The position numbers were made by a program, and so were the translations under genes. A stretch of 64,000 nt of DNA from the IMG/VR virus record IMGVR_UViG_3300037244_000020, positions 26,838 through 90,837 of that record; one strand, written 5' to 3'. This document shows, one piece after another, positions 1 to 64,000 of this stretch (its first letter is position 1; each line of letters opens with the position of its first letter). The notes under the pieces are model-generated. The model saw nothing but the letters and a program-made list of their open reading frames with translations. It ran no database searches and was not told the origin of the DNA. The DNA comes from a virus.

Positions 1-58
1 AGACGACGTAACCCTCAGCGGCGTGCTTGCACGTGGCGCAAGTTTTACCAGTCTTCAT
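1..58 (-). CDS. Partial small zinc-ribbon-like protein (cut by window edge)
   Basis: The reading frame opens at an ATG at 58 and runs off the left edge of the window. The visible start, MKTGKTCATCKHAAEGYVV, contains a CxxC pair, as in very small zinc-ribbon peptides. It overlaps the upstream gene by 14 nt. The same overlap and a very similar start (MKTTKTCNTCKHAA) recur at 1762..1845, so this is half of a duplicated two-gene unit. The function is unknown and the 3' end is not seen. Confidence 0.55.
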   Translation of the reverse strand, partial: MKTGKTCATCKHAAEGYVV

Positions 59-317
59 TATCTTCCTCTGTTTGCATGTCGGCGCTCGGCTTGCCGTCTT
101 CCCAATTAATCTCGATCAACAACACATCGCTACCGGGGATGAGTATGTCGTTTCCGTTCTGGTGGAGCAGCCACAGCACATCAGCGTCGTGCGAGAAGCC
201 TTTAACCGTGCCGTACCCCTCGTTCTGCTTTGTGCAGACGCGAGCGGTATACTTGCGCCCGCTGTTTTGCTCGTCGGTCAGGATGCGGATTGCGTAATCT
301 ACTAGGGATGTGGTCAT
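45..317 (-). CDS. Hypothetical protein, paralogue of 1832..2101
   Basis: A 90-residue acidic protein starting MTTSLVDYAIRILTDEQN. It is clearly paralogous to the 89-residue product of 1832..2101: the first 17 residues are nearly identical, and both share blocks such as FSRDADVLWL and GNDxITPGS. It looks like a small beta-rich protein, but I do not recognise a family. Its start overlaps the stop of the preceding gene (ATGA at 314-317), so the two are probably translationally coupled in the leftward operon from the promoter at 869-897. Confidence 0.8.
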   Translation of the reverse strand: MTTSLVDYAIRILTDEQNSGRKYTARVCTKQNEGYGTVKGFSHDADVLWLLHQNGNDILIPGSDVLLIEINWEDGKPSADMQTEEDNEDW

Positions 318-748
318 TTCGCGGCTTCCAAGACTTTCATATCAAACCCCTTGGCGACCAGCGCGTCGACTAAGGGCACGATCTCGGATTCGACGGCGAC
401 CGTCCAGCGCTGGCCGTCCCAAGTGTAGTTGTATTCCTCAGTGTCTCTACGCGCCTCAGCTTCCGTGGCGTCGGTCCAGCCGTTCTCACACAGATCCCCT
501 CGATCGCGACCGTAGTAGACAGTGCAGCCGTCGGCAGGTTTGGCGTAAGTGTGGCCCTCGGGCTTGTCGCAGCGACGCCCGAGTTGGCTCATGTTGCCAT
601 GCTCAAGTAGTGCGTCGACGCGCTCTTGCGTGTTGTAGCAGGCGAACAGGATCAGGCCGTTGCGGTTTATGTGGCCGTCGAAATGGCAGTACACCGATTT
701 CCAAGTGCCGTTGCTGAGTTTTGCGGTGATCGTGCTGCGTGTTGCCAT
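314..748 (-). CDS. Hypothetical protein
   Basis: A 144-residue protein beginning MATRSTITAKLSNGTWKSVY. I chose the ATG at 748 because the frame further upstream encodes an implausible low-complexity leader and crosses the micro-ORF at 780..836. The N-terminal part resembles small phage proteins with the pattern of a start MATRSTI followed by YCHFDGHINRNG. The role is unknown. It is the second gene of the leftward operon and overlaps the next gene by 4 nt. Confidence 0.75.
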   Translation of the reverse strand: MATRSTITAKLSNGTWKSVYCHFDGHINRNGLILFACYNTQERVDALLEHGNMSQLGRRCDKPEGHTYAKPADGCTVYYGRDRGDLCENGWTDATEAEARRDTEEYNYTWDGQRWTVAVESEIVPLVDALVAKGFDMKVLEAAK

Positions 749-779
749 GATGTGTTCTCTGGGGTGTGCAACTACTAGA

Positions 780-836
780 TTAGGACGAGATGATGAGTAC
801 AAGGAGTGCAAGGGCGAAAGCGACAGCAACAAGCAT
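780..836 (-). CDS. 18-residue single-span membrane micropeptide
   Basis: The frame MLVAVAFALALLVLIISS is almost entirely hydrophobic and would form one transmembrane helix. It has a strong ribosome binding site (GGAGG, 6 nt before the ATG at 836) and is the first frame after the promoter at 869-897. It is too short for family recognition. It may be a membrane peptide or a leader peptide for the genes behind it. Confidence 0.5.
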   Translation of the reverse strand: MLVAVAFALALLVLIISS

Positions 837-868
837 CTTGTACCTCCGTGTTGTGTTTCGATGTAGCT

Positions 869-897
869 ATTATGCAGAGGTTTTTAGTTCTGTGCAA
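869..897 (-). promoter_or_regulatory. Sigma70-type promoter, dispersed family copy 1
   Basis: Read leftward: TTGCAC (892-897), a 17-bp spacer, then CATAAT (869-874), followed by AGCTACATCGAAAC. The -35, the spacer length, the AAC(A/T)A spacer start and the +1 region match four other sites in the leftward arm. It would drive 780..836 and the genes to its left. Confidence 0.8.
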
Positions 898-927
898 CTG
901 TTAAAACGCTTTGCGCAGCGACTTTCG

Positions 928-1089
928 TCACACTCCCAAAATATCCACTTTCGTCTGCTGGCGCGACAATTCCCACAGTTCCGCGAGCAACTCGTCTGCT
1001 ACGCTGGCGCGTGGCTGTTCGCGCAATGCTGCTTGAATCTCCTGCTCGCGCATCCGCAGCGCTGCACTCACGCGTTCTTCAATGGTCAT
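928..1089 (-). CDS. Small helical hypothetical protein
   Basis: A 53-residue protein starting MTIEERVSAALRMREQE, rich in Glu, Ala and Leu and probably a coiled or helical bundle. The start at 1089 is preferred because it has a strong AAAGGAG site and overlaps the stop of the upstream gene as ATGA (1086-1089). The function is unknown. It is the last gene before the promoter at 869-897. Confidence 0.7.
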   Translation of the reverse strand: MTIEERVSAALRMREQEIQAALREQPRASVADELLAELWELSRQQTKVDILGV

Positions 1090-1394
1090 GCTCGCTTCTC
1101 CTTTCCCACCAGCGCCAGGCGCTGGCGCTTTGACTGAAGGCTTTCGATCCATTCTACAGCCGGGCGCGTGCCTTGGAAGAACACCTTTTGATCGTCGCTC
1201 TCCTTCGGGATGCGGTGCACGCCTGCAGCGCGGTTATCGACATAGAGGACATCGTAATGGGTCGGACTCTCCCCGATAACCTCTACCAGGACCAGCCAGC
1301 CGTCACGCTTGGCGAGGATTGTGCCGTGGGTCACGATTACGCTTGCTCCGAAGGGCTGATGAGGGGAGCGAGCCAGTGCGACCCTTTGGGGCAC
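1086..1394 (-). CDS. Hypothetical protein
   Basis: The frame runs from a GTG at 1394 (102 residues). The conserved-looking part starts at VTHGTILAKRDGWLVLVEV and reads like a small beta-barrel. A second GTG at 1334, just after the stop of the upstream gene (1337), has a GGAG 11 nt upstream and would avoid a 58-nt overlap, so the true protein may be only about 82 residues. It has no recognised family. It is coupled by ATGA to the downstream gene. Confidence 0.6.
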   Translation of the reverse strand: MPQRVALARSPHQPFGASVIVTHGTILAKRDGWLVLVEVIGESPTHYDVLYVDNRAAGVHRIPKESDDQKVFFQGTRPAVEWIESLQSKRQRLALVGKEKRA

Positions 1395-1765
1395 TTCTCG
1401 TTACCCCATTTCTCCGCCGCGCTGGCGCCATTAAACGGTCCGAAATACTCGAAACCGCTGATCGGATTTCCGACGATAACGATAACTGGCGGCAGCTTCT
1501 CGGGGTGGCGCGCCTTTTTCGCAGTGTCCCGTGCGAGGTCCGTGTTGATGGGATAAGTGCTCAGAATCTCAACAACATCACCTAGCGCGATGCGCAGCCG
1601 CTCTGCTTCGATGAGGCTCTGTGGTATGCCGGACACGGGTTGAAGGGTCACAAGCATCCGATGATTTGTATTCTCTTTGCAATACTTACGGGCAGCCTCT
1701 GCACCCGCAAACGGTCCGTAATACTGATAGCCATTTGCGGGGGTACCGTCTATGATGATTTTCAT
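1337..1765 (-). CDS. Hypothetical protein with an internal duplication
   Basis: A 142-residue protein made of two related halves. Residues 1-45 contain GTPANGYQYYGPFAGAEAA and residues about 92-135 contain GNPISGFEYFGPFNGASAA. Both halves begin with a short beta strand (IIID, VIVIV), then G(N/T)P, a GxxYYGPF turn and an Ala-rich helix. A charged linker joins them. I do not know the family. The start overlaps the stop of the 27-residue peptide (ATGA at 1762-1765). Confidence 0.75.
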   Translation of the reverse strand: MKIIIDGTPANGYQYYGPFAGAEAARKYCKENTNHRMLVTLQPVSGIPQSLIEAERLRIALGDVVEILSTYPINTDLARDTAKKARHPEKLPPVIVIVGNPISGFEYFGPFNGASAAEKWGNEKCPKGSHWLAPLISPSEQA

Positions 1766-1845
1766 TTGTGATTCCTTGTCAGTGGGGCTATTTCGCAGCG
1801 TTTAGCGGCATGTTTGCACGTATTGCAAGTCTTAGTCGTCTTCAT
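1762..1845 (-). CDS. 27-residue CxxC peptide
   Basis: MKTTKTCNTCKHAAKRC followed by a short basic tail. It carries a CxxC pair plus a third Cys, suggesting a single zinc knuckle. It overlaps the end of the upstream gene by 14 nt and the start of the downstream gene by 4 nt, which is typical of real genes in this arm. It is a paralogue of the gene cut by the left window edge. Confidence 0.6.
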   Translation of the reverse strand: MKTTKTCNTCKHAAKRCEIAPLTRNHK

Positions 1846-2101
1846 CGACTTCTCCTGTCGGATGCTTGCTCGGCTCGCCATCTTTCCACTGGATCTCGAT
1901 CATCTCGACTGCGCTGCCCGGAGTGATCAAGTCATTTCCGTTCGCGGTGCGCAGCCAAAGCACGTCGGCATCCCGTGAGAATCCCTCGACCGTGCCGTCT
2001 ACCGTGCACAATTTCGTGGCGACGCGAACGGTATATTCGCGGCCGCAGTTTTGCTCGTCGGTCAGGATGCGGATGGCGTACTCTACTAGGGAGGTGGTCA
2101 T
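1832..2101 (-). CDS. Hypothetical protein, paralogue of 45..317
   Basis: An 89-residue acidic protein with the start MTTSLVEYAIRILTDEQN. It is closely related to the product of 45..317, with extra divergence in the middle and at the C-terminus. It is followed by the CxxC peptide with the same 14-nt overlap as in the other copy. It is unknown in function. A small perfect palindrome (2123..2144) lies just upstream and may regulate it. Confidence 0.8.
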   Translation of the reverse strand: MTTSLVEYAIRILTDEQNCGREYTVRVATKLCTVDGTVEGFSRDADVLWLRTANGNDLITPGSAVEMIEIQWKDGEPSKHPTGEVDEDD

Positions 2102-2122
2102 GGTGTTTTGTTCCGTGTTCGG

Positions 2123-2144
2123 TTTCGATAAGGCGTTATCGAAA
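2123..2144. promoter_or_regulatory. 9-bp inverted repeat upstream of 1832..2101
   Basis: TTTCGATAA and TTATCGAAA flank a GGCG centre. It sits 22 nt before the ATG of the gene at 2101. It could be an operator or a short RNA hairpin. TTTCGAT-like sequence also follows the dispersed promoters, so it may be a remnant of that family. Confidence 0.45.
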
Positions 2145-2159
2145 TGTCAAAATATACGT

Positions 2160-2789
2160 CTAAACTAGGCCAGCTCCTCTCAGGTCCGCGCTGCTCAGGT
2201 CCGCGTAGCGCAGGTCCGCGCTGCTCAGGTTTGCGCCTTCCAGGTCCGCGTAGCTCAGGTCCGCGTAGCTCAGGTCCGCGCTGCTCAGGTTTGCGCCTTC
2301 CAGGTCCGCGTAGCTCAGGTCCGCGTAGCTCAGGTCCGCGTAGCGCAGGTCCGCGCCTCTCAGGTTTGCGCTGCTCAGGTCCGCGTAGCGCAGGTTTGCG
2401 CTGCTCAGGTCCGCGTAGCGCAGGTCCGCGCCTCTCAGGTTTGCGCCTTCCAGGTCCGCGTAGCGCAGGTCCGCGTAGCTCAGGTTTGCGTAGCGCAGGT
2501 TTGCGTAGCGCAGGTTTGCGTAGCTCAGGTTTGCGTAGCTCAGGTTTGCGTAGCTCAGGTTTGCGTAGCTCAGGTCCGCGTAGCTCAGGTTTGCGTAGCG
2601 CAGGTTTGCGTAGCGCAGGTTTGCGTAGCTCAGGTTTGCGTAGCTCAGGCCAGCTCCTCTCAGGTTTGCTCCTTCCAGGTCCGCGCCTTTTGCCACCGCA
2701 GCACCCGCTGTTACCGCTTCGGTATTGTTCGGGGCCTCGTGGCTGAACAAAACTTCTTGCGTCGTTCTATGTTTAATTTCGATTTTCAT
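2160..2789 (-). CDS. Pentapeptide-repeat protein
   Basis: A 209-residue protein. The first 35 residues are ordinary; the rest is about 34 consecutive A(D/N)LxX pentapeptides, mostly [15 protein letters not shown] and EGANL. Such sequences fold into a right-handed quadrilateral beta helix. Family members include MfpA and Qnr proteins that mimic DNA and bind gyrase, but most phage members have no known target. The DNA is correspondingly repetitive. It is the first gene after the promoter at 2867-2895. The gyrase link is an inference from fold only. Confidence 0.88.
2176..2690. repeat. 15-bp coding tandem repeat array
   Basis: The array has units of the form CAGGTYYGCGTAGCK on the plus strand, encoding the pentapeptides of the leftward gene. 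It includes an exact 60-bp tandem duplication (2221-2280 equals 2281-2340), so the array has expanded recently by whole blocks. Confidence 0.9.
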
Positions 2790-2866
2790 AGTTATCTCAG
2801 TACTGTTCTTTCAACGCATCGCGATAAGACGTTACCGCAATGACAAAGTTCGGTTTCGATGTAGCT

Positions 2867-2895
2867 ATTATTCCGTACTTTTTAGTTTTGTGCAA
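2867..2895 (-). promoter_or_regulatory. Sigma70-type promoter, dispersed family copy 2
   Basis: Read leftward: TTGCAC (2890-2895), 17 bp, AATAAT (2867-2872), then AGCTACATCGAAACCG. It lies between the stop of 2932..3546 and the pentapeptide gene, which it should drive. Confidence 0.8.
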
Positions 2896-2931
2896 TCTTT
2901 AAATCGCTTTGTAGAGAGGATTGGCGCAGCG

Positions 2932-3546
2932 TTAGATGTCCACCATTTCCGGGGAAAACTCCAGGGGCGTGGCTTGAACGCCTCGAATCGGTTCTGCGCC
3001 CAGGGCTACCATGCTCTGCCCCTTTGGAAGCGCAGCCTTCGGTTTCTGTGCCGTATCGGCAGGTTCTGGTGCGGTGCCGCCTAGAGCCTTGATCGCAGCA
3101 TCAATCCTCTCGCGCTCGGTCGTCAGCCAGCCAATCTGCAGCGTTCTAATCATCGTCTCTGACGGCGGCCACTCTTCCGACTCGATCGCGGGAAGCATCA
3201 CGGCGCGCAGCCACCTATGGAAGTGGATAGCAGGGCCGTAGGCGGCTTCGGACCAGTCGTCGGTACGTGAGGCAGGGGTAGCGGCGAAGAGGCCCTCACG
3301 GGTCACGCATTTGCGCGGGTAACGCTTCCCGGCGAAGGGGAGAGTGCGAATCTCTACTTCGTCGCATGTGGGGCGCATGCGATCAGGGCATTCATACAGC
3401 AGCGCTTGCGCCAGTTCGGTGAACGGGAAGAAGAATTCGCCATCACAGCGTACGGCGGTCACGGGGTGAGTGTGCCCGTCATGGGCGGGGTAAGTGAGTG
3501 TGAGGGTGTCGGAGGGGGTGATCATGGTTTCTTGGGTGGGCCTCAT
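2932..3546 (-). CDS. BRO-N / antirepressor-like protein
   Basis: A 204-residue protein. Residues 30-140 carry patterns of the BRO-N domain found in phage antirepressors: FFFPFTELAQAL near the start, a TREGLF segment, and HFHRWLRAVMLPAI, which matches the usual (F)xxWLxxxVLPAI signature. BRO-N proteins bind DNA and often sit in regulatory regions. The C-terminal 60 residues are Ala/Pro-rich. The start at 3546 overlaps the upstream stop as ATGA; an internal ATG at 3525 is possible. Confidence 0.6.
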   Translation of the reverse strand: MRPTQETMITPSDTLTLTYPAHDGHTHPVTAVRCDGEFFFPFTELAQALLYECPDRMRPTCDEVEIRTLPFAGKRYPRKCVTREGLFAATPASRTDDWSEAAYGPAIHFHRWLRAVMLPAIESEEWPPSETMIRTLQIGWLTTERERIDAAIKALGGTAPEPADTAQKPKAALPKGQSMVALGAEPIRGVQATPLEFSPEMVDI

Positions 3547-3896
3547 TCCGGGGTACCTACGAGGATCATGGATTTGCAGCCAAGGGCGACTACTTCGAAT
3601 TCCGAGAGTTTGCGCGCCTTTTGATCAGGCTTGAGCTTGGCGCCGTACGTGATCAGGATGCGGACACCTTCCTCAGTGACGACACCCCAGGCGGTCGCGC
3701 CTCGCACACCTCGGACATAGGTTAGACAGGGCCACTTCCCAGAGACGCCACTAGCGCTACTCTGAGAGTAGCCTAGCCAGCGCGCGATATCAGAGGCGAC
3801 AAAAATCAACTGCCCGCCTGCCAGCGCGCATCGTATCTGTCCAGGGCCGTCCTTAAAGACGTAGGGCACGCTCATGAACTCGGGGATGTCACGCAT
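3543..3896 (-). CDS. Second BRO-N-like protein
   Basis: A 117-residue protein with the BRO-N opening pattern: a short beta segment, then LIFVASDIARWLGYSQ, which resembles the usual FxxxDVxxxLGY motif, and a TEEGVRILI stretch corresponding to the second strand-helix unit. It sits in tandem with the 204-residue BRO-N-like gene (4-nt overlap), suggesting a regulator pair. The role is unknown. It overlaps the end of 3889..4533 by 8 nt. Confidence 0.55.
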   Translation of the reverse strand: MRDIPEFMSVPYVFKDGPGQIRCALAGGQLIFVASDIARWLGYSQSSASGVSGKWPCLTYVRGVRGATAWGVVTEEGVRILITYGAKLKPDQKARKLSEFEVVALGCKSMILVGTPE

Positions 3897-4533
3897 GAGC
3901 GGTCTCCACTCGGCTCGTCTTGGCTTTCTGGTCAGCGCGCCACTTACGGGCGCGTTCTATAGCTTTGAGGCGGCGGTCTTCGGCGCGTGCCGGGGCCGTC
4001 TTCGCACTTCTGATCTTGCGCAGTTCCCCCTTTATGGCGAGGATTTCGGCTCTCTTCTCTCGCTCGATAGCCCGTGCCTGCTCATCGGCTTTGACATCTT
4101 CAGCGATCAGTAACCAGGTGGGCGGCTTTTTCGGCGCGTTTAGGCGGTCAAGCCTCGCTTGCATGCGTCTGGACCGGGGGATCTGGTCAACAGGCACCTC
4201 AAGACTCCAGTACTTGTGGCGCGACTGCCCCCGGCGATCCCGCTCGCGGGCTAGCTGAAGTACGCAGTCCTCGGGGGACTGTGCGTCAGGGTCGTTCAGC
4301 GCTTTGCCACTTTCCCAGTAGATACGCAGTGTCAGGTACGCGATGCGTTCGTCCATCTGCAGGAAGTTTTCCGCAGCTTCTTCGGCGTGGCGTTGTAGGT
4401 GTTCGTATTGGTCAGTATCGTACGCCGCGTTTGCCAGTTTCTGGCGCTGCAGCGCATGACCCCAAGACACGTCCTTCTTTACCCTGGCCTTCGCACGGCG
4501 TACGTAGAGGGAGGGGCTTACTTTGCTGGACAT
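3889..4533 (-). CDS. Basic, helical hypothetical protein
   Basis: A 214-residue, very Arg/Lys/Glu/Ala-rich protein starting MSSKVSPSLYVRRAKARVKK. The last 70 residues look like a long charged helix. I chose the ATG at 4533 because of AAGGA 6 nt upstream; the frame stays open further upstream, but there it crosses a strong hairpin (4547..4617). Composition suggests nucleic acid binding. It is the first gene left of the repeat-rich region and may act there, which is an inference. Confidence 0.65.
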   Translation of the reverse strand: MSSKVSPSLYVRRAKARVKKDVSWGHALQRQKLANAAYDTDQYEHLQRHAEEAAENFLQMDERIAYLTLRIYWESGKALNDPDAQSPEDCVLQLARERDRRGQSRHKYWSLEVPVDQIPRSRRMQARLDRLNAPKKPPTWLLIAEDVKADEQARAIEREKRAEILAIKGELRKIRSAKTAPARAEDRRLKAIERARKWRADQKAKTSRVETAHA

Positions 4534-4546
4534 GCGCGTTCCTTGC

Positions 4547-4617
4547 CCTGTGACGATGGGCCTTGGCAGGCCCTGCATAAGGTCAGGGGGCCTTTGCAGG
4601 CCGCCCATCGTCACAGG
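4547..4617. promoter_or_regulatory. 14-bp perfect inverted repeat before 3889..4533
   Basis: CCTGTGACGATGGG (4547-4560) and its exact complement (4604-4617) flank a 43-nt loop that has its own weak GGCC-rich pairing. In leftward RNA this is a large hairpin ending a few nt before the ribosome binding site of the gene starting at 4533. It is a likely control element (attenuator, translational operator or protein-binding site). Confidence 0.65.
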
Positions 4618-4755
4618 ACCCTTATGTTTAGCTTGTTCCCTGTGTATCTGCCAAGATTTGCAGGGGGCTTTAAGGTTCGCAGCGCTTTGCACGCCGCGTT
4701 CGGAAAGGTAGGCCAATCTCAGCGATTTGTCAATACCTCCCGCAGCGACTGACCG

Positions 4756-4902
4756 ACCGTACGCAGAGCTACCCCCCCCGGCGGAAACCCCCAGGTTGGG
4801 ACTTTGTTAGTCACTTTTGTACAGAGAGATATCTTATACAAAAGTAACTAACATTCTTCTTCCCTGCGAGTTTCCTTCTGGGGGGGTGCCTTTGCGTACG
4901 GT
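4756..4902. promoter_or_regulatory. Nested inverted-repeat structure
   Basis: The outer arms, 4756-4777 and 4881-4902, match at 19 of 22 positions (ACCGTACGCA... and ...TGCGTACGGT). A short GGAAAC/GTTTCC pair lies inside. Inner arms at 4805-4821 and 4837-4853 match at 16 of 17 positions (core ACTTTTGTA/TACAAAAGT). AGATATCT (4827-4834) sits at the centre. The whole has the symmetry of a cruciform or a multi-dimer operator. No gene is present. Confidence 0.7.
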
Positions 4903-4921
4903 AAATAACTCCAATAAATTC

Positions 4922-4970
4922 AACTACTTATAAGTGCACTTTTTTGGTGCACTAGCAATGACAAGTAGTT
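4922..4970. repeat. Small stem-loop with GTGCAC pair
   Basis: AACTACTT (4922-4929) pairs with AAGTAGTT (4963-4970). Inside are two copies of the palindrome GTGCAC (4934-4939, 4947-4952) separated by seven nucleotides, mostly T. It directly abuts the first 24-bp repeat of the array, so it is probably part of the same control or origin region. Confidence 0.5.
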
Positions 4971-5410
4971 AGCTGCATTCAATGTAGGCTAATGCCTATT
5001 TTTTAAGCACCGCTGCCTAATTTTTAAGCATTAGCCTACATTGAACGTAGCTAGGTTTTGCCTATTTTTTAAGCATTAGCCTACATCAATGTAGGCTAAT
5101 TCGGGTTTAGCCTACATTGATGTAGGCTAATTTAGGGTTAGCTGCATTCAATGTAGGCTAGTTTCCTTACAAAGCTGAGAGAGGCTCCCGAACGCCGTTG
5201 TAAGGAAACTCATGAGTGGCGTGAAAACAACGGGTTTTTAGCTGCACTCAATGTAGGCTAATGCCCGATTAGCCTACGTCAATGTAGGCTAATGCCTATT
5301 TTTTAAGCAAAAGCTAGCCTACGTCAATGTAGGCTAATGCCTATTTTTTAAGCAGGTGAGCGGAAAGCGTGCCTATTTTTTAGGCATTAGCCTACATTGA
5401 ATGCAGCTAA
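4969..5410. repeat. Repeat-rich candidate replication origin
   Basis: This stretch has no gene. It holds nine copies of a 24-bp near-palindrome of form TTAGCCTACA-N4-TGTAGGCTAA at 4969, 5031, 5076, 5107, 5138, 5238, 5269, 5314 and 5387. Interleaved are six copies of TGCCTATTTTTTAAGCA at 4993, 5014, 5059, 5293, 5338 and 5370. The AT-rich second element repeatedly abuts the palindrome. Iterated binding sites next to AT-rich tracts are the hallmark of iteron-type origins or multi-site operators. Which of these it is cannot be told from sequence alone. Confidence 0.75.
5161..5209. repeat. 12-bp perfect hairpin inside the repeat region
   Basis: GTTTCCTTACAA (5161-5172) and TTGTAAGGAAAC (5198-5209) flank a 25-nt loop. 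It splits the repeat array into a left group of five and a right group of four 24-bp palindromes. Confidence 0.65.
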
Positions 5411-5425
5411 AAACTCCGAGTTGCG

Positions 5426-5596
5426 TCAGACGAACGCTGAAAAAATATGAAAAATATTTGGGCAACCTGCGAACAACCAGCCGAAAAAGAGGCCAGTGAA
5501 GAAAACCCCGCCCGTTGTCAAGAGACTTTCTTTGGTTGTCTCTGCGTCTTTCGGGAAGAGGAAGAGCGGTTTGTGGTGTTTGTGTTTGTGGTGCAT
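5426..5596 (-). CDS. 56-residue small membrane protein
   Basis: The frame starts MHHKHKHHKPLFLFPKD, with a His/Lys-rich head. A hydrophobic segment follows (residues about 25-45, TGGVFFTGLFFGWLFAGC) that should span the membrane. GGAGG lies 7 nt before the ATG and the start is 2 nt after the previous stop, so it is well supported despite its size. The function is unknown. The stop lies just right of the repeat array. Confidence 0.7.
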   Translation of the reverse strand: MHHKHKHHKPLFLFPKDAETTKESLLTTGGVFFTGLFFGWLFAGCPNIFHIFSAFV

Positions 5597-5598
5597 GG

Positions 5599-5787
5599 TT
5601 AGACCTCCGCCAATTTCTTGCTGTATGTGAAGAGGCGGTAGCTGCCGGATAGCTCGACAAACACAGGGAACTCTCCGACACGCGCGGGACGATGAACGTC
5701 TCGGCTGTATCTCGGCTTATCTACGCTGCCTACCAATTTGTTTTCTGCGGGGTTCCACTCTTTGCTGTCCACTGTCTTGACTGTCAT
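5599..5787 (-). CDS. Hypothetical protein
   Basis: A 62-residue basic protein starting MTVKTVDSKEWNPAENK, with several beta-type segments (FPVFVELSGSYRLFTYS). It is preceded by the repeated 31-nt linker whose GGAGAAAACGAG element acts as ribosome binding site. No family is recognised. Confidence 0.75.
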   Translation of the reverse strand: MTVKTVDSKEWNPAENKLVGSVDKPRYSRDVHRPARVGEFPVFVELSGSYRLFTYSKKLAEV

Positions 5788-5813
5788 CTCGTTTTCTCCA
5801 GTTGGTTCGGTTA
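5783..5813 (-). repeat. 31-nt intergenic linker, copy 1
   Basis: An exact 31-nt match to 6334..6364. It runs from the TAA stop of one gene through CCGAACCAACTGGAGAAAAC to the ATGAC start of the next. A third, partial copy is at 6549..6570. Confidence 0.85.
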
Positions 5814-6338
5814 GATGGCTGCAGACTTGCGCTTGCCTTTCTCAAAGGCGCGCTCTAACGCACGTTGCACGCTCAAGGCGTTGACCGTGAAAATTACGAC
5901 GTGAGCGCCGCGCTTGCCTTTAATTTCCACGACGCTGTTTTCGACGGACTCCACGACGCATTTCGTGTTGAGTTTGTAATCGCTGAAGACGAGAGATCCT
6001 AAGACCGTACCCGGCTTCAGGTTCAACGCTGCTTCAGCGTCAGCCAGTCGTTTCGCAGCGGCGCGAGCGTCGATCACTTGGCGTGCGTAATAGACCTCAT
6101 AGCCGAAGTCGCCACCCTCTACGTTGGAGCGGTTCCGTGCTGCGTCTTCCGGCCGCAAGTAGTCGCCGAAGTCTGCCTTGACGAAAGCCTTAACTTCGCT
6201 GCTGTAGAACAGGCCGGAGTCAAGCGCCTGCTGCGTGGCGTCGATTAAGCGCTGTTCGTGGGCGACTGGCTCACGGTGTCCGGCTGCGATCGGGACCCAA
6301 GTCGTGTATGCGTCGTCTGATAGTGGGTAATGGGTCAT
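5811..6338 (-). CDS. Hypothetical protein
   Basis: A 175-residue protein starting MTHYPLSDDAYTTWVPI. The middle is an Ala-rich helix (DARAAAKRLADAEAALN). The C-terminal 70 residues look like a small beta domain (GTVLGSLVFSDYKLNTKC, VVEIKGKRGAHVVIF) ending in a basic helix. Its stop and its start each lie in a copy of the intergenic linker. I do not recognise the family. Confidence 0.75.
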   Translation of the reverse strand: MTHYPLSDDAYTTWVPIAAGHREPVAHEQRLIDATQQALDSGLFYSSEVKAFVKADFGDYLRPEDAARNRSNVEGGDFGYEVYYARQVIDARAAAKRLADAEAALNLKPGTVLGSLVFSDYKLNTKCVVESVENSVVEIKGKRGAHVVIFTVNALSVQRALERAFEKGKRKSAAI

Positions 6339-6364
6339 CTCGTTTTCTCCAGTTGGTTCGGTTA
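6334..6364 (-). repeat. 31-nt intergenic linker, copy 2
   Basis: An identical 31-nt sequence to 5783..5813, spanning the stop of 6362..6553 and the ribosome binding site and start of 5811..6338. The shortened third copy (22 nt, 6549..6570) precedes 6362..6553 and fuses directly to the promoter region. Confidence 0.85.
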
Positions 6365-6553
6365 TTCGGTCGCTGCGATCGCGTCCCGCATTTCGTTGTA
6401 ATCCATCGCGCGTACCTCGATCATTACCGCGATACGTTCCTCAAGACCGGCGACACCTTGCAAGCGGCGTTGCATCAATTCCGCGCGCATCGCTGCAGCT
6501 TGCGGAACTATCCAGTTACAGTCTTGGCGGGTACGTTCGTTAATCCGGGTCAT
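6362..6553 (-). CDS. Small helical hypothetical protein
   Basis: A 63-residue protein starting MTRINERTRQDCNWIVPQ, probably two helices. The ATG at 6553 is chosen because GGAGAAAACGAG of the shared linker precedes it and because the promoter (6579-6607) covers the longer upstream frame. It is the first gene of a leftward operon running to about 3.5-5.4 kb. Confidence 0.75.
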   Translation of the reverse strand: MTRINERTRQDCNWIVPQAAAMRAELMQRRLQGVAGLEERIAVMIEVRAMDYNEMRDAIAATE

Positions 6554-6578
6554 CTCGTTTTCTCCAGTTGATGAAGCT

Positions 6579-6607
6579 ATTATATACGGCTTCCTAGTTT
6601 TGTGCAA
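6579..6607 (-). promoter_or_regulatory. Sigma70-type promoter, dispersed family copy 3
   Basis: Read leftward: TTGCAC (6602-6607), 17 bp, perfect TATAAT (6579-6584). This is the best match of the family. It drives 6362..6553 and the genes behind it. Confidence 0.85.
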
Positions 6608-6625
6608 CAACTAGTTACCTTAAAT

Positions 6626-6859
6626 ATGGGCGGCTCCCTTGACTCCCGCCTAGCACAAAACGACACTCTCCGCATTATGGACATTTTCGCGAACGTTCCC
6701 CCTTTGTTTGACGACGGTCAAGACCTGTATAGGGTCCTGACGCCGTCCGACGCTATGAACTGGCACAGTGAAGCGTTTCCGGTCTACAATCCGGGCATAT
6801 CGCGCGCTGTACGTCTGCTGCATCGCGCCCTAGCCATTCTAAGGAGCGCTCCTCAATGA
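6626..6859 (+). CDS. Hypothetical protein coupled to the HU-like gene
   Basis: A 77-residue frame starting MGGSLDSRLAQNDTLRIMD, with an alternative start at the later MDIFANVPP (6677). It is one of only two rightward genes in a leftward region. It overlaps the HU-like gene as ATGA (6856-6859), which argues that it is real. No clear ribosome binding site or promoter is visible. No family is recognised. Confidence 0.5.
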   Translation: MGGSLDSRLAQNDTLRIMDIFANVPPLFDDGQDLYRVLTPSDAMNWHSEAFPVYNPGISRAVRLLHRALAILRSAPQ

Positions 6860-7137
6860 TTACTGCGCCGCCGCGCAAGCTGGTTTCCCGTGTCGCGAAG
6901 AAGACAGGTTTGAAGATGGAATACGTGCGGGACGTGCTCGTCGCAGCCTTTGAACAGATCAAGGATGAAGCTGCAACAGGGTCTATCATGATTCGCGGCT
7001 TCGGCACGTTTCATACAGCGACGCGCGCTGGATGTGTTCGCCCGTCGCCGTCTGACACGTCGAAAATTATCGAGGTGCCGTCGACCAGGCGGCTTACGCT
7101 GAGGTCGCCTTCGGATCGGATTGAAGAGGATGAGTGA
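6856..7137 (+). CDS. HU/IHF-like DNA-binding protein
   Basis: 93 residues, the normal length for the HU family. The N-terminal helices (KKTGLKMEYVRDVLVAAFEQI) lead into the family hallmark IRGFGTFHTATRAG, then a variable arm and the closing strand TRRLTLRSPSD. HU proteins bind and bend DNA as dimers and often help replication or packaging. The canonical arm Pro lies in a divergent VRPSPSDTSK segment. AAGGAG precedes the start. The 3' end faces the clamp gene 3 bp away, convergently. Confidence 0.85.
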   Translation: MITAPPRKLVSRVAKKTGLKMEYVRDVLVAAFEQIKDEAATGSIMIRGFGTFHTATRAGCVRPSPSDTSKIIEVPSTRRLTLRSPSDRIEEDE

Positions 7138-7140
7138 GGG

Positions 7141-7722
7141 TTAGCCGTAAGCGCAGGGTGTGAACGCGTCGGCAACCTTTTCAGAGCGCCGTGGCATGAT
7201 GACGCAGAACGCCGTGCAATCCGGGCCGTGCATGACGCCGCTGCCGTCATACGTGCGTAACTCGGTGTTGGGTTTGCTGTCATGCCACGTCTGTATGGCC
7301 TTTTCGGCGTCCGCAATGTAGCTCCAATTGAATTGGAGCGCGTCTTGCTGTATGCGTTTCGTGGGGATAACACGGCGCCAGTCAGGAAATTTGCCGTCGA
7401 TCGGTGTGAAAATTGGGTCGCCTAAGCTGTAACGCCCGTCGGGCATTGCTGATAGCGTGATGTCTCCCTTACCTTTGACAGCTGTCTTTACCGTGTCAGA
7501 CGGCACGATAATAGAGAACGGGCCTTTCTGCGGGGTGTCAGTCCAGCGCGCAATCGCCGCCGGAATCAAGCCGCAAAACATACGATGTCCATCCGTCGCG
7601 ACGATGTGGATATCCCCGGATGCCGTGAATTCAAGAAGAACGCCGTTAAGGTAATAGCGAATGTCTTTTACTGCTGCATGAGAGAGTGCCGCGCGAAGTT
7701 GGGATTTAGTGAATGTGATCAT
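7141..7722 (-). CDS. Shortened DNA polymerase III beta-clamp-like protein
   Basis: 193 residues against about 366 in bacterial clamps. It aligns to the second and third clamp domains. IRYYLNGVLLEF and VATDGHRMF match the E. coli domain-2 pattern RYYLNG...VATDGHR. FPDWRRVIP matches the start of domain 3 (FPDYRRVLP), and FCVIMPRR matches the C-terminal AYVVMPMRL. Domain 1 is missing and domain 3 is short. Clamps ring DNA and tether polymerases. No clamp loader is seen here. The start at 7722 follows the upstream stop by 4 nt. Confidence 0.8.
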   Translation of the reverse strand: MITFTKSQLRAALSHAAVKDIRYYLNGVLLEFTASGDIHIVATDGHRMFCGLIPAAIARWTDTPQKGPFSIIVPSDTVKTAVKGKGDITLSAMPDGRYSLGDPIFTPIDGKFPDWRRVIPTKRIQQDALQFNWSYIADAEKAIQTWHDSKPNTELRTYDGSGVMHGPDCTAFCVIMPRRSEKVADAFTPCAYG

Positions 7723-7726
7723 TTGG

Positions 7727-7876
7727 TTACTCTGCGTCACAAGCAGCAAGAAACCGCTGCAGGGTGTAATGGTCGGAAAAGCCGCGAATCTTGCTCACGT
7801 TGATCGCGGCTTGTTTTCTTTCGGATCGCGTCTCGATAGACAGGATCTCGCGAGCGATGAGGGTGAATCGGTTCAT
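7727..7876 (-). CDS. Small hypothetical protein upstream of the clamp
   Basis: A 49-residue frame starting MNRFTLIAREILSIETRSE, with a central basic helix. It overlaps the preceding gene as ATGA (7873-7876) and ends 4 nt before the clamp start, so the three genes form a tight translational chain. No family is recognised. Its position suggests a partner or regulator of the clamp, which is speculative. Confidence 0.65.
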   Translation of the reverse strand: MNRFTLIAREILSIETRSERKQAAINVSKIRGFSDHYTLQRFLAACDAE

Positions 7877-8139
7877 TCGGCGAAGCTAGCGCGGTACTGG
7901 TCGCGCGGTTCGTCATACACAAAGACATAACCGTCTTTCGTGCCCCCAGCAATCCAGGACTTGCCGTAATCGTCCCATCCGAGCTCGCGAACAAGCGCCA
8001 TCGCTGCGGCTGCATGGACATCCTGCCCGCTTAATTCGTGCGGGTAGGAAATGGTGATCGAGCCAGCTTCGCACGTCGCTTTGATGCGCGAACCCTTCGT
8101 GTTGGTTGCTGAGATGTACTTGGTGGTGATTGCTTGCAT
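7873..8139 (-). CDS. Hypothetical protein
   Basis: An 88-residue protein, MQAITTKYISATNTKGSRIK..., with alternating beta strands and a helix (DVHAAAAMALVRELGWDD). This is a pattern common in small phage proteins of unknown role. AAGGAAC precedes the ATG. It is the first gene behind the promoter at 8175-8203. Confidence 0.8.
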   Translation of the reverse strand: MQAITTKYISATNTKGSRIKATCEAGSITISYPHELSGQDVHAAAAMALVRELGWDDYGKSWIAGGTKDGYVFVYDEPRDQYRASFAE

Positions 8140-8174
8140 GATGTTTGTTCCTTGTTTCTGGATTCGATGTAGCT

Positions 8175-8203
8175 ATTATGCCTGGGTTTATAGTTTTGTG
8201 CAA
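8175..8203 (-). promoter_or_regulatory. Sigma70-type promoter, dispersed family copy 4
   Basis: Read leftward: TTGCAC (8198-8203), 17 bp, CATAAT (8175-8180), then AGCTACATCGAA. It drives 7873..8139 and the clamp genes. Confidence 0.82.
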
Positions 8204-8206
8204 GAA

Positions 8207-8323
8207 CTATTTGCAGCTTGCCGTGTGATCGTAAAAGCCTGTCACGCTGGGGAAGTCTTGGTAAAAATCCCAGGCAGCGTGGATTGTGACGATAACGGCG
8301 ATGTAGATGATGAGTGCGCGCAT
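8207..8323 (-). CDS. 38-residue membrane peptide
   Basis: The frame starts MRALIIYIAVIVTIHAAWDF, an N-terminal membrane helix followed by a short polar tail with one Cys. GAG is 7 nt before the ATG. It fills the space between the hairpin linker and promoter copy 4. The function is unknown. Confidence 0.5.
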   Translation of the reverse strand: MRALIIYIAVIVTIHAAWDFYQDFPSVTGFYDHTASCK

Positions 8324-8336
8324 TTTAAATCTCGGG

Positions 8337-8389
8337 TTAAACAACAAACCCGGGCGCCCTGGTGTCAAGGCGCAATCGTTTGATGTTTA
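8337..8389. terminator. Repeated hairpin linker, copy 1
   Basis: Arms TTAAACAACAAAC (8337-8349) and GTTTGATGTTTA (8378-8389) flank a GC-rich GGGCGCCCT...AAGGCGC inner stem. The stop codon of 8387..8680 lies inside the right arm. Read leftward it could act as a terminator or an mRNA 3'-end stabiliser. It is nearly the same element as 8701..8754. Confidence 0.6.
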
Positions 8390-8680
8390 CTTCACGTCAA
8401 CTGATACTTTTGCCAAGAAGCCCGTGGTGTCTATCTCTACATTGGGGGGCAGACGGTCCAGCCGGAGCCAAGCATCCCCGCCTAAAATGTCTCGGCGAAT
8501 GCGCGCCAGCATCCCCGGAAACATATCACTGTTTGCGTAGCCGCCGAATTTCGGGTGCTGGCGTGCAGCAGCCATATCGACGTGTGTCCGCTTGATCTCA
8601 GGGACGACCACGTATTGATATAGTGGCGTGTCGTCGACACTGAACATTGTTTGCAGTTTGGCTTTAAATTCGATTTTCAT
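8387..8680 (-). CDS. Hypothetical protein
   Basis: A 97-residue protein starting MKIEFKAKLQTMFSVDDTPL, with mixed alpha/beta character. The same MKIE(F/I) start opens the pentapeptide protein. It ends inside a hairpin linker, and another copy of that linker precedes it. No recognised family. Confidence 0.75.
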   Translation of the reverse strand: MKIEFKAKLQTMFSVDDTPLYQYVVVPEIKRTHVDMAAARQHPKFGGYANSDMFPGMLARIRRDILGGDAWLRLDRLPPNVEIDTTGFLAKVSVDVK

Positions 8681-8700
8681 TTCGTTCTTCCCGTGTTTCG

Positions 8701-8754
8701 TTAAACATCAAACCGGGGCGCCCTATCGCTAAGGCGCAATCGTTTGATGTTTAA
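8701..8754. terminator. Repeated hairpin linker, copy 2
   Basis: Perfect 13-bp arms TTAAACATCAAAC (8701-8713) and GTTTGATGTTTAA (8742-8754) with an inner GGCGCCC/AAGGCGC stem. The TAA of the gene 8751..9011 is part of the right arm, as in copy 1. Confidence 0.7.
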
Positions 8755-9011
8755 GGCAACATCGCGATACATTCCCCAGTCTGCAAAGTGTGCGCACGCT
8801 GCAGAAACGTAAAAGTATGGTCGTGCTTGCCCGCCAAAGCCTCAGCATGTTGCTCGTTTCGCCACGCTATGTAGCTGGGCAGGTCATTAACGCGCACGTC
8901 GCCTGAAACGGCCTCTGCAATGCAGGCTAGCGAATTGTCCGCGAACCATTGGCGGGTTTGCTGGATTGTTTCTTGTGTGAGGGCAACGCCTGCGAACATC
9001 ATCATCATCAT
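8751..9011 (-). CDS. Hypothetical protein with an (ATG)5 start
   Basis: An 86-residue frame that opens with five consecutive ATG codons before FAGVALTQETIQQTRQWFAD; the real start could be any of them (9011 to 8999). The rest is a soluble, mostly helical protein. It is behind promoter copy 5 and ends in the hairpin linker. The function is unknown. Confidence 0.7.
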   Translation of the reverse strand: MMMMMFAGVALTQETIQQTRQWFADNSLACIAEAVSGDVRVNDLPSYIAWRNEQHAEALAGKHDHTFTFLQRAHTLQTGECIAMLP

Positions 9012-9043
9012 TTTGTTTCCCTGCGTTTCGTTTCAGTAAAGCT

Positions 9044-9072
9044 ATTATGCCGTAGTTTTTAGTGAGGAGCAA
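9044..9072 (-). promoter_or_regulatory. Sigma70-type promoter, dispersed family copy 5
   Basis: Read leftward: TTGCTC (9067-9072), 17 bp, CATAAT (9044-9049), then AGCTTTACTGAAACGAAA. It is the most diverged copy and drives 8751..9011. Confidence 0.72.
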
Positions 9073-9080
9073 GCGGAATT

Positions 9081-9485
9081 TTAGTCAGTATCTATGACAC
9101 CCTCTAAGTACCTCAAGAATGACCCGCAGTGTTTGCAGCGCTTGCTCTCAGTACGCTTGAGGCGCTTGCGCGCTGCATATATCGCGTTAGACCCTATGCG
9201 CAGCGACCTAGCGACGTTTTCAATGCCCATTTCCGGGTCTTTAGACAGCAAGTCTAGTGCTATCCTGGTTCGGCTTACCGCGGGCGCCCTGTTAGTTACC
9301 CGTGGTTCGAAATAGCCTGTGTAGCGGTTAGCTGGCTTGGCAGGATGACCTCTCATCCGCTCGGCAGAAAGCGCGCGGGAGATTAGCGATTGGGATACTC
9401 CGAGAAGCTGGCAGACCCTGTACTGCGTCATACCGGGGTTGTTCCGCAATATTTCTAAGGCTTGCTGAGTCTTACTTTTTTCCAT
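9081..9485 (-). CDS. Double helix-turn-helix protein with Cys pair
   Basis: 134 residues. The first 45 hold a clear HTH (QYRVCQLLGVSQSLISRAL). Residues about 75-110 hold a second one (GIENVARSLRIGSNAIYAAR). A C-terminal CKHCGS pair may bind zinc. The arrangement resembles small phage DNA-binding proteins, either regulators or terminase-small-subunit-like. It could be the regulator of the leftward arm, but that is inference. Confidence 0.7.
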   Translation of the reverse strand: MEKSKTQQALEILRNNPGMTQYRVCQLLGVSQSLISRALSAERMRGHPAKPANRYTGYFEPRVTNRAPAVSRTRIALDLLSKDPEMGIENVARSLRIGSNAIYAARKRLKRTESKRCKHCGSFLRYLEGVIDTD

Positions 9486-9672
9486 TTGTTGCGTATCCGA
9501 GACAGCGAAAAATTCCTAATTTTTATCTCTTGACACCGACGAAATTTTCTGGTTTGTCGGCGTTACGAAAAATTAGCCTAAGCACAAGTGTATAGCAAGT
9601 GCGGTCTAGTTGGCGCGCAAACCGCCAGTGCGCAAGGCTTTCGCTCGCCAACTACTTAACACGGGTAAACCC

Positions 9673-10191
9673 TTAGACGTGTTTCCAAGTCTTGCGCGTG
9701 CGGATCGCGTGGACAGTCACATTCGACACACTGTAGCGCGCGCCCAACACTCTGTTCGTGTCCCTTGACAAACGAATATCCCTCACATCCTGATCTGTCA
9801 GCGACGATTTGCCGGACCGTTCGCCTCGTAGCGCCTGGCGGCACGTTGCAGCAGTCTGTATAGCGTCTGCGTGCGTTCCCCAGCGAAGGTTGCTGATGCG
9901 ATTGTCCGCGTAATCACCATTGGCGTGCAAGCCTGATAAGCCATCAGGACACGCGCCTGAAAACGCTTCCAACACTAAGCGATGAACCAGAAACCGCTGA
10001 GTCACGCTGTCTTTGCACAGTGTTACCTGCCAACGACCTTGATTGTTCTTGCCAGGTTTCAGCAGTTGCTTCGGTTTGCGTGTGCCAGATGCTGTCGCTT
10101 CGGCGGTCAGTCTAACCAAGCTGCGAACACGACCATCGTCGCTGACCTGGTACAGACCGATGTAGCTGATAACGTCTCGCCATTGTTCCAT
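9673..10191 (-). CDS. HNH homing endonuclease (NUMOD4 + HNH + HTH)
   Basis: 172 residues. The NUMOD4 module opens the protein (MEQWRDVISYIGLYQVSDDG, VRSL). The HNH core follows (FLVHRLVLEAFSG... LHANGDYADNRISNLRWGT), with the His, Asn and His positions of the HNH_3 type. The C-terminal KSSLTDQDVRDIRLSR and RYSVSNVTVHAIRTRKTWK form a DNA-recognition helix module. Such enzymes are selfish elements that cut cognate sites in related phages. It is divergent from the terminase genes and has its own promoter. Confidence 0.88.
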   Translation of the reverse strand: MEQWRDVISYIGLYQVSDDGRVRSLVRLTAEATASGTRKPKQLLKPGKNNQGRWQVTLCKDSVTQRFLVHRLVLEAFSGACPDGLSGLHANGDYADNRISNLRWGTHADAIQTAATCRQALRGERSGKSSLTDQDVRDIRLSRDTNRVLGARYSVSNVTVHAIRTRKTWKHV

Positions 10192-10221
10192 GATTGATAA
10201 CCTCTGTTGTGGGTGTTGGCG

Positions 10222-10250
10222 AGTATAATCGTTGTTAAGTATGACTGCAA
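10222..10250 (-). promoter_or_regulatory. Promoter for the HNH endonuclease
   Basis: Read leftward: TTGCAG (10245-10250), 17 bp, TATACT (10222-10227), about 30 nt before the HNH start. Good sigma70 match, but without the conserved downstream block of the dispersed family. Confidence 0.65.
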
Positions 10251-10362
10251 GCTGCGATGTAAGTCATTGATTCATATGTGTTTGTCTGTGTTAAACCTAT
10301 GTCAAACGCATTTGTCATAAACAAGTTTATCGCTCAATCGTTCTGTGCAGCGCATTTCGCGC

Positions 10363-10390
10363 TTGCACACGTCTATAAACGGTGTATACT
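10363..10390 (+). promoter_or_regulatory. Rightward promoter before the packaging and head genes
   Basis: TTGCAC (10363-10368), 16 bp, TATACT (10385-10390). It lies in the 440-bp divergent region between the HNH gene and the small terminase, the natural start of the rightward transcript. The rest of this region (10192-10637) shows no gene. It includes the hairpin at 10489..10511 and several GATC/TCGA-rich palindromic words, and it could also contain the packaging site. Confidence 0.6.
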
Positions 10391-10488
10391 TAGTTCATTG
10401 ACAACGGACTGACCTAAGCAATGACATGAATAGATTGATCATGACCTCGATCGATGCTGACCTGACCAAACGATAGCTTTGGCAGTCA

Positions 10489-10511
10489 CGATGACCGTGT
10501 TGCGGTCATCG
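10489..10511. repeat. 9-bp perfect hairpin upstream of the small terminase
   Basis: CGATGACCG (10489-10497) and CGGTCATCG (10503-10511) with a TGTTG loop. It lies 127 nt before the small terminase start. It may be a transcript hairpin or part of a packaging or regulatory site. Confidence 0.5.
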
Positions 10512-10637
10512 ATGCGCTCGGCCTACCCCCACCCCCCTTTTTTGCTCGGCGCGGCGCGTGGTATCCTCGCGTCTGTGGTATGTCAAGTTTTTCGAGTTTG
10601 TCACATTACAATAAGCTTACAGCGGGGTAACGAGAGC

Positions 10638-11366
10638 ATGACCTACGATTGCAAAGATCTGACCGAGCGGCAGCGCAAGTTCTGCGAAGAGTACATCGTA
10701 GACCTGAACGGACGCGCCGCTGCCGAGCGCGCTGGCTATGCCCCGAACGGCGGCCAGGTCACGAACCTTCTCAAGCTCCCGCACGTCAAGGCATACGTCG
10801 ACTATCTCAGCGACGAGCGCGCCAAGCGTGTCGGCGTGACTTCCGACTTCATCCTAGAGCGCCTGCTCGCCATGGCGACGGTCGACGTCAACGACCTCGT
10901 CCAGTACCGACGCCACTGTTGTCGACACTGCTACGGCGAGGACTTCCGATATCAGTGGACCGACGCTGAGTACGAGCGCGCCGTCAAAGAGGCCACGGAC
11001 CGTCACCTCCCCATCCCCGAGGCACCTGGCGGAAACGGCTACGACCGCACCAAAGACGCCAACCCCGACTGCCCAGAGTGCCGTGGACAGGGTAAAGGCG
11101 AGGTGTTCGCTGCCGACACGCGCAAGATGTCACCTGAAGCGAAGATGTTGTACGATGGCGCCAAAGTGGGCCGCGACGGCTTGGAGATCAAGACGCTCGA
11201 TCGGCTGCGCATTTACGAACTGATCGGTAAGCACATCGGCATGTTCAAGGACAAGGTCGAGCACAGTGGCAAGATCGAGAATACCGGCCCGGTGCTGAAC
11301 TTGACACTCGCTGCGCCGCCGGGGACGAAGATCGCGGAAAATTCCCAAGAACCCACCAAGGAGTGA
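10638..11366 (+). CDS. Terminase small subunit
   Basis: 242 residues. The N-terminal domain is typical of Terminase_2: LTERQRKFCEEYIVDLNGRAA, then AERAGY, then a second helix unit ending in a DYLSDERA helix. The middle carries four paired cysteines (CCRHCYGEDF and CPECRGQGKG), a likely zinc-binding insert. The C-terminus (IENTGPVLNLTL) is a usual feature of the family. It recognises viral DNA and feeds it to the large subunit. The ATG at 10638 is chosen because the N-terminus then aligns with the family. Confidence 0.85.
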   Translation: MTYDCKDLTERQRKFCEEYIVDLNGRAAAERAGYAPNGGQVTNLLKLPHVKAYVDYLSDERAKRVGVTSDFILERLLAMATVDVNDLVQYRRHCCRHCYGEDFRYQWTDAEYERAVKEATDRHLPIPEAPGGNGYDRTKDANPDCPECRGQGKGEVFAADTRKMSPEAKMLYDGAKVGRDGLEIKTLDRLRIYELIGKHIGMFKDKVEHSGKIENTGPVLNLTLAAPPGTKIAENSQEPTKE

Positions 11367-11374
11367 CGTTACAA

Positions 11375-11602
11375 ATGGCTGACAAGCATGCAAACAAAAC
11401 CCCGGCAATGCTGCGCGATCTCGCGGACGATATTGAGAAGGGCGTGCACGGGAAGGTCCACGCAGCAGCCGTCGTTCTGGAGTCTGAAGGCTTTCCCGTT
11501 TTCGGGTTTGGCGAAACCGGAGAGGGCATGAGCAATGTCAGCGAGTTGTTCAGCCTTGCGCACCACAAGATGGTGATGCTGAGGTTGGAGTCGAGGGAGT
11601 AG
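11375..11602 (+). CDS. Hypothetical protein
   Basis: 75 residues, MADKHANKTPAMLRDLADDI..., helix then two beta strands. It starts 9 nt after the terminase stop; the GGAG at the end of that gene could serve as its ribosome binding site. Similar short proteins of unknown role occur between phage packaging genes. Confidence 0.7.
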   Translation: MADKHANKTPAMLRDLADDIEKGVHGKVHAAAVVLESEGFPVFGFGETGEGMSNVSELFSLAHHKMVMLRLESRE

Positions 11603-11635
11603 CCCCTTAACCTTACAATTATTACAGAGACTCCC

Positions 11636-12073
11636 ATGTCCCGCGTCCCTCCCAGAAGCTGGAACGAAACGTTCGGCACAGCCTACGAGCACCTCAAAGC
11701 TGGCCGACGTGCAGCGCGCCTTGGCTGGAACAGCAACCGGGTGTGGCTCGAAGCCCTAAGCGATACCGCGACCGTCATCCTGCATAAGGACGGCGTGCGC
11801 ACCGACTGGGTGCCGGATGCGGGCGATCTCATCAGCAACGATTGGCATGTCTTCCCACCCCTTGAAAGGAGCTTAACCATGACCACCACGCCTAGCAGAG
11901 AAGCCCGCGAAGTAGCAGCAAGCCGCCTTAGTCCCGCCAGCTACGCGAACGTCGACGACTATATCGCGGCCGTCGACAAGCTCGCTCGGTATATCGAGCA
12001 TGGCAACTTTAAGGACACCGACAACCAGCCACACGTCACCGCAGCAGTCACGAATGTGATGAATGTTCGGTAA
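11636..12073 (+). CDS. DUF2829 (Tad2-like) domain protein with C-terminal extension
   Basis: 145 residues. Residues 10-75 match DUF2829: FGTAYEHLKAGRRAARLGWN, a VWL strand, then TDWVPDAGDLISNDWHVF, matching the family end WxPSxxDLLAxDWxV. This family includes Tad2, which sequesters the signal molecule of Thoeris defence; many members are untested. From residue 82 a second unit begins (MTTTPSREAREVAASRL) with its own ribosome binding site. It sits among packaging genes rather than in the accessory arm. Confidence 0.78.
   Translation: MSRVPPRSWNETFGTAYEHLKAGRRAARLGWNSNRVWLEALSDTATVILHKDGVRTDWVPDAGDLISNDWHVFPPLERSLTMTTTPSREAREVAASRLSPASYANVDDYIAAVDKLARYIEHGNFKDTDNQPHVTAAVTNVMNVR
11879..12073 (+). 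CDS. Possible internal start product of the Tad2-like gene
   Basis: An in-frame ATG at 11879 is preceded by AAAGGAG at a 7-nt spacing, the best ribosome binding site in the area. It would yield a 64-residue helical protein (MTTTPSREAREVAASRL... ending VTNVMNVR). Either two former genes were fused by loss of a stop codon and both starts remain, or the gene makes a long and a short form. Confidence 0.5.
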   Translation: MTTTPSREAREVAASRLSPASYANVDDYIAAVDKLARYIEHGNFKDTDNQPHVTAAVTNVMNVR

Positions 12074-12095
12074 ATAACCCCGATTTAACCTCAAC

Positions 12096-12119
12096 GAAAC
12101 CGCCCACTGAGGCGGTTTC
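12096..12119 (+). terminator. Hairpin after the Tad2-like gene
   Basis: GAAACCGCC and GGCGGTTTC flank CACTGA. The stem is strong but there is no clear T run. It is followed by the 13-nt near-palindrome TGCTATTATAGCA (12121-12133). Confidence 0.6.
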
Positions 12120-12146
12120 ATGCTATTATAGCAACGCACGTCTAGG

Positions 12147-12223
12147 GTCATTCCCGAAAAGCTGGCTATCCACCGGCCTGACGTGTCTCCTCAGTGGATA
12201 TCGATTGGGAAATCGGGAATGAC
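12147..12223 (+). promoter_or_regulatory. Leader hairpin covering the GIY-YIG start codon
   Basis: GTCATTCCCGA (12147-12157) pairs perfectly with TCGGGAATGAC (12213-12223), and TATCCAC (12167-12173) pairs with GTGGATA (12194-12200). The right arm contains the ATG at 12219 and adjoins the likely ribosome binding site, so folding should limit translation. Similar occlusion is known for several T4 homing endonuclease genes. Confidence 0.6.
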
Positions 12224-13070
12224 AGACCAGACAAACTGGCCCAAACGCGGTGACGGCATTTGTGGCATCTACGCGATTGAAAATCTCATCGACGGGAAGT
12301 TCTACGTCGGGCAGTCTGCGGACATGAGATCAAGGTGGGACGTTCACCTTTATATGCTCAGAAAAGGAACGGCGAGCACGAAATTGTTGCGCGCATGGCG
12401 AAAGCACGGTGCGGAGAATTTCAGGTTCTTTGCCGTGGAAGAATGCTCAGTCGAAGATCTTACAGCGCGAGAGCAAGCGTGGATCGACACGTTCGACGCT
12501 GTGAAGAAGGGCTACAATATCAGTCCCTTGGCGAATTGCACGCGCGGGGTGAAGCACACGGCCGAGGCCCGCGCTAACATGTCAAAGGCGCAACTTGAGA
12601 TAAACTCACGCCCCGGCGCAAAGGAGCGACGAGTAGCTGTGGCAACGAAGGCTTGGGAAGACCCGGATGCTTTAGCCCGAAAGAGCGCGGCCAGCAAGAA
12701 ATCAAGGAACAAGCCAGAGGCAAAGGCCAGGCAATCCAAGGTATCAAAGGACCAGTGGGCAGACCCGGAAGGCAGGGAGCGTCGTCTGGATGCCTTAGTA
12801 AAGTGGTGGGCAGACCCTGACGCGAAAGCTAGTAGGCTAATGCTCCTGCAGAGTGGACGCACCCCAGAGGTAGAGGCGCAAAGGAAGGAGGCCGCAAAGG
12901 CAGCGAGGAGAGCCAGTGCGATCCTCGCTGTGGAAGACGTCTTGGAGATCCGCGCCAGATACGTATTCCGATGTCCGGCAAATGGAGGGAAAGCACTCGC
13001 AAAGGAGTTCGGAGTGTCCAACACGTACATCAGCAACATTATCGTGCGAAAGGTTTGGAAGGACATCTAA
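12219..13070 (+). CDS. GIY-YIG homing endonuclease
   Basis: 283 residues. The GIY-YIG nuclease domain is at residues 8-95: GICGIYAIENLIDGKFYVGQ, then SRW..H, an AWRKHGAENFRF segment, and the catalytic Glu in LTAREQAWIDTF. A long basic DNA-binding middle follows with repeated (E)xKARxxxxxxxWADPE units. A C-terminal HTH-like end is present (ALAKEFGVSNTYISNIIVRK). It lies 40 bp upstream of the large terminase gene, which is interrupted; see findings. Confidence 0.9.
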   Translation: MTDQTNWPKRGDGICGIYAIENLIDGKFYVGQSADMRSRWDVHLYMLRKGTASTKLLRAWRKHGAENFRFFAVEECSVEDLTAREQAWIDTFDAVKKGYNISPLANCTRGVKHTAEARANMSKAQLEINSRPGAKERRVAVATKAWEDPDALARKSAASKKSRNKPEAKARQSKVSKDQWADPEGRERRLDALVKWWADPDAKASRLMLLQSGRTPEVEAQRKEAAKAARRASAILAVEDVLEIRARYVFRCPANGGKALAKEFGVSNTYISNIIVRKVWKDI

Positions 13071-13110
13071 TGCTACAATGCGGGAAATTAAGCTACAAAG
13101 GCTCCCCGCA

Positions 13111-14583
13111 ATGAATTTGAGTCTTCATCAACGCCAATCAGAAGCTTTCACTTCGAAAGCGACGGAGATTTTGTATGGGGGCGGGTGGTGCCTCTGCTAG
13201 AAGGTTTGGCAGAGGCACCACCCGCCTTCTTCAATGAGCGCCGCAGGCGGAGGCAAGTCCCATTTGCTTCGCGTAGCGTCGATCGCATGGTGTGCCGACA
13301 TTCCGGGCATCCAAATAGCCCTGTTCCGCAGGCTCAGTGACGACATCACGAAGAACCATTTAACTGGGGTTTCCGGGTATCCCGAGCTTCTGGCCGACTG
13401 GGTGAAGGCAGGGCATGTGAAAATCAATTTTTCGGCCCGTACAATAACTTTTTGGAACGGGTCGAAGATCCATCTTTGTCACTGCCAGTACGAGTCCGAC
13501 GTATCGAAGTATCAGGGAGCAGAGTTCCAAGTTGAAATGTTTGACGAGGGAACCCACTTCTCCGAGACCATCTACAGGTACCTGCGAGGGCGGCTGCGCA
13601 TGGGCGCACTGAAACTCCCGGAAAAGTATGTTGGGATGTTTCCCCGGATTTTGATAGGGTCGAATCCTGGATCGGTCGGGCATGCCTGGGTCAAAGCGTC
13701 TTTCGTTGACATGGCGCCCCCGATGGAACTGGTGCAAATGCCGAAAAACGAAGGGGGTCTCATTCGGCAGTTCATACCCGCGAAACTGGAAGACAACCCG
13801 ACGTTGATGGAAAGCGATCCGATGTATGCGGATCGCTTGGAGGGTCTCGGTCGACCTGAACTCGTCAAAGCCCTTCGTGACGGGGACTGGAACATAGTTG
13901 CAGGGGGTATGTTCGACGACGTGTTCTCTACTAAGCACCAAGTTCTTGCCCCCTTCGAGATTCCTCGCACCTGGAGGATCGACAGGTCATTTGATTGGGG
14001 TTCAGGAAAACCCTTCGCGGTGTTGTGGTTCGCCGAGTCAGACGGGTCGTCCGTTCGCCTTGCAGACGGCTCCGAGCGTAACTTCCCACGAGGGTCGATC
14101 TTCCAGATCTCTGAGTGGTATGGCAGTAACGGCAAACCCAATGAGGGTCTGCGCATGATGAATGCGGAAATTGCACGCGGCGTGAAGGAGCGCGATTTAG
14201 CTATGAAGCGCATCGTCCATGCTGGCCCCGGCGACAACTCGATAAATGACGTAATCAACGGCACGAGCATTGCAGACGAGATGGCGCGTGCGCCGAATTA
14301 CATCCGCTGGACGCCATCTGACAAGAACCCAGGCAGCCGGAAGCACGGGTGGGACATCCTGCGAAAGCTGCTGAAGAACGCAATTGATAGGCCGCTGGAA
14401 GAGCCGGGTTTCTACATTTTCGACACCTGTCGAAACACGATCCGTACGCTTCCGGTCTTACCTCGCCACGCCACCAAAGACGGGGATCTTGACTCCGACG
14501 CGGAAGACCATATTGCAGATGCAATTCGCTACCGTGTCTCCGCCAAAAAACGCACGATGACCGTCAGCGGCCTCGCTATATAA
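13111..14583 (+). CDS. Terminase large subunit, P-loop interrupted by a 57-nt insert with a stop
   Basis: The packaging ATPase and nuclease. The frame opens MNLSLHQRQSEAF... EILYGG, then meets TAG at 13198. The same frame resumes after the hairpin with AAGGGKSHLLRVASI. Skipping 13183-13239 gives the usual P-loop GGAAGGGKS and a protein of about 471 residues. Other motifs are present: Walker B-like VEMFDEGTHFS, nuclease acidic residues in DWGSGKPFAV and near DAEDHIADAIRY. Expression must involve bypass, readthrough or restart at the ATG 13234 (product MSAAGGGKS...). Confidence 0.85.
13180..13226 (+). other. Perfect 18-bp hairpin with UAG in its loop, inside the large terminase gene
   Basis: The left arm 13180-13197 (GGCGGGTGGTGCCTCTGC) is exactly complementary to 13209-13226, with loop TAGAAGGTTTG. 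It forms the core of a 57-nt in-frame insert flanked by GCG (13181-13183 and 13238-13240). The layout (stop codon, hairpin, resumption in the same frame) parallels the T4 gene 60 bypass element. Confidence 0.85.
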
Positions 14584-14607
14584 TCGCGGAAAATCACAGG
14601 ACGAAAC

Positions 14608-16161
14608 ATGACCGTCAACTTCACTGCGACGACCCCTGAGGGGTTTCCGCCACCAGTCCAACAACTGATTCAAGGCAATGCTAACGACGTGCGCGAACCA
14701 AGCCGCGTCGTGCAGAACATGATGGTCAACTGGCTCAAGGTCACGACGTTGCTCGGCGGCACCAAGGCGATGCGGGAGGCTGCGACCATCTTCCTCCCCA
14801 AGTGGCGCCGGGAAGAGCCGAATGACTACGCGCTGCGCCTGAAGACGACGGTGTTGTTCAACTGCTTCGGCCATACGGTAGACGGCCTAGGCGGCAAGCC
14901 TTTCGTGCGGCCGCTGGGCTGGTCGACGGATATGTCTCCAGAGGTTGAGGCGTGGTTCCCCAACATCGACCTGACGGGTCGCAGCTTTCACGTCTTCGCG
15001 CAGGAAGTCTTCAAGTTCTCACTTGCCTACGGCCTGTCGCATGTGCTGATTGACTATCCGGTGACTGCGGGGAAGGTGCGTACCGTCGCTGATGAAAAAG
15101 CGATCGGCGCCCGCCCCTACCTAGTCCACGTCAAGGCCAACCAGATTCTCGGCTGGCGCTCGACGATGAAAAATGGCGGCGAAGTGCTGACGCAAGTTCG
15201 CATCCTTGAGACCTGCGAAGTGGAAGATGGCCCGTTTGCCACGCGAACCGTCGAGCAGGTCCGCGTGTTGGAGCCGGGAACGTGGACGACCTACCGGCTA
15301 AAGCCCAAGCAGGCGCTTGTCACTCAGATCAGCCCGTCATCCAATGATCCGCAAGAGTGGGCGGTGTTCGATAGCGGCACCACGTCGCTCGACTACATCC
15401 CGCTCATCACTTTTTACGCACGCCGTACAGGTTTCATGACGGCGGACTCGCCGCTAATCGACATCGCGGACCTGAATATCCTGCACTGGCAGGTCGGGTC
15501 AGACATGTATTCGGTGCTGCACACCGCGAGCGTGCCGATTTTGACGATCACCGGCGTCGAAGGCAATGACGATGGCGAAGCGACTCTGGAAATCGGCACG
15601 GCGTCGGCGCTGAAGTTACCACAGGGCGCAACGGCACGCTTTACAGAGCACAGCGGGAAGGCTGTCGGGTCGGCGCTGACCGCACTCGGCACGATGGAAG
15701 AGCAGATGCGTCTGCTCGGTGCCGAGTTGCTTGTGAAGAAGCCGGGGCAGGCGACCGCGACGCAGGCTACGCTCGACACGAGCCAGCAGCGGTCGGAACT
15801 CCAGGCTATCACTAGCGTATTCGAGGATACGTTGGATCAGATCGTCGGGGTCATGGCGGCATGGGGCAATATCCAGAACTTCACGGGCAACATGCAGGTC
15901 TATGACGACTTCCTGCTCGCGGCCGACGACGCGGTGCAAGAAGCGCTGCTATTCTCGATCGTGACGGCAGGTCTGCTCTCGCCGCAGTCGTTCTTTGAAG
16001 CCATGCAGCGGCGTAACGTGTATGACACTGACATGACTTGGGAGCAAGAGCAGGAGCGTATCAAGGCGCAGCCGCTGCCAGCGCCGTCCCTGCTGCAACC
16101 GAAGGTGGCAGGCATTCCGAAGGTGGCGTCAAGTTCTACTTTGGCGCAGTTGAGTGATTGA
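14608..16161 (+). CDS. Portal protein (DUF4055-type)
   Basis: 517 residues, MTVNFTATTPEGFPPPVQQL.... The body matches the siphovirus portal family annotated as DUF4055: DYALRLKTTVLFNCFGHTVD, DLTGRSFHVFAQEVFKFSL, LAYGLSHVLIDYP, and the later LNILHWQVGSDMYSVLHTA. It forms the dodecameric DNA channel at the capsid vertex and contacts the terminase. It follows the large terminase by 24 bp; TATAATCGCGGAAA lies between them. Confidence 0.85.
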   Translation: MTVNFTATTPEGFPPPVQQLIQGNANDVREPSRVVQNMMVNWLKVTTLLGGTKAMREAATIFLPKWRREEPNDYALRLKTTVLFNCFGHTVDGLGGKPFVRPLGWSTDMSPEVEAWFPNIDLTGRSFHVFAQEVFKFSLAYGLSHVLIDYPVTAGKVRTVADEKAIGARPYLVHVKANQILGWRSTMKNGGEVLTQVRILETCEVEDGPFATRTVEQVRVLEPGTWTTYRLKPKQALVTQISPSSNDPQEWAVFDSGTTSLDYIPLITFYARRTGFMTADSPLIDIADLNILHWQVGSDMYSVLHTASVPILTITGVEGNDDGEATLEIGTASALKLPQGATARFTEHSGKAVGSALTALGTMEEQMRLLGAELLVKKPGQATATQATLDTSQQRSELQAITSVFEDTLDQIVGVMAAWGNIQNFTGNMQVYDDFLLAADDAVQEALLFSIVTAGLLSPQSFFEAMQRRNVYDTDMTWEQEQERIKAQPLPAPSLLQPKVAGIPKVASSSTLAQLSD

Positions 16162-16162
16162 T

Positions 16163-17128
16163 ATGAGACCCGCCTTCGCCACCGCTGTAGCTGCTTTGTT
16201 CATCGACCACGGAGTGCGTTTGGTCCAGACGGCGGATGGTCTGACGCAAGACGCCAACGACCGTTTAAGAGAAGCCGCTGATGTGATTGGGGCGCTTCTG
16301 CTCGCCACCGACTTCTCGAACTCGACGGACGTGACCAGCACGCTTGTGATCATCAAGTCGACCATCGAGGATGCCTATCAGCAGATCGCTGCGGAATCTT
16401 CAAAAAGTCTTTCGGGCCTGCCCGCCATAGAATCACAGTTCGTCGTCTCGGCGATCAACAAGGAAGCCGAGCAGGTTTTGATGCGGTCTCCTCGCCTGAC
16501 CGTGACCGAGCCACACCTCGATGGCGTTCCGGTCTCGGCCTGGTGGGATGCGCAACAGAAAGACACGGTCGCAAAACTCGTAGCGACCGTGCGCGTCGGC
16601 ATCACGGCAGGGCGGGTAGCCCAGGAGATTGCGAACATGATGGTCGCGGCGAACGGGCCAATGGCAGGAGCGATGAGGAACGCTGAGACGCTCACGCACA
16701 CCGCCGTGCAGCGCGTCGCGATGGATACGCGCAACGCGGTGCTGACTGCCAATAAGAGTGTCGTAGAAGGGCTGCAGGTCGTCGCCGTGCTCGACTCACG
16801 GACTTGCGCGCAGTGTCTGGCCTACGACGGGGCGACTTACGATCGCAGCGGCGAGCCAGTTGGCGACACGACGCTGCCGTTTAACGGAGGGCCAGCCTTT
16901 CACTTTCATTGCCGATGCGGTACGGTGCCGATCTTCCTCGACCAGCCGCCTCCCGAGAAGCTAACCGCCGAAGCGTGGCTCGACAGTCGTACCGAAGCGC
17001 AGCAAGACGACATGCTCGGGGAAGGGCGCGCTGCACTCTACCGGAAGGGAAGTTTGACGCTCAGAGATTTGGTTTCTGGGACAGGAACTCAACTTTCTCT
17101 AGCGCAACTTAGAGAAAAGTACAACTGA
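16163..17128 (+). CDS. Head morphogenesis protein (SPP1 gp7 / Mu gpF-like)
   Basis: About 321 residues. The C-terminal half has the family signature VLDSRTCAQCLAYDGATYD followed by HFHCRCGTVPIF, a Cys/His cluster seen in Mu F-like minor head proteins. The N-terminal half is helical. An ATG at 16163, 1 nt after the portal stop, is preferred; a GTG at 16154 inside the portal end is an alternative. It probably binds the portal and a few copies enter the head. Confidence 0.85.
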   Translation: MRPAFATAVAALFIDHGVRLVQTADGLTQDANDRLREAADVIGALLLATDFSNSTDVTSTLVIIKSTIEDAYQQIAAESSKSLSGLPAIESQFVVSAINKEAEQVLMRSPRLTVTEPHLDGVPVSAWWDAQQKDTVAKLVATVRVGITAGRVAQEIANMMVAANGPMAGAMRNAETLTHTAVQRVAMDTRNAVLTANKSVVEGLQVVAVLDSRTCAQCLAYDGATYDRSGEPVGDTTLPFNGGPAFHFHCRCGTVPIFLDQPPPEKLTAEAWLDSRTEAQQDDMLGEGRAALYRKGSLTLRDLVSGTGTQLSLAQLREKYN

Positions 17129-17143
17129 TTCTGTAAAATTTGG

Positions 17144-17217
17144 TATGATGCGGGCATTTGCTAGCGTGTGGACACAGGCTAGCGCAACGGGCGGGATCGC
17201 CTTTTATTTAAAGCCGG
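17144..17217 (+). promoter_or_regulatory. Leader of the scaffold gene
   Basis: TATGATGCGGG (17144-17154) resembles other TAxAAT-GCGGG words in front of rightward genes. It is followed by a small nested hairpin, with TTGCTAGC and GCTAGCGCAA around GTGTGGACAC. Confidence 0.45.
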
Positions 17218-18054
17218 ATGGCTGAAGGAAAGCTGGACATGAAGCTCAAGCTCGACGAAGAAGGTCACGCAGTACTGGTGGACGGTAAGCCGGTTTATGT
17301 GCATGACGACGGTAAAGAAATTCCGTTCGATGCAGCGCGTACGGTGGAAACGATCAGCCGCCTGAATGGCGAAGCGAAGAACCACCGGGAAGCGAAGGAA
17401 GCGGCAGAGACTCAATTGGGCGCGATGAAGGATCAGGTCAAGGTGTTTGAAGGTCTGGACCCGAAGTCGGCGCGCGAGGCACTGCAAAAGCTCAAAGACA
17501 TCGGCGACGGCAAGCTCATCGAAAGCGGCAAGTTGGACGAAGTGCGCTCGGCAGCAACGAAAGAATACGAAGTGCGGCTCGCAGCGCTGCAAGCTGAGTA
17601 TGGCGAGAAGGAAGGCAAGCTGGTAGCAGACCGCGAGGCGCTGCAAGGCCATCTGAATAACGAGATCATTGGCGGTAGCTTCGCGCGTTCGAAGTTTATC
17701 CAAGAGAAGATCGCGGTACCGGTGGACATGATTCAGGCGACGTTTGGCAAGAATTTCAAGGTAGAAGACGGTAAACTGGTGGCGGTGGATGCGCAGGGCA
17801 ACAAGATTTTCTCGCGCGCCCGGCCAGGTGAGTTGGCAGATTTCGACGAAGCGATGGGTTCGCTCGTCGAGCAGTACTCCAGTCGAGACCATATTCTGAA
17901 GGCTTCGGGAGCAAGCGGCTCGGGGGCGGCCGCTTCGGCAGGGGGTAGTGGCAGTAAGGACGGCAAGAGCATGACGCGAACGGCGTTTAATCAGCTTCAT
18001 CCAATGGACCAGATGAAGACGATCAAATCCGGGGTCAAGATTGCGGACGAATAA
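17218..18054 (+). CDS. Scaffold protein
   Basis: 278 residues and highly charged, with a long helical middle (residues 45-140: EAKNHREAKEAAETQL, DKLKDIGDGKLIESGK-like segments) and a compact C-terminal region. This is the usual character of phage scaffolds, and it sits immediately before the coat gene. Scaffolds guide procapsid assembly and are then lost. A start at 17239 (MKLKLDEEG) has AAGGA upstream and is as good as the ATG at 17218. Confidence 0.8.
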   Translation: MAEGKLDMKLKLDEEGHAVLVDGKPVYVHDDGKEIPFDAARTVETISRLNGEAKNHREAKEAAETQLGAMKDQVKVFEGLDPKSAREALQKLKDIGDGKLIESGKLDEVRSAATKEYEVRLAALQAEYGEKEGKLVADREALQGHLNNEIIGGSFARSKFIQEKIAVPVDMIQATFGKNFKVEDGKLVAVDAQGNKIFSRARPGELADFDEAMGSLVEQYSSRDHILKASGASGSGAAASAGGSGSKDGKSMTRTAFNQLHPMDQMKTIKSGVKIADE

Positions 18055-18078
18055 TTTTTCAAAAGAGGATTGACCACT

Positions 18079-19221
18079 GTGGCAAATACACTGACCGGGC
18101 TTCTCCCGACTCTTTATGAATCGCTGGATATCGTTTCGCGAGAGCAGGTCGGGTTCATCCCGTCTGTCGCGATGGACGCGAGCGCCGAACGTGCAGCGGT
18201 GGGTCAACAGATCCTCGTTCCGATCACGCCGGCGTCGCAGTCCTACGCCGTCACGCCGGGTGTGACCGCACCGAACACGGGGGATCAGATCATCGGTAAC
18301 ACGCCGATCACGATCTCGGCGTCCAACGCAGTGGCGATTCGCTGGAACGGTGAAGAACAGCGCGGCATCAACACTGGCCCAGGCTACACGAACATCAAGA
18401 ACAACCAGATCGTGCAGGCGATGCGCACGCTGTGCAATGGCATCGAACTGCTGGTTGCGCAGACGGCCTACCTCGGTGCGTCGCGGGCAAGCGGCACTGC
18501 AGGCGCTACGCCGTTCGCGTCGGATCTGTCGGCAACCGCCAATTCGCGCAAGATTCTGGCGGATAACGGCGCACCGCTGTCGGACATCCATCTGACGATG
18601 AACACGACCGCTGGCGCGAAAATGCGCACGCTGACGCAATTGACGAAGGCGAATGAAGCAGCCGACGACACGATGCTGCGTCAAGGTGTACTGCTCGACG
18701 TCCATGGCTTCGAGATCCGTGAATCGGCACAGATCCAGTCGACGACCAAGGGCACGGGTGCTAGTTACGTGACCAACGGTGCGGCGGTAGTCGGCCAGAC
18801 TGTGATCCCTCTGATTACGGGTACGGGCACGATTGTTGCTGGTGATGTCGTAACTTTCGCAGGGGATCCGAACCTCTACGTGGTGGCGGCGGGCGGCGGC
18901 ATTGCTGCTCCGGGGTCTATCACGATCAACAAGCCGGGTCTTCTGACGAATGTTTCCGGCAGTACCGCCGTTACGGTTGGAGGCTCGTATACGCCGAACT
19001 TGGCCTATCACCGAAATTCAATCGCGTTGGTCACGCGCAGCCCCGCGCTCCCCATCGAAGGGGATATGGCGGTGGACCGGGTGACGATCATCGACCCGCG
19101 CAGCGGCTTGGCATTCGATGTTGCGCAATATTTACAATATCGTCAGGTGTTGACGGAAATCTCGATTGCGTACGGCGTGGCTGTCATAAAGCCAGAACAT
19201 GTGACGACGCTTTTGGGCTAG
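18079..19221 (+). CDS. Major capsid protein (P22 coat-like)
   Basis: 380 residues from the GTG at 18079. The start VANTLTGLLPTLYESLDIVS matches the P22 gp5-like pattern MANTLTxLIPxLYEALDxVSRE. It continues GFIPSVAMDASAERAAVGQ and ends DPRSGLAFDVAQYLQYRQ... ISIAYGVAV, typical of this HK97-fold subfamily. It forms the capsid shell. AGAGG lies upstream. A terminator follows. A short paralogue occurs at 23055..23519. Confidence 0.9.
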   Translation: MANTLTGLLPTLYESLDIVSREQVGFIPSVAMDASAERAAVGQQILVPITPASQSYAVTPGVTAPNTGDQIIGNTPITISASNAVAIRWNGEEQRGINTGPGYTNIKNNQIVQAMRTLCNGIELLVAQTAYLGASRASGTAGATPFASDLSATANSRKILADNGAPLSDIHLTMNTTAGAKMRTLTQLTKANEAADDTMLRQGVLLDVHGFEIRESAQIQSTTKGTGASYVTNGAAVVGQTVIPLITGTGTIVAGDVVTFAGDPNLYVVAAGGGIAAPGSITINKPGLLTNVSGSTAVTVGGSYTPNLAYHRNSIALVTRSPALPIEGDMAVDRVTIIDPRSGLAFDVAQYLQYRQVLTEISIAYGVAVIKPEHVTTLLG

Positions 19222-19237
19222 TAGCCTAGTCTCACTG

Positions 19238-19277
19238 AAAACCCTCCGCAGTGGAAGTTGCGGAGGGTTTTGTTTTT
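19238..19277 (+). terminator. Intrinsic terminator after the coat gene
   Basis: AAAACCCTCCGCA and the complementary TGCGGAGGGTTTT form a strong hairpin, followed by GTTTTT. Classical rho-independent terminator. It may lower expression of genes behind the coat gene. Confidence 0.9.
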
Positions 19278-19377
19278 CTGTAGTATTGCAGTCGGAGGTG
19301 AACGGGCCGGCCAGCCCTTTCGGTGCTCATTCCACTGAATAGCCTCCAAATTTCAAATAATCGAATGAGGATTTCAA

Positions 19378-20214
19378 GTGAACTACCAGAAGCATTACGA
19401 TACGCTGATCGATCGCGCCCGAAACCGTAAGCTTTCAGGGTATAAGGAACGCCATCACGTCATCCCTCGCTGTATGGGCGGGAGCGATGACAAGTCAAAT
19501 CTTGTGGAGTTGCTGGCGGAAGAGCATTTCGTGGGCCATCTTCTGTTGGCGCGCATCCACCCGGAAAACAGAAAGTTGGTGTTCGCTGCGAACATGATGC
19601 TGATGAACAGCCCGATGCATCATGGCGCTCGATCCAGGAACAAGAGGCATGCGTGGCTTAGAAAGGCACACGCCGAGGCAGCAAGAGCTACGCATCTAGG
19701 AGTTCCAAAGTCCCCTGAACACGTCGCCAAGGTAAGCCGGGCATTGACGGGTAAGCCAGGAACGCGGCGAGGGGCGGTCACTGCGGAGGAAACCAAGGCG
19801 AAGCAGTCCGCAGCAGCCTTCGCTAGACCTGACAAGGCTGAAAATGACGAGAAGATGCGGGAAGGCTACGCAAGGATGACGCCACAGGAGCGTACGGCGC
19901 AGGCGGGTAAGGCATGGGATACAAAGCGCGCCAACGGGAAAGATAGGGACACGCCAGAGACGAGGGCCAAGAAAAGCACGGCGGGCAGGGAGCGCTCTCA
20001 GAGAGAAACCTCAGAGGAGAAAACCGCCCGAGCTTTGAAGGCTGCAGAGTCACGCCGCCGTAACGGAAGTGACAAAGCTACGCCTGAATCCCGAGAGCGT
20101 ATGCGCCAAGCCCATCTCGGGAAGAAACAATCCTTGGAAACCGTCGCCAAACGTAAAGCCACTATAGCACGCAATAAAGCGCTCAAGGCTGTTACAATGC
20201 CGGAAAACACCTGA
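19378..20214 (+). CDS. HNH homing endonuclease
   Basis: 278 residues from a GTG with GAGGA 8 nt upstream. The core RHHVIPRCMGGSDDKSNLVE and EEHFVGHLLLARIHPEN is the HNH pattern of phage free-standing endonucleases (SegHNH/H-N-H type). The rest is a very basic tail with short repeats (NUMOD3-like, e.g. TPETRAKKSTAGRE, TPESRERMRQAHLGKK) that should bind DNA. It sits between the coat gene and the neck genes behind the terminator, as an insertion. Confidence 0.85.
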   Translation: MNYQKHYDTLIDRARNRKLSGYKERHHVIPRCMGGSDDKSNLVELLAEEHFVGHLLLARIHPENRKLVFAANMMLMNSPMHHGARSRNKRHAWLRKAHAEAARATHLGVPKSPEHVAKVSRALTGKPGTRRGAVTAEETKAKQSAAAFARPDKAENDEKMREGYARMTPQERTAQAGKAWDTKRANGKDRDTPETRAKKSTAGRERSQRETSEEKTARALKAAESRRRNGSDKATPESRERMRQAHLGKKQSLETVAKRKATIARNKALKAVTMPENT

Positions 20215-20227
20215 TTGGAGCCGATCC

Positions 20228-20413
20228 GTGGCAACCGCACCAATGAAAGCTGCAGCAAAGACCGTTCCGGCGAAAACTGCTCCAAAGACGCCGAACGGAA
20301 AGATCACGCTGGACCAAGCGTTGAAGATGTATGACAACTCCCCGGCCGACAAGGCTGCTGACCTCGCTGCGGCAAAGAAGTTGATGGCTGCGCACAATAA
20401 GAAGGTGAAGTGA
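20228..20413 (+). CDS. Small Lys/Ala-rich protein
   Basis: 61 residues from a GTG. Ala/Lys/Pro-rich N-terminus (MKAAAKTVPAKTAPKTPNGK), then a helical segment. TACAATGCCGGAAAAC (20193-20208) lies just upstream. Located between capsid and neck genes; possibly a small structural or DNA-binding protein. No known family. Confidence 0.65.
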   Translation: MATAPMKAAAKTVPAKTAPKTPNGKITLDQALKMYDNSPADKAADLAAAKKLMAAHNKKVK

Positions 20414-20414
20414 C

Positions 20415-20678
20415 ATGTCCGAAGTCATCCCGACCGTACGCGTATTGCACCCGGACCACCCGGACGGCATTCTAATGAATGAAGCTGATCTGACCGATGA
20501 GCATGTGCTTGTCGATCCGAAGGCTGAGAAAGCGCGGCGCAAGAGTCTGAAAGAGACGTTGGCTGCGGAGATTGCCGCAGAGGACGCAGCAGAAAAAGAA
20601 GCTGCTGCGCGCGCCGCGCATGTCGCCAGTACGCTTGCTTCGCTCAGTGAAGCGATTGACCAAGGCGCGAAAGCCTGA
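20415..20678 (+). CDS. Hypothetical head-region protein
   Basis: 87 residues starting MSEVIPTVRVLHPDHPDGIL, with a short beta part and then a long Ala/Glu/Lys helix. Small proteins of this form often precede the head-tail adaptor in siphoviruses. It ends at the first base of the next gene's start codon (1-nt overlap). Confidence 0.7.
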   Translation: MSEVIPTVRVLHPDHPDGILMNEADLTDEHVLVDPKAEKARRKSLKETLAAEIAAEDAAEKEAAARAAHVASTLASLSEAIDQGAKA

Positions 20679-21244
20679 TGGCGCTCATCGTCGAAGACGG
20701 CACAGTTGTTGCGGGGGCGAATTCTTACTGCACGAAAGCTTACGCTGACAACTACCATGCGAACGTCGGTAACGTCGCGTGGGCTGCTTTGCCGAGCGTC
20801 AATGACGTACCTGCGCCTGCGGAAAGCGTCGTCACCAAGGAAGCGCTGCTGCAGCGAGCGACGCAGTACATGCTTGGCGTCTATCGGCTGCGCTGGCTAG
20901 GGCTTCGGATAAGCCCGACGCAATCGTTGGACTGGCCGCGCTTAGGCGTGATCCTAAAAGATACGGCGTCGTTCTTCGTCGACCAGCGCTTGGCCTACAC
21001 AGTGCCCGCCAATATCGTACCTGACGTTGTCCAGCAGGCGTGTTCGGAATTGGCGCTGCGCGCTTCGACGCAGGATTTGTGGCCGGATCTGGACCAGCGC
21101 ACGCTGCTGGAAAAGGTCGGCCCGATCCAGGTGAACTACGATCGCTTCTCCCCGCAATACCGGCGCTTCCGGCAAGTGGACCTGCTGCTCAATCCGTATC
21201 TGGACGGTACGAACGGGTTGACAACGCGGGTGGTGCGTCGGTAA
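20678..21244 (+). CDS. Head-tail connector / adaptor (DnaT-like family)
   Basis: 188 residues. The start MALIVEDGTVVAGANSYCTK followed by YADNYHANVGN...W is the hallmark of the phage family annotated as putative DnaT-like, found at the head-tail connector position. The middle helix ...VPDVVQQACSELALRA and the Tyr/Arg-rich end also fit. It probably forms the first ring under the portal. Confidence 0.75.
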   Translation: MALIVEDGTVVAGANSYCTKAYADNYHANVGNVAWAALPSVNDVPAPAESVVTKEALLQRATQYMLGVYRLRWLGLRISPTQSLDWPRLGVILKDTASFFVDQRLAYTVPANIVPDVVQQACSELALRASTQDLWPDLDQRTLLEKVGPIQVNYDRFSPQYRRFRQVDLLLNPYLDGTNGLTTRVVRR

Positions 21245-21269
21245 GCCCTACTAAACCCAGAGAACCCAC

Positions 21270-21476
21270 ATGAAACCCATTCAACACTCCACCAACACGC
21301 ACATGCAAGGCTCGCTTCCCATAACGAAGACGGAAGCCGAGGGCAAATCCGCGATCATCTCGTTCTGGAAGCCAACGCAAGAGGAACTGATGAGCCTCAA
21401 CATGGGGGGCTTGATCTCGCTGCTGGTGATAGGGGATGCCATGCCTACCGTGGCCGTGACGGCGATCAAGGCATGA
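21270..21476 (+). CDS. Hypothetical protein
   Basis: 68 residues, MKPIQHSTNTHMQGSLPITK, with a pattern (FWKPTQEELMSLNMGGLISLLVIG) seen in small phage proteins of unknown role. It overlaps the next gene as ATGA. Confidence 0.65.
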   Translation: MKPIQHSTNTHMQGSLPITKTEAEGKSAIISFWKPTQEELMSLNMGGLISLLVIGDAMPTVAVTAIKA

Positions 21477-21688
21477 GTGCGAACGTCATTAAGCTTCAGC
21501 ACACAGGTACGCCGCGCACTCTGATGGAGAACGCGGCTGAAATCGCCCACGACATGAAGTATGCGTTGATGGTGTTCGTTCGGAAGGACGGCACTATCGG
21601 GACGGAATGGTCACATATACCCGATAACCTAGCGGCACTAGGAGCGATTGAAGTCCTGCGATCCGAGTTTCTTTCAAACGCGCTATGA
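21473..21688 (+). CDS. Hypothetical protein
   Basis: 71 residues, starting MSANVIKLQHTGTPRTLMEN. It is alpha/beta in appearance (YALMVFVRKDGTIGTEWS). It is coupled to both neighbours by 4-nt overlaps. It looks like a small helper protein not tied to the virion, but its role is unknown. Confidence 0.7.
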   Translation: MSANVIKLQHTGTPRTLMENAAEIAHDMKYALMVFVRKDGTIGTEWSHIPDNLAALGAIEVLRSEFLSNAL

Positions 21689-22101
21689 GCATCTACGACA
21701 GCCTCCAAGCCACGGCGATGTCGCTGCTGACCCGGTATGGCAGACCGAAAGGCGTCACACTGCTGCAAGCCGGGCCTGCGTCTTACGACCCTGCGACGGG
21801 TAAGAATTCGCCAACGACGACCACGTACATCGGTACCGGGGTGTTGATCGACTACTCGCTCACGCAGCCCTCTGTGTCGACGGTACGCGGCACAGAGATC
21901 CAGCAAGGCGACAAACTGCTGTATCTCGGTATGCAGGGCACGTTGAACGGTGTTCCGGTCCAGATGCCACAGCCGAACACGGATGATACGATCGTAGTCG
22001 CGGGCACGTCGTATAACGTCGAGGCGACGACTACGATTGACCCTGCTGGCACGCCAGTAATACATACGATGCACCTCAGAGGCGTTCCAGGGGTACCTTA
22101 A
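21685..22101 (+). CDS. Head closure / neck protein
   Basis: 138 residues, beta-rich: TYIGTGVLIDYSL... EIQQGDKLLYLGMQGTLN ... DTIVVAGTSYNVEATTTIDP. The order connector, closure protein, tail completion, tail terminator is conserved in siphoviruses, and this frame occupies the closure position. Function is assigned mainly by position. Confidence 0.65.
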   Translation: MSIYDSLQATAMSLLTRYGRPKGVTLLQAGPASYDPATGKNSPTTTTYIGTGVLIDYSLTQPSVSTVRGTEIQQGDKLLYLGMQGTLNGVPVQMPQPNTDDTIVVAGTSYNVEATTTIDPAGTPVIHTMHLRGVPGVP

Positions 22102-22565
22102 TGGCAGATTTCGCTGCTCAGATTCGAGCGTTCCAAGACAAAGTGCGACGCAACATTGACATCGTCGTTCAGGAGTCGACGGCTGAGATCGCGGCCGAGC
22201 TTGTAAGCCGCACGCCGATAGACATCACGACACTGCGCGCGAATTGGCAGTTCACGATCGGGGCGCCGTCTGGGGAAGACTTCCCGGGAGCGGCAGACGA
22301 GTCGCCGGAGGGGTCTACTACAGCAGCGAAGCTGGGGAGCGAGATCAGGGAAGTGCCTGCGGGTTCCGTGACCTACGTAGTGAACAACAGGCCGTATATG
22401 CCGATGATTGAATATGGCCTGTACACCGGCGGAACTAGCGGCAAACGCCGCAGCAGCAAGACTATCAACGGCTTCTCCACGCAAGCACCAGCAGGCGTGC
22501 GCGACGTGACCGCCATCGGATGGCAAACCTTTGTTAAAAACGCTATCGCCAAAATAATTACATGA
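22101..22565 (+). CDS. Tail completion protein (HK97 gp10-like)
   Basis: 154 residues. The start (ADFAAQIRAFQDKVRRNIDI) and the ELVSRTPIDITTLRANWQFT segment match the HK97 gp10 family pattern of an N-terminal helix and a TPVDTGxLRxxW motif. The central YVVNNRPYMPMIEYGLYTGG gives the family's Tyr/Gly turn. It lies at the head-tail junction. Confidence 0.78.
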   Translation: MADFAAQIRAFQDKVRRNIDIVVQESTAEIAAELVSRTPIDITTLRANWQFTIGAPSGEDFPGAADESPEGSTTAAKLGSEIREVPAGSVTYVVNNRPYMPMIEYGLYTGGTSGKRRSSKTINGFSTQAPAGVRDVTAIGWQTFVKNAIAKIIT

Positions 22566-22978
22566 ATTCAGACATCCGGGAAGCCTTCGAGACGCGCATC
22601 GCAGCATTTGCCGCCGCGCAGAAACCGCCGCTGCCGATCGCGTGGGAGAACACGTCCTACACACCTTCGCCGAGCGTCGCGTACTTACGATGCGCCATGC
22701 TTCCGGCCGTGACGCAGAATCCGTCGATGGGCGCTCCGCACGTGCGGCTGGTGGGTCTGTACCAGGTGAATGTGTACGGAATTCAAGATGAGGGACCGGC
22801 CGGTGCGGAAGCCATTGCAGATGCCATAATCGCGTTGTTTCCGCGCGGCGGCATGGTGCAGAACGGCGTGATTGTCAATATCGACACAACGGGGTCGCGA
22901 GCACAAGGCTTGAACGACATCAACGGGTTCTTCTTTATCCCGGTACGAGTCAAGTATCGCGAAGATGTTTTGAGTTGA
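22562..22978 (+). CDS. Tail terminator-like protein
   Basis: 138 residues, MNSDIREAFETRIAAFAAAQ. It has the layout of the phage tail terminator (lambda U-like, DUF4128-type): N-terminal helix, LPIAWENTSYTPSPSVAYLR, then RLVGLYQVNVYGIQDEG and a helix. It is predicted to cap the tail tube. It overlaps the preceding gene as ATGA. Confidence 0.72.
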   Translation: MNSDIREAFETRIAAFAAAQKPPLPIAWENTSYTPSPSVAYLRCAMLPAVTQNPSMGAPHVRLVGLYQVNVYGIQDEGPAGAEAIADAIIALFPRGGMVQNGVIVNIDTTGSRAQGLNDINGFFFIPVRVKYREDVLS

Positions 22979-23054
22979 CGCGGAAAGGTTGCGTACAGCG
23001 CTTTAACGTTGTACAGTAGATTCTCGAACCCACCCTTAGACGAAGCCCGCGCCC

Positions 23055-23519
23055 ATGAAAGATACCCTTGAAAGTTTTCTTCCCAAGATCCAAGAGTCAC
23101 TAGATATCGCGTCACGTGATTTGAACTGGCTCTCAGACATTACTCTCGACGCCAGCGACGAGAAGGTAGCGAAAGGCAGCAAAACTGCGGGAGAGTGCGG
23201 GAGCGTAACTATCTCTCAAGCTATGTATGTTGCGCTTCCAGTTACTCCCCCGCTCTATAAGGCTAGTGAAGATCCACGGTATCTGGAACGACACCACGTG
23301 ACGCACGCCTTCAAGACACTCTTCGAAGCCGTCGAGGCAGAGATTGCTGAAGGGTCAACAGTGCTCGCTACCCGCCTTCCTGACGTTCCTGACATTGTAA
23401 TAAATTCAGCCGTGGTTACTGATAAGCGCAGCGGTATCTCATTTTGTATTTGGGACTACGGCCACCCACCTCTGGGGCGTGTGCGCTACACGGTCAATAT
23501 CGCTTACGGCGTAGCCTGA
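23055..23519 (+). CDS. Truncated paralogue of the major capsid protein
   Basis: 154 residues. The N-terminus MKDTLESFLPKIQESLDIAS aligns with coat ANTLTGLLPTLYESLDIVS, and LDASDEKVAKG aligns with MDASAERAAVG. The middle ERHHVTHAFKTLFEAVEAEI aligns with KNNQIVQAMRTLCNGIELLV. The end DKRSGISFCIWDY...VNIAYGVA aligns with DPRSGLAFDVAQY...ISIAYGVA. The coat core between them (about 200 residues) is missing. It may be a minor shell, decoration or assembly protein. This is outside the usual gene content at this position. Confidence 0.75.
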   Translation: MKDTLESFLPKIQESLDIASRDLNWLSDITLDASDEKVAKGSKTAGECGSVTISQAMYVALPVTPPLYKASEDPRYLERHHVTHAFKTLFEAVEAEIAEGSTVLATRLPDVPDIVINSAVVTDKRSGISFCIWDYGHPPLGRVRYTVNIAYGVA

Positions 23520-23535
23520 CTAGACAAGCAGGTAA

Positions 23536-23595
23536 TTCCCCTGTGAAGCGCGTTTTGAGCTAAAATCGCGCGAAAGTCTATACTTCACAGGGGAA
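23536..23595 (+). promoter_or_regulatory. Long leader hairpin before the tail tube gene
   Basis: TTCCCCTGTGAAG (23536-23548) pairs perfectly with CTTCACAGGGGAA (23583-23595). A second, imperfect stem, GCGCGTTTT/AAAATCGCGC, continues inside and includes TAAAAT (23561-23566). It ends 5 nt before the ATG and overlaps the likely ribosome binding site (GGGGAAG), so it may set translation or stabilise the abundant tail-tube message. Confidence 0.65.
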
Positions 23596-23600
23596 GATTC

Positions 23601-24821
23601 ATGGGTTTGATCGCCGTTGGCGTATCCAAGCAGCTAATTTTCGCGAAGGAGACCACTTTCGCTGTGGAGGCTCCTGCGGCATCAGGCCAGCTTTTGCGCC
23701 GCACCACCAGTAACTTGGACTTGGCGAAGAAGACTTACAAGTCGACGGAAATTCGCCCGGACTATCAGCGTTCTGACTTCCGCCATGGCACGCGCTCTGT
23801 GACCGGCACGATCTCCGATGAATTGTCGGTTGGCACGTTCGAAGCGTTCATGGCCTCCGCAATGCGCCAAGCGTGGCAGACGCCAGCTACGAGTGGTCCG
23901 ATCACGGTCATCACGGCGCAAGCAACCGCCCCGCAATTCGCGCGTTCGGCAGGATCATTTCTGACGGATGGGTTTAAGATCGGTGACGTGGTGCGCTGGT
24001 CGGGATTCTCTACGGGCGGCGCGACGGCGAACAACGCCAAGAACTTCCTGATCACGGCGCTCGATGCGACCGACATGACGGGCGTATTCCTGAATAACGA
24101 TCCAGTTGCGCCGGACGTCGCAGGAGACTCGGTCACCTGTTCCGTGGTGGGCAAGAAGACGTGGATTCCGACGACCGGCCACACGCGGGATTCGTACACG
24201 ATCGAGCACAGCTACACGGACATCAGCCAGAGCCAAGTGTTCACGGGCTGCCGCATCAGCCAGATGACGGTCAAGCTGCCGTCAACGGGCTTGGCTACCG
24301 TGGACTTCCCGGTCCTCGGCATTAACGGCACCGAGACGGCCGGGGCGTATTTCACCACCCCGGCTGCGCCTTCTACCGGCAAGATTCTTGCAGCGGTCAA
24401 CGGGGCGATGTACGTGGGCGGGGTGCAGGTCGCTGTGGTGACATCGATTGACTTCACGGTCAACGGCAATATGACGACTGGCGACGTGGTCGGCTCCAAT
24501 GTGGCGCCGGACATCTTCCCAGGTTCCATCGACGTGACCGGCACGATCTCTGCGTACTTCGAGGATGAGACGTTCCAATCCGCGTTCTATAACGAAACGG
24601 AAGTGGCAGTAGTCGTGGCGCTGACGGCTGACAATACGCCGACTGCGGACTTCCAAGTCTACAGCTTCCCACGCTGCAAGTTCAACGGCGCGACGAAGAA
24701 CGACGGTGAAGTGGGGCTGGTGCAGTCGGTACCGTTCGTGGCGCTGCTCAACAACGCAGGGGGCGCTGCTGCTCCTACGCTGCTCACCACGATGTCGATT
24801 CAAGACTCGGCGGCTGTCTAA
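23601..24821 (+). CDS. Major tail (tube) protein
   Basis: 406 residues, MGLIAVGVSKQLIFAKETTF.... It has the tail-tube pattern of phages with a long siphovirus tail: RRTTSNLDLAKKTYKSTEIR, RHGTRSVTGTISDELSVGTF, and a long beta-rich body with Ig-like C-terminal repeats (VTSIDFTVNGNMTTGDVVG). Size is within the range for tube proteins carrying an extra domain. It is followed by the frameshifted chaperone pair, the invariant siphovirus order. Confidence 0.85.
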   Translation: MGLIAVGVSKQLIFAKETTFAVEAPAASGQLLRRTTSNLDLAKKTYKSTEIRPDYQRSDFRHGTRSVTGTISDELSVGTFEAFMASAMRQAWQTPATSGPITVITAQATAPQFARSAGSFLTDGFKIGDVVRWSGFSTGGATANNAKNFLITALDATDMTGVFLNNDPVAPDVAGDSVTCSVVGKKTWIPTTGHTRDSYTIEHSYTDISQSQVFTGCRISQMTVKLPSTGLATVDFPVLGINGTETAGAYFTTPAAPSTGKILAAVNGAMYVGGVQVAVVTSIDFTVNGNMTTGDVVGSNVAPDIFPGSIDVTGTISAYFEDETFQSAFYNETEVAVVVALTADNTPTADFQVYSFPRCKFNGATKNDGEVGLVQSVPFVALLNNAGGAAAPTLLTTMSIQDSAAV

Positions 24822-24837
24822 AATAACGAAAGCCCTC

Positions 24838-24925
24838 TATAATGGGGGCTTCAACCTTCTGCACGCAAAGACCGGCCGTTCGGCGCTAGGCTCATAGCTT
24901 AGAGTGCCAGCGATCTTTGCGTGCA
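24838..24925 (+). promoter_or_regulatory. TATAAT word and leader hairpin before the tail chaperone gene
   Basis: TATAATGGGGGC (24838-24849) lies within a small GAAAGCCC...GGGGGCTTC hairpin. TGCACGCAAAGA (24860-24871) then pairs perfectly with TCTTTGCGTGCA (24914-24925). The large hairpin lies about 20 nt before the chaperone ATG (24945). Confidence 0.5.
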
Positions 24926-24944
24926 CTAACCCACGGGGAATTGC

Positions 24945-25409
24945 ATGAGCGACAATCAAGACAACAGCGGCGAAGCCCAAGCATCGGCTCCGGTCATCGG
25001 CTTCGACATCGGCCTGTCGGACACCAGCGAGTTGACCTACGACATCCCGTTCAGCTTCGATGCGGACGGTAAGGCCAGCGCAGGCATTACGGTTGTCGGC
25101 AAGAACTCCCAGCAGTACAAGGACGCCGACCGCGCTCTTTCGCGCGTGGCGCTGAAGAAGTCGGCTGTGCGCGGCCGCCCGCTGGATCTGAAGAAGGACT
25201 CCGACTCGGACGAATTCCTCGATCAGCGCGAATCCACGAACGTCGCGCTCGCGGTCGCCATTACGGTCGGCTGGTTTGGCCTGACGGACAAAGGCGCTGA
25301 GTTCCCGTTCAGCAAGGCTGCGGCTCAGATGCTCTACTCGAAGAATAGCGTAGTGCGTGACAAAGTGCTTGTTGCTGTCGAGGACGCCTCAAATTTTTTG
25401 AAACGCTGA
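24945..25409 (+). CDS. Tail assembly chaperone, short form (lambda G-like)
   Basis: 154 residues with an acidic start (MSDNQDNSGEAQASAP), the usual position between tail tube and tape measure. The end of the gene contains AAATTTT (25391-25397), with A at the third codon position, an ideal -1 slippery heptamer. The normal stop is at 25407-25409. Confidence 0.85.
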   Translation: MSDNQDNSGEAQASAPVIGFDIGLSDTSELTYDIPFSFDADGKASAGITVVGKNSQQYKDADRALSRVALKKSAVRGRPLDLKKDSDSDEFLDQRESTNVALAVAITVGWFGLTDKGAEFPFSKAAAQMLYSKNSVVRDKVLVAVEDASNFLKR

Positions 25410-25753
25410 TCAAAGCCACCGTTCAGCATTGCGAGGCTGAATTCAGGCTCGCAAAACTGGGGCCGGACGGGGTACCGAAGCGTACGCATCTTGAAGCGGT
25501 CATGAGCCAGACAGGGAAGTTGCCCAAAGAACTGGCTAGTATCCCGAAGATGCCGAACGAGATGGTGTACCTGTTCGAATGGTTTTGCGAGCTTGACATG
25601 GCGAGGGGCGGCAACGGGTTCGGCATCAACCCGCTGGGCTTCACAGAGATCAGCGCGTGGGCGCAACTCACACGCAATTGCCCTCAGCCGTGGGAGATCG
25701 AGGTTCTGAGACGGCTCGACGCTGTTAGAATCCGGGTAGCGAACGAAAAATAG
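24945..25753 (+). CDS. Tail assembly chaperone, -1 frameshifted long form (lambda GT-like)
   Basis: After slipping at AAATTTT (25391-25397) the -1 frame is open to 25753, adding about 118 residues (FETLIKATVQHCEAEFRLAK... to ...RIRVANEK). The downstream segment is acidic and helical and has no separate convincing start. The ratio of the short and long forms is important for tail assembly in lambda-like phages. The sequence here fits the model exactly. Confidence 0.82.
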
Positions 25754-25761
25754 GGAAAGCA

Positions 25762-28700
25762 GTGGACATTGCCCAACTCGGCCTTTCAGTCGACTCAACG
25801 TTGGCGGTCAAGGGCGCTGGCGAGGTCAGAAGCGCCCTCGACGGGGTTACGGCCAGCGCGGATAACGCGACCGCCTCCGTCGGGAGGCTGGCAGGTGCCA
25901 CGTCTTCAGCCAGCGCTGCACAGAGCGCCGCCGCCACGGCGACCGAGAGCGCTGCGACGTCCACATCGTCAGCGGCGACCGCTGCGGAGCGCCTGCTTGC
26001 CTCTCTCCAAAGGCAGATCGATCTGTACGCAGCCACGGACGCAGCCATTGCATCCTACAACGCGTCAGCAGCCAAGGCGACAGAGTCGCAGACAGCACAG
26101 ATCGAAGCGTCAGCCGCGATGATCAGCCAGTTGCAGGCCGAAGGTGCGCAGCGCGCACAGTACTATGCGCAAGTGGAGGCGTCAGCCGCCGCTGGCGATA
26201 AATTCATTGCGAGCCTGAAGACGCAGGTAGCCACGATGAATCTGACGAGGGCGGAACTCCTTGCCTACAAGGCGGATCAGCTAGGCGTGGCGGAAGCCGC
26301 CGCGCCGCTGATTGCCGCACTCACTGCGTCAGGAGCTGCCGCCGCTACCGCTGGGGAAAGCGCGGCGGCGGCGAGCGCGCGGTTTCAGGCTATTGCTGCA
26401 GCGGGCGTGGAATGGGCCGCTGCTAATTCTACGGTAACCGGGTCTATAGAGGGGCTGGCGGCAGCCAACGGCGTCGCTGAAAAGTCCGTCGCAAACCTAA
26501 CCGCTACGATCGAGGCTCAGAACGTATGGTTTAAGGAGACAACTGCCGAGGTGAACGCGTCGTCTGCGGCGTCTAAGGGAGCAGCGGCAGCGGCCGAGGC
26601 GCGCGCCGCTGCGGTGGACAAGGTGACCACCAGTCTTGAGCGGCAGCTTGTCGCCGCTACCGCGTCAAAATCGCAACTCGTTGAGTATGACGCGCTCGTT
26701 CTGGGGGCTACAGAGCAGGAGACAGCCTACGCTGTTGAGCTTGCCAAGGAAGTTGAGGTACGCGCTGCACAAGCTGCGCAGGGAGCTAAGATGGCGGCAG
26801 CCCTCGAAGCAGAAACTGCGGCGACCAACGGCGCAAGGGGGGCCACGGCGGCATTTACCAGTGAGATTCTCGTTCTGTTCCGTGAATTGGCACGCGGCAA
26901 TTTGACACAGTTCGCTGGCTCGCTCACGAGGTTGATCTCACTTGGTGGCGCGACTGCTCTTCTGTTCAACCCCCTGACGTTAAGCGCGCTTGCGCTCGGC
27001 GCCGCATTCGTGAAGGTCGAAAACGAAAACGCTGCGCTTGATCGGGCGCTGGCTCTGACCAACGGCTATGTGGGCGAGACCGCAGACAGCATGAATAAGA
27101 TGGCGGACGCCATATCGCAGAGTGGGGTGACTATCGGCGTGGCGAGGGACGCACTGACAGAACTCGCCGCGACGGGACGCGTGACAGGGGCCAATATTCA
27201 GCTTCTGGGGACGGCATCGGCGGAAGCGGCAACCTACTTAGGCGTCTCGACCAAGCAGATGGCAGCCGACTTCACGAAACTCGGCGACGAGCCGGTAAAG
27301 GCTGCGGTAAAGCTGAATGAGCAGTACCATTTTCTGACACAGGCCACGTTCGATGCAGCCGAGGCGCAGCATAAGCAAGGGAATGAGACCGAGGCGGCAC
27401 GAATTCTGCAAGAGGCGCTCGCCAGCTCCTTCATAAAGGCTGCGGACGACATGAAGACAAAGCAGGGACCGCTTCTAAAGTTCTGGCAGGACTTGAAGGA
27501 AACGATCAGCGGCACGGTAGAAGCGATCGGATCGATTGGCGCGACAGCGGGGCCAGCCGAGATTCTCGCGCGGGATCAGGCGAACAAGGCTGCACAGACT
27601 GCTAGAGGGCCTTTCAGTTCGTGGACTTCTGAAGATGACGCCAGACTGCAGAAAGAAGCCATGGCGGCCGTAGCAGCGATCGCAGTAGCGCGCAATAAGT
27701 CCGCAGCGGACACGGTGGAACAGCAGCGGGAAACCGCGACGCTCACCTATGACACGTGGCATAAGAATTACTGGACCAAGCAGCAAAAGGAAGCGCAGGA
27801 TCTCAAGGACTATGAAGACAAAATAGCGGGGCCACTCGGGTTAAGCGCAGCGCAGCGCGCAGCGGACGAGGCGCAGATACGAGCCAAAGATAGGCCCAAG
27901 GGCGCTGGTGCCGTCAACACCGCCGAAGCGCAAGCCGCACAGCAATCCCTAAAGGATCAGTTCACCGAAGAGCAGAAGCTGACGGCAGACAACCAGAAGA
28001 TCTTAGACGCGGACCATAAGGCGAAGCTCGTCTCGGACACCGACTTTTATACGCAGGAGAGGACGCTCGTCGCGCAGGACTTATCGCAAAAACTCGACTA
28101 CTACAGTAAGTTAGAAGCGCTGCTGAAGTCAGAATCTGAGAGTTCGAAGACGTCTAATTCGCAGAAGATCAGGGACGCGAAGCAGGTAGCCAGCTTGGAG
28201 TCAGATGCCCGCGTGGCGCAGGCCGACGCGGCGGCTAAGACGAAAGTAATTAACGACGCGGAACTAAAGGCGACGGACGATAAAACCAACGCGGTCGCGA
28301 AATATCAAGCGGTGCTGGACGCGCAGTACATAGCTGCGCAGAAGACGGCGGAAGCGCCGTTGACGACCTTTGGGCTGGGTTCGCGGCAGGCCGCGCTGGC
28401 ATCGGCCGATGCGGCGGCACAGGCAAAGGCTGCGGAGGAGATTACGAAGCTCCAGGCTGCGGCACAAGCAGCCGCACTTGCGAATCCTCAATCAGTCACG
28501 GATGCCAGCAAAAAAGCGTATGCAGACCAAGTCGCGGCGGCACAGGCGCAAGGGGACAGGCTTGTCGCGATGAACCATAAAGTCTACGACGAGGTCACTG
28601 CGCAGCAGCAAGACTGGCTCGGAGGCGCGAAAACAGCTTGGGCGAACTGGGCGGATAGCGCAAACAATACGGCGTCCCAGGCAGGCAGCACGGTCACCAC

Positions 28701-29397
28701 GGCGCTCAACGGGATGACCGATTCGCTGACCACGTTCGCGACGACTGGCAAGTTGTCGTTCACGAGCCTCGCTGACAGCATCATCAAGGACATGATTCGT
28801 ATCGCGATCCAGGCGGCTGCGACTCAAGCGCTTTCGGCGCTCTTTGGGGCGGTAGGGGGTGGAGCGAGCAGCGCGATAGGGAGCATCACAGGCGGACTCA
28901 GTACGGCTACGGCGGCTCCGATCGCAAGCGCGCTACCGGGTGATAGCATCACCAACTTCCTGAACCTGACAGGTAACGTCGTTGGGAAAGCTGATGGCGG
29001 CTACATCAGCGGCCCAGGCAGCGGCACGAGCGACAGCATCAACGCGAAGTTGTCGAACGGCGAGTTCGTCGTGAACGCTGCGGCCACGGCTGCTAACCGA
29101 CCGATGCTCGAAGCGATGAACGGCGGCGCACAGAGTTCGTCGAGCAAGACGCACTTTGCAACGGGAGGCTTCGTTGGAAGTTCTCCTAGCACCGTAAGTG
29201 GCGGCACGTCGATTGTGTTTAACATCTCGCAAGGTGGAACGTCTCAGGGCGCGGCTCCAGCAGGAGGCGCAACAGGCGACAAGCAGAAGACTGCCGCGAT
29301 GCAGAAAGAGCTTGAGTCGGCCGTGCTAGCGGTGGTTCAGAAGCACTCAGAGCCGGGCGGTCAGATTAACAAAATCATTAAACAGGTGAGTCGTTGA
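25762..29397 (+). CDS. Tape measure protein
   Basis: 1,211 residues from a GTG. Ala/Thr/Ser/Glu-rich and predominantly coiled coil, with a hydrophobic segment around residues 380-420 (ATALLFNPLTLSALALGAAF). The C-terminal third has a tail-length family end (ADGGYISGPGSGTSDSIN..., SNGEFVVNAAATAANRP). At about 1.5 Angstrom per residue it would set a tail near 180 nm. It is directly after the chaperone pair. TAGAATCCGGG lies at 25726. Confidence 0.92.
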   Translation: MDIAQLGLSVDSTLAVKGAGEVRSALDGVTASADNATASVGRLAGATSSASAAQSAAATATESAATSTSSAATAAERLLASLQRQIDLYAATDAAIASYNASAAKATESQTAQIEASAAMISQLQAEGAQRAQYYAQVEASAAAGDKFIASLKTQVATMNLTRAELLAYKADQLGVAEAAAPLIAALTASGAAAATAGESAAAASARFQAIAAAGVEWAAANSTVTGSIEGLAAANGVAEKSVANLTATIEAQNVWFKETTAEVNASSAASKGAAAAAEARAAAVDKVTTSLERQLVAATASKSQLVEYDALVLGATEQETAYAVELAKEVEVRAAQAAQGAKMAAALEAETAATNGARGATAAFTSEILVLFRELARGNLTQFAGSLTRLISLGGATALLFNPLTLSALALGAAFVKVENENAALDRALALTNGYVGETADSMNKMADAISQSGVTIGVARDALTELAATGRVTGANIQLLGTASAEAATYLGVSTKQMAADFTKLGDEPVKAAVKLNEQYHFLTQATFDAAEAQHKQGNETEAARILQEALASSFIKAADDMKTKQGPLLKFWQDLKETISGTVEAIGSIGATAGPAEILARDQANKAAQTARGPFSSWTSEDDARLQKEAMAAVAAIAVARNKSAADTVEQQRETATLTYDTWHKNYWTKQQKEAQDLKDYEDKIAGPLGLSAAQRAADEAQIRAKDRPKGAGAVNTAEAQAAQQSLKDQFTEEQKLTADNQKILDADHKAKLVSDTDFYTQERTLVAQDLSQKLDYYSKLEALLKSESESSKTSNSQKIRDAKQVASLESDARVAQADAAAKTKVINDAELKATDDKTNAVAKYQAVLDAQYIAAQKTAEAPLTTFGLGSRQAALASADAAAQAKAAEEITKLQAAAQAAALANPQSVTDASKKAYADQVAAAQAQGDRLVAMNHKVYDEVTAQQQDWLGGAKTAWANWADSANNTASQAGSTVTTALNGMTDSLTTFATTGKLSFTSLADSIIKDMIRIAIQAAATQALSALFGAVGGGASSAIGSITGGLSTATAAPIASALPGDSITNFLNLTGNVVGKADGGYISGPGSGTSDSINAKLSNGEFVVNAAATAANRPMLEAMNGGAQSSSSKTHFATGGFVGSSPSTVSGGTSIVFNISQGGTSQGAAPAGGATGDKQKTAAMQKELESAVLAVVQKHSEPGGQINKIIKQVSR

Positions 29398-29747
29398 GCG
29401 TCGATCTCGATATTTTTACGTGGCTGCCGCAGTACGGCGCGCAAGGGTCGGTTACGCCTAGCGTGCTGACTGCGCAGTATGGGGACGGCTATTCTCAAGA
29501 TGTGCCGATCGGTGTTAACTCGACGCCGCAGGTATGGACCCTGACTTTCAACAACGACCCTGATACAGGCGACGCGATCTTTCAATTTATCCAGAACAAA
29601 GGAGGCGTTCAGCGGTTCTGGTGGACGCCCCCTCGTCAGAGCCTGGCGGTCAAAGTAAAAACGACGGGGGCGTACACGAAAACCGAAACGGACTCAGGAC
29701 AGGTTACAATCGGGGTTACCTTTACACAGGTCTTTGATCCAGATTAA
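29394..29747 (+). CDS. Minor tail protein (lambda M-like)
   Basis: 117 residues from a TTG that overlaps the tape measure stop. FTWLPQYGAQGSVTPSVLTA and RFWWTPPRQSLAVKVKTTG match the gpM family of distal tail proteins, with QVFDPD at the end. It sits at the tail tip junction. Confidence 0.82.
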   Translation: MSVDLDIFTWLPQYGAQGSVTPSVLTAQYGDGYSQDVPIGVNSTPQVWTLTFNNDPDTGDAIFQFIQNKGGVQRFWWTPPRQSLAVKVKTTGAYTKTETDSGQVTIGVTFTQVFDPD

Positions 29748-29749
29748 TC

Positions 29750-30436
29750 ATGACGAATCTCATCAACGCGGAAGTCTTAAAGCTCGCCCCGGACCACCTA
29801 ATAGAACTGTACATTCTGGACACCAACGTAATCGGCGGCGGATCGATCGATTACTTCCACGCGGGGACGGCCACCAACCGCTGGCCCATCGTTTTCCAGG
29901 GCATCACGTACCAGCCATTCCCGATCGAGATCACCGGGTTCGATCGTACAGGACAAGGCACGATCCCGAAGCCCAAGGCGTCAGTATCGAACGTGCAAGG
30001 CGTCATCTCAGCAACCGCGCTGCAATTCAATGACTTGGTGGGCGCGAAGTTCACACGCAAACGTACGTTCGCGAAGTTCCTTGACGGCAGCCCGACCGCC
30101 GATCCTACGCAAGAGTTTCCGCTCGACATTTATTACGTCAACCAGAAGCTCAACGAGAACGCGCAGCTTGTAGAGTTCGAACTGACAACGTCGTTCGACA
30201 TGATCGGCTTATCGCTGCCTAGTCGCCAGATCCTCCAAAACAGTTGCCCGTGGGTCTATAAAAGCGCTGAGTGTAGCTGGGTGCCTGTGGCGGGGGAGTA
30301 CTTCGATGTGAACGATGTTTCGCAGGCGCTGATCGGTGGGGATGTGTGTGGCAAACGTCTGACATCGTGTGAGGCTAGGTTCGGAGCGGTTACATTGCCT
30401 TTTGGCGGTTTCCCGGGCGCGCGGGCGTATATATGA
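29750..30436 (+). CDS. Minor tail protein with Cys cluster (lambda L-like)
   Basis: 228 residues. The start MTNLINAEVLKLAPDHLIEL and the ELYILDTN segment match lambda gpL homologues. Four Cys at the C-terminus (SCPWVYKSAECSW... GGDVCGKRLTSCEARFG) correspond to the cluster that in lambda gpL binds an iron-sulfur centre. TACAATCGGGG occurs just inside the end of the previous gene. Confidence 0.85.
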   Translation: MTNLINAEVLKLAPDHLIELYILDTNVIGGGSIDYFHAGTATNRWPIVFQGITYQPFPIEITGFDRTGQGTIPKPKASVSNVQGVISATALQFNDLVGAKFTRKRTFAKFLDGSPTADPTQEFPLDIYYVNQKLNENAQLVEFELTTSFDMIGLSLPSRQILQNSCPWVYKSAECSWVPVAGEYFDVNDVSQALIGGDVCGKRLTSCEARFGAVTLPFGGFPGARAYI

Positions 30437-30514
30437 ATAAGGCTTGCGCTGAGTGCTGCTTTAATGGTGCGCGCAAGAGCAGCGGAGACTGGCCTAGCCT
30501 ACCTTGGAGCAATC

Positions 30515-31243
30515 ATGTCTGACATCGTGCGCCAGATGATCGAGGTCGCCCAGCAGGAGGCGCACGACAACGAGCGGCCTCGGGAACGCTGCGGGGTTGT
30601 CGTAAAGGAAGGCAACAAGCCACGCTTGATAGAGTGCAGCAACGTACACGACAACCCGCACGAGTTCTTCAGAATCTCTGCGCAAGAGTGGGCCTACCTG
30701 GACATCGATCACGAGGTGCTGTCGGTGTGGCACACGCACCCCAACGGCACGGCTGCTCCCAGCCAAGCCGATCGCGTGATGATTGAGGCGACGGGTCTGC
30801 CGTGGCACATCGTCAGTTGGCCTGAGGGCGGACATAGTTACACGGAGCCGACCGGCTACGAGGCACCGTATGAGGGCCGAGTATTCGTACACGGCATTCT
30901 GGATTGCTACGCGCTTGTGCGGGACTGGTACAGGCGCGAGATGAGCGTAAGCCTGCCCAACGATGACCGGGAGGATGAGTGGTGGAATAAGGGGAAGAAC
31001 ACCTACCTCGACGGCTTCGAGAAGAATGGATTCGTGTCGATGGGTGCCGACGTGCGCAACCTGCGCAGAGGTGACGGAATCCTTATGCAAGTCGTTTCCA
31101 AGGTGCCTAACCACGCTGCGGTTTACCTCGGAGATGGTAAAATCCTGCATCATGTGCACGGCAAGCTGTCGAATATCACCACGTACGGCGGCTACTGGCT
31201 GAAGCACACCACGCACATTCTCAGACACCGGGAGCACCTATGA
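30515..31243 (+). CDS. Tail-tip peptidase (lambda K-like, JAMM + NlpC/P60)
   Basis: 242 residues from the ATG at 30515 (GGAG 7 nt upstream). N-terminal JAMM metallopeptidase: RERCGVV then SVWHTHPNGTAAPSQAD, the HxHP...S..D zinc motif. C-terminal NlpC/P60: LDCYALVRDWY gives the catalytic Cys and PNHAAVYLGDGKILHH the catalytic His. It probably trims peptidoglycan during DNA entry and assists tail-tip assembly. Confidence 0.88.
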   Translation: MSDIVRQMIEVAQQEAHDNERPRERCGVVVKEGNKPRLIECSNVHDNPHEFFRISAQEWAYLDIDHEVLSVWHTHPNGTAAPSQADRVMIEATGLPWHIVSWPEGGHSYTEPTGYEAPYEGRVFVHGILDCYALVRDWYRREMSVSLPNDDREDEWWNKGKNTYLDGFEKNGFVSMGADVRNLRRGDGILMQVVSKVPNHAAVYLGDGKILHHVHGKLSNITTYGGYWLKHTTHILRHREHL

Positions 31244-31869
31244 CTACAGTCGTTAACGAGTACACCGAGGTAATCCTCGCAGGCGAGCTTGGAAAGAAAT
31301 TCGGGCGCGTGTGGAATCTCGTGGTGAAGAACCCGATCCACGCGCTGCGCCTGATTGGGCTGAATCGGCCAGACTTCAGGAAGCACCTACGAGAAAGCGC
31401 TGAGAAAGGCTTGTTCTATCACGTCATCGTAGATAAGCGCCACCGCAGCGAAGCTGAACTGCGTCTGCCCGCAGGCAAGCGCTTAATCATCGCGCCTGCT
31501 GTGCAGGGGGCAGGAGGGAAGACGTTCGCGATATTTGAGCTTGTGGCTTCGGCGGTCCTCGCTATAGTAACCTTCGGGACTAGCCTGATTCCAGAATCGG
31601 CTGCCCTCGCCGCAGCGTCGATGGCGGCAGGTCTGGCGCTTTCAGGCATTACAGGACTCTTGACCACTGTCCCCAAAGTAGGGACCGGGCAGTCCAGCGC
31701 GGCGCTGCAATCCTCGTTCTTTAACGGGGCGACTAATACGCAGCTACAAGGTACGCAGGTTCCCGTTGTCTACGGTGAAATGCTGATCGGGTCGCAGGTG
31801 GTGAGCGCGGCGTTGAGCGCCGTTGATGCCAGTTCGGCTGGGCAGGTTTCAGGGCTGGTCAAAGAATGA
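31240..31869 (+). CDS. Tail assembly protein (lambda I-like)
   Basis: 209 residues. N-terminal ubiquitin-like region, then two hydrophobic stretches (TFAIFELVASAVLAIVTFGT and AALAAASMAAGLALSGITGL), and the typical C-terminus GTQVPVVYGEMLIGSQVVSA. It acts with the K and J homologues in building the tail tip. It overlaps both neighbours by 4 nt. Confidence 0.85.
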   Translation: MTTVVNEYTEVILAGELGKKFGRVWNLVVKNPIHALRLIGLNRPDFRKHLRESAEKGLFYHVIVDKRHRSEAELRLPAGKRLIIAPAVQGAGGKTFAIFELVASAVLAIVTFGTSLIPESAALAAASMAAGLALSGITGLLTTVPKVGTGQSSAALQSSFFNGATNTQLQGTQVPVVYGEMLIGSQVVSAALSAVDASSAGQVSGLVKE

Positions 31870-34800
31870 CGGATGTCGTGAAGTTGAGCAATAGACCCGC
31901 TCCGCAGGGCGCAGGCGGGGGCAAGGGCGCAGGCGGGGGTGGGCAGACTCCTACAGAAGACCCGGACTCGCTCCAGTCGATTGCCTCGGTTGCTCTGCTC
32001 GACCTGCTCTGCGAGGGGGAGGTCCAAGGGCTGGTCAACGGCATGCAGTCGATCTTCCTGAATGGCGTACCGTTGCTGCAGAATGATGGCGTTACCGCGA
32101 ACTTCTCAGGCGCGACAGTCGGGTGGACGAACGGCACACAGACACAAAGCTACCTCCCAGGCTTCGGGGGCGTTGAGGCTACGGTAACACTCAACACGCA
32201 GGTAAGAAACAGCCTGCCGATTACGTTGGCGGTAGACAATCCGGCTGCGAATGCTGCAGTCATTACGTTGTCGGTTGGAGGGCTGTCCTCAACCAGCAAT
32301 TCCACGGGCGATGTAACAGGGTCGTCCGTGGAGATGGTCGTCGACTACCAGCCGCAAAACAGCGGCTGGATTCGCGCGATTGACGCGGTGATCACAGGAA
32401 AGACGCGCAGCCCTTATGAGCGCAGTTACCGCTTCCCGTTGACAGGCACCGGCCCGTGGAATGTGCGGGTGACGCGCGTGACCCCGGACTCCGAGACGCA
32501 GTTGCTCGTGAACGATACTTACGTCGACGCGCTGTCGTCCATTGTCGACCAAAAGTTGAGCTACCCGAACTCGGCGCTCGTAGGTATGCAGATTGATGCC
32601 CGCCAGTTCAGTAGTATCCCGACGCGCACCTATCTTGTGCAGGGCATGAAGATACGGGTGCCGAGCAACTACGACCCAGTGTCCAGGCTCTATTCGGGTA
32701 TATGGGATGGCAGCTTCCAAGTCGCGTACTCTAACAACCCGGCGTGGTGCCTGTATGACCTGATGACGTCGACTCGGTACGGGCTTGGCAACTATATCGA
32801 AGCATCTCAGATCGATACGATTGGCTTGTACGAGATTGGGCAGTATTGCGACGAGATGGTGCCGGACGGGTTCGGCGGCCAGGAGCCTCGCTTTCAGTTG
32901 AACACCGTGCTCAACACGGCCAAAGCCGCGTATGACATGATTCAGGATATCTGCAGCGTCTTCCGAGGCATGACCTACTGGTCGGCGGGGGCAGTGGTCG
33001 TGACGCAGGACGCGCCGACGACGCAGCCGATGCCGCTGTTCTCGCCCGCCAACGTAGTCAATGGTTCGTTCAACTATGTCGGCAGCGCGCGCAAGGACCG
33101 GCATACGGTCGCTTACGTCCAGTGGAATGATCCGGCGCAGCAATACCAGCAGGCGACGGAGTATGTTGAAGATCCTGACGGCATCACGCGCTACGGCATC
33201 AGGTCTATGCAGATCATGGCGGTCGGGACGACGACGCGGGGGCAGGCGTACAGGCTGGGCAAGTGGATGCTGCTGTCTGAGCGCGTCGACACGGACCAGT
33301 TGACGTTTCAGACGGGTCTTGACGGCGCGCAGTTGTTCCCCGGCCAGATTATTCAGGTCGCAGACCCAGTGCGCGCGGCACGTCGTATGGGTGGACGCAC
33401 GCTTGCAGGTACGACGGTTAGCATTCAACTGGACGCGCCCATCACGTTCGACGGAGGGCAGTCCTATACGCTGTACTTTATGGATGCGAACGGGGATCAG
33501 CAGTCGATAGGCGTTGAGAACACGCTGAACACGACGGACCAGTTGCAATTCGTCACTGCCACTCCTACCGCGCCGAATCCAGGGTTCATGTGGATGCTTT
33601 CATCCACCGACCTGAATACGCAGTTGTTCCGAGTCATTAACGTAACAGAGTCGGCCAAAAACACTTTCGACGTACTGGCCGTGACGTACAACGAGTCGAA
33701 GTTCAACGACGTTGACTTCAATACGAAGCTGCTGTTACCGCCGATCGGCCTCGGCAGCGGATTGGGTGCCGCGCTCCCGACGAACTGGTCCGTCACGCCT
33801 GCGACGTATCTGAGTGCGCCGGGCGTGCTTGGGCAGAAGCTGATTTTGTCGTGGAGCGGCAATACCACGCAGTTTCAGTTGCAGTACCAAGTCAACAGCG
33901 GCGTCTGGGTTACGGCCACGATGCACACGCCTGGGTACGAGATTCTTGGCGTGACGGCAGGTGATGTTTACGACTTCCGCGTGTTCGGAGTGTCATCGGA
34001 CGGCACGCTGTCTTCGTCGCTCGATGAGACCTACACGGTGCTTGCCAAGTCGGTTGCGCCCGGCGCGCCGTCGAGCCTGACGGCTGCGGGCAATATCCGT
34101 TCGGTGGTGTTGAACTGGGGTGCGCCGTCCGATCTGGATCTGGATCATTTCCAAGTGTTCTATGCCTCCACTAACATCATCGGCAATGCTGTGCTGGTGG
34201 CGGATAAAGTAGGATCGACGACGTGGACGGTAGGGGGTTTGACACCCGGGTCGACGTACTACTTCTGGGTCCGGGCGGTCAATACAAGCGCGCTGAACGG
34301 CCCGTACAACAGCAACATAGGCACGGCCGCGACGGTGCTGTACACGCAGCCGGGCGACTTCTCCATCGGTAGCATTCTCAACGCAATATCGACCGCAAAC
34401 GAGATTAATGGCGCGCTGATCGCTAACCAGACGATCACGCAGGCCAACATCGCTGCGCAGGCGGTAGGCACGGCGCAGATTCAGAGTGCGGCAGTCGGCA
34501 CGGCGCAGATTGCAAGCGGTGCCGTGACGGCCACGCAGATCGCGAACGCTGCGATCGGCACAGCACAGATCCAGAACGCAGCGATTACGACGGCGCTGAT
34601 TCAGACGGCGGCAGTCGGCACTGCACAGATCCAGAATGCGGCGATCTCGTCGGCTTTGATAGCGAACGCTGCGATTGGCACTGCGCAGATTCAGGATGCG
34701 GGGATCACGACGGCCAAGATCGGAACTGCGCAGATCGACACGCTGCGTATCGGGGCGAACGCTGTTACGACGCTAGCGTCCTGGTCAGGGTTGGGCAGCG

Positions 34801-35093
34801 GTTGGTATACGTCCACTAACCAGCAGGTTGGGTACACAGCTTCTGGCGGGGATATCCTAGTTTTTGTTGTCGGCACGTGCGGCATCCCCGCATCAGGGGA
34901 GACTATCCAGAACACACCTGGCGGGGTGACTGTCTCCCTCAACGGAACCGCTGTTGCTTCTGTTTCCGACAGCTTAGGCACGCAAGTAACAGGGTTCGGG
35001 CGGATTACTGGGGTAAATGGCAGCGTTACTGTGAACGTGGCTTCAAACAACGCTCTTTACGTTAGCGTCGCTATTTTTGAGGCAAAACGATGA
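31866..35093 (+). CDS. Central tail fibre / host specificity protein (lambda J-like)
   Basis: 1,075 residues. The N-terminal Gly/Lys-rich head (RPAPQGAGGGKGAGGGGQ) and the conserved DLLCEGEVQGLVNG, QSIFLNGVPL, IDARQFSSIPTRTY and FRGMTYWSAGAVVVTQDAPT patterns identify a J homologue. FN3-like domains follow (residues about 650-830), then a repeated region of TAQIQNAA(I/V) units (residues about 855-960) and a small end domain that probably binds the receptor. Confidence 0.9.
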   Translation: MTDVVKLSNRPAPQGAGGGKGAGGGGQTPTEDPDSLQSIASVALLDLLCEGEVQGLVNGMQSIFLNGVPLLQNDGVTANFSGATVGWTNGTQTQSYLPGFGGVEATVTLNTQVRNSLPITLAVDNPAANAAVITLSVGGLSSTSNSTGDVTGSSVEMVVDYQPQNSGWIRAIDAVITGKTRSPYERSYRFPLTGTGPWNVRVTRVTPDSETQLLVNDTYVDALSSIVDQKLSYPNSALVGMQIDARQFSSIPTRTYLVQGMKIRVPSNYDPVSRLYSGIWDGSFQVAYSNNPAWCLYDLMTSTRYGLGNYIEASQIDTIGLYEIGQYCDEMVPDGFGGQEPRFQLNTVLNTAKAAYDMIQDICSVFRGMTYWSAGAVVVTQDAPTTQPMPLFSPANVVNGSFNYVGSARKDRHTVAYVQWNDPAQQYQQATEYVEDPDGITRYGIRSMQIMAVGTTTRGQAYRLGKWMLLSERVDTDQLTFQTGLDGAQLFPGQIIQVADPVRAARRMGGRTLAGTTVSIQLDAPITFDGGQSYTLYFMDANGDQQSIGVENTLNTTDQLQFVTATPTAPNPGFMWMLSSTDLNTQLFRVINVTESAKNTFDVLAVTYNESKFNDVDFNTKLLLPPIGLGSGLGAALPTNWSVTPATYLSAPGVLGQKLILSWSGNTTQFQLQYQVNSGVWVTATMHTPGYEILGVTAGDVYDFRVFGVSSDGTLSSSLDETYTVLAKSVAPGAPSSLTAAGNIRSVVLNWGAPSDLDLDHFQVFYASTNIIGNAVLVADKVGSTTWTVGGLTPGSTYYFWVRAVNTSALNGPYNSNIGTAATVLYTQPGDFSIGSILNAISTANEINGALIANQTITQANIAAQAVGTAQIQSAAVGTAQIASGAVTATQIANAAIGTAQIQNAAITTALIQTAAVGTAQIQNAAISSALIANAAIGTAQIQDAGITTAKIGTAQIDTLRIGANAVTTLASWSGLGSGWYTSTNQQVGYTASGGDILVFVVGTCGIPASGETIQNTPGGVTVSLNGTAVASVSDSLGTQVTGFGRITGVNGSVTVNVASNNALYVSVAIFEAKR

Positions 35094-35476
35094 CCATAAC
35101 CGACACCAACACGCCGGTCGACTACGTCGTAGCCGACGCGACCGGGAAGATCATAATCAAAGGGCGCGTCCCGTTCTTTATGCTCGAAGCCCAGCCGCTG
35201 CAAACTGGGCAGTCTATCGTGCAGGGCGACGCCGACCCTGCGACCGACTACGTCCTCAAAGGCGTCATCACGCCCCGCCCCGCCAACCCCACCACGCTGA
35301 CCGGCATGAAATTGCTGAACGTGCCAAACCCCTCTACTGTTACAATAGACGGCGTAAACCCGCAGCAAGTGACGGACGGAGAAGTGGATTTGAGTTTTAC
35401 ACAGCCGGGTACATATACCATAACAGTTTCTTCGTGGCCGATGCTTGACGCCTCGTTCCGGGTGACGCAGCCGTGA
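35090..35476 (+). CDS. Tail-tip accessory protein, Ig-like
   Basis: 128 residues, beta-rich: VDYVVADATGKIIIKGRVP and PSTVTIDGVNPQQVTDGEVD, with a final FTQPGTYTITVSSWP strand pattern like Ig or cadherin-type modules. It overlaps the J-like gene as ATGA. The function is probably tail fibre-associated; no family is certain. Confidence 0.7.
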   Translation: MTITDTNTPVDYVVADATGKIIIKGRVPFFMLEAQPLQTGQSIVQGDADPATDYVLKGVITPRPANPTTLTGMKLLNVPNPSTVTIDGVNPQQVTDGEVDLSFTQPGTYTITVSSWPMLDASFRVTQP

Positions 35477-35661
35477 AGATAGTCCACAACCCCGACCCGA
35501 GGCCGCTGAGGCAGAAAGCATACCCGTCGACCGGGGATCAACTCGACGCGATCTGGAAGATTGTGAACGCTCTGCTCGCGGGCGGTATTCCGCCTGACGA
35601 CGCGCTGAAAGTGCGTGACGAGATAGCAGCGGTAAAAGCTAAATACCAAAAGGGGAAATAA
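35473..35661 (+). CDS. Small hypothetical protein
   Basis: 62 residues from a GTG. Pattern MKIVHNPDPRPLRQKAYPST, GDQLDAIWKIVNALLAGG. Similar short proteins with this QLDAIWK motif often accompany phage fibre genes. It overlaps its upstream neighbour by 4 nt and abuts the downstream one. Confidence 0.7.
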   Translation: MKIVHNPDPRPLRQKAYPSTGDQLDAIWKIVNALLAGGIPPDDALKVRDEIAAVKAKYQKGK

Positions 35662-36066
35662 GTGGCTGCTGCGGCTTATGATATTCAGCTTGAGCAGGGC
35701 GAGACCTTCAGCCCCGTCTGGACATGGAACTGGCCGGGCGCTGGCCCGTTCAACTTCACGGGCTATTCTGCGCACATGCAGATCAGGTCCACGTTCTATG
35801 CAGGGGCGACGCTCGTGGACCTGCACAGCAATACGGGCGGCATCATCTTAGGTGGCGTATTGGGCACGATGCAGCCGATCATCACGGCATCCGCGTCCGC
35901 TGCTCTCCTGTCTGGACAGGTGCCATTGTCCCAAATTCTGAACGGCCGTTCAGTTTATCAGCTTGGCGTATACGACGTGAAAATTACAGACCCTAGCGGT
36001 AGCGTCCTCACCCTCATGGGCGGCAATGTATGGATCGCCCCGCAAGTAACCGTAGGCGGGGCCTAA
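35662..36066 (+). CDS. Beta-rich virion-associated protein
   Basis: 134 residues from a GTG. It starts MAAAAYDIQLEQGETFSPVW and continues NFTGYSAHMQIRSTFYAG, a pattern found in small tail-fibre or baseplate-associated proteins. The exact role is unknown. Confidence 0.65.
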   Translation: MAAAAYDIQLEQGETFSPVWTWNWPGAGPFNFTGYSAHMQIRSTFYAGATLVDLHSNTGGIILGGVLGTMQPIITASASAALLSGQVPLSQILNGRSVYQLGVYDVKITDPSGSVLTLMGGNVWIAPQVTVGGA

Positions 36067-36069
36067 GAC

Positions 36070-38850
36070 ATGGCGGTAAATCCAGTACTCACGAACAATG
36101 CGTTTTCGCTCACAGTAGATGTTAGCGGCGCACAGGCTGCAGGAACTTTTGCAGCGGAGGCGCAGGTTTCGGCGCTGGCGGCTTCAGTAAGCGCTGCTAC
36201 AGCCACGACTGAGGCGGCCATTGCGACCAGCGCCGCGACGAGCGCAACAGCCAGCGCTACCAGTGCGACAGCCAGTGCAACGAGCGCAACAGCCAGCGCG
36301 GCTAGTGCGTCCGCCAGCTCTGTTGCACTTACGGCGGGCCTCGCCTCGTTTAACAAGACATGGCTCGGCCCGCATACGAGCGACCCGACGCTGGATAACC
36401 AAGGCAATGCGCTCGTGATCGGCGCAGATTATCTGAATACCAGCGTCACGCCGAACACCATCCGAGTTTATACGTCGACGGGGTGGCAGGACCAAGACGC
36501 CACGGCGGAAGCTGCAAGCGCTAACGCATCACTGTCCGCCACTCAGGCTGCGACCAGCGCGGGAAACGCGGCGTCCAGTGCGACGGCGGCGGGTACGAGC
36601 GAAACGAACTCAGCCGCTAGCGCCACGTCAGCATCTGCGTCGGCTTCCACCGCGACGGCGCAAGCTACCAACGCGTCTAACAGCGCCACGGCGGCCGCCA
36701 CGAACGAAACGAACGCTGCGGCGAGCGCGACGTCCGCCTCGGGCAGCGCCACGGCAGCGAGCACAAGTGAGACCAACGCATCCGCCAGCGCGACGTCCGC
36801 CTCGGGCAGCGCGTCTACTGCGACGACGCAGGCCGGAAACGCGTCAACCAGCGCAACTAACGCAGCTACTTCGGCGAGCACTGCGACGACGCAGGCCGGA
36901 AACGCGTCAACCAGCGCAACTAACGCAGCGAACAGCGCTACTTCAGCTTCGAATAGTGCGTCCGCAGCGGCGACCAGCGAGACGAACGCCTCGAACAGCG
37001 CCTCGGCTGCCGCAACGAGTGCATCTAACGCGGCGGCTGCTGCCGCAGGACTGTCGGTCGTGAACGGCGTGTTGAGCGTAGCAGTGAACGGCGGGGTGAC
37101 GCTGACTGCTGACCAAGCCGCCAACGGCATCCACGTCTACACAGGCACGCTGGCGGCGGCCACGACGGTCACGTTGCCGATGACATCGCATCCGTTCATC
37201 GCTGAGAACAAAACGACAGGGGCGTTTCCTCTCACGGTCGCAGCTACTGGCGGTGCAGCGCAGATCGTGATCCCGCAGGGTGCGACGATGCAGTTGTTCT
37301 GCGACGGCTCGACTGGCATTTTGCAGTCGAGCACCGCGTTCGTGGCGGCGCAAGGTGTGACGTCCCCCTTAGGCGACAGTTCGCTGCAGCTCTCGACTAA
37401 CCAGTTCGTGCAGTCAACCGTGAACGGGCGGCTGTCCTTATCGGTCGCGGGCAATTCGGACGTCAACCTGACCGCTGCGCAGGCAGGTCAAGGCGTTCTG
37501 GCTTTCACGGGCGCGCTGACCGGAAGCATCGCTGTGACGATCCCGGCGGCGTCTACGGGCGAGCGCGTTATCGAAAATTTGACGACCGGGCCTTACACGC
37601 TGACCGTAAAGACGCCGGCAGGAACGGGCATCGCTGTGACGCAAGGCGCGACGCAAAGCGTGTTCTGCGACGGCACGAACGTGCTGCTGTCGTCGAGCGA
37701 TCTGGTGGGGTCTGGGGCGCTCCCGGCTGCGGGCGGCACGCTGACCGGCCCGTTGAGTACTACATCCACGATCACATCAGGCGCGTCGGGGTACACGTTC
37801 TCTGACGGGTCGGTTCAGGGGAGCGCTGCGGCGGGCAAGAACCGGATTATTAACGGGGCTTGCAATGTGGCGCAGTATGGCGCAGTTGCTTCGACCCCTG
37901 GGGCAACATTTTATGGGGGTGTAGATAGGTTCGTCGCCATTAATGAAGCATCTGCGGGCGGGCAATTCACTCAGTCGCAAGGGTCAATCACCTACAACGG
38001 GGTAACCAAAAACGCTGTTGTTCAGACGGTTAACACCGCGGTGTCGAGCCTTACAGGCATTAACGAGTGGTATGGAATTGGCCAACGCATTGAAGGGATC
38101 AACGCCCACGACTTGTTGGGGCAACCTGTTACAGTCTCGTTCATATTCAATACGAACGTCGCAGGAACCTATACCCTTGCATTGCGGGACGGGTCAAACG
38201 CCAATAATTATGTGACCACGTTCGCTGCCAGCGCGAATACACCTGTTAGAGTGGTGGTCTCTGTACCGGCGGTTCCCATAAACGCAGGGATTCCAAACAC
38301 GTCTGCGGGGGGGATGTTCCTGAATATCGGCGCCATAAACCAAGGAACGTACCAAATAGCAGCCTCGAATTCTTGGCAAAGTGGGAAGTACTTCAGCGCA
38401 ACAGGCGCAACCAACTGGGGCGCAACGGCTGGCAACTTCATCGCTGTCACGGATCTTCAACTTGAAGCAGGCAGCGTGGCGACGCCGTTTGAACGACGAT
38501 CGTATAGGTATGACCTTACTGAGTGTCAGCGGTATTACCAGATTGCCGGTAATGGGTCATTTGGGGCATTTGAGACCGCTACGTCAATCGGTATAGCAGA
38601 AAAATTAACTGTAAATATGCGCGCTGCTCCGACTCTTTCGACTATCCCAGGGCTGACGCCGGCATTTAGATCAAGTAGTACCGACTTCTCAACCACAACC
38701 TACGTGCTATCAAATTCTATATCCACCGTGAATGGCTTATGGACGCAGGTTTCAGGTTTTACTGGCGGCACAATAGGCGCAATGGCATACTCGCGCAACA
38801 ACCCAGCCTTTACCTCTCAAGGGTTTATTGCGTGTAACTCAGAACTCTAA
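36070..38850 (+). CDS. Tail fibre protein with long Ala/Ser/Thr repeat
   Basis: 926 residues. Residues 30-330 are almost entirely Ala, Ser, Thr and Asn, in repeats such as ATSASGSATAASTSETNASA. These are phage tail-fibre shaft collagen-like/coil repeats. The middle contains two similar beta domains (each with a SVAVNGGVTL- or SVAGNSDVNL-type start). The C-terminal domain begins KNRIINGACNVAQYGAVAS, the usual tail-fibre pattern just before the receptor-binding part. Confidence 0.88.
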   Translation: MAVNPVLTNNAFSLTVDVSGAQAAGTFAAEAQVSALAASVSAATATTEAAIATSAATSATASATSATASATSATASAASASASSVALTAGLASFNKTWLGPHTSDPTLDNQGNALVIGADYLNTSVTPNTIRVYTSTGWQDQDATAEAASANASLSATQAATSAGNAASSATAAGTSETNSAASATSASASASTATAQATNASNSATAAATNETNAAASATSASGSATAASTSETNASASATSASGSASTATTQAGNASTSATNAATSASTATTQAGNASTSATNAANSATSASNSASAAATSETNASNSASAAATSASNAAAAAAGLSVVNGVLSVAVNGGVTLTADQAANGIHVYTGTLAAATTVTLPMTSHPFIAENKTTGAFPLTVAATGGAAQIVIPQGATMQLFCDGSTGILQSSTAFVAAQGVTSPLGDSSLQLSTNQFVQSTVNGRLSLSVAGNSDVNLTAAQAGQGVLAFTGALTGSIAVTIPAASTGERVIENLTTGPYTLTVKTPAGTGIAVTQGATQSVFCDGTNVLLSSSDLVGSGALPAAGGTLTGPLSTTSTITSGASGYTFSDGSVQGSAAAGKNRIINGACNVAQYGAVASTPGATFYGGVDRFVAINEASAGGQFTQSQGSITYNGVTKNAVVQTVNTAVSSLTGINEWYGIGQRIEGINAHDLLGQPVTVSFIFNTNVAGTYTLALRDGSNANNYVTTFAASANTPVRVVVSVPAVPINAGIPNTSAGGMFLNIGAINQGTYQIAASNSWQSGKYFSATGATNWGATAGNFIAVTDLQLEAGSVATPFERRSYRYDLTECQRYYQIAGNGSFGAFETATSIGIAEKLTVNMRAAPTLSTIPGLTPAFRSSSTDFSTTTYVLSNSISTVNGLWTQVSGFTGGTIGAMAYSRNNPAFTSQGFIACNSEL

Positions 38851-39534
38851 ATGCTTACATACTCGCTCGTCGCAAACAGCGCATCAATCCAACGCTCGGA
38901 TGGCGCGTTTATCCCCGCCGACCCGAACAACACCGACTATGCGAACTACCTCGCATGGGTCGCTGCGGGTAACACCCCAACACCGCAGCCCGGCACCCCC
39001 CTTGCTACTGCACAGCAACAGCAGGTCACCACGATCTCAAACGCGTGTCAGGACGCGATCTACTCAGGCTTTTCATCCAGCGCGCTCGGCGCGGTTTATC
39101 ATTACCCAGCGCTGGACCGGGATCAGTCGAATCTGGCGGCGGCGGTCTTCGCCGCGATCTCGGCAGGGCAGAGTACCGTGGTATGGGTGGCGAGTACGCT
39201 TTGCCAAGCCGGCATGCTAATAGCCGCGAATGGGCAGATTAACATCAACCTGACGAAAGGCACGTGCGGGCCTTCCGCGCCTACGTGGCCTTCTACTGTA
39301 GGTACGATCGCTCTCGACGGCGCTGCAACGTGGGAGATATGGACGACACCGCTCTGGTGCCGAAACCAGAGCGGTGTCTGGTCGCTGCAGCAACACACGT
39401 CTTCGCAGGTCCAGCAAGTAGGCCAAGACGCCTTGACAGCCCGCACAACTTATCAGGCAAAGAACGCGGCACTCGCCGCGCAGATTATGGCAGCAACGAC
39501 GGTCACTGCGGTTCAGGCGACAGTGTGGTCGTAA
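38851..39534 (+). CDS. Tail fibre accessory protein (DUF4376-like)
   Basis: 227 residues that start immediately after the fibre stop. The opening MLTYSLVANSASIQRSDGAF followed by IPADPNNTDYANYLAWVAAG is typical of small proteins coded behind fibre genes. The middle matches DUF4376 (QQVTTISNACQDAIYSGFSS, YHYPALDRDQSNL). The function is unknown but probably fibre-associated or chaperone-like. Confidence 0.8.
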   Translation: MLTYSLVANSASIQRSDGAFIPADPNNTDYANYLAWVAAGNTPTPQPGTPLATAQQQQVTTISNACQDAIYSGFSSSALGAVYHYPALDRDQSNLAAAVFAAISAGQSTVVWVASTLCQAGMLIAANGQININLTKGTCGPSAPTWPSTVGTIALDGAATWEIWTTPLWCRNQSGVWSLQQHTSSQVQQVGQDALTARTTYQAKNAALAAQIMAATTVTAVQATVWS

Positions 39535-39649
39535 CCGCAGACACATCTGGTTACAAATTTGATTCTGTCGTACAATATCGCCATTGCAAGGGCGGCTATC
39601 GCACGTCAGAATCGAACCGCCTACCTAGGGCGGTCACGCCGGGGAACAC
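39535..39649 (+). promoter_or_regulatory. Leader of the lysis region
   Basis: It contains TACAAT (39571-39576) and inverted repeats GATTCTG/CAGAATC (39561-39567, 39608-39614) and ATCGCC/GGCGGCT. It is a small structured gap that could hold a promoter for the lysis genes, comparable to other rightward leaders. Confidence 0.4.
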
Positions 39650-40036
39650 ATGGATACCAGCTCGCTTGTTTTCATCGGACTGGCCGCAGCAGGCGGCGTT
39701 GGCACCGTCGCCTGGTTTTGGATTCGGAGTGTCCAGATGGGCCTCGACAACGCTGCTAAAGTGCTTAACGGCAAAGCCAACCTTACTGACGTAGGGTCGC
39801 TGAAAGACGAACTCCACGCCACGAAGCTGGAGATGAACACCCAACTGAAAGATTTTCAGTTGGAATGTCAGAAGAATTTCGTGTCTAACCCGGCCTTAAT
39901 GCAAGTCATGGCGAGCCTGGATCGCACCATCCAGCAGCTTACTCAGGCCATTCAGCACAACGCTCTAGAGTCTCGTGAAGGGATCAAAGCGATCAACGAT
40001 CGCATCGACAACCTGATGCACAACCGGAATCCATAA
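39650..40036 (+). CDS. Single-span membrane protein before endolysin
   Basis: 128 residues. One N-terminal membrane helix (SSLVFIGLAAAGGVGTVAWFWI) followed by a soluble coiled coil (DLHATKLEMNTQLKDFQ-like). The position just before endolysin suggests a holin-like, antiholin or lysis-regulating role, but the family is not certain. Confidence 0.65.
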   Translation: MDTSSLVFIGLAAAGGVGTVAWFWIRSVQMGLDNAAKVLNGKANLTDVGSLKDELHATKLEMNTQLKDFQLECQKNFVSNPALMQVMASLDRTIQQLTQAIQHNALESREGIKAINDRIDNLMHNRNP

Positions 40037-40555
40037 ATGGCAACGATTACAGCGACGCAAGCCGGGGGGCAGAACCGCGTTGCTTTTTTACAGATGATCG
40101 CGGCGAGTGAGATTGGCCCGGCGCTGCTTGCCAAGACCGACGACGGCTATTCGTGCCTCGTAGGCGCCACGCCCGCGCGTCCTCTGACGTTCCCGTCTTA
40201 TGCGGACCACCCGAACGTCTTCAACGCAGCGCTCGATTCGACCGCAGCCGGACGCTACCAACTGCTGTATCACTGGTGGGCGGATCGCACCGTCAACGGC
40301 AAGGTGTACCACGGGTACAAGACGATGCTGGCGCTGAAAGACTTCAGCCCGCTGTCGCAGGATAAGGTCGCGCTGCAGCAGATCCGCGAGTGCAACGCGT
40401 TTCCGTATATCGATGCGGGCGATTTTGAGCACGCGGTCGCGCTGTGCGCGCACATTTGGGCCAGTTTGGCTGGCAGCACGTACGGCCAACATACGAACTC
40501 TCTGGCGCTTCTGCAGGGTTATTACACCGCAGCAGGCGGCACTCTGTCGACCTGA
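40037..40555 (+). CDS. Endolysin (lambda R-like transglycosylase)
   Basis: 172 residues. NRVAFLQMIAASEIGPALLA includes the catalytic Glu position (E in SEIG). DDGYSCLVGATP and the DHPNVFNAALDSTAAGRYQL motif match lambda gpR and phage lysozyme-like transglycosylases. No signal peptide is apparent, so export needs the holin. Confidence 0.88.
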   Translation: MATITATQAGGQNRVAFLQMIAASEIGPALLAKTDDGYSCLVGATPARPLTFPSYADHPNVFNAALDSTAAGRYQLLYHWWADRTVNGKVYHGYKTMLALKDFSPLSQDKVALQQIRECNAFPYIDAGDFEHAVALCAHIWASLAGSTYGQHTNSLALLQGYYTAAGGTLST

Positions 40556-40557
40556 CC

Positions 40558-40812
40558 ATGTGGACCTCCGCCAAAAAAGTCATCAAAGACTGCACGACGG
40601 AAAACAACGGGGAATCGTACTGCGCCTTCCGGGTCGCTGCGATGACGGTCATTGCAACGGGTTTCCCGACGTTTTTAGCCTGCACGATCTATACTGTCGT
40701 ACGTAATGGCACGTTCGACATGTGTTCGTTCGGTACAGCGCTTTGCGCGATACTCGGTGGCTGCGGCGTTCTCGCAGGCGGCGTGGCGCTCAAAGCCCGT
40801 ACGGAAATCTGA
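40558..40812 (+). CDS. Holin
   Basis: 84 residues starting MWTSAKKVIKDCTTENNGES. Two membrane segments are visible (RVAAMTVIATGFPTFLACTI and FGTALCAILGGCGVLAGGVA), the layout of class II holins. It starts 2 nt after the endolysin stop and is followed by the spanins. No strong ribosome binding site is seen, so it may be coupled to endolysin translation. Confidence 0.8.
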   Translation: MWTSAKKVIKDCTTENNGESYCAFRVAAMTVIATGFPTFLACTIYTVVRNGTFDMCSFGTALCAILGGCGVLAGGVALKARTEI

Positions 40813-40823
40813 CAGGAGACTCC

Positions 40824-41354
40824 ATGCCCAATCCTTACGTGATACTGGCGGCCTTTGGCGCGACCATCGGCCTAGCCGTCGCTTCTTTCGGTATCGGCCA
40901 TCACATCGAGTATCTCGAGCTGGTAGCTTACCAGAAGACGCAGGCTGCGGCGGCAGAGAAGCAAGTCGCAGACAACAAGACCGCGCTAGTCAAGCAGCAG
41001 CAGGCGGATCAGGCTGCGATGGACAAGATCAACCAAGACCACGGAGTGCAACTTAATGAGATCACTCAGCGTCGTGATGCTTTGCTCACTGCTAACCGCA
41101 ACCTTACTCAGCGGCTGTGGGTCAGTACCAGTTCCGGTAAGCAGCCTTCTGGCGTGCCCCAAGTTGGAGCCAGTGGACCCGATGATGCTCAATCCGGTCG
41201 AGCAGCACTTTCTTACGGATCTTCAAAGTTTTTCTACGATGAATTCGCCCAAGCCGACGTCGACACAGCAACCATCGCCGCTCTCCAGCAAATAGTCGCG
41301 CATGACCGGGAAGTGTGTAATGGAAGCTTGCCAGGCGCGGCGGCTGCGAAGTAG
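40824..41354 (+). CDS. i-spanin (Rz-like)
   Basis: 176 residues from the ATG at 40824 (AGGAG upstream). N-terminal membrane helix NPYVILAAFGATIGLAVASF, then a coiled coil rich in Gln, Ala and Lys (QTQAAAAEKQVADNKTAL-like). This is the Rz layout. An o-spanin gene lies inside it in another frame. Confidence 0.85.
   Translation: MPNPYVILAAFGATIGLAVASFGIGHHIEYLELVAYQKTQAAAAEKQVADNKTALVKQQQADQAAMDKINQDHGVQLNEITQRRDALLTANRNLTQRLWVSTSSGKQPSGVPQVGASGPDDAQSGRAALSYGSSKFFYDEFAQADVDTATIAALQQIVAHDREVCNGSLPGAAAAK
41056..41295 (+). CDS. o-spanin lipoprotein (Rz1-like), embedded in Rz
   Basis: 79 residues in an alternate frame inside the Rz gene. MRSLSVVMLCSLLTATLLSG is a lipoprotein signal with lipobox LLSG-C at Cys21; the rest is short and Pro-rich. 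Embedded Rz1 genes are typical in lambdoid phages. Together Rz and Rz1 fuse the inner and outer membranes at lysis, which implies a Gram-negative host. Confidence 0.85.
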   Translation: MRSLSVVMLCSLLTATLLSGCGSVPVPVSSLLACPKLEPVDPMMLNPVEQHFLTDLQSFSTMNSPKPTSTQQPSPLSSK

Positions 41355-41407
41355 AATAGCGCAACGCCACGATCGCGTACCCCTTCAGAGGTTCTGATAC
41401 GTTGTAG

Positions 41408-41440
41408 ATAAAGCCCGCTCTCGCGGGCTTTATTTTTTCT
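41408..41440. terminator. Terminator between the lysis genes and the repressor-like gene
   Basis: AAAGCCCGC and GCGGGCTTT flank a TCTC loop, followed by ATTTTTTC rightward. Leftward, the same stem is followed by ATCTAC. It closes the late operon and converges with the leftward gene 41430..41690. Confidence 0.88.
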
Positions 41441-41690
41441 CCCGATCCTTCAATTCCTCGCGGGCCTCTTCGCACTCACTGCAGTGCTCGATCGCGAAAC
41501 GGATGCCCTCCGAAAGATTCCCCTGCCCTAGCTTTCTGGCTAACCGCGAGTGTGTCGCTGTAAGTCGGGCGTAATACACTTCCATCGCTACATCCGGGTA
41601 CAGCCTTTTTCTTCCTGGCTTTTCCACCCGAATCTCCTCCCCCATTTCGTATGACGCATCGAATTCGTCAGACGCCGATGATCTTACCAT
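41430..41690 (-). CDS. Ribbon-helix-helix-like repressor
   Basis: 86 residues. The core KPGRKRLYPDVAMEVYYARL followed by QGNLSEGIRFAIEHC has the beta strand, helix, NxSEGIR... pattern of ribbon-helix-helix regulators. The tail is acidic. The ATG at 41690 is supported by the start of recognisable sequence; the much longer open frame to the right is antisense to the next gene. It is divergent from 41757..42803, so it may control that operon. Confidence 0.68.
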   Translation of the reverse strand: MVRSSASDEFDASYEMGEEIRVEKPGRKRLYPDVAMEVYYARLTATHSRLARKLGQGNLSEGIRFAIEHCSECEEAREELKDREKK

Positions 41691-41756
41691 GCGTGTTAAG
41701 CGGAGAGACCGCGTAGTCGTACGGCGGAAACAACATCTTACACAAAAGGAACGAAC

Positions 41757-42803
41757 ATGGACGGCACCACATCCTCGCCTGTCACCCACAACGTCTATAC
41801 CACGGGCAGCGGTGACGGGGCAGCAGGGGGCAGCAGCGCTCTGCATTCGATCATCCCCGCCATGATGGCGATGGGCCAGAACCAGAATCAGCACCTCCCG
41901 GCTATCGCCGCTGCGGCGCTTGCTGGCGGAGCAGGTGGCGTCGGTCGAGGCACTCACGCGGGTCTGGGCGCAGCCGCTGGCGGCGCGATCGGCTTCGTGC
42001 TCGGCGCGTTGCTCAACGGCGGCAGCGGCGGTCTGTTCGGGGGTAACAACAACCGGAATGAAGGTAGCCTCGTGACCACGACTGACTTGAACACAGCCCT
42101 GAATCAGCAATCGCAGAATCAAAACACCAACGCGATCCTTCAGCAACTCTCGGCCATCGCCGTTGCGATTCCTGAGAACGAAGGCAAGGTTCAACTGGCT
42201 ATCTCGCAGTCGGAGAACCACATCTCGACGCTGGCACAGCAAAACGCGCTGTACTTGGCGAACAGCACCGCTGCGATCAACCAGAACGTCAGCAGCAACA
42301 CGGCGACCATTATTGCGGCAGCAGGCACCAACAAGGATGCGATCAACGCTGCGTCGAACTTGTCGCAACTGGGCATTTCGAACCTCAGCACGATCGCGCA
42401 GCAACTGGCGGCGGGCCTTGGTCTGCAGGCTGCGAACAACCTGTCTGTCATCCAGACGACGATCCGCGATGATGGCGACAAGACGCGCGCCCTCATGACG
42501 GCGTTCAATGACGCGACGCTGAACCGCATCATCACGACGCAGGCCAACGAGATCATCGAGTTGCGCAACGATCGTACGGTGAGAGGCAACGGTCTGGAGA
42601 TCACGCAAACCGTCAACCAAGTCCAGGCGCAAGCCCAGGCTCAACAACAGCAACAACAGCAGTTCCTGGTTCTGTCGAACATCGCTTCGTCGCTCTCGGG
42701 CCTGACTCAAATTGCTCATGCTACTAACCAGAACGTCATCGCTGGCAATACGGGCGCTGTCACGACTGGTGCGCAGTCTGCCAACCCTGTGAACGTGGCG
42801 TAG
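41757..42803 (+). CDS. Gln/Asn-rich protein with Gly-rich membrane-like segment
   Basis: 348 residues. The N-terminal third includes LPAIAAAALAGGAGGVGRGT and GLGAAAGGAIGFVLGALLNG, a Gly-rich segment that might insert in membranes. The rest is a long helical repeat region with Asn/Gln-rich helices (AINQNVSSNTATIIAAAGTN) and a Q7 run. Its last 20 residues (IAGNTGAVTTGAQSANPVNV plus Ala) recur at the end of 42862..43053. Virion or host-surface role possible; unknown. Confidence 0.72.
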   Translation: MDGTTSSPVTHNVYTTGSGDGAAGGSSALHSIIPAMMAMGQNQNQHLPAIAAAALAGGAGGVGRGTHAGLGAAAGGAIGFVLGALLNGGSGGLFGGNNNRNEGSLVTTTDLNTALNQQSQNQNTNAILQQLSAIAVAIPENEGKVQLAISQSENHISTLAQQNALYLANSTAAINQNVSSNTATIIAAAGTNKDAINAASNLSQLGISNLSTIAQQLAAGLGLQAANNLSVIQTTIRDDGDKTRALMTAFNDATLNRIITTQANEIIELRNDRTVRGNGLEITQTVNQVQAQAQAQQQQQQQFLVLSNIASSLSGLTQIAHATNQNVIAGNTGAVTTGAQSANPVNVA

Positions 42804-42818
42804 CCGCGAAGTTGTTAG

Positions 42819-42843
42819 AGGGCCGACTCTAAAGGTCGGCCCT
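42819..42843 (+). terminator. Hairpin after 41757..42803
   Basis: AGGGCCGAC and GTCGGCCCT flank TCTAAAG. Strong stem without a T run; it could slow or process the transcript between the two tag-sharing genes. AAAGGAGG follows it and serves as ribosome binding site for the next gene. Confidence 0.6.
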
Positions 42844-42861
42844 GCTTAAAGGAGGATTACG

Positions 42862-43053
42862 ATGCTAATTTCGCCGATCCAGATGGCGCAGATGCAGTTT
42901 CTGTTGAGCCAACTGCAGATGGTCAGGTTTTTTAGTTTCCTGGCTCCCCAGCGTTTGCAGGTTGCGAAGGCCCGTAACCAGCAAATTATCACGGGGAATC
43001 TCGCGGCGGTGACTACGGGCGCGCAGAACGCCAACCCGATAAACGTGGCGTAA
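42862..43053 (+). CDS. Small protein sharing a C-terminal tag
   Basis: 63 residues. The N-terminal 40 residues (MLISPIQMAQMQFLLSQLQM...) are hydrophobic and helical. The last 20 (ITGNLAAVTTGAQNANPINV plus Ala) closely copy the end of 41757..42803. A good ribosome binding site precedes it. No known family. Confidence 0.7.
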   Translation: MLISPIQMAQMQFLLSQLQMVRFFSFLAPQRLQVAKARNQQIITGNLAAVTTGAQNANPINVA

Positions 43054-43091
43054 TCCTGTCCGCTTTTACGCAGGATCAATGAGAGGTCCCC

Positions 43092-43469
43092 GTGCTTCAG
43101 ATACTCCCGTTTTCAGGGATGTCGATGGCTCAAGGTAGCCTGTTGCAGCAGCAATTCGGATTGATCCAGCAGCAGCAGTCGCTGCAGCCTGTGGTCTTTC
43201 AGCCCGTGCAGCAACAACAGTCCAGCAACTTGCCTGTCGTCATCCCACCTCTACCTCCTACGCCGACTCCCGATCTTTCGTACGTGTTCACGCAGACTTC
43301 GGTGTCTCCGGTGTGGACCATTAATCACAACCTAGGGACGTTTCCCTCGGTGACGATCGTAGATCCGTCGGGCAACCAAGTATTCGCTCAGGTTCAGTAC
43401 ATCAACAGCAACCAGGTAGTCGTCACATTCTCGCAACCCTTTGCGGGTTCGGCCTACCTGAGTGCGTAA
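43092..43469 (+). CDS. Gln-rich head plus beta domain
   Basis: 125 residues. Residues 10-60 are Gln-rich (GLIQQQQSLQPVVFQPVQQQ) and then Pro-rich. The C-terminal 60 residues form a beta domain with SPVWTINHNLGTFPSVTIVD and PSGNQVFAQVQYINSNQVVV, a fold type seen in phage fibre and decoration modules. It shares NHNLGT with the next gene. Confidence 0.7.
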   Translation: MLQILPFSGMSMAQGSLLQQQFGLIQQQQSLQPVVFQPVQQQQSSNLPVVIPPLPPTPTPDLSYVFTQTSVSPVWTINHNLGTFPSVTIVDPSGNQVFAQVQYINSNQVVVTFSQPFAGSAYLSA

Positions 43470-43481
43470 GGAGAAAGAATT

Positions 43482-43877
43482 ATGGCAATCGATGTCTATG
43501 CTTCATTCGACATGCACCAGAACGTCATCAGCGAGTTCGCAATTCAAAGCGGCGCAGCGTTCCCTGCAACTCCCGTTCTCGGTCAGCATTTCATCTTGAC
43601 ACCGGGTAACGTCGAGTCATACTGGAACGGTACCGTCTGGGTTGCGCTCGGCAACGGCCCGTATAAGTTCGCTCAGACCATCGGCAACGGCGTTCTGCTG
43701 ACTTTCGTGGTGAACCACAACCTGGGAACGCAAGATACGATAGAGTCGCTGTATAGCGTCTCTGCGCCGTTTGCGGAACAGATCGCTGTAGTTCAGCATA
43801 CGGACGCGAACAACACGACGTTCATTTTCACTATCCCGCCTGCGTTGAACTCTGTGCGGGCGGTCATCCACGCCTAA
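43482..43877 (+). CDS. Beta-domain protein, partner of 43092..43469
   Basis: 131 residues. ILTPGNVESYWNGTVWVALG followed by VLLTFVVNHNLGTQDTIESL; the NHNLGT turn matches the previous protein. It ends with a NTTFIFTIPPALNSVRAVIH strand pattern. It is probably a small virion surface or fibre-tip module. AAGGAG precedes the ATG. Confidence 0.72.
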   Translation: MAIDVYASFDMHQNVISEFAIQSGAAFPATPVLGQHFILTPGNVESYWNGTVWVALGNGPYKFAQTIGNGVLLTFVVNHNLGTQDTIESLYSVSAPFAEQIAVVQHTDANNTTFIFTIPPALNSVRAVIHA

Positions 43878-43893
43878 TAGGCAGGAGGGCATC

Positions 43894-44085
43894 ATGTTCG
43901 GTCCGTTCGGGTTCCCAGGAATTTTCCCAGGGTTTGGTTTCGGCGGCATTCTGCCCTCCTACATACCGTACTTGGTAGCGAACGGATTCGGCAAGTGCAA
44001 CTGTTCGAATCCTCTGCAGAACCTGCCGTCGTTCATTTTCCAGCCGCTCATCACGCCATTTCCGTTCACAAGGCGGTTCTGGTAA
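43894..44085 (+). CDS. Gly/Phe-rich small protein
   Basis: 63 residues. MFGPFGFPGIFPGFGFGGIL is strongly Gly/Phe/Pro-rich, followed by CNCS and an aromatic tail ending FTRRFW. The aromatic-rich low complexity suggests an assembling or surface-associated peptide. AGGAGG precedes the start. Unknown function. Confidence 0.65.
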   Translation: MFGPFGFPGIFPGFGFGGILPSYIPYLVANGFGKCNCSNPLQNLPSFIFQPLITPFPFTRRFW

Positions 44086-44087
44086 AG

Positions 44088-44116
44088 AAAGCCCCGCTCA
44101 AAAAGCGGGGCTTTTT
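44088..44116. terminator. Bidirectional terminator between converging operons
   Basis: GCCCCGCT and AGCGGGGC with flanking AAA/TTT pairs; TTTTT follows in the rightward direction and TTTCTTT in the leftward one. It separates the rightward structural set from the leftward replication operon. Confidence 0.9.
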
Positions 44117-44292
44117 CCTTCCAGCATCACAGCGTACTCGACTGCCGCCCCGCTCATGCGCGCCCGGCTGGCGACTGCGAAATTGGCGTCGGACACCGAA
44201 GGGTAAGACCGAGGCAACCGCTGCCAGCCAGTAGGCTCTTTAGCGTACCCGCGCCGGATGCGGTACCAGATGCAGTAGACCTCAGAATTCAT
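44098..44292 (-). CDS. Hypothetical protein
   Basis: 64 residues starting MNSEVYCIWYRIRRGYAKEP. Basic, aromatic N-terminus and an Ala-rich helix with the end AVMLEGKSPAF lying in the terminator. The ATG at 44292 lies within the end of the upstream gene. It is the last gene of the leftward operon. Unknown function. Confidence 0.6.
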   Translation of the reverse strand: MNSEVYCIWYRIRRGYAKEPTGWQRLPRSYPSVSDANFAVASRARMSGAAVEYAVMLEGKSPAF

Positions 44293-44482
44293 GAGGTGCC
44301 CACAGCGCTCGGTTCTGTGCGCTTCGCCTCTGCAGTTCCAGCCCCTCTTTCCTAAGACAGTCGACCTCACGCTGCATGGAGTCGATACTGGCGAGAAGTA
44401 CCGCGTCAGCGATCTCACGCTGCTTTCGGCGCTCCCTACGCCGTCGCTGCAGTTTCTCGGTATCGTCTTTGACGTCTTTCAT
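44282..44482 (-). CDS. Basic coiled-coil protein
   Basis: 66 residues, MKDVKDDTEKLQRRRRERRK..., very basic and helical. The start overlaps the upstream stop as TGATG (44480-44484). It may bind nucleic acid. No known family. Confidence 0.65.
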   Translation of the reverse strand: MKDVKDDTEKLQRRRRERRKQREIADAVLLASIDSMQREVDCLRKEGLELQRRSAQNRALWAPHEF

Positions 44483-44649
44483 CACTTCTTCCTCTTAACA
44501 CGTTCAGGTAGATTTTTGACCGGCACGCCCTTTTGTGCAGCGACAAGTTTCTTCGCTGCGGTCTGCGACAGTCCGGTCTTCTTGGCAATTGCAGGACTGC
44601 GCGCCGCCGCCTGAAAAAGCCTGTTCTGGGCTTTGCTGACCGCAGGCAT
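44482..44649 (-). CDS. DUF3008-like small protein
   Basis: 55 residues. MPAVSKAQNRLFQAAARSP matches the small family with opening MPAVSKAQQRF seen in many phages (DUF3008), and LVAAQKGVPVKNLPERVKRK ends in its usual basic tail. Function unknown. It overlaps both neighbours (TAATG at 44649, TGATG at 44482). Confidence 0.72.
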   Translation of the reverse strand: MPAVSKAQNRLFQAAARSPAIAKKTGLSQTAAKKLVAAQKGVPVKNLPERVKRKK

Positions 44650-45479
44650 TACACCGCCCTCTGTATCTCATCGACGAATTTCAGCGTCTCGCGCCGCAAG
44701 TGGTCGGCGAGGCGTGGGTCGATGATGCTCTTGATGGTGGCGGCTTCAATTCCGAGCGTTGCAGCGGTCTCGAAGTCGAGAGCCGACTTGGCAGACGTCA
44801 GGATCGGGTCCACGCCTGCCCCGGCCACAGGGCAACCGCCCGGGCCGTCGCACAGCGCGAGGACAGCTTGCCAGTCTTTGCTGCGTTTCGTGCAGGTATC
44901 GATCAGCGTGTACTCGTCCGGGTCCAGCAAGTGCGCCTCAAACCGTGCGTGCTCCTCGACGATCTCAGCCCAGAACTTGACAACTTCCTGCCGGTCATAT
45001 TCCGACTGGCCGCCAGCGAGTTGCGTAAGGCGCGTCGTCCACCGCTCCGCCTCATGCTGCGTGTGCTCGAAGAACAGGGGCCAGACGAGGCTGCGTAACG
45101 CGCCGCTGGTCTGTGCTGCGCCCTGCTTTGCCTTGTAGTCGATGAACGGCTTGATGGCGTCAGTGACCATTGTACAGAACGCCTTCAGACCGTCCAGCTT
45201 GGGCGGCCCGCTGGCGTCGATCTTCTTGAGTAGGTCGGAGAACGTCTTATTGAACTGCTGCGCTTGGGTGCGTTCGGCCTGCGCGACTTCGGGGGGCATC
45301 AGCAGCACGAAGAATAGCGCGTGTTCCGCCATGATGTCGACGGCGAAGCGCGCATCGGCCCATGCGTGCAAGCACGGATCGGCCTGGTCGAGCGGAGGGA
45401 GTGTCACGATCTTTTCGAACTCTGAGTCAGGGGAAACGATACCGTCCCTGTCGTATAGGATGAACTGCGCTGCTGCCAT
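44649..45479 (-). CDS. DUF2935-like helical protein
   Basis: 276 residues. Two similar helical segments, ADARFAVDIMAEHALFFVLL and WAEIVEEHARFEAHLLDPDE, match the repeated W-x3-(M/V)xEHAxF pattern of DUF2935, a bacterial ferritin-like family. The E-H pairs could bind metal. It is a strange gene for a phage, and its location near small unknown genes gives no clear role. Assignment is from pattern only. Confidence 0.6.
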   Translation of the reverse strand: MAAAQFILYDRDGIVSPDSEFEKIVTLPPLDQADPCLHAWADARFAVDIMAEHALFFVLLMPPEVAQAERTQAQQFNKTFSDLLKKIDASGPPKLDGLKAFCTMVTDAIKPFIDYKAKQGAAQTSGALRSLVWPLFFEHTQHEAERWTTRLTQLAGGQSEYDRQEVVKFWAEIVEEHARFEAHLLDPDEYTLIDTCTKRSKDWQAVLALCDGPGGCPVAGAGVDPILTSAKSALDFETAATLGIEAATIKSIIDPRLADHLRRETLKFVDEIQRAV

Positions 45480-45492
45480 GATTGGTCTCCGG

Positions 45493-46185
45493 TTACTTCA
45501 CTTTGCCTGCGAGGAACTCGCAGTAGGTAGCATACAACTCCCGGAACTTTACCTTGGCGATGTCCGAATCAAGGAATTGCTGGAAGCCTGGCGCCCCCAT
45601 CTTCACGTGCAGGCCGATCTCTACCATCTGCTCGATAGACAGGGTTGCCATCGCGATCTTGAGGATGGGCGCCCACATCTTGACGTCGGGCAGCATCGAC
45701 CCTTTTGCAGCCGGGGCGGGGGTTGGCGCTTCTACGGGTGTGGCTTGTGGGAGGGCGGGTGCGGTCATGTCGGGTTCCGGTTGGGGCGAGGGCAACGGCG
45801 CAGGCGTTTCCTGAACGACAGGCGCCGGGGCGGGAGAAGGCTCCTGCTGCAGCGCTTGGGCAGATTCAGGGACCGCCACAGGTGCAGCCGCTTCAAGAGT
45901 AGCGGGCGGGGCAACAGCAGGGGCCGGGACCGCAGCGTTGGTCATAACTTGCTGGACCATCGAAGGCGTCATGGGCAGCGATGGCGAATTCTGCTGTAGA
46001 GCCGCCAATTGGTCAGCGAGCGACACATTGGGATTTGCCGACTGCATCGCCTTAAGCGCTGCGATCTGGGCCTGCAGCGCCTCGATCTGCTGGTTCTGCG
46101 AGAGTGGTGCGCTGCTCAATTTCAACCTCTTTAGGTATCTGCGGATCATCCATTCGGCGATCCAGGATTTCACTTTCGTCAGCAT
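45493..46185 (-). CDS. Pro/Ala-rich linker protein with terminal domains
   Basis: 230 residues. A basic N-terminal helix (MLTKVKSWIAEWMIRRYLKR), a coiled coil, a 90-residue Pro/Ala/Val linker (residues about 80-165) and a conserved-looking C-terminal helical domain (KMWAPILKIAMATLSIEQMV...). It may connect a membrane or nucleic acid anchor to a partner. No known family. It overlaps the HAD gene by 7 nt. Confidence 0.68.
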   Translation of the reverse strand: MLTKVKSWIAEWMIRRYLKRLKLSSAPLSQNQQIEALQAQIAALKAMQSANPNVSLADQLAALQQNSPSLPMTPSMVQQVMTNAAVPAPAVAPPATLEAAAPVAVPESAQALQQEPSPAPAPVVQETPAPLPSPQPEPDMTAPALPQATPVEAPTPAPAAKGSMLPDVKMWAPILKIAMATLSIEQMVEIGLHVKMGAPGFQQFLDSDIAKVKFRELYATYCEFLAGKVK

Positions 46186-46616
46186 GGCGGCAGCACGTGA
46201 AAGCAGGTAACCCCTTCCGCGCGGTACATGCTGACTACAGGCATCTCGTTATCATAGGCGCACAGGACGCGCTCGCTTGGGATTGTTCCGTCGTGCAGCC
46301 AGCGCATCTTTATGTCAGCAGCTTCACGCGTGTCGCCAGCCGGGCGCATCAGCAGCCTGTTGTAGTAAATGTTGTGCTTGAATAACCAGTCTTCGGTATG
46401 GCTGCGGACCGAGTCGCTGCGCGCGGACACGATCCACATATCGCGACTGGCTGTGAAGTGGTCGCAGAATACCGATATGACTTCTTCGTAAGGCGCGTCA
46501 TCGACGCACGCTGCGGTATAGGCGTCCCAGTCGATCGGCTGTTCCCGCAGGAGATGGGCGCGGTGCGCCGTGAGTGCCAGCGTGTCATCAAGGTCAAATA
46601 TCACTAGGTCCCGCAT
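46179..46616 (-). CDS. HAD-family phosphatase (polynucleotide 3'-phosphatase-like)
   Basis: 145 residues. Motif I is IFDLDDTLALT (catalytic Asp pair). The DMWIVSARSDSVRSHTEDWL segment is motif II, and VLCAYDNEMPVVSMY is motif IV. The size, the absence of a cap domain, and the MRPAGDTREAADIKMRWL stretch resemble the 3'-phosphatase half of T4 Pnkp. It could repair nicked nucleic acid. AAGGAG lies 7 nt before the start. Confidence 0.78.
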   Translation of the reverse strand: MRDLVIFDLDDTLALTAHRAHLLREQPIDWDAYTAACVDDAPYEEVISVFCDHFTASRDMWIVSARSDSVRSHTEDWLFKHNIYYNRLLMRPAGDTREAADIKMRWLHDGTIPSERVLCAYDNEMPVVSMYRAEGVTCFHVLPPC

Positions 46617-46755
46617 GCCGCGCTCCTTGGTCGAAGGCGTCGGCTGCCTGACCGCACCTGCTGGTTGCCCATATGACGCCGAGGATGAATCCGACGCCAG
46701 CGCAGACTAGAAGACACACAGCCAGAAGCAATGCAGCGTTCGAGTATTCGATCAC
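46594..46755 (-). CDS. Small membrane protein
   Basis: 53 residues from a GTG at 46755 with GAGG 6 nt upstream. The frame IEYSNAALLLAVCLLVCAGV followed by GFILGVIW is one long membrane helix; the tail is soluble with one Cys. It overlaps the start of the HAD gene by 23 nt. Function unknown. Confidence 0.5.
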   Translation of the reverse strand: MIEYSNAALLLAVCLLVCAGVGFILGVIWATSRCGQAADAFDQGARHAGPSDI

Positions 46756-46880
46756 GTTCACCCTCGACAGGATGGAAAAAGGGCCGCACGTGAAGGCCGG
46801 CCTAAAGCCACATCAACCGGGGGATTGATGCAGGACTCCATCCTATATCGTCGGACGAAGCAAAGTCGTAACGAAGTGTA

Positions 46881-46970
46881 TCAACGCAGCCACCAGACGA
46901 GCGAGGCTACCACAGCACCGATTAGAGCGCTGCGGAGGTGGGAGAGGATCAGCCGGGTGCGGTAATGCAT
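46881..46970 (-). CDS. 29-residue membrane peptide
   Basis: MHYRTRLILSHLRSALIGAV followed by VASLVWWLR: a basic start and a hydrophobic segment. GGGAG is 8 nt before the ATG, which lies inside the end of thyX. The adjoining stretch 46771-46880 shows no other gene. Confidence 0.4.
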   Translation of the reverse strand: MHYRTRLILSHLRSALIGAVVASLVWWLR

Positions 46971-47653
46971 GATGAGGCTCCCAAGCGATGTCGCTTCAAC
47001 GCTGCGACCGCGACGGGTACGATCGGTTCGATCAAACTCAGCATTGCCTCAGCATAGACCCGAATCTCGTATTGCGAGTGCTCGTGGAGACGTAGTTTCA
47101 GGAAGTGCGCGAGATTGTGCAGGTCGACCGTGCAGAAGCAGTGTGAGTAGGTCGCGACCGGCAGAACAGTACGTGCCAGTTCGCGGGGGACGCCGTCAGC
47201 GATCATGTCCCGGTAGATAGTAAAACTGTCTCGGTTGAGGTTTGCCATCATGTCGCGCCAACCTTCTGCGAACGGGTGCTGCTCTTCCGTGCGCATCTGC
47301 TTATTTGAAGCGTGCTGTGTCGTGATCTGCTCGACGGCGGGTACGTAAAATTCTTCCGGCAACTCTGCGTAACGTGCGCTAACCTCGTTGAACGACCATG
47401 TACGGTGCCTATGCCACTGCCGGAACACGAAGATCGGCGCCTTCACGTCGAACGTGAACGTCACGGATTCCAGCGGACTGGTGTGGCCGTTCTTGATCAG
47501 GTAGTCGATCAGCTTTGCGTCGCTGCCAGTGTCTTCGCCAGCGCGCCACGCAGCGTTGTAGCTGACGCGTGCGGCGCGCGCGATGGATAGATCATTGCCC
47601 ATGTGGTCTACGAGGCGCACACTGCCGTGGTCTAGTACTTTGATTTCGTTCAT
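46949..47653 (-). CDS. thyX: Flavin-dependent thymidylate synthase
   Basis: 234 residues. The ThyX signature RHRTWSFNEVSAR lies at residues 82-94, with the expected FRQWHRHR lead and SARYAELPEEFY follow-up. Later motifs (RTVLPVATYSHCFCTVDLHN, HLRLHEHSQYEIR-like) complete the flavin and dUMP site. It makes dTMP from dUMP for phage DNA synthesis. It starts 4 nt inside the end of the GIY-YIG gene. Confidence 0.95.
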   Translation of the reverse strand: MNEIKVLDHGSVRLVDHMGNDLSIARAARVSYNAAWRAGEDTGSDAKLIDYLIKNGHTSPLESVTFTFDVKAPIFVFRQWHRHRTWSFNEVSARYAELPEEFYVPAVEQITTQHASNKQMRTEEQHPFAEGWRDMMANLNRDSFTIYRDMIADGVPRELARTVLPVATYSHCFCTVDLHNLAHFLKLRLHEHSQYEIRVYAEAMLSLIEPIVPVAVAALKRHRLGASSCITAPG

Positions 47654-48585
47654 TTGGATTCCTTTGGGTTAAGTTTTTCGAGTTCGCGGACTTTTAAAAT
47701 AGCTTCGTAAGCCGCTTCCGGGGTATCGAAAGTCCCTAAATACTTAAATTTTCCATCTAATGTAGTTTGGGCTTTCCACCTCCTTGGCGAGGATGCTTTT
47801 GTTACTCCGCAGTAGCCGCTAGTATTAGACGAGCGCGCCCGGCCTAGCCAGTAGTTCCCTATTTTTGCCTTCGTCTCAGCCTTAAGTTTCTTTCCTTTGT
47901 TTATCTTGGACAGCTTCTCCCGAGTCTCCTGGCTGCGCACCTTGCCTGCATTTTTGCCCTTCAAGGAAGCAGACATTTTCCGCTTGGTCTCGTCACTTAG
48001 AGGTACGCCACTTCGTTTACCCTTCTGCGCCGCTGACATCTTTGCGCGGGCGGCGGAGCTACGCTTTTTGCCCTTATTCCCTGTTGCGATGTTCGCTTTG
48101 TGCTCGTCCGTGAGTTTTCTCCCGGTTCGGATACCCCGCTGGGCTTCGCTCATTTTCGCTCGTGTTTCAGCACTTCTTTTCTGACCCTTATGCGACTCCG
48201 CGCGCCTCGCTTTAGTCTCCTCGCTCTGCACACTGCCCAGCATTCTCTGGCGGCACTTCTCTCCGAACTCCGGGCCGTGCTTCGTGCCCAACGCGCTCCC
48301 CGCTGTCATGTAGGAGTTGTACAGTTTCGACCTGCTGCGCGCGTCGATCTGCTCCTGCTCTCTGGCTATCAGGTCTTCTTTGGCGCAAAACGCGATCTTA
48401 GAGAAAACTAAGGCGTCTTCGCCGTACTTGTTGAACGCCCGCTGCAGACTTAGGCAGTGGTGTGCCCCCTGCCTCAAATGCCTGCGGTGCACCCTCCACC
48501 GGGCTTTAAATGATACGGCGCTTCCGACGTACTGCTTGCCGGAAGGAGACGTAATGGTGTAGATCCCGCAGTCAAAGTTGAGCAC
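47650..48585 (-). CDS. GIY-YIG homing endonuclease with NUMOD3 and AP2 domains
   Basis: 311 residues. GIY-YIG nuclease domain at residues 6-90 (DCGIYTITSPSGKQYVGSAV, ...ARWRVHRRHL, catalytic EQEQIDARSRSKLYNSYM). Then repeated NUMOD3-like DNA-binding units (TDEHKANIATGNKGKKRSSA and similar). The C-terminal AP2-like domain is SGYCGVTKASSPRRWKAQTT...YLGTFDTPEAAYEA. It is inserted between sbcC-like and thyX genes with no spacer on either side. Confidence 0.92.
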   Translation of the reverse strand: MLNFDCGIYTITSPSGKQYVGSAVSFKARWRVHRRHLRQGAHHCLSLQRAFNKYGEDALVFSKIAFCAKEDLIAREQEQIDARSRSKLYNSYMTAGSALGTKHGPEFGEKCRQRMLGSVQSEETKARRAESHKGQKRSAETRAKMSEAQRGIRTGRKLTDEHKANIATGNKGKKRSSAARAKMSAAQKGKRSGVPLSDETKRKMSASLKGKNAGKVRSQETREKLSKINKGKKLKAETKAKIGNYWLGRARSSNTSGYCGVTKASSPRRWKAQTTLDGKFKYLGTFDTPEAAYEAILKVRELEKLNPKESK

Positions 48586-50763
48586 TTACACCTCCACGAA
48601 ATTCTGAAAAACGCCCTCTGCCTGCGTCTCATGCGTAATTACGATCGTCTGCTCAAATCCTGCCGCCGCCGAAAAAGCCAGACACTGCAGCGTCCGCTCC
48701 GCGTCGCACGCGGCAAACGGCTCGTCAAGCACCATCATTGTCGCTCCGGGTACAAACACTTTCGCCAAAGCTATTCTTATTCCTAAGGCTAAGAGATCCA
48801 AGGCGCTCCCAGAATACGACGTGCTGGGCTTCCCATTGACGAGGAACGACTTACCCTCTCGCGTCACGATCGAAGGTTCACCGCGCATACGAGAAAGATA
48901 TGTGGAGACTGACATCAAAATAGTGTTCCAAAGCTGATTAGCTACAACAGGTCGCGCCTGCCTCAAATCCGCGATCAACTTGTTGTGGAACTCGTAGATC
49001 GCCAGTTCCGCTTCCGTCTTTTCGAGCGCTGCCGTCAAGCGCTGCACCAGATCCGCGTGAGTCGCTTCGGATTGCTTCAGAGACTTCAACAAGCTGCGCT
49101 TGGCTCCCAAGTCTTCAGCGAGTTTGAACGCGCGCATGCGCTTTTCGTTGAGGCTCTGCTCGCGAGTAGCGATTTTGGCGCTGAGGCTTTCTTCGCTTTC
49201 CGTAGGCACCTGAGCCTGCACCGTCGCCAGATCCTGCTTGGCGGTATCGAACGCGACGCGCGCCGACGACGCAGATGTGGCGGCCGACGCGCGGTCCTTG
49301 TCCAAGTTCACCCGAGCAAGACGCTCGGACTTCAACGCTGCGATCGCTTTCGTAGCATCTTCAACGCTGTCCAAGATCTCGCCGCCGATCCACTTGAAGC
49401 GAAACGGCACATACGCATGATCGATCTCGAACAGGTCAGGGCGTGTGAGGGCGAGCTTGAACGTCGGCGCCTTCAGGATTGCGTCGCCAGCTTCTGCGTT
49501 CTCGCGCGCATCTCTGCGCTTTCCCTGCAACTCAGCCACGCTCACTACGTAACCAGCCACTTCATCGGAGGCCGCGTAGATCTCCCGGAGAAGCGCCGCG
49601 TTCTGCTCCTTCACCTGCGGAAGCTCGCTCACGTCCTTGCCGCACAGTCCGCACGCGCTAGACGTGGTTTTCTTGCTCTCGGCGACGGCGATGCGCTGAC
49701 GCGCCGAGCTAATATTGAACTCCAGCGCACCTATCTTGGCGCTGTACTTCCGCTCGGCCTCGCGGTTCTCAGTGACGAACCGCTGCAGCGACTCGATGCC
49801 TTCATCCCACTCAGCTTCCGGCGCAGGCCACGCGTCAGCCGCTGCCTTGGCCTTCCGGCGCGCAGCGAAATCATCAGCACTACGTTGCTGCGTTTGCGCG
49901 GCTTCCAGGTCAGCCTCGATAGCTGACTCGGCGCGAGCGGCTTCCAACGCCGTTTCAGCCGCTTCCAGCGCACTTGCTGCAGTATCCATGCCGAAGATAG
50001 TTTGCGCGATGCGGCGCTGCGCGTTATCCAAGTTCGCAGCGTAAGTCGTGACAGATTGGAGCGACGCGCGGTCTCGGCGCAGGGATTCCTCGCCCGAAGC
50101 GATGCTGCTGTCCAACGCGGCCTTATCTGCTTCCATCGGCCCAATCGCAGATTCGCACTCCGCAATCGCTTGCGCGTAGCTGATGCCTTCCTGCGATTCT
50201 AACTGATCGCGGTCGGCGTTGGCGCGATCGACCAGTGCGACGGTAGAGCCGACCTTGCCGGTGGCTTGGATTTGGCTGATAAAAAATTCCACAATATCCA
50301 GACCACTAAGGTCTTCTATGAACTCGACCGCTTTCCCGGCTGCGTCGTCCAGTAGGCCGCCGATTTCCTTTTGCGAGGCAAAGTTCATTTTTTTGACGAC
50401 ATCGAGCGACGCGCCCATTTGCTCTGCAAACCAGGATGTCACTTCGTTCTGGCCGGTGACAGTCGGCGCTGCGGCGTCATGCGGAACGTAAATCTCGGCA
50501 CCTGACTTGCCCCGCGTCGCGCGGATCTGCGTGCCCTGCAGCGTCATGATCGCTTCGACCTTGCAGCTTGATGGCTTGGCAGACCACATCACGAAGTCGT
50601 TGTTGCGGCACGCCTTCGCACCTCCTAAGACGTAGAGGAATCCTTCGATGATCGTCGACTTGCCGCCTTCGTTGGCGCCTCTTAATGACGTGTTGCCAGG
50701 GCCGAAGGTGACGGTCTTGCTGTCGAACTGGCGGAAGTTGGTGAGGGTGAGGGAATTTAGCAT
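48586..50763 (-). CDS. SbcC / gp46-like recombination ATPase
   Basis: 725 residues. Walker A GANEGGKST near residue 32, two coiled coil arms, a zinc-hook CGLCGK near residue 370, then the ABC signature SGSALDLLALG and Walker B TMMVLDEPFAACD. It pairs with the SbcD-like nuclease two genes upstream for end resection and recombination-dependent replication, as T4 gp46/gp47 do. Confidence 0.9.
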   Translation of the reverse strand: MLNSLTLTNFRQFDSKTVTFGPGNTSLRGANEGGKSTIIEGFLYVLGGAKACRNNDFVMWSAKPSSCKVEAIMTLQGTQIRATRGKSGAEIYVPHDAAAPTVTGQNEVTSWFAEQMGASLDVVKKMNFASQKEIGGLLDDAAGKAVEFIEDLSGLDIVEFFISQIQATGKVGSTVALVDRANADRDQLESQEGISYAQAIAECESAIGPMEADKAALDSSIASGEESLRRDRASLQSVTTYAANLDNAQRRIAQTIFGMDTAASALEAAETALEAARAESAIEADLEAAQTQQRSADDFAARRKAKAAADAWPAPEAEWDEGIESLQRFVTENREAERKYSAKIGALEFNISSARQRIAVAESKKTTSSACGLCGKDVSELPQVKEQNAALLREIYAASDEVAGYVVSVAELQGKRRDARENAEAGDAILKAPTFKLALTRPDLFEIDHAYVPFRFKWIGGEILDSVEDATKAIAALKSERLARVNLDKDRASAATSASSARVAFDTAKQDLATVQAQVPTESEESLSAKIATREQSLNEKRMRAFKLAEDLGAKRSLLKSLKQSEATHADLVQRLTAALEKTEAELAIYEFHNKLIADLRQARPVVANQLWNTILMSVSTYLSRMRGEPSIVTREGKSFLVNGKPSTSYSGSALDLLALGIRIALAKVFVPGATMMVLDEPFAACDAERTLQCLAFSAAAGFEQTIVITHETQAEGVFQNFVEV

Positions 50764-50771
50764 GTGGGTTC

Positions 50772-50954
50772 CTAGTCAGAGAAGCAGTCAGTAATGAAGA
50801 GCGCTGCGCAACACCCCAATATGCCGTAGCAGATAACTTCCAGTGCGCCGACACTCGGCCGGGCGCAGAAGTAGACGACCCCAGCTAGCGGGAGCGTCCC
50901 GGACAAGAGGCGGATAGACGTCCGAACGTCTCGGTCTCTGAGAGGGTTACGCAT
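50772..50954 (-). CDS. Small membrane protein between the SbcD- and SbcC-like genes
   Basis: 60 residues from the ATG at 50954, which overlaps the SbcD-like stop as TGATG. Two hydrophobic segments (LLSGTLPLAGVVYFC and LEVICYGILGCCAALFITDC). The function is unknown. Its location inside the recombination pair is unusual. Confidence 0.65.
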   Translation of the reverse strand: MRNPLRDRDVRTSIRLLSGTLPLAGVVYFCARPSVGALEVICYGILGCCAALFITDCFSD

Positions 50955-52018
50955 CACACACGCTCCTTCAACATCGGCCGCAGGTACTCGACCTGGTCCG
51001 CCGACAAGTTATCGAAAAGAAACTCCGTCACGTCAAACTGCTGCACTTGCTCGACGGCTTCGAGCGCCGACACGTCCAGCGCCCGGCCGTTGACGATGAC
51101 CGCGTTGGTCACTACAAAAGCGCTATGCTTCTTGCGCAGCGTAGAGATCGCCTCCATCACGGCTGCGGCCTGCTCGTCAGTAGCCTCGCCTTTCACCCGC
51201 ACGAACTGCGCTGTCTCGGGGATCTGGTCGAGTTTGGTCCAATCGCATTCGAAATAGCTGCCCTTGTCGGTCCAGGTGACGACCTCGCTGATCCGGCCAG
51301 CCTCGATTTGGAGGGCGCGCTTGTAGGTGTTATTCAGACAATCAGAAACCGAGCAGGGGAATTGATTACCAACGATTAGCACTCCGTTCGGGTGCGTGTT
51401 CTGCACATGCTCGTGTGCAAAAATAATACGCTTCACGCCCGCCGCCTCAAGTGCTGCACACTGTTCTTTCGTTATGTTGAGTGAATGGTCTGTCTGCGCA
51501 GCCATTCCATTGTCGTAATTACAGTGCAGGAACACGAACGGAGTCGGATCGCTGCGCACCTGCTCAATCCACAAATCGTGAATGTCGTTATTCGGCGCGT
51601 GCGGAACAACCCAACCCTGATCGGCTTCGTGTTCGCTCCAAGCGATCAGTGTCGGCTCGGTGATGACGACAACCCGCTGCGGGTAAGCATCGGCGAGCAG
51701 CGCGGCGAGCAGGTCGAAGCTGGAGAGTTTTGCCGTGTCTTTCGCCAAATCGTGATTGCCCCTAGACATGAACAGCGTGCGGATCGCGCCGGACTCCAGA
51801 CGTGCGCATATAGCGCTGTAGACGCGCAGCAGCGCTGCGTTGGGGATCTGGAAGCCGTCGTGCAGGTCGCCGCCGATCAGCACGCATCCGTCTGTCGTCG
51901 GGATGTCGAGCAGATGCTCGAAACTTTCGTGAACGTATTCAAGTAGCATCGCCTGCGTTACAGGGGTGGTGCCGCCTGTGCGGTTCGGCGCGATGTGGAT
52001 ATCATTTATGAACAGCAC
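50954..52018 (-). CDS. SbcD / gp47-like nuclease
   Basis: About 354 residues. Calcineurin-type metallophosphoesterase motifs in order: VLFINDIHIAP (DxH), GGDLHDG (GDxxD), SRGNHDLA (GNHD), HCNYDNG, and IIFAHEHVQNTH (GHxH-like). I favour a GTG at 52018 with AAAGGA 9 nt upstream, which puts the motif at the N-terminus as in other members; the longer frame from 52102 would run through a hairpin (52045..52070). Confidence 0.88.
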   Translation of the reverse strand: MLFINDIHIAPNRTGGTTPVTQAMLLEYVHESFEHLLDIPTTDGCVLIGGDLHDGFQIPNAALLRVYSAICARLESGAIRTLFMSRGNHDLAKDTAKLSSFDLLAALLADAYPQRVVVITEPTLIAWSEHEADQGWVVPHAPNNDIHDLWIEQVRSDPTPFVFLHCNYDNGMAAQTDHSLNITKEQCAALEAAGVKRIIFAHEHVQNTHPNGVLIVGNQFPCSVSDCLNNTYKRALQIEAGRISEVVTWTDKGSYFECDWTKLDQIPETAQFVRVKGEATDEQAAAVMEAISTLRKKHSAFVVTNAVIVNGRALDVSALEAVEQVQQFDVTEFLFDNLSADQVEYLRPMLKERV

Positions 52019-52044
52019 TTTATAGTTTCCTTTGTGGGCGGGAA

Positions 52045-52070
52045 CGAGGACCGATACTACTCGGTCCTCG
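52045..52070 (-). other. Hairpin between the ligase and SbcD-like genes
   Basis: CGAGGACCGA and TCGGTCCTCG with a 6-nt loop, placed 27 nt before the preferred start of the nuclease gene. It lacks a T tract and may process or modulate the polycistronic message. Confidence 0.6.
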
Positions 52071-52085
52071 CGCGAATGTCCACTA

Positions 52086-53462
52086 CTAAGCGATTTCGCC
52101 ACGCACCGCTGCGTCGCGCTGTGCGTAGACTTCCGGCAACGAATCAGCCACCTCCTTATCGCTGCGATACCAGTCCTCCACCATGCGCGGCAGAAACAGC
52201 GAGTGCATCGGGTTGCTCGCGGACGGCGCCGTGACTTCGTTGAACCGCACGGCCCAGATGCGGCCTAGGAACGCTGATCGGTCCGCGTCAATAGCGTCCC
52301 GCAGCTTCTCGTTCTTCACTGCGACGTTCACGTTCAGCAACCCATCGCGCGTCTCCATACGCACGCGTCCGGCACGCCCTTCGTTCTTCGTGCCCTCCTC
52401 GCCGTCAAGGATCTCCCTAGTGATCAGGTCGACGTCCACTTCAAGCTTCAACTTCACGACGTCCTTGTTACCGCTCTTGGTATCCTTCCAGAACCCGGCG
52501 CCGTTCTTGAGCACAGTGCCCTCTTTGCCCTCGCCCTGCAGGCTCGTGCAGTGCGCATAGGCACCTTCTAGTGAGTGGACGATCGTAGTAGGAATGAGGC
52601 GTATAGACGTCACCGAGTAGTCTCCTAGTTGCCTGACCAGCGCTCCGAATCGCTCGCGGTACGGCACCCTGTACTCTCCCTTCGGCTTCACGAATTCCAG
52701 CGGGATCTGGTCCCAAGCGAAGAACACCGGCACCTCGTTCTCAGCGAAGGTTCCGCCCGACAACGCGCTGTTCAGAATGCCGTTACCGATCGCGCGCTCA
52801 GCGACTGCACCGTCGACCAGCACGAGGATTTCGCCGTGCGTTTGCGTGCCTTTAACCAGCGCGAAGCGTGCGTCGGCCGCGATGCCCGCAAACTGCTCAA
52901 TCGGCAGTTCGTTCCCGGCGCGCGTCGTCAGCCGCACGACGCCCGCGTGATCGTGATCGACGTTCGTGAAGGCACCGTCAGCCTTCTGCTGGCTGAACGC
53001 GCCCGCGTTCCAATCCCATTCGCTAAACTTGGCATCTGCAGGCAACACGCAGCGCATGTAGGGGAACGACCGGATAAGTCCCTTCGATACCTTGTTGACC
53101 GTCTCGGCGCCGAAGCCCGCGCGCAGGTCTTTCTTGATGACCCGCCAGAACAACTCGGAGGACTTAGGCTCAAGGCGCTCCATCTCGTTGACGACCGCAG
53201 CGATGGCGTTGTCGCCCGTCAGCCTTCGTGCTGCCAGCCCGGCGATGATCTCCCACGTGTTGTCGTCAAACAGGCCGTCACCGTTCGTTACGGTCAGCGG
53301 TCGATTGCTGATGTTGTAGCTGACGAGTGGGTCGAGAGCTGCGACGAGCGCGCGCTTGATCACGGCGCGGTTGATGATGGCTGCGAGCAGTGCCTGCTTC
53401 TCGTTCTTGCTGCTGGTTGCAGCGATCTGTTCGATTGCGTCGAATGCCTGGAGTGAGTTCAT
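52086..53462 (-). CDS. ATP-dependent DNA ligase
   Basis: 458 residues. Motif I with the nucleotidyl Lys is QQKADGAF (around residue 160). Later motifs are VFFAWDQIP (III region), GEGKEGTVLKN (IV) and KDVVKLKLE (V). The N-terminal DNA-binding helices and overall size resemble T4 gp30-type ligases. It seals nicks in replication and repair. Confidence 0.92.
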   Translation of the reverse strand: MNSLQAFDAIEQIAATSSKNEKQALLAAIINRAVIKRALVAALDPLVSYNISNRPLTVTNGDGLFDDNTWEIIAGLAARRLTGDNAIAAVVNEMERLEPKSSELFWRVIKKDLRAGFGAETVNKVSKGLIRSFPYMRCVLPADAKFSEWDWNAGAFSQQKADGAFTNVDHDHAGVVRLTTRAGNELPIEQFAGIAADARFALVKGTQTHGEILVLVDGAVAERAIGNGILNSALSGGTFAENEVPVFFAWDQIPLEFVKPKGEYRVPYRERFGALVRQLGDYSVTSIRLIPTTIVHSLEGAYAHCTSLQGEGKEGTVLKNGAGFWKDTKSGNKDVVKLKLEVDVDLITREILDGEEGTKNEGRAGRVRMETRDGLLNVNVAVKNEKLRDAIDADRSAFLGRIWAVRFNEVTAPSASNPMHSLFLPRMVEDWYRSDKEVADSLPEVYAQRDAAVRGEIA

Positions 53463-53478
53463 GTGGGTTCCTTGCGGG

Positions 53479-55005
53479 TCAATAAGCGATGTACGTCTGC
53501 TCTTTAGCGCGGGTTATCGCCACGTATTGAGCAGTCATGAAGAGAAAGTTCGATTGCATTCCCATCAAGTCGGGAAGATCCACCAAACCATACTCCAGAG
53601 ACGCGCCTTGAATCTTGTAAACTGTGGATGCGTAGGTATGCCGAATTTCTGAAAAACTGTTCCGGTAGGCCCATGCCGCGTTGCGTGCTTGTGTGCGCTT
53701 GTCTCGCAGCGTCTTGTCGCTTGGTTCTCGCCGCATAGCGTGGTCAATCTGGTTTACTTCGTCAAATAGCTTCGACGCTTGGTGCCTGAACGCAGTCATT
53801 AGCTTCGGCGTATAGACCAGCACCGAGTTGCCCAGATCGTCGCGCATCACGATCTGGTAGACCTTCGTGTTGACGTATGTCGGGTGCGTCATCAGTTCGA
53901 CATCTTCAATAATGAACTCTTCGCTGCTGGCGATACTGACTTCCTTCCCTGTGTCCAGACTTTCGCCTTTGCAGGCTGACTGCACCAGCACGCGCTCTCC
54001 GATAACGAACATCGAGTTGCCACAGTTCGGGTAGAGATCGAAGTGGATGCTCTCATTGCACGACAGCACGTTTCGATTCGTGTAGCAGATGATCCGCGCA
54101 TCGACGCCGTCACGCTGCAATTCCAGCGCTTTCTCACGCAGACGGCTGGTGCCGCGAATGAAGCAGTCGGCGGGAAGAAAATCCATTAATTCGCTGGCCT
54201 GCACACGATCCTCGCGGCTAATGGATTGCATGATGCGCTGCGCTTCGCGCTCGGTCGGCGCGGCCAAAATCTCGTCCACGCGACTACGCTTTCGGACGTG
54301 CATAGATGCCGCGATAATCGGGTTACCCTCGGTCTGTCGCACGATCTGGCGCAACATCGAGCCTTGAGGCAATCTGAATGCCTTCGATACGGACCCCTCC
54401 ATCACCGAAGGGATCTGTGCGGGGTCGCCTACCATCAATACGAGGCACGCCCCCCGCGATGCTTGCACTTCGCGAAGCAGGACTTTTGCGTCTAGCATCG
54501 AACATTCGTCTATGAAGAGGAGATTGAACTGGTCTAATGCCGACTGTCCGGTGCTGGCGATCGACATCGTGCCGTCGTCGTTTTCGGTCATTCTCATCCC
54601 CAGGACGGAGTGAAGTGAGCGGAAGTCGGCTGCGACGACGCGCGATTTGGCGTACGCGCGGACCTTCTCCTGCACCACGCCGACGGCACGATTCGTCGGG
54701 GCGGTAACGACGATATTCCAGTTCTTCTCGCTCAGGTCAACGATGATCTTGGACGTGAGCGTGGATTTGCCCGAGCCGGAGTAGCCCTTGAGGACGTAGA
54801 AGTCATCCTGGTTATCGAAAAACCATTCCTCAGCGCCTGCGGGCAGCGGGAACTTCGGCTTCTTGTACCGAAGATCGATCCCGTCCGGCTGCTTCTTGCG
54901 CGGGTCACGCGCGTCCAGCCAGGCCATGATGGCGTCATAGGCCGCCTGCTGGTCCTCGTTGAGGGCGATAGATTCAGCCGCAGAAGCGGCAGTTTGTTCG
55001 GTCAT
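53479..55005 (-). CDS. SF1 helicase (Dda/RecD2-like)
   Basis: 508 residues. LNEDQQAAYDAI (Q motif), VLKGYSGSGKSTLTSKII (Walker A), TAPTNRAVGVV (Ia), LLFIDECSML (Walker B DEC), MVGDPAQIPSV (III), and a C-terminal TYASTVYKIQGASLEY and TAQYVAITRAKEQTYI (motif VI). This is the Dda/RecD-type 5' to 3' helicase family. Confidence 0.9.
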   Translation of the reverse strand: MTEQTAASAAESIALNEDQQAAYDAIMAWLDARDPRKKQPDGIDLRYKKPKFPLPAGAEEWFFDNQDDFYVLKGYSGSGKSTLTSKIIVDLSEKNWNIVVTAPTNRAVGVVQEKVRAYAKSRVVAADFRSLHSVLGMRMTENDDGTMSIASTGQSALDQFNLLFIDECSMLDAKVLLREVQASRGACLVLMVGDPAQIPSVMEGSVSKAFRLPQGSMLRQIVRQTEGNPIIAASMHVRKRSRVDEILAAPTEREAQRIMQSISREDRVQASELMDFLPADCFIRGTSRLREKALELQRDGVDARIICYTNRNVLSCNESIHFDLYPNCGNSMFVIGERVLVQSACKGESLDTGKEVSIASSEEFIIEDVELMTHPTYVNTKVYQIVMRDDLGNSVLVYTPKLMTAFRHQASKLFDEVNQIDHAMRREPSDKTLRDKRTQARNAAWAYRNSFSEIRHTYASTVYKIQGASLEYGLVDLPDLMGMQSNFLFMTAQYVAITRAKEQTYIAY

Positions 55006-55054
55006 CAAATTTCTCCTGGTCGATCCGCTGATCGGCCGTGTATGCAGCGTTGGG

Positions 55055-55255
55055 TTACTTGCAAAGCAGGTCGTACAGTTTCTGGCGGAACTCGGCTTGC
55101 GCAGCGACTACCTTCTCAGCGATGTCTTCCGGTACTCCCTCAAACACGTCGCGTTGACCGTCGCTGATACACACGGTCCCGTCACCCCACCAACCGAAAA
55201 CCGTATAGATTCCGACAGCCTCGTCGACGTACTTCTCTCGCATCGGTAGTTTCAT
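55055..55255 (-). CDS. Hypothetical protein
   Basis: 66 residues, MKLPMREKYVDEAVGIYTVF..., mixed alpha/beta, acidic. It is coupled to the next upstream gene as ATGA (55252-55255). No known family. Confidence 0.7.
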   Translation of the reverse strand: MKLPMREKYVDEAVGIYTVFGWWGDGTVCISDGQRDVFEGVPEDIAEKVVAAQAEFRQKLYDLLCK

Positions 55256-55464
55256 GGCGCGTCCTTACGGAACTCGTCCACAGCCTCCGGCTTGTTAAGT
55301 ACGTCTACAGCCTGCGCACTGTTTTCTTCGAGATGCTCCCATTCGTGGATTTCTTCAGTCAGCTTCTCAAACTCCTCCGACTCCCACGGCTCGTCGAGGG
55401 TGTCACATAGATAGTTCGCACGGGCAATCCCCGCCTCAAACTGCTCTTTAGAGTTAAACGACAT
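55252..55464 (-). CDS. Acidic hypothetical protein
   Basis: 70 residues from the ATG at 55464 (MSFNSKEQFEAGIARANYLC). It is helical and very acidic (EEFEKLTEEIHEWEHLEEN). A small hairpin terminator lies upstream. No known family. Confidence 0.68.
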   Translation of the reverse strand: MSFNSKEQFEAGIARANYLCDTLDEPWESEEFEKLTEEIHEWEHLEENSAQAVDVLNKPEAVDEFRKDAP

Positions 55465-55482
55465 CCCAATCCCCAAAGTTAA

Positions 55483-55502
55483 GGGCATCCTCTCGGATGC
55501 CC
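55483..55502 (-). terminator. Leftward terminator after the endonuclease gene
   Basis: GGGCATCC and GGATGCCC with a TCTC loop, then TTAACTTT in the leftward direction. It separates the polymerase operon from the helicase operon. Confidence 0.75.
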
Positions 55503-55528
55503 TCTGTAGAACGCTTTCGCGTTACGGT

Positions 55529-56017
55529 TTACGCATTAAACAGGTCTTTCAGAGCGAAGTCAAGCGCATATTCAGCCGATTCGAACCTCGGGAACGCTGT
55601 CGTCAACCAACTCGGCACATCGTTGTCGAAGAAGTGCTGGATCGGAACCACAGCCCATACGCCGATCGGGGCGTGATGGACGAGGACGGCTGTGACAGCG
55701 CCTGCGAGCGAGTGCCGGTACAACCGAGCGACTGCGTCGCGCGAATAGTTCTTCTTCGGCAGTCGTTCGGCGCTTTGCACCTCCTTGACTTCCAGGATGC
55801 CGTACCGCCCCGCGTAAGTCACTCGGAAGTCGCCGGCCACTGGCGTGAACCGTCCACCTGCTGCGTGCGCGTCAGGGATACGCTCCCAGTGAAACGCGAC
55901 GCCCCGCCGTTCAGCTAACCGCTCGCAGTACTTCTTCACAGCGCCCTCAGCCGTCTTGCCGCGCCCGGCCAGCGCCTTCTTCGCCTTGTAGTCGGTGAAT
56001 GCGGTTGCGTCGCTCAT
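55529..56017 (-). CDS. PD-(D/E)XK endonuclease, resolvase-like
   Basis: 162 residues from the ATG at 56017, which overlaps the upstream stop as ATGA. The core motif GDFRVTYAGRYGILEVKEV gives D...ExK, preceded by GRGKTAEGAVKKYCERLAER. The set-up is similar to T7 endonuclease I and VRR-type Holliday junction nucleases. Its place next to the polymerase supports a DNA processing role. Confidence 0.75.
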   Translation of the reverse strand: MSDATAFTDYKAKKALAGRGKTAEGAVKKYCERLAERRGVAFHWERIPDAHAAGGRFTPVAGDFRVTYAGRYGILEVKEVQSAERLPKKNYSRDAVARLYRHSLAGAVTAVLVHHAPIGVWAVVPIQHFFDNDVPSWLTTAFPRFESAEYALDFALKDLFNA

Positions 56018-56133
56018 TGTTTGATCCACTTTGCCATTCGGTTGTGGAGCGGGACGAAAAACTGGTTCATGGCGTAACCAGTCCTGCCGATCTTGAGAAG
56101 CGCCCACGCGACAGGCCATAAGGCCCGTTTCAC
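56014..56133 (-). CDS. 39-residue basic protein
   Basis: The frame starts at a GTG and reads MKRALWPVAWALLKIGRTGY followed by AMNQFFVPLHNRMAKWIKQ. GGAGG lies 6 nt upstream; it overlaps the upstream stop as GTGA and the downstream start as ATGA. Basic and amphipathic; unknown function. Confidence 0.62.
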   Translation of the reverse strand: MKRALWPVAWALLKIGRTGYAMNQFFVPLHNRMAKWIKQ

Positions 56134-56351
56134 GCAGCCCTCCGTACACGTTTCTCATAGTCTTCCTGGCACTCGGACAGCCCATCCCCCAGCGCTGCGC
56201 AGAACAGCTTGCCTGGCTCCAAGTCAGCTTCACAGTTGTGGCACATGCAGATGGGCGCGAGTTGCGGGCCGGTATTGCGCCGTACGGCCGCCAAGCGGGC
56301 GCTGAGTTCGAGTTGAATGGTTTGATCTGCGTTATCTGCTATGTCGGACAT
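56130..56351 (-). CDS. Zinc-ribbon protein (TraR/DksA-like end)
   Basis: 73 residues. The N-terminal helix is followed by MCHNCEADLEPGKLFCAALG and a later ECQEDYE. The Cys spacing (CxxC...C...C) and the C-terminal QEDYE helix resemble short phage zinc-finger proteins related to TraR/DksA, which bind RNA polymerase. The precise role is uncertain. Confidence 0.7.
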   Translation of the reverse strand: MSDIADNADQTIQLELSARLAAVRRNTGPQLAPICMCHNCEADLEPGKLFCAALGDGLSECQEDYEKRVRRAA

Positions 56352-56376
56352 TTAAATTCCCCCGGTTACTGTTAAA

Positions 56377-59300
56377 TTACGCCGCTGCAGTTTGTGGGTA
56401 GTGCTGTGGGAACAATTCCCGCAACGCGCCCTCAATAGCTTCGGTCGTCGGTTGATCGCCAATTTCGATCAACTCTTTGAAGTTTAAGCCAATTCCGATG
56501 CTGGACTCAATCGGAATAAACATGTCGGCGTAACGCTGTGTCATCAGCGCGTGCAGTTCTTGGGTGAACGCAACGAGGTCTTCCCGACCGCAGGAGAATA
56601 CCAACTCGTCATGCACCACAGCGATAAACTCCACGTCGTACCTGACGAGCAACTTCGCGCGCCAGATACGGCCCATAGCCAACTTGGTCATCTCAGCGCA
56701 CGACCCCTGGATCTCGAAGTTGACCGCCTGCCGCTCGGCGCCGCTGCGAATACCCCAGTCGGCAGAAGCAAATGCTTCGTCCAGATGGCGTCGGCCGCCC
56801 AAACGTGTCAAGGCGTAGCCGCGCTTTTTCGCGATCGGGATGACATCGTCCTTCTTCCATTCTTCCGCACGCCAAAACGTCGCGTGCTTCGCGTCGAGAT
56901 AGGACTGTGCCTCTTCCTCCGGGACCATCAGCGTTTGCGCCATCTTCGGGGCTTGCGCGCCGTACTCGCTCGCAAAGTTCGTTGTCTTGGCCTTGATGCG
57001 CGTCGCCTTGACCTGCGCATGCAGCAGGTGGTCTTTATTGTCGATCGCTTCTGCAAACACCTCGTAAGACATCTCAGCGTTGATCTTCTTCTGCGCAATC
57101 GATACGCCTGTGAGGTGGTGCATATCACGTTTGTTCTCGCCCACGAAGCAGGACGTCATCGCCTCGTCGCCTGATGTGTCAGCGATCACACGTAACTCCT
57201 GAGCCTTGAAGTCGAGTGCTACAACTACCGCGTCTTTGTGATGCGATTCGATGTTCTGACGGAAATCCCCCTTGGTCTTCGGCCACTGCGCTTTGTTCGG
57301 CTTATTCGGAGCAAAGCGCCTGGTCGCGGTCATGCACTGTCCGTCCGATCCGTGAATGCGGCCGGTCTTCCAGTGCTGCAGATAGCGGTAGGGCTTATAG
57401 AACAGTTTGCGGCGGGTTGCCACAGCCCGCATCGTGTGCAGTGCATCGAGCACCTCCACAGCCGCCGCATGCGTCTCGTTGTCATAGAACTTCGCTGAGG
57501 CGATCGCGAGTGCATCTGACTTTGGCGAACCTACGGCGCGGCTCCCATGCGCTGCCTTCTCCGCTGCGGTTGGCCGGTTGCGTACGCGAATCGGCAGCGC
57601 CATCGTCTCATACAGCAGCTTCTGCATCTGCTTCGGGCTGTCGACGTTCAGGTTCGGCTCGCCCTTGAAGAACTTGCGGGCGTAGGCTTCGACAGGTTGC
57701 GTGTCGCCGTTCGCAGTGGTTGCTTGCAAGTACAATTCGCCCAGCGTCTCGCCGCCGTCCTCAGCGGCCATCAGCGCCGCCAGCTTGGCTGGCGTACGTG
57801 TCTGGCTCTTGAACTCCCGACCAGTGACGACTTGGAAGATCTGCTTCATGCTCGCGGGTTCGAGCGTCACTTCAGGCAACTCTACGCCATCCCATTTCTG
57901 TTCAATCAGGTAAGCCCGGACCTTCTCCCATGCAGCCTCGTGCAACTTGTCGTCCTCGCGCTCTTGCTTACGCATCGTCTCGCGGTTGAATTTGAAGCCA
58001 GTGACCATACCAGCCGCGACGAGGTACGCTGCATCGATCTCCACTTCCCGGTACAAGTCGAACGTTCCCTCCAATTCCAAGATGGTCTGGTAGTGGTTGC
58101 GCAGCGCTGATGTGACGATCGTGTCGTCCGTGCCGTAAGCGAAGACTTCCTGCGGCGTCAGTTCGTTCATCTTACGGCCCTGCGTCACTTCCTCGTAGCT
58201 GACCTGCTCGTAGTCTAGCCGCAGCTTCGCCTGTGCTTTCAGACCCACCCTCACGTTCTCGTCGACGTAAGACGCTTGGAAAATCGTGTCATCAATCCGG
58301 GGCAGAAAGCCACAGTCCCAGTCTGGGTTCTCGCCTATGTAGTCGATCAGGTTGAGGAAGAACACGACCAATTCGAAAGACGAGTTATGGACGCTGTACC
58401 GGATCTCGCGATCGGACTTGATCAGCTTGTCCAAGAACAGGTAAAGCTGCTCCGGCGTGATGTTCTTGTCGGTCTCGTGATTTACGGTAAAGTAAAGCGT
58501 GTGCTGCTGGTTGTCGCCGAACGTAATGCCCATCCCCGCGATAATCTGCGCGATGATGTCGATTCCCTTTGGCGCGTCTTCCTCGTCCTGGTCATTGACC
58601 GCACGCAGCCACTCATCGCTTTCCTGGGGCGTGAAGGACTCCAAGTCGATCGATACCCAAGGAGATTGCCGAATTCTGGCCCACACGTCGCTCGCCATAA
58701 GCTGCGCGAAGTTGCCTGCATGGATGATGCGACGCTGCTGGTAGAGCTTGTCGAAACGCTCGTCGGGATGCTCACCTTCTGGCTTCTCCAGCGTCATGCC
58801 GGGGGACCAGACCAGTTTCTTGCCCGGCACGTTGACGAGGTGGTCAAGGAAGCCTGCTGCCCGGTAGCAGCGTCTTACCGTGTCTGCTGAGTCGAGGATC
58901 TTCTGCAGCGGCTTTAGCTGTTTCGCGTCTTCCTTCAGTTCGTCCCACTCGCCCGCTTCGATGATCTTTTCGAGCGCTCTGAGGCCGTCCTCTTCGCAGG
59001 CTACGTAGAGATCGATAAAGCCTTTGTCGCCGACGCCTTTAGCGCCGGGCAACTTGTCGCTATCGTCGCCAACGATAGCCTTATAGAGTCGGATGAACTC
59101 GAACGGGAAAGGGCCGTAGGGGTTCTCGTCGACGTTGACAGCCTTCGACTGGTAGCGAAGGCTGCAGCCTTCGACGTCTGCGAGCGCAAATGAATCTCCG
59201 TCGTCCATCACGACGACCCGCTCGCTCTTCAAGTTCCTCGCGAGATAGGCCACCACATCGTCGGCCTCTAGGCCATCCTGCTTGACAAATGTTGAACCGA

Positions 59301-59646
59301 GGCGCTTGAAGAAGGTCTGTACCCACTCCTCCAGTTTGTTGTATTCGTCCATCTGCTGCTGCGGACGCGGGGCGCGTTGTTTGTAGCCTGGAAAGATGTT
59401 ACGGCGAATTGCCGTACCGTGGTCCCCCTCAAGCACGAAGATGATGTCGATCGGCGCTGCGTTCAGGTCCCTCAACGTCGCGCTGACGCTGTTCAGGAAC
59501 TTTTCCCGACCGTACTGCCAGCCATTGACCTGTACGGTCTTTCCTTCGAATTCGACTTTGCAGCCGAATTCCTTGTCGACTCCGGCGAAGTAGCAACGCT
59601 TGAGCACGCTGCTAACGTCGTAAATTACATGGCGGCGGTTACGCAT
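56377..59646 (-). CDS. DNA polymerase I with 5' nuclease domain
   Basis: 1,089 residues from the ATG at 59646 (AGGAG upstream). Residues 1-290 are a 5' nuclease: IFVLEGDHGTAIRR...YKQRAPRP, GLEADDVVAYLARNL, GDDSDKLPGAKGVGDKG. A 3'-5' exonuclease-like part follows (WVSIDLESFTPQE, SVHNSSFELVVFF). The polymerase has motif A DFKAQELRVIAD, motif B RIKAKTTNFASEYGA, and motif C VVHDELVF. It is larger than E. coli Pol I. Confidence 0.93.
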   Translation of the reverse strand: MRNRRHVIYDVSSVLKRCYFAGVDKEFGCKVEFEGKTVQVNGWQYGREKFLNSVSATLRDLNAAPIDIIFVLEGDHGTAIRRNIFPGYKQRAPRPQQQMDEYNKLEEWVQTFFKRLGSTFVKQDGLEADDVVAYLARNLKSERVVVMDDGDSFALADVEGCSLRYQSKAVNVDENPYGPFPFEFIRLYKAIVGDDSDKLPGAKGVGDKGFIDLYVACEEDGLRALEKIIEAGEWDELKEDAKQLKPLQKILDSADTVRRCYRAAGFLDHLVNVPGKKLVWSPGMTLEKPEGEHPDERFDKLYQQRRIIHAGNFAQLMASDVWARIRQSPWVSIDLESFTPQESDEWLRAVNDQDEEDAPKGIDIIAQIIAGMGITFGDNQQHTLYFTVNHETDKNITPEQLYLFLDKLIKSDREIRYSVHNSSFELVVFFLNLIDYIGENPDWDCGFLPRIDDTIFQASYVDENVRVGLKAQAKLRLDYEQVSYEEVTQGRKMNELTPQEVFAYGTDDTIVTSALRNHYQTILELEGTFDLYREVEIDAAYLVAAGMVTGFKFNRETMRKQEREDDKLHEAAWEKVRAYLIEQKWDGVELPEVTLEPASMKQIFQVVTGREFKSQTRTPAKLAALMAAEDGGETLGELYLQATTANGDTQPVEAYARKFFKGEPNLNVDSPKQMQKLLYETMALPIRVRNRPTAAEKAAHGSRAVGSPKSDALAIASAKFYDNETHAAAVEVLDALHTMRAVATRRKLFYKPYRYLQHWKTGRIHGSDGQCMTATRRFAPNKPNKAQWPKTKGDFRQNIESHHKDAVVVALDFKAQELRVIADTSGDEAMTSCFVGENKRDMHHLTGVSIAQKKINAEMSYEVFAEAIDNKDHLLHAQVKATRIKAKTTNFASEYGAQAPKMAQTLMVPEEEAQSYLDAKHATFWRAEEWKKDDVIPIAKKRGYALTRLGGRRHLDEAFASADWGIRSGAERQAVNFEIQGSCAEMTKLAMGRIWRAKLLVRYDVEFIAVVHDELVFSCGREDLVAFTQELHALMTQRYADMFIPIESSIGIGLNFKELIEIGDQPTTEAIEGALRELFPQHYPQTAAA

Positions 59647-60118
59647 TTTTGGACTCCTGCTCACGCAACATCAACTCCAGCCGTGCCAAGGCGTTCCACG
59701 CGAGGTGGGCGGCGTGCAGCAGCGCTGTGTCCTCGTCACACTCCTCGATGTTTTCCTTCAGCCGATGCCGATCCATCGCGTCGGTATAGCGTGCAACGCC
59801 GTTCTCGACGCTCTGCCAGCCTCCGTCCGTATACTTGTTCGCCCCGTAGGTGCCGACTTTAGCGACTTCCATCAGCGCCCGCGACATTTGCGTGATAATC
59901 AAGGACGGCCGCGTCTTGCCTGCGTCCAGCTTCGCCCCGGGCGCGTGGGGATCGAGGCCGTTAGGGTCGCGCTCAGACCATATCGTTGTCTTGGGTGTAG
60001 CCCAGTGTGCTATCAAATCTTCGCTGGATAACTTGTTCATGGTCTGGGCTATAGCGCCAGCTAGAAATGTGAGGCCGCTGGTCCCTAAGGCGTCTCTCTG
60101 TGCTTCTTCGTTATTCAT
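59639..60118 (-). CDS. dATP/dGTP diphosphohydrolase-like protein (DUF5664)
   Basis: 159 residues. The family pattern is clear: GAKLDAGKTRPSLIITQMSR, ALMEVAKVGTYGANKYTDGG, WQSVENGVARYTDAMDRH, DEDTALLHAAHLAWNALARL. It is the N-terminal dATP/dGTP diphosphohydrolase domain named from Z-genome phages, but most members are in ordinary phages. It overlaps the polymerase gene by 8 nt. Confidence 0.8.
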   Translation of the reverse strand: MNNEEAQRDALGTSGLTFLAGAIAQTMNKLSSEDLIAHWATPKTTIWSERDPNGLDPHAPGAKLDAGKTRPSLIITQMSRALMEVAKVGTYGANKYTDGGWQSVENGVARYTDAMDRHRLKENIEECDEDTALLHAAHLAWNALARLELMLREQESKNA

Positions 60119-60135
60119 GGTCTTTGAGGTGGGTT

Positions 60136-60282
60136 ATGGAATGGGCGTTCTTTTCAACTTTCATGTTCTACGCAGGGCTGCCGAGCCTCGCCAAGCGCAC
60201 GATTGAGAATCCGCGAACCGGGCTGCAATACTTGGGGTGGAGCGTGGCCCGGTTCGCTCTGCTGTCTAATCTGGGGCCGTGA
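60136..60282 (+). CDS. Possible small rightward protein
   Basis: 48 residues starting MEWAFFSTFMFYAGLPSLAK, hydrophobic start then a soluble tail. GAGG lies 6 nt before the ATG. It is the only rightward candidate in this leftward operon and would overlap the end of 60266..60673. Without it, 60119-60265 would be an unexplained gap. Confidence 0.3.
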   Translation: MEWAFFSTFMFYAGLPSLAKRTIENPRTGLQYLGWSVARFALLSNLGP

Positions 60283-60673
60283 CTTCTGGCACTTCACCAC
60301 CGAATTCGGAAGCGACGAAGGCGCGCATCGCTGCGATAAGTGGCGAGGTTCCTGGCATCCCCTGGCTGCAGTCAGAGTCTATGACCCCCAGATCCGCGTC
60401 ATAGTACCCGTGCTCGTTACTCCCGGGATGCGCAGCGTAGAACTGACCTGCGTCGGCCCATACAGCGACGCGCTGCTCTTCAATGATCTGGCCGCCTTGT
60501 ACCCAGTTCGTCGAAGGAGTCCAACAAGAACGCTTACATACGAACCGCTCGAACGGCGCTTTATCCGCTTCGTGATACCAAGCATCGACTGAGTCAGCCG
60601 GGTAATCGATCCACCCCAACGCCTTCGCCACCCAGTAATCGAGCAGCGGCCCTTCCAACTCAGAGACTCTCAT
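60266..60673 (-). CDS. DUF2591 (NinX-like) protein
   Basis: 135 residues from the ATG at 60673. MRVSELEGPLLDYWVAKALG opens the DUF2591 family, TPSTNWVQGGQIIEEQRVAV is the middle, and TSPLIAAMRAFVASEFGGEV is the end. Found in many phages of Gram-negative hosts; function unknown. It overlaps the exonuclease stop as TGATG. Confidence 0.85.
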   Translation of the reverse strand: MRVSELEGPLLDYWVAKALGWIDYPADSVDAWYHEADKAPFERFVCKRSCWTPSTNWVQGGQIIEEQRVAVWADAGQFYAAHPGSNEHGYYDADLGVIDSDCSQGMPGTSPLIAAMRAFVASEFGGEVPEVTAPD

Positions 60674-61335
60674 CACAACTCCTTCAGCGCGCGCCGCATG
60701 TTCCAAGACAGCGAATCGCATTTGTTCAGCAGCCAATCTACATAATCGTCCGGCAGATCCGAAAGCTTCGTGCCTTTGTGCTTCCCGAAGCCGATCGTCG
60801 TCGGACGCTGCATCATGCAGCTTTCCAAGATGTGCCACGAAGTCTTCTGCAGCATCCTGTTGATCAGTTCCTGCGTCGTAATGCAGTCGCCGAGTGCTGA
60901 GTGAGCCAACGACTTGCCCAGGCCCAAATGCTCGCGCAGGAAGTCCAGAGAGTGCTTCGGCGCGTCGACGAACACGCGCGCAGCTTTCAACGTGCAGCCC
61001 ACCTCCAGCGACGACGGGTAGACGCCGTCGAGGTACTGCATGTCGTAGCTCGCAAAGTTGTGTCCGACCACGAGCGCGAACTCGTTCTTCGTCAGTTTCA
61101 ACGCTGCGGGAAGCACGTCCTGCAGCGAAGGCGCGTCTTTGACCATCTCGTCAGTAATGCCGTGTACCTTCATGGCTCCCATCGGGATCGGGATGCCCGG
61201 GTTGATCAGGCTCTCGAAACGCTCGACTTCTACGAGGCGGTTGTCCTTCAGGTCGCACAGGATATGCGCGTATTCGACAATCCGCGCGTCCGGGCCGAGG
61301 CCGCTTGTTTCGGTATCCGCAACGAAGATTTTCAC
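60673..61335 (-). CDS. DnaQ-like 3'-5' exonuclease with DUF3820-like end
   Basis: 220 residues from a GTG at 61335 with AGGA 6 nt upstream. FVADTETSGLGPDARIVEYA is Exo I (DxE), GHNFASYDMQYL is Exo II and HSALGDCITTQELI is Exo III, a DEDDh exonuclease. The C-terminal FGKHKGTKLSDLPDDYVDWL is the DUF3820-like module often fused to phage exonucleases. It may serve as proofreader or in recombination. Confidence 0.88.
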   Translation of the reverse strand: MKIFVADTETSGLGPDARIVEYAHILCDLKDNRLVEVERFESLINPGIPIPMGAMKVHGITDEMVKDAPSLQDVLPAALKLTKNEFALVVGHNFASYDMQYLDGVYPSSLEVGCTLKAARVFVDAPKHSLDFLREHLGLGKSLAHSALGDCITTQELINRMLQKTSWHILESCMMQRPTTIGFGKHKGTKLSDLPDDYVDWLLNKCDSLSWNMRRALKEL

Positions 61336-61363
61336 ATTGTTTCCTAGTTTCGTAGGGCAAAGA

Positions 61364-61384
61364 GAAACCCGGCCGAAGCCGGGT
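61364..61384 (-). terminator. Leftward terminator after 61404..62309
   Basis: ACCCGGC and GCCGGGT with a CGAA (UUCG on the RNA) tetraloop, then TTTCTCTTT leftward. A textbook intrinsic terminator. Confidence 0.88.
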
Positions 61385-61403
61385 CCAATCAAGCGCTTAC
61401 AGA

Positions 61404-62309
61404 TTAACCAAGGTCAACCGGCGCCGTCTTCCCGTGCGATGGGATGACGTTGAAGTAGCTCTTACCGTTCGCGTTCTTCGCACGTTCCGTGGTGAATCGA
61501 ACGACAGGGTGTCCTGACGTCTCAACGATACGGCCCATGCGCGCAGCGATGCCGCGATTCATGACGTACGAATTGAACTTGTCCTTCGACTGCGGAGCCA
61601 GTTGCAGCGCGACTATTTCGTTCATGTGTTCAAAGCCAGCCTCCTCAGCGTCGAGTGCGATGCCGTACAGCATTGTGTACTCTTTGACCGAGGCATTCTC
61701 GAAGCCGAGGCTGCGCAGATGGTCCTTGTACTCCTCGACCGTCTTTCCGCTCCACTCGTCGTCGTCGCCCGCAGCCTTGATCGTCTTGCCGTCGTCGGAG
61801 AACCGCACCAGTTTCTTCGACGCTTCGTCATCAGAGCCGGGTGCCACATTCCACGTCGGGCCGTAGCTGACCACTTGGATTTCGATAAATTCGCCCGCGT
61901 CCTTGCCCTCAGCCGAAGCGATATGGCCCGAGTCAACGCGCAGTCGCGGGAAAGTTTTGTACGTAACGTCGATTCCGTTCTTGGCGAACGCGTCCTTCAG
62001 ATCGGCGAGCGGGTTGACGAAGTTCTTGCTGCTGGAGAACATCGTCTTGAGCGCGCCACCCTCAGTACGGGCGATGACGGCGGTAGACTTCGCCGGTGCC
62101 TCTTGCTTTGCGACGACTTCATCCTTCACCGCCGCAACTTCCGGCTGCTTCTCTACAACCTTCGGCTCGTCCTTTTGCACGTCGGCGCGCGTCACCGTCT
62201 TGACTACTTCCTGGGCAACTTCGGCGCCTTGACCTTCTTCCTGCTCGAATTCCGGTGCTGCGGAGGCTGCTTGATCGGCTGCTACGTGCTTCGATTTGAT
62301 GATGCCCAT
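61404..62309 (-). CDS. Replication-region protein of unknown function
   Basis: 301 residues. The first 95 are a Glu/Ala/Val-rich linker. The remaining 200 form a folded domain: FVNPLADLKDAFAKNGIDVT, DAGEFIEIQVVSYGPTWNVA, LQLAPQSKDKFNSYVMNRGI, RFTTERAKNANGKSYFNVIP. It could be a single-strand DNA-binding or helicase-loading protein because of its location, but I cannot place the family. It has a separate promoter and terminator, so it is probably made in large amount. Confidence 0.75.
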   Translation of the reverse strand: MGIIKSKHVAADQAASAAPEFEQEEGQGAEVAQEVVKTVTRADVQKDEPKVVEKQPEVAAVKDEVVAKQEAPAKSTAVIARTEGGALKTMFSSSKNFVNPLADLKDAFAKNGIDVTYKTFPRLRVDSGHIASAEGKDAGEFIEIQVVSYGPTWNVAPGSDDEASKKLVRFSDDGKTIKAAGDDDEWSGKTVEEYKDHLRSLGFENASVKEYTMLYGIALDAEEAGFEHMNEIVALQLAPQSKDKFNSYVMNRGIAARMGRIVETSGHPVVRFTTERAKNANGKSYFNVIPSHGKTAPVDLG

Positions 62310-62382
62310 TTTAGAATTCCTGATTCACGGTTAAGGTTTAATGTGTGCTGCTTTGTGTCTTCACGCCGTCAGCACAGGAACT

Positions 62383-62411
62383 ACTTTACTACTCGAAAAC
62401 GCTTTGTGCAA
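62383..62411 (-). promoter_or_regulatory. Promoter for 61404..62309 (dispersed-family -35)
   Basis: Read leftward: TTGCAC (62406-62411), 17 bp starting AAAGC, TAAAGT (62383-62388). The -35 and spacer length equal those of the left-arm family, but the -10 is weaker and the downstream block is different. Confidence 0.6.
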
Positions 62412-62417
62412 CTACTT

Positions 62418-64000
62418 TCACGCTTTAAATGCCCCCAGCCCATACTCCTCTAACGCAACGGCCGACAAGCGCACGACACGCGGCGCGTTCGTGCCTTTGT
62501 TCAGCGGCGTGTCAGGGGGTGCGACTTCCTTCTTCAGCGAGGACGACTGCAACGCTGCGAGGAACGTATCCGGGTCAGGGAATGCAGGAACCTGGCTGCG
62601 ACGAGAGACGGCCGTGCGGTAGCGCAGATAAAACGCGTCGACATCGATATCCAAGTCCAGACCCGCGCCTGCGTATTCGTACTCAATCCCATGGCGCACG
62701 TTCCATTCAGCGTCCAAACTGTCCTGATGCGAAATCGTGACCATGAAGCGCAGCAGTTTGACGATTTCGGGCGCGGCCACAAGCGACGCGTAGTTGTTCG
62801 GCTCAATCAACGCTAGACGCAGGTCGGTCAAACGCTGCTCAAAGCGCTCGGCGTATATCTCAGGCATGTGATGCTTCAGCACCATGCCGAGAAACCCCAA
62901 GCCTGAGAGCGCGACGCCTGCGTTATAAACGATCCGGCTATTGCCCGACCGGGCCAGCTTCTCGTTAGCGACTTCGTGGCTGCGGGCGATCAGGTGCTTC
63001 AAGCTGTCCCGCTTGGACGCAGCGGTGCCGAGCAAGAGCAGCTTGCCGATCGCAGCCATCACCTGCGGATTAGCTGCCAAGGTCTGAAACGCAGCGTCCG
63101 CTTTGCCTGCGCGCGCCGCTTTGCTGAACGGTACCGAGATCGTACGCTCCTGAATCGCGGTCTCGGACTCCGCCGTCTCGGTCGTAAAGCACAGCGGCGT
63201 CGTCTTCGTGTCCATCGACAATTCCGCCCACTGGCCCGGCGCGCTGGACCGTGCATCGCCGCCGCCGCGTGGCGCCTGGAACGCGGGCGTGTACATCTCG
63301 TGAATCGTCATGCGAAAGTCGCGCACCGCCTCCAGCGACATCTTGGTGGGCTTGAACTCGTCGACCAGCATCGGAATGGTGCTCGATCCGCTGAACATCA
63401 CGCGCCGCCCATAGGCGGACCCTTGCGACGCATTCATGGCCTTAGGCTCTTCCTTGGCGTAGAACATCTTGAGCAACTGCAGGAATAGCTGCGTCTTGCC
63501 TGCGCCCGACTCGCCGTACGCTTGGAGAATGGGGAACGCCCCGTGCAGCGCGACATGCAGCGGTTTTTGCCAGCAGGCGACGAACCAGCCGAGCGTGGCC
63601 GCCACGGCGTAATCCGAATTGTTGAAATTCAGCAGCGCTTCTACCACGTCCGCCGCGTTGTCGAACTCGTTGACCTGCGCCGCCGCCATCACATCCGACT
63701 TGTAGTTTCCCGCCTCGCTGCCGGTCGATCCCCGGAACCGATAAGTGTTCTGCGAATCGTGCGCCCAGCAGCCACTCGGGCTGCACCAGATCATCTCCTC
63801 GCCTACCAGGTTAAAGCCTTCCTTGGCAAGCGCGTAGACTTTCCCATTCTGCCTAGCGTGCTGCATGATGAGTGCCAATATTGCTCCTGCTTTGGCGGTA
63901 TCCATCCGAGGGGCAGTGGCGCCCTTGGCTGCCAGAAATCCTTTGAACCGATCCCCGGATGTAAAGATACCGTGGTCTACGTTAATCTCCTGCGTGACGC
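62418..64000 (-). CDS. Primase-helicase-like ATPase, 5' end beyond window
   Basis: At least 527 residues; the frame is open to the window edge and reads sensibly upstream of the ATG at 63905 (...GDRFKGFLAAKGATAPRMDT). Walker A is GESGAGKTQ, Walker B region is STIPMLVDEFKPTK, then a sensor-like TTPLCFTTET and an RxxxVPF arginine segment. The organisation resembles SF3/DUF927-type phage helicases found with a primase domain. A Pol I family polymerase is nearby, so this is probably the replicative helicase. Confidence 0.8.
   Translation of the reverse strand, partial: VTQEINVDHGIFTSGDRFKGFLAAKGATAPRMDTAKAGAILALIMQHARQNGKVYALAKEGFNLVGEEMIWCSPSGCWAHDSQNTYRFRGSTGSEAGNYKSDVMAAAQVNEFDNAADVVEALLNFNNSDYAVAATLGWFVACWQKPLHVALHGAFPILQAYGESGAGKTQLFLQLLKMFYAKEEPKAMNASQGSAYGRRVMFSGSSTIPMLVDEFKPTKMSLEAVRDFRMTIHEMYTPAFQAPRGGGDARSSAPGQWAELSMDTKTTPLCFTTETAESETAIQERTISVPFSKAARAGKADAAFQTLAANPQVMAAIGKLLLLGTAASKRDSLKHLIARSHEVANEKLARSGNSRIVYNAGVALSGLGFLGMVLKHHMPEIYAERFEQRLTDLRLALIEPNNYASLVAAPEIVKLLRFMVTISHQDSLDAEWNVRHGIEYEYAGAGLDLDIDVDAFYLRYRTAVSRRSQVPAFPDPDTFLAALQSSSLKKEVAPPDTPLNKGTNAPRVVRLSAVALEEYGLGAFKA

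Follow-up and report, generated by a model that had tools for sequence, protein, structure and literature searches.

To our knowledge, the replication origins of phages that carry their own replisomes are mostly unmapped. Among the described systems closest to the locus reported here, the origin of the Vibrio phage satellite PLE is a gene-free region with semi-palindromic repeats that have a poly-A/T centre, one repeat type being bound by a RepA_N initiator (PMC7145576). The lambda and Stx-phage origins combine a cluster of four or six iterons for the O protein with an AT-rich stretch (PMC7466680), and E. coli oriC contains DnaA boxes together with IHF and Fis sites (PMC10380432).

The window analyzed here is a stretch of 64,000 nucleotides (bases 26838-90837) from the 90,837-bp record of an uncultured phage; positions are those of the window unless indicated. 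The record carries an exact 127-bp direct repeat at its ends and was therefore considered a complete genome of ~90,710 bp. No close relative was found at the DNA level in an annotated phage collection. Genes run leftward from the beginning of the record up to ~10.2 kb of the window, rightward via the structural block to ~43.9 kb, and leftward again afterwards. Proteins encoded by the phage include a PolA-type polymerase that also contains a 5'-3' exonuclease domain, helicases of the SNF2-like and AAA types, a primase-like AAA protein, proteins resembling a ligase and SbcCD, a Terminase_2 TerS, a sliding clamp related to DNA polymerase III beta, and an HU/IHF-like protein. A leader motif, TGCACAAAAC...TATAATAGCTTC, recurs upstream of leftward early genes (6579-6606, 8175-8202, and ~9035-9072) and is probably a common early promoter, and another leader, CAACTGGAGAAAACGAGATGACC, is nearly identical in three adjacent leftward genes (starts at 5787, 6338, and 6553). 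Other features of this genome are a pentapeptide-repeat-like protein with strongly repetitive coding DNA (2160-2789) and, outside the window, a gene for a kumamolisin-type subtilase with a pro-peptide (record 15286-16878; L008 2286-3878), which is unusual for a phage genome.

Organization of the array

The gap at 4534-5598 (1.06 kb) has a longest stop-free run of 91 codons, and no family-level gene was found in it. Within this gap, 440 bp are occupied by nine 24-bp palindromes interleaved with six AT-rich 17-mers (Table 1), as the initial annotation had claimed. These are the clustered near-identical repeats required in an iteron-type origin of the lambda or plasmid kind. The formula first given for the palindromes, TTAGCCTACA-N4-TGTAGGCTAA, was exact only in the copies at 5076 and 5107, while the seven others deviated from it. 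Those at 5269 and 5314 differ by one or two mismatches, and the remaining five, with 5-6 of 12 pairs self-complementary, join one full half-site, TTAGCCTACAT, to a variant half of the TTAGCTGCATTC type, in agreement with the half-sites of unequal quality described before. The 17-mers follow the pattern TGCYTA-W5-TARGCA (in searchable form, TGCYTAWWWWWTARGCA), four being identical and two variants. Their direct contact with the palindromes had been noted for five copies but applies to all six, with 0 bp in between; the centres of adjoining 24-mers and 17-mers thus lie 20.5 bp apart, approximately two helical turns.

Table 1. Features of the array and its surroundings (window coordinates)
Feature	Coordinates	Strand	Remarks
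Left flanking gene, basic protein, family not assigned	3889..4533	-	
Long imperfect inverted repeat	4756..4902	.	66-nt arms, 76%; AT-rich apex containing AGATATCT
Lowest-stability 400 bp of the genome, putative region of unwinding	4783..5183	.	Nearest-neighbour energies
Small hairpin AACTACTT...AAGTAGTT	4922..4970	.	Encloses two GTGCAC palindromes; overlaps first bases of P1
Whole array (nine 24-bp imperfect palindromes, six 17-bp palindromes)	4969..5410	.	Quasi mirror-symmetric about ~5184
24-mer P1 TTAGCTGCATTCAATGTAGGCTAA	4969..4992	.	Variant half left
17-mer TGCCTATTTTTTAAGCA	4993..5009	+	Abuts P1; Fis-type motif
17-mer TGCCTAATTTTTAAGCA	5014..5030	+	Abuts P2
24-mer P2	5031..5054	.	Variant half right
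17-mer	5059..5075	+	Abuts P3
24-mer P3 TTAGCCTACATCAATGTAGGCTAA	5076..5099	.	Self-complementary pairs 11/12
24-mer P4	5107..5130	.	Self-complementary pairs 11/12
24-mer P5	5138..5161	.	Variant half left
Central stem-loop GTTTCCTTACAA...TTGTAAGGAAAC	5161..5208	.	Coincides with symmetry centre of array
24-mer P6	5238..5261	.	Variant half left
24-mer P7	5269..5292	.	
17-mer	5293..5309	+	Abuts P7
24-mer P8	5314..5337	.	
17-mer	5338..5354	+	Abuts P8
17-mer TGCCTATTTTTTAGGCA	5370..5386	+	Abuts P9
24-mer P9	5387..5410	.	Variant half right; mirror of P1
Right flanking gene, small	5599..5787	-	
HU/IHF-like DNA-bending protein gene	6856..7137	+	Kept beside array position in L187 and L188
Sliding clamp (DNA polymerase III beta-like)	7141..7722	-	
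Tandem double helix-turn-helix protein, candidate binder of 24-mers	9081..9485	-	3.7 kb from array

Outside the array, all matches in the whole 90.8-kb record have at least seven mismatches to the 24-mer or at least four to the 17-mer, and this absence of near-matches to either word excludes chance. The array region matched no Rfam family. Repeated palindromes at one gene-free place resemble parS or sopC, and the array might serve a phage-plasmid as its partition centromere or in plasmid stability. We regard this as highly improbable, given that searches of the record (E <= 0.1), in which controls were detected, found neither ParA (PF13614) nor ParB (PF02195), and that a tyrosine integrase was not found either.

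The array is also an inverted repeat of itself, with arms at 5002-5120 and 5248-5366 that are 74% complementary and outer arms at 4964-4998 and 5381-5415 that reach 94%. The adjacent stretch is AT-rich and easily melted, as expected beside origin iterons, and the corresponding DNA of the relative L188 (see below) is AT-rich too. Here, the inverted repeat at 4756-4902 is, as a hairpin, much more stable than its shuffles (z -7.1), and its apex is one of the 60-bp stretches with the lowest stability in the genome. Long imperfect palindromes of this kind resemble sites of site-specific recombination or telomere resolution, with the array as accessory sites, a function in which Fis sites are common. 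However, searches of the record detected no tyrosine integrase gene, the partner expected of an attP site, and no protelomerase domain (a family found in just 1 of 14 controls), and we give this explanation hardly any credence.

A relative with an exchanged 24-mer and the 17-mer in unrelated phages

A terminase alignment scan led to a distant relative, L188, which is part of a 51-kb contig (TerL 66% and major capsid 72% at the amino acid level) and is collinear with positions 2.9 to ~29 kb of the window. The syntenic gap of L188, also gene-free, is flanked by its homologues of the window genes at 2932-3546 and 6856-7137 and holds eleven copies of the 24-mer AACTGGTAGGAAAACCGATCAGTT, spaced mostly 41-42 or 50-52 bp and absent elsewhere in the 21 kb fetched. 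This word is unrelated in sequence to the 24-mer of the window, has the same length, and likewise shows two kinds of half-site, AACTGGTAGG and AACTGATCGG, one copy with two AACTGGTAGG halves being a near-perfect palindrome. Interleaved with these copies are three 17-mers of the window pattern (TGCTTAAAATTTAGGCA, TGCCTAAAATTTAAGCA, and TGCTCAAATATTAGGCA), each separated from a 24-mer by 2 bp. The two phages thus share the arrangement and the 17-mer, and the 24-mer has been exchanged. A search of relatives for the same words, as initially proposed, succeeded for the 17-mer pattern but met a different word in place of the 24-mer. Of all the comparisons made, the one with L188 weighs most heavily in our assessment. 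To judge from sequence, this suggests a start region made up of one fast-changing part (24-mers) and one conserved part (17-mers), and, if this reading is right, the pair of arrays would represent a natural experiment on the joint change of initiator and site.

DNA-level searches with the array against phage and plasmid collections gave zero matches, and the exact 24-mer patterns had only single chance copies in viral and genome collections, for example in terminator-like hairpins of L005 and L006. Two other sets of candidate relatives were discarded: L009 and L010, close by polymerase, are without the clamp gene and their map extent stops short of the array region, and L091-L093, relatives of gene 5811-6338, are unrelated phages without a comparable array. 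One of these, L092, has ~1 kb of gene-free DNA rich in CCTAGG-containing repeats (5600-6650), downstream of the homologue of that gene.

When all fetched loci (3.15 Mb) were scanned, L022, L026, L035, and L057 were each found to contain two copies of the exact 17-mer at a distance of 41 bp. The only similarities of these four to the window phage are the clamp (~34% amino acid) and a weak polymerase match. One copy was present in L072, from a third phage group with clamp similarity only. All of these copies sit in gene-free DNA. For six control patterns built in the same way, the scan returned 0 matches. Along whole records, the pattern is limited to 1-3 copies in these groups (reversed controls, 0). 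The copy of L072 shares its gene-free region, between TerS and the clamp, with an iteron array of yet another word. The 17-mer sequence was not found in the papers searched, and BLAST of the N-padded word against phages returned nothing, the word being too short for this result to inform.

A packaging site (pac or cos) recognized by the small terminase would be compatible with the position of the 17-mer in L022 and L072, two unrelated groups in which it precedes the gene for that protein by no more than a few hundred bases. However, the distance from array to small terminase gene is 5.2 kb here and ~4.2 kb in L188, and the 24-mer words change completely while TerS stays 57-62% identical, making such a function very unlikely.

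In the revised 17-bp high-affinity motif of Fis, G/C is required at +/-7 and a pyrimidine-purine step at +/-3-4; the centre is A/T, and T/A is preferred at +/-8 (PMC4784862). Every one of these elements is present in all six 17-mers, and the only six matches to the motif in the record lie inside the array (0.3 expected genome-wide). Since the 17-mers alone meet the motif in the 90.7-kb genome, host Fis is their natural candidate binder, and no Fis/HTH_8 protein was found in the record. However, the 17-mers are far more uniform than Fis needs, with C/G fixed at +/-6, and identical across unrelated phages; because Fis would not need identity at +/-6, another binder is possible. We tentatively entertain, with considerable doubt, that the 17-mer is the site of one conserved factor, not generic Fis, shared by the origins of otherwise unrelated phages, and that a phage-specific iteron module is swapped between relatives. 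If true, the swapping perhaps keeps replicons mutually compatible.

Candidate binders, clamp-linked arrays, and strand skew

The double helix-turn-helix (HTH) protein is kept in L186-L188 with a different putative recognition helix, as would be expected for a binder of the exchanged 24-mer. Its predicted fold has tandem three-helix domains and no significant PDB match, the predictions for this and the other candidate binder (3889-4533) being of low to moderate confidence. The half-site at 9573, from which self-regulation of the double-HTH gene had been proposed, does exist. However, TTAGCCTA is found at three places away from the array, and among the half-site matches there the one at 9573 comes only ~18th; thus, it is indistinguishable from chance, and the proposal was not supported. 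The protein is encoded by one gene here, and in L188 (~6152-6511) its halves appear as two adjacent small genes.

Loci were scored for gene-free arrays, an array being a 9-mer repeated five or more times in 700 bp. Such arrays were present in 16 of the 80 loci retrieved by clamp similarity but in just 3 of 148 terminase-linked loci, L188 among the latter three. A separate count of palindrome clusters gave 17/80 versus 2/80, with 0 clusters in shuffled sequence. All 16 clamp-linked arrays are upstream of the clamp, 15 of them within 1.1 kb. Their words vary by phage group (ATTGCCAAT, ATGACTAAC, TGTCCACAA, and others), with roughly eight distinct words, the loci being partly from related phages and not all independent. 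Several of these phages (L018, L024, L060, L072, L036, and others) have gene-free arrays with phage-specific words between the small terminase and clamp genes. Gene-free iteron arrays upstream of the clamp are possibly a general origin marker in uncultured phages.

The clamp-linked arrays of other phages sit at divergent gene junctions, where operators would also be located, and this position, added to the partial relatedness of the phages, counts against the origin reading. An operator or enhancer array, through which a phage regulator (for example, the double-HTH protein kept in L186-L188) and Fis would control the surrounding leftward operons, is also in line with palindromic dimer sites with graded half-sites, typical of operators, and with Fis sites serving promoters as well. 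However, the genes on either side of the array point the same way both here and in L188, and the divergent junction is at a different place, ~10.2-10.6 kb; sigma-70 promoters show no excess around the array, and no promoter of the genome has further copies of its sites. We consider regulation of this kind unlikely.

When GC skew was modeled with gene strand as a covariate, a replication-like component improved the fit (0 of 30 block shuffles did as well), which weakly supports an origin. However, the fit puts the switch near 0.4 kb (interval from -0.6 up to 3.4 kb) and not at 5.2 kb, where the array is located, so that the array is close to but outside this range. The skew change suggested as a check is thus placed 2-5 kb to the left of the array. 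Also against the origin reading, no known initiator family was found, RepA_N (PF06970) being absent in a whole-record search, and no O-like gene was recognized near the array.

Even so, an origin is the best-supported reading given the iteron-like words in a gene-free gap, the lowest duplex stability of the genome, a relative that keeps the layout with a re-invented word, and the association with the clamp gene. It is further supported by the uniqueness of the array in a complete genome, by the phage-encoded PolA polymerase, helicases, ligase, clamp, and HU/IHF-like protein, by the exact 17-mer in gene-free DNA of unrelated clamp-bearing phages, and by the confinement of all Fis-motif matches of the record to the array. 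We think it rather probable that the array, initially annotated as a candidate origin, is the replication origin of a phage encoding its own replisome. At such an origin, a phage initiator dimer would bind the 24-bp palindromes, full and weaker half-sites giving graded occupancy. At the 17-bp sites, at a distance of two helical turns, the DNA would be bent by a protein that is probably Fis of the host, or by a similar factor, and the HU/IHF-like protein of the phage may assist in wrapping the ~450 bp. The strained complex would open the unstable flank (~4783-5183), onto which the phage primase/helicase and the PolA-type polymerase with its clamp would load. We infer every binding step, every unwinding step, and the identity of the initiator. 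If true, a gene-free iteron array near a phage clamp, with or without a TGCYTA-W5-TARGCA site, would predict origins in many uncultured phages.

Comparison with known origins

None of the papers searched describes a design of two words of which one is conserved and the other exchanged. The array resembles oriC (PMC10380432) in having presumed initiator and bending-protein sites next to an unstable stretch; in contrast to the DnaA boxes of oriC, of which none was seen here, the presumed initiator sites are phage specific and exchangeable. With the lambda and Stx-phage origins it shares a cluster of initiator-type repeats beside an AT-rich stretch, but the lambda iterons are inside the O gene and without an interleaved second word, while the array is gene-free and has two. 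The nearest published case is the origin of PLE, a phage-linked replicon whose semi-palindromic repeats also have an AT centre and lie in gene-free DNA. The array differs from it by its two interleaved palindrome types, nine and six copies, of which the AT-centred type fits Fis and not an initiator, and it falls outside the PLE/RepA_N origin family because RepA_N is absent from the record. It may nevertheless work similarly to the PLE origin.

Follow-up and report, generated by a model that had tools for sequence, protein, structure and literature searches.

The gene for the large terminase subunit (TerL) of this phage is split within its Walker A/P-loop motif (GG|AAGGGKS) by a 57-nt, stop-containing, non-coding hairpin insert (13183-13239, + strand), and this observation, first made in a preliminary description of the sequence, belongs to something larger than was noted there. 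From comparisons with related terminases, we consider it fairly probable that the best explanation is a protective insert, linked to a homing endonuclease and skipped by translational bypassing. The window, by which we mean the whole 64,000-nt stretch analyzed (positions 26838-90837 of a phage record 90.8 kb long), holds the sole terminase of that record: a search of the record found no second one, and no tRNA genes were found either. TerL lies downstream of the gene for the small terminase subunit (10635-11366, +; PF03592, 2.6e-24; phrog_51) and is followed by the portal protein gene (14608-16161, +; phrog_145, 4.4e-116). As described previously, its frame opens at ATG 13111 with a first part (MNLSLHQRQSEAFTSKATEILYGG, codons 1-24, 13111-13182) that aligns with intact TerLs, reads GWCLC and meets an in-frame TAG (13198-13200), after which the unchanged frame runs on as SAAGGGKSHLL, the second part (AAGGGKSHLL...) occupying 13240-14583 with its stop at 14581-14583. 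The joined TerL aligns without gaps to that of Escherichia phage fHy-Eco03 over residues 1-253 and fits, again gap-free, the aligned intact terminases, among which YGGAAGGGKS is invariant; no solved structure matching the profile was found. A brute-force trial of all deletions restored YGGAAGGGKS / YGGAAGGGKSHLL with 57-nt deletions only. The earlier statement that deletion of 13183-13239 yields the P-loop and that other lengths do not thus stands; the GCG at either end of the insert, correctly reported before, gives four equivalent phases (13181-13237 to 13184-13240) with an identical joined product.

The perfect hairpin and the adjoining endonuclease gene of the preliminary description are likewise borne out. 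The hairpin (13180-13226, +) has 18-bp arms (13180-13197/13209-13226) and an 11-nt loop (13198-13208) opened by the TAG; its fold reaches -46.7 kcal/mol (z -8.5), a stability equaled by none of 200 shuffles, and perfect hairpins of at least 18 bp with a short loop occur at only two sites in the 64-kb window, that of the insert included. Elsewhere, at 4750-5400, inverted repeats cluster around TTAGCCTACATTGATGTAGGCTAA, and one of them (5075-5131) has perfect arms of 25 bp. A match to the hairpin arm in the sequence L003 lies in a coding region and was dismissed as chance, and a direct repeat, AAGGTTTGG(A/C)AG, common to the end of the endonuclease gene and the loop, is within chance by our own estimate. 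The GIY-YIG homing endonuclease gene (12183-13070, +; start GTG 12183 or ATG 12219; PF01541, 1.8e-11; phrog_314, 4.2e-27) ends 40 bp ahead of the TerL ATG, so that endonuclease and target genes adjoin; no relatives of this endonuclease were found in an IMG/VR search. Homing endonuclease genes abound in this phage: a second GIY-YIG gene (47650-48585, -) is situated between genes for an SbcC-like ATPase and a thyX-like protein, with no interruption seen in these neighbors, and an HNH/NUMOD4 endonuclease gene (9673-10191, -) and a homing-endonuclease-like gene just past the capsid gene (19378-20214, +) are also present.

Relatives of this TerL were drawn from IMG/VR, GTDB genome contigs and annotated phages. 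Besides the window, 3 of the 152 distinct TerLs (L022, L082 and L028) carry stop-containing inserts in the Walker A motif, and past the motif all 152 are free of stops and frame breaks; two remote members aligned only partially. These counts are somewhat biased, because one scan used patterns located within the motif and because taking the 80 top hits of each scan favors genes unbroken downstream of it. The inserts differ from one to the next in position and length within the motif: the window leaves the frame at GGC and resumes at GCC after 57 nt, L022 leaves at GGT and resumes at AAA after 41 nt, with a frame change and two stops, L082 does so between the same triplets after 42 nt, and L028 leaves at GGC and resumes at GGA after 9 nt. 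The gaps span 9-57 nt and are preceded by only 24-29 codons. The inserts of L022 and L082 are homologous, and both contain a hairpin (10 and 12 bp). Their unequal lengths put the downstream sequence in different frames, which means that the element cannot be a decoded one; the landing triplet of L022 immediately follows a TAG. Downstream of the insert, the genes are under purifying selection (dN/dS 0.026 for L082-L094 and 0.075 for L028-L018). When the L022/L082 element was sought by pattern, those two alone were recovered, the remaining hits being terminator-like or unrelated; a second pattern scan, for any 27-57-nt Walker A insert, again gave these two, with its other 18 hits due to chance, and DNA searches found no close copy of the inserts in isolated phages. 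Three further TerLs (L130, L223 and L230) have inteins upstream of the TerL match that end as ...THN|SHL in the Walker A motif (GGGK|S). These share the target motif of the window insert but, unlike that 57-nt, stop-containing element, are removed as protein; the DNA coding for Walker A is a hot spot for mobile elements of various types. One apparent case, phage ctjLE16 (L010, MW202627.1), annotated at 1434-1678 as short ORFs and a truncated terminase, was rejected as a split terminase: its frame is intact and the annotation is at fault.

A trace of mobility comes from L082 and L094, which stem from the same metagenome. In L082, a GIY-YIG gene (2304-3032; Pfam score just under the cut-off on the protein and just over it in the survey of GIY-YIG domains across records) lies directly upstream of TerL and overlaps its start, while L094 has neither endonuclease nor insert. 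Their terminases are 93% identical in nucleotides, and the proteins 99% identical past the motif. Nucleotide identity breaks off where the small-subunit gene ends and restarts at position 3135 of L082, 5 nt past the insert, and synonymous divergence is 0.93 before the insert (29 codons, saturated) against 0.28 after it. L094 thus represents the empty site, with the edge of a conversion tract at the insert, and the pattern is the trace to be expected of a homing event with co-conversion. GIY-YIG genes are found in two of the four interrupted records versus none of 51 intact ones (Fisher p 0.004), the latter count being a lower bound as some intact records are short fragments. No adjacent GIY-YIG gene is present in L022 or L028, and the HNH genes of L022 sit far from TerL; an insert can apparently outlive its own nuclease. 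The link to a homing endonuclease, put forward in the preliminary description, is well supported by L082, with its GIY-YIG gene and a different insert, and by L094 with neither; through this pair, the sequence comparison strongly supports the mobile-cassette part of that proposal. The alignment of homologs suggested there delivered such a close relative for L082; the best empty-site relative of the window has 66% identity. For the window itself, analogy and gene order support a probable mobile cassette.

A comparable gap is present in isolated phages of an unrelated TerL family. Streptomyces phage phiHau3 has been named in a review as a likely terminase bypass (PMC5009743). Aligned with the TerL of phage R4, that of phiHau3 shows a gap, GGC|TTACTCCGGT|AAG, right before the Walker Lys. 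The same break in Walker A (GGC|TTACYCCGGT|AAG) is found in four isolates, with the 10-nt gap in the context AAGGGTTGGGGC-TTACYCCGGT-AAGGACCC: Triumph (L312, 2479-2514), phiHau3 (L309, 2602), GreenWeasel (L314, 1510) and BroPlease (L315, 1510); it is absent from R4 and Paedore. Public annotation divides the TerL of Triumph, GreenWeasel and BroPlease into two or more genes. In phiHau3, the frame changes once more near TerL residue 199. Since all four were isolated on Streptomyces, a Walker A gap of this type is compatible with growth. It resembles the window insert in lying exactly in the TerL Walker A motif, in its GGC take-off, its shortness and resumption at the Walker Lys; unlike it, the gap is 10 nt with a UUA codon and nearly matched codons (GGC/GGT), lacks the 18-bp hairpin, and an adjacent homing endonuclease is not established.

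We posit that a cassette comprising the GIY-YIG gene, the first codons of the neighboring TerL and the short hairpin insert would have homed into the conserved DNA coding for the terminase Walker A. The insert would abolish the cleavage site and thereby render the carrier phage immune to its own nuclease. It would be retained in the mRNA, where the ribosome may halt with peptidyl-tRNA-Gly on the candidate take-off codon GGC (Gly24, 13180-13182, +), lose codon-anticodon pairing and slide across the 57-nt gap with the assistance of the hairpin. Imperfect re-pairing would follow at the putative landing triplet AGC (13237-13239, +), with decoding restarting at GCC to yield a continuous YGG-AAGGGKS terminase. 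The preliminary description rightly cautioned that these codons are not matched, as they differ at base 1; the same holds for L022 and L082, with a match only in L028 (GGC/GGC). Landing on AGC or AGT would preserve pairing at bases 2 and 3 with a GCC-anticodon tRNA-Gly. Take-off is from GGY and landing on RGY in all cases, including the Streptomyces gaps; this post hoc pattern has a chance of roughly 1 in 16 for each independent event. Matched-codon landing at GGC 13246 or 13252 was rejected, as it would delete Walker A residues. Different inserts in one motif suggest that ribosomes must repeatedly jump them, and such a jump is fairly probable and the likeliest mechanism. The bypass proposed earlier remains the best candidate reading, albeit with codons that differ at base 1 and no room for a T4-style nascent-peptide signal.

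The nearest parallel is T4 gene 60/mobA, which has in common with the window a short non-coding insert that contains a stop and lies close to the 5' end of a gene for an essential enzyme, as well as a Gly take-off, a hairpin in the gap, an adjoining homing endonuclease and a proposed nuclease-protective role of the insert (PMC5009743, PMC3014915, PMC2988022). Bypassing in T4 takes place between two identical GGA codons, with the stop right next to take-off and a nascent-peptide signal located 25-30 residues before the P site (PMC5009743). The T4 ribosome slides with 99% processivity per nucleotide when gaps are shorter than about 56 nt (PMC11194080), against the 9-57 nt of the gaps described here. 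The window has the stop-containing gap in a conserved gene and the stem-loop at take-off (z -8.5), but lacks matched codons (GGC/AGC against GGA/GGA), and its TAG is the sixth codon past the take-off rather than adjacent (among the four records, a stop adjoins the take-off codon in L028 only). The mere 24 codons ahead of the gap leave no room for a nascent-peptide signal of the T4 kind. Other differences are the target (terminase Walker A versus topoisomerase), the nuclease (GIY-YIG versus HNH) and the long perfect stem, together with the fact that the jump in the window is one that we infer. The insert probably works like T4 gene 60, to judge from this analogy, yet we do not file it as a member of the T4 type, as GGC and AGC are not identical. 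The byp elements of Magnusiomyces mitochondria are similarly short, skipped by the ribosome and not always matched at take-off and landing (PMC5009743); in contrast to the window, they involve mitochondrial ribosomes, occur in many copies per genome and have no endonuclease cassette. With slightly more doubt than confidence, we propose that inserts linked to endonucleases settle repeatedly in the terminase Walker A and may be skipped otherwise than in T4, from GGY to RGY, with no distant nascent-peptide signal and with a base-1 mismatch in the long hairpin elements.

Several other fates of the insert have to be weighed against bypassing. Translation could stop at TAG 13198 and re-initiate at the in-frame ATG within the insert (13234-13236, +), 33 nt past the stop codon, to give a split TerL (MSAAGGGKSHLL..., i.e., MSAAGGGKSH...) with or without a short N-terminal peptide; homing endonucleases do divide other phage genes into working pieces, such as nrdA of Aeh1 and gene 43 (PMC2988022). 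This is unlikely, as Ser would replace the invariant first Gly of Walker A, the preceding YGG strand would be missing and a Shine-Dalgarno-like sequence is absent upstream of the ATG, while L022 and L082 have no start codon between the insert stop and the Walker Lys and would lose the Lys-Ser. Readthrough could draw on 57 being a multiple of three with a single in-frame stop; we regard it as very improbable, because it adds 19 residues inside Walker A and would be unusable in L022, where the element shifts the frame and has two stops. Sequence thus disfavors two options of the preliminary description, readthrough and, for the homologs, restart. That the genes are merely dead alleles or assembly errors is conceivable for metagenomic contigs, yet improbable given that the break falls in the same motif in four contigs and four isolates and in none of the 152 genes elsewhere, and given the purifying selection downstream, the endonuclease linkage and the empty-site pair.

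Removal of the insert at the RNA level, as a tiny intron-like element with rejoining of the ends, would produce the right protein in all cases, the frame-changing L022 included, and the predicted hairpin folds bring both insert ends close. We nevertheless judge it quite improbable: 41-57 nt is far smaller than known self-splicing introns, there is no Rfam match at the gathering threshold, and we know of no bacterial or phage enzyme that excises such inserts from mRNA. What favors bypassing over removal is a precedent of identical anatomy, together with the GGY take-off/RGY landing that recurs throughout. A group I/II intron was rejected, the insert being 57 nt and the Rfam search finding no intron RNA core, and so was an intein, as 19 codons with a stop hold no in-frame splicing protein.

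To our knowledge, T4 gene 60 was for decades nearly the sole established case of efficient bypassing in phages or bacteria. If the reading preferred here is true, gene callers mis-annotate terminases, a main phage marker gene, as split. With independent inserts in one motif, an empty-site partner and isolates at hand, the generality of bypassing becomes directly testable, as does the possibility that bypassing evolves as the answer of a host gene to a homing endonuclease.
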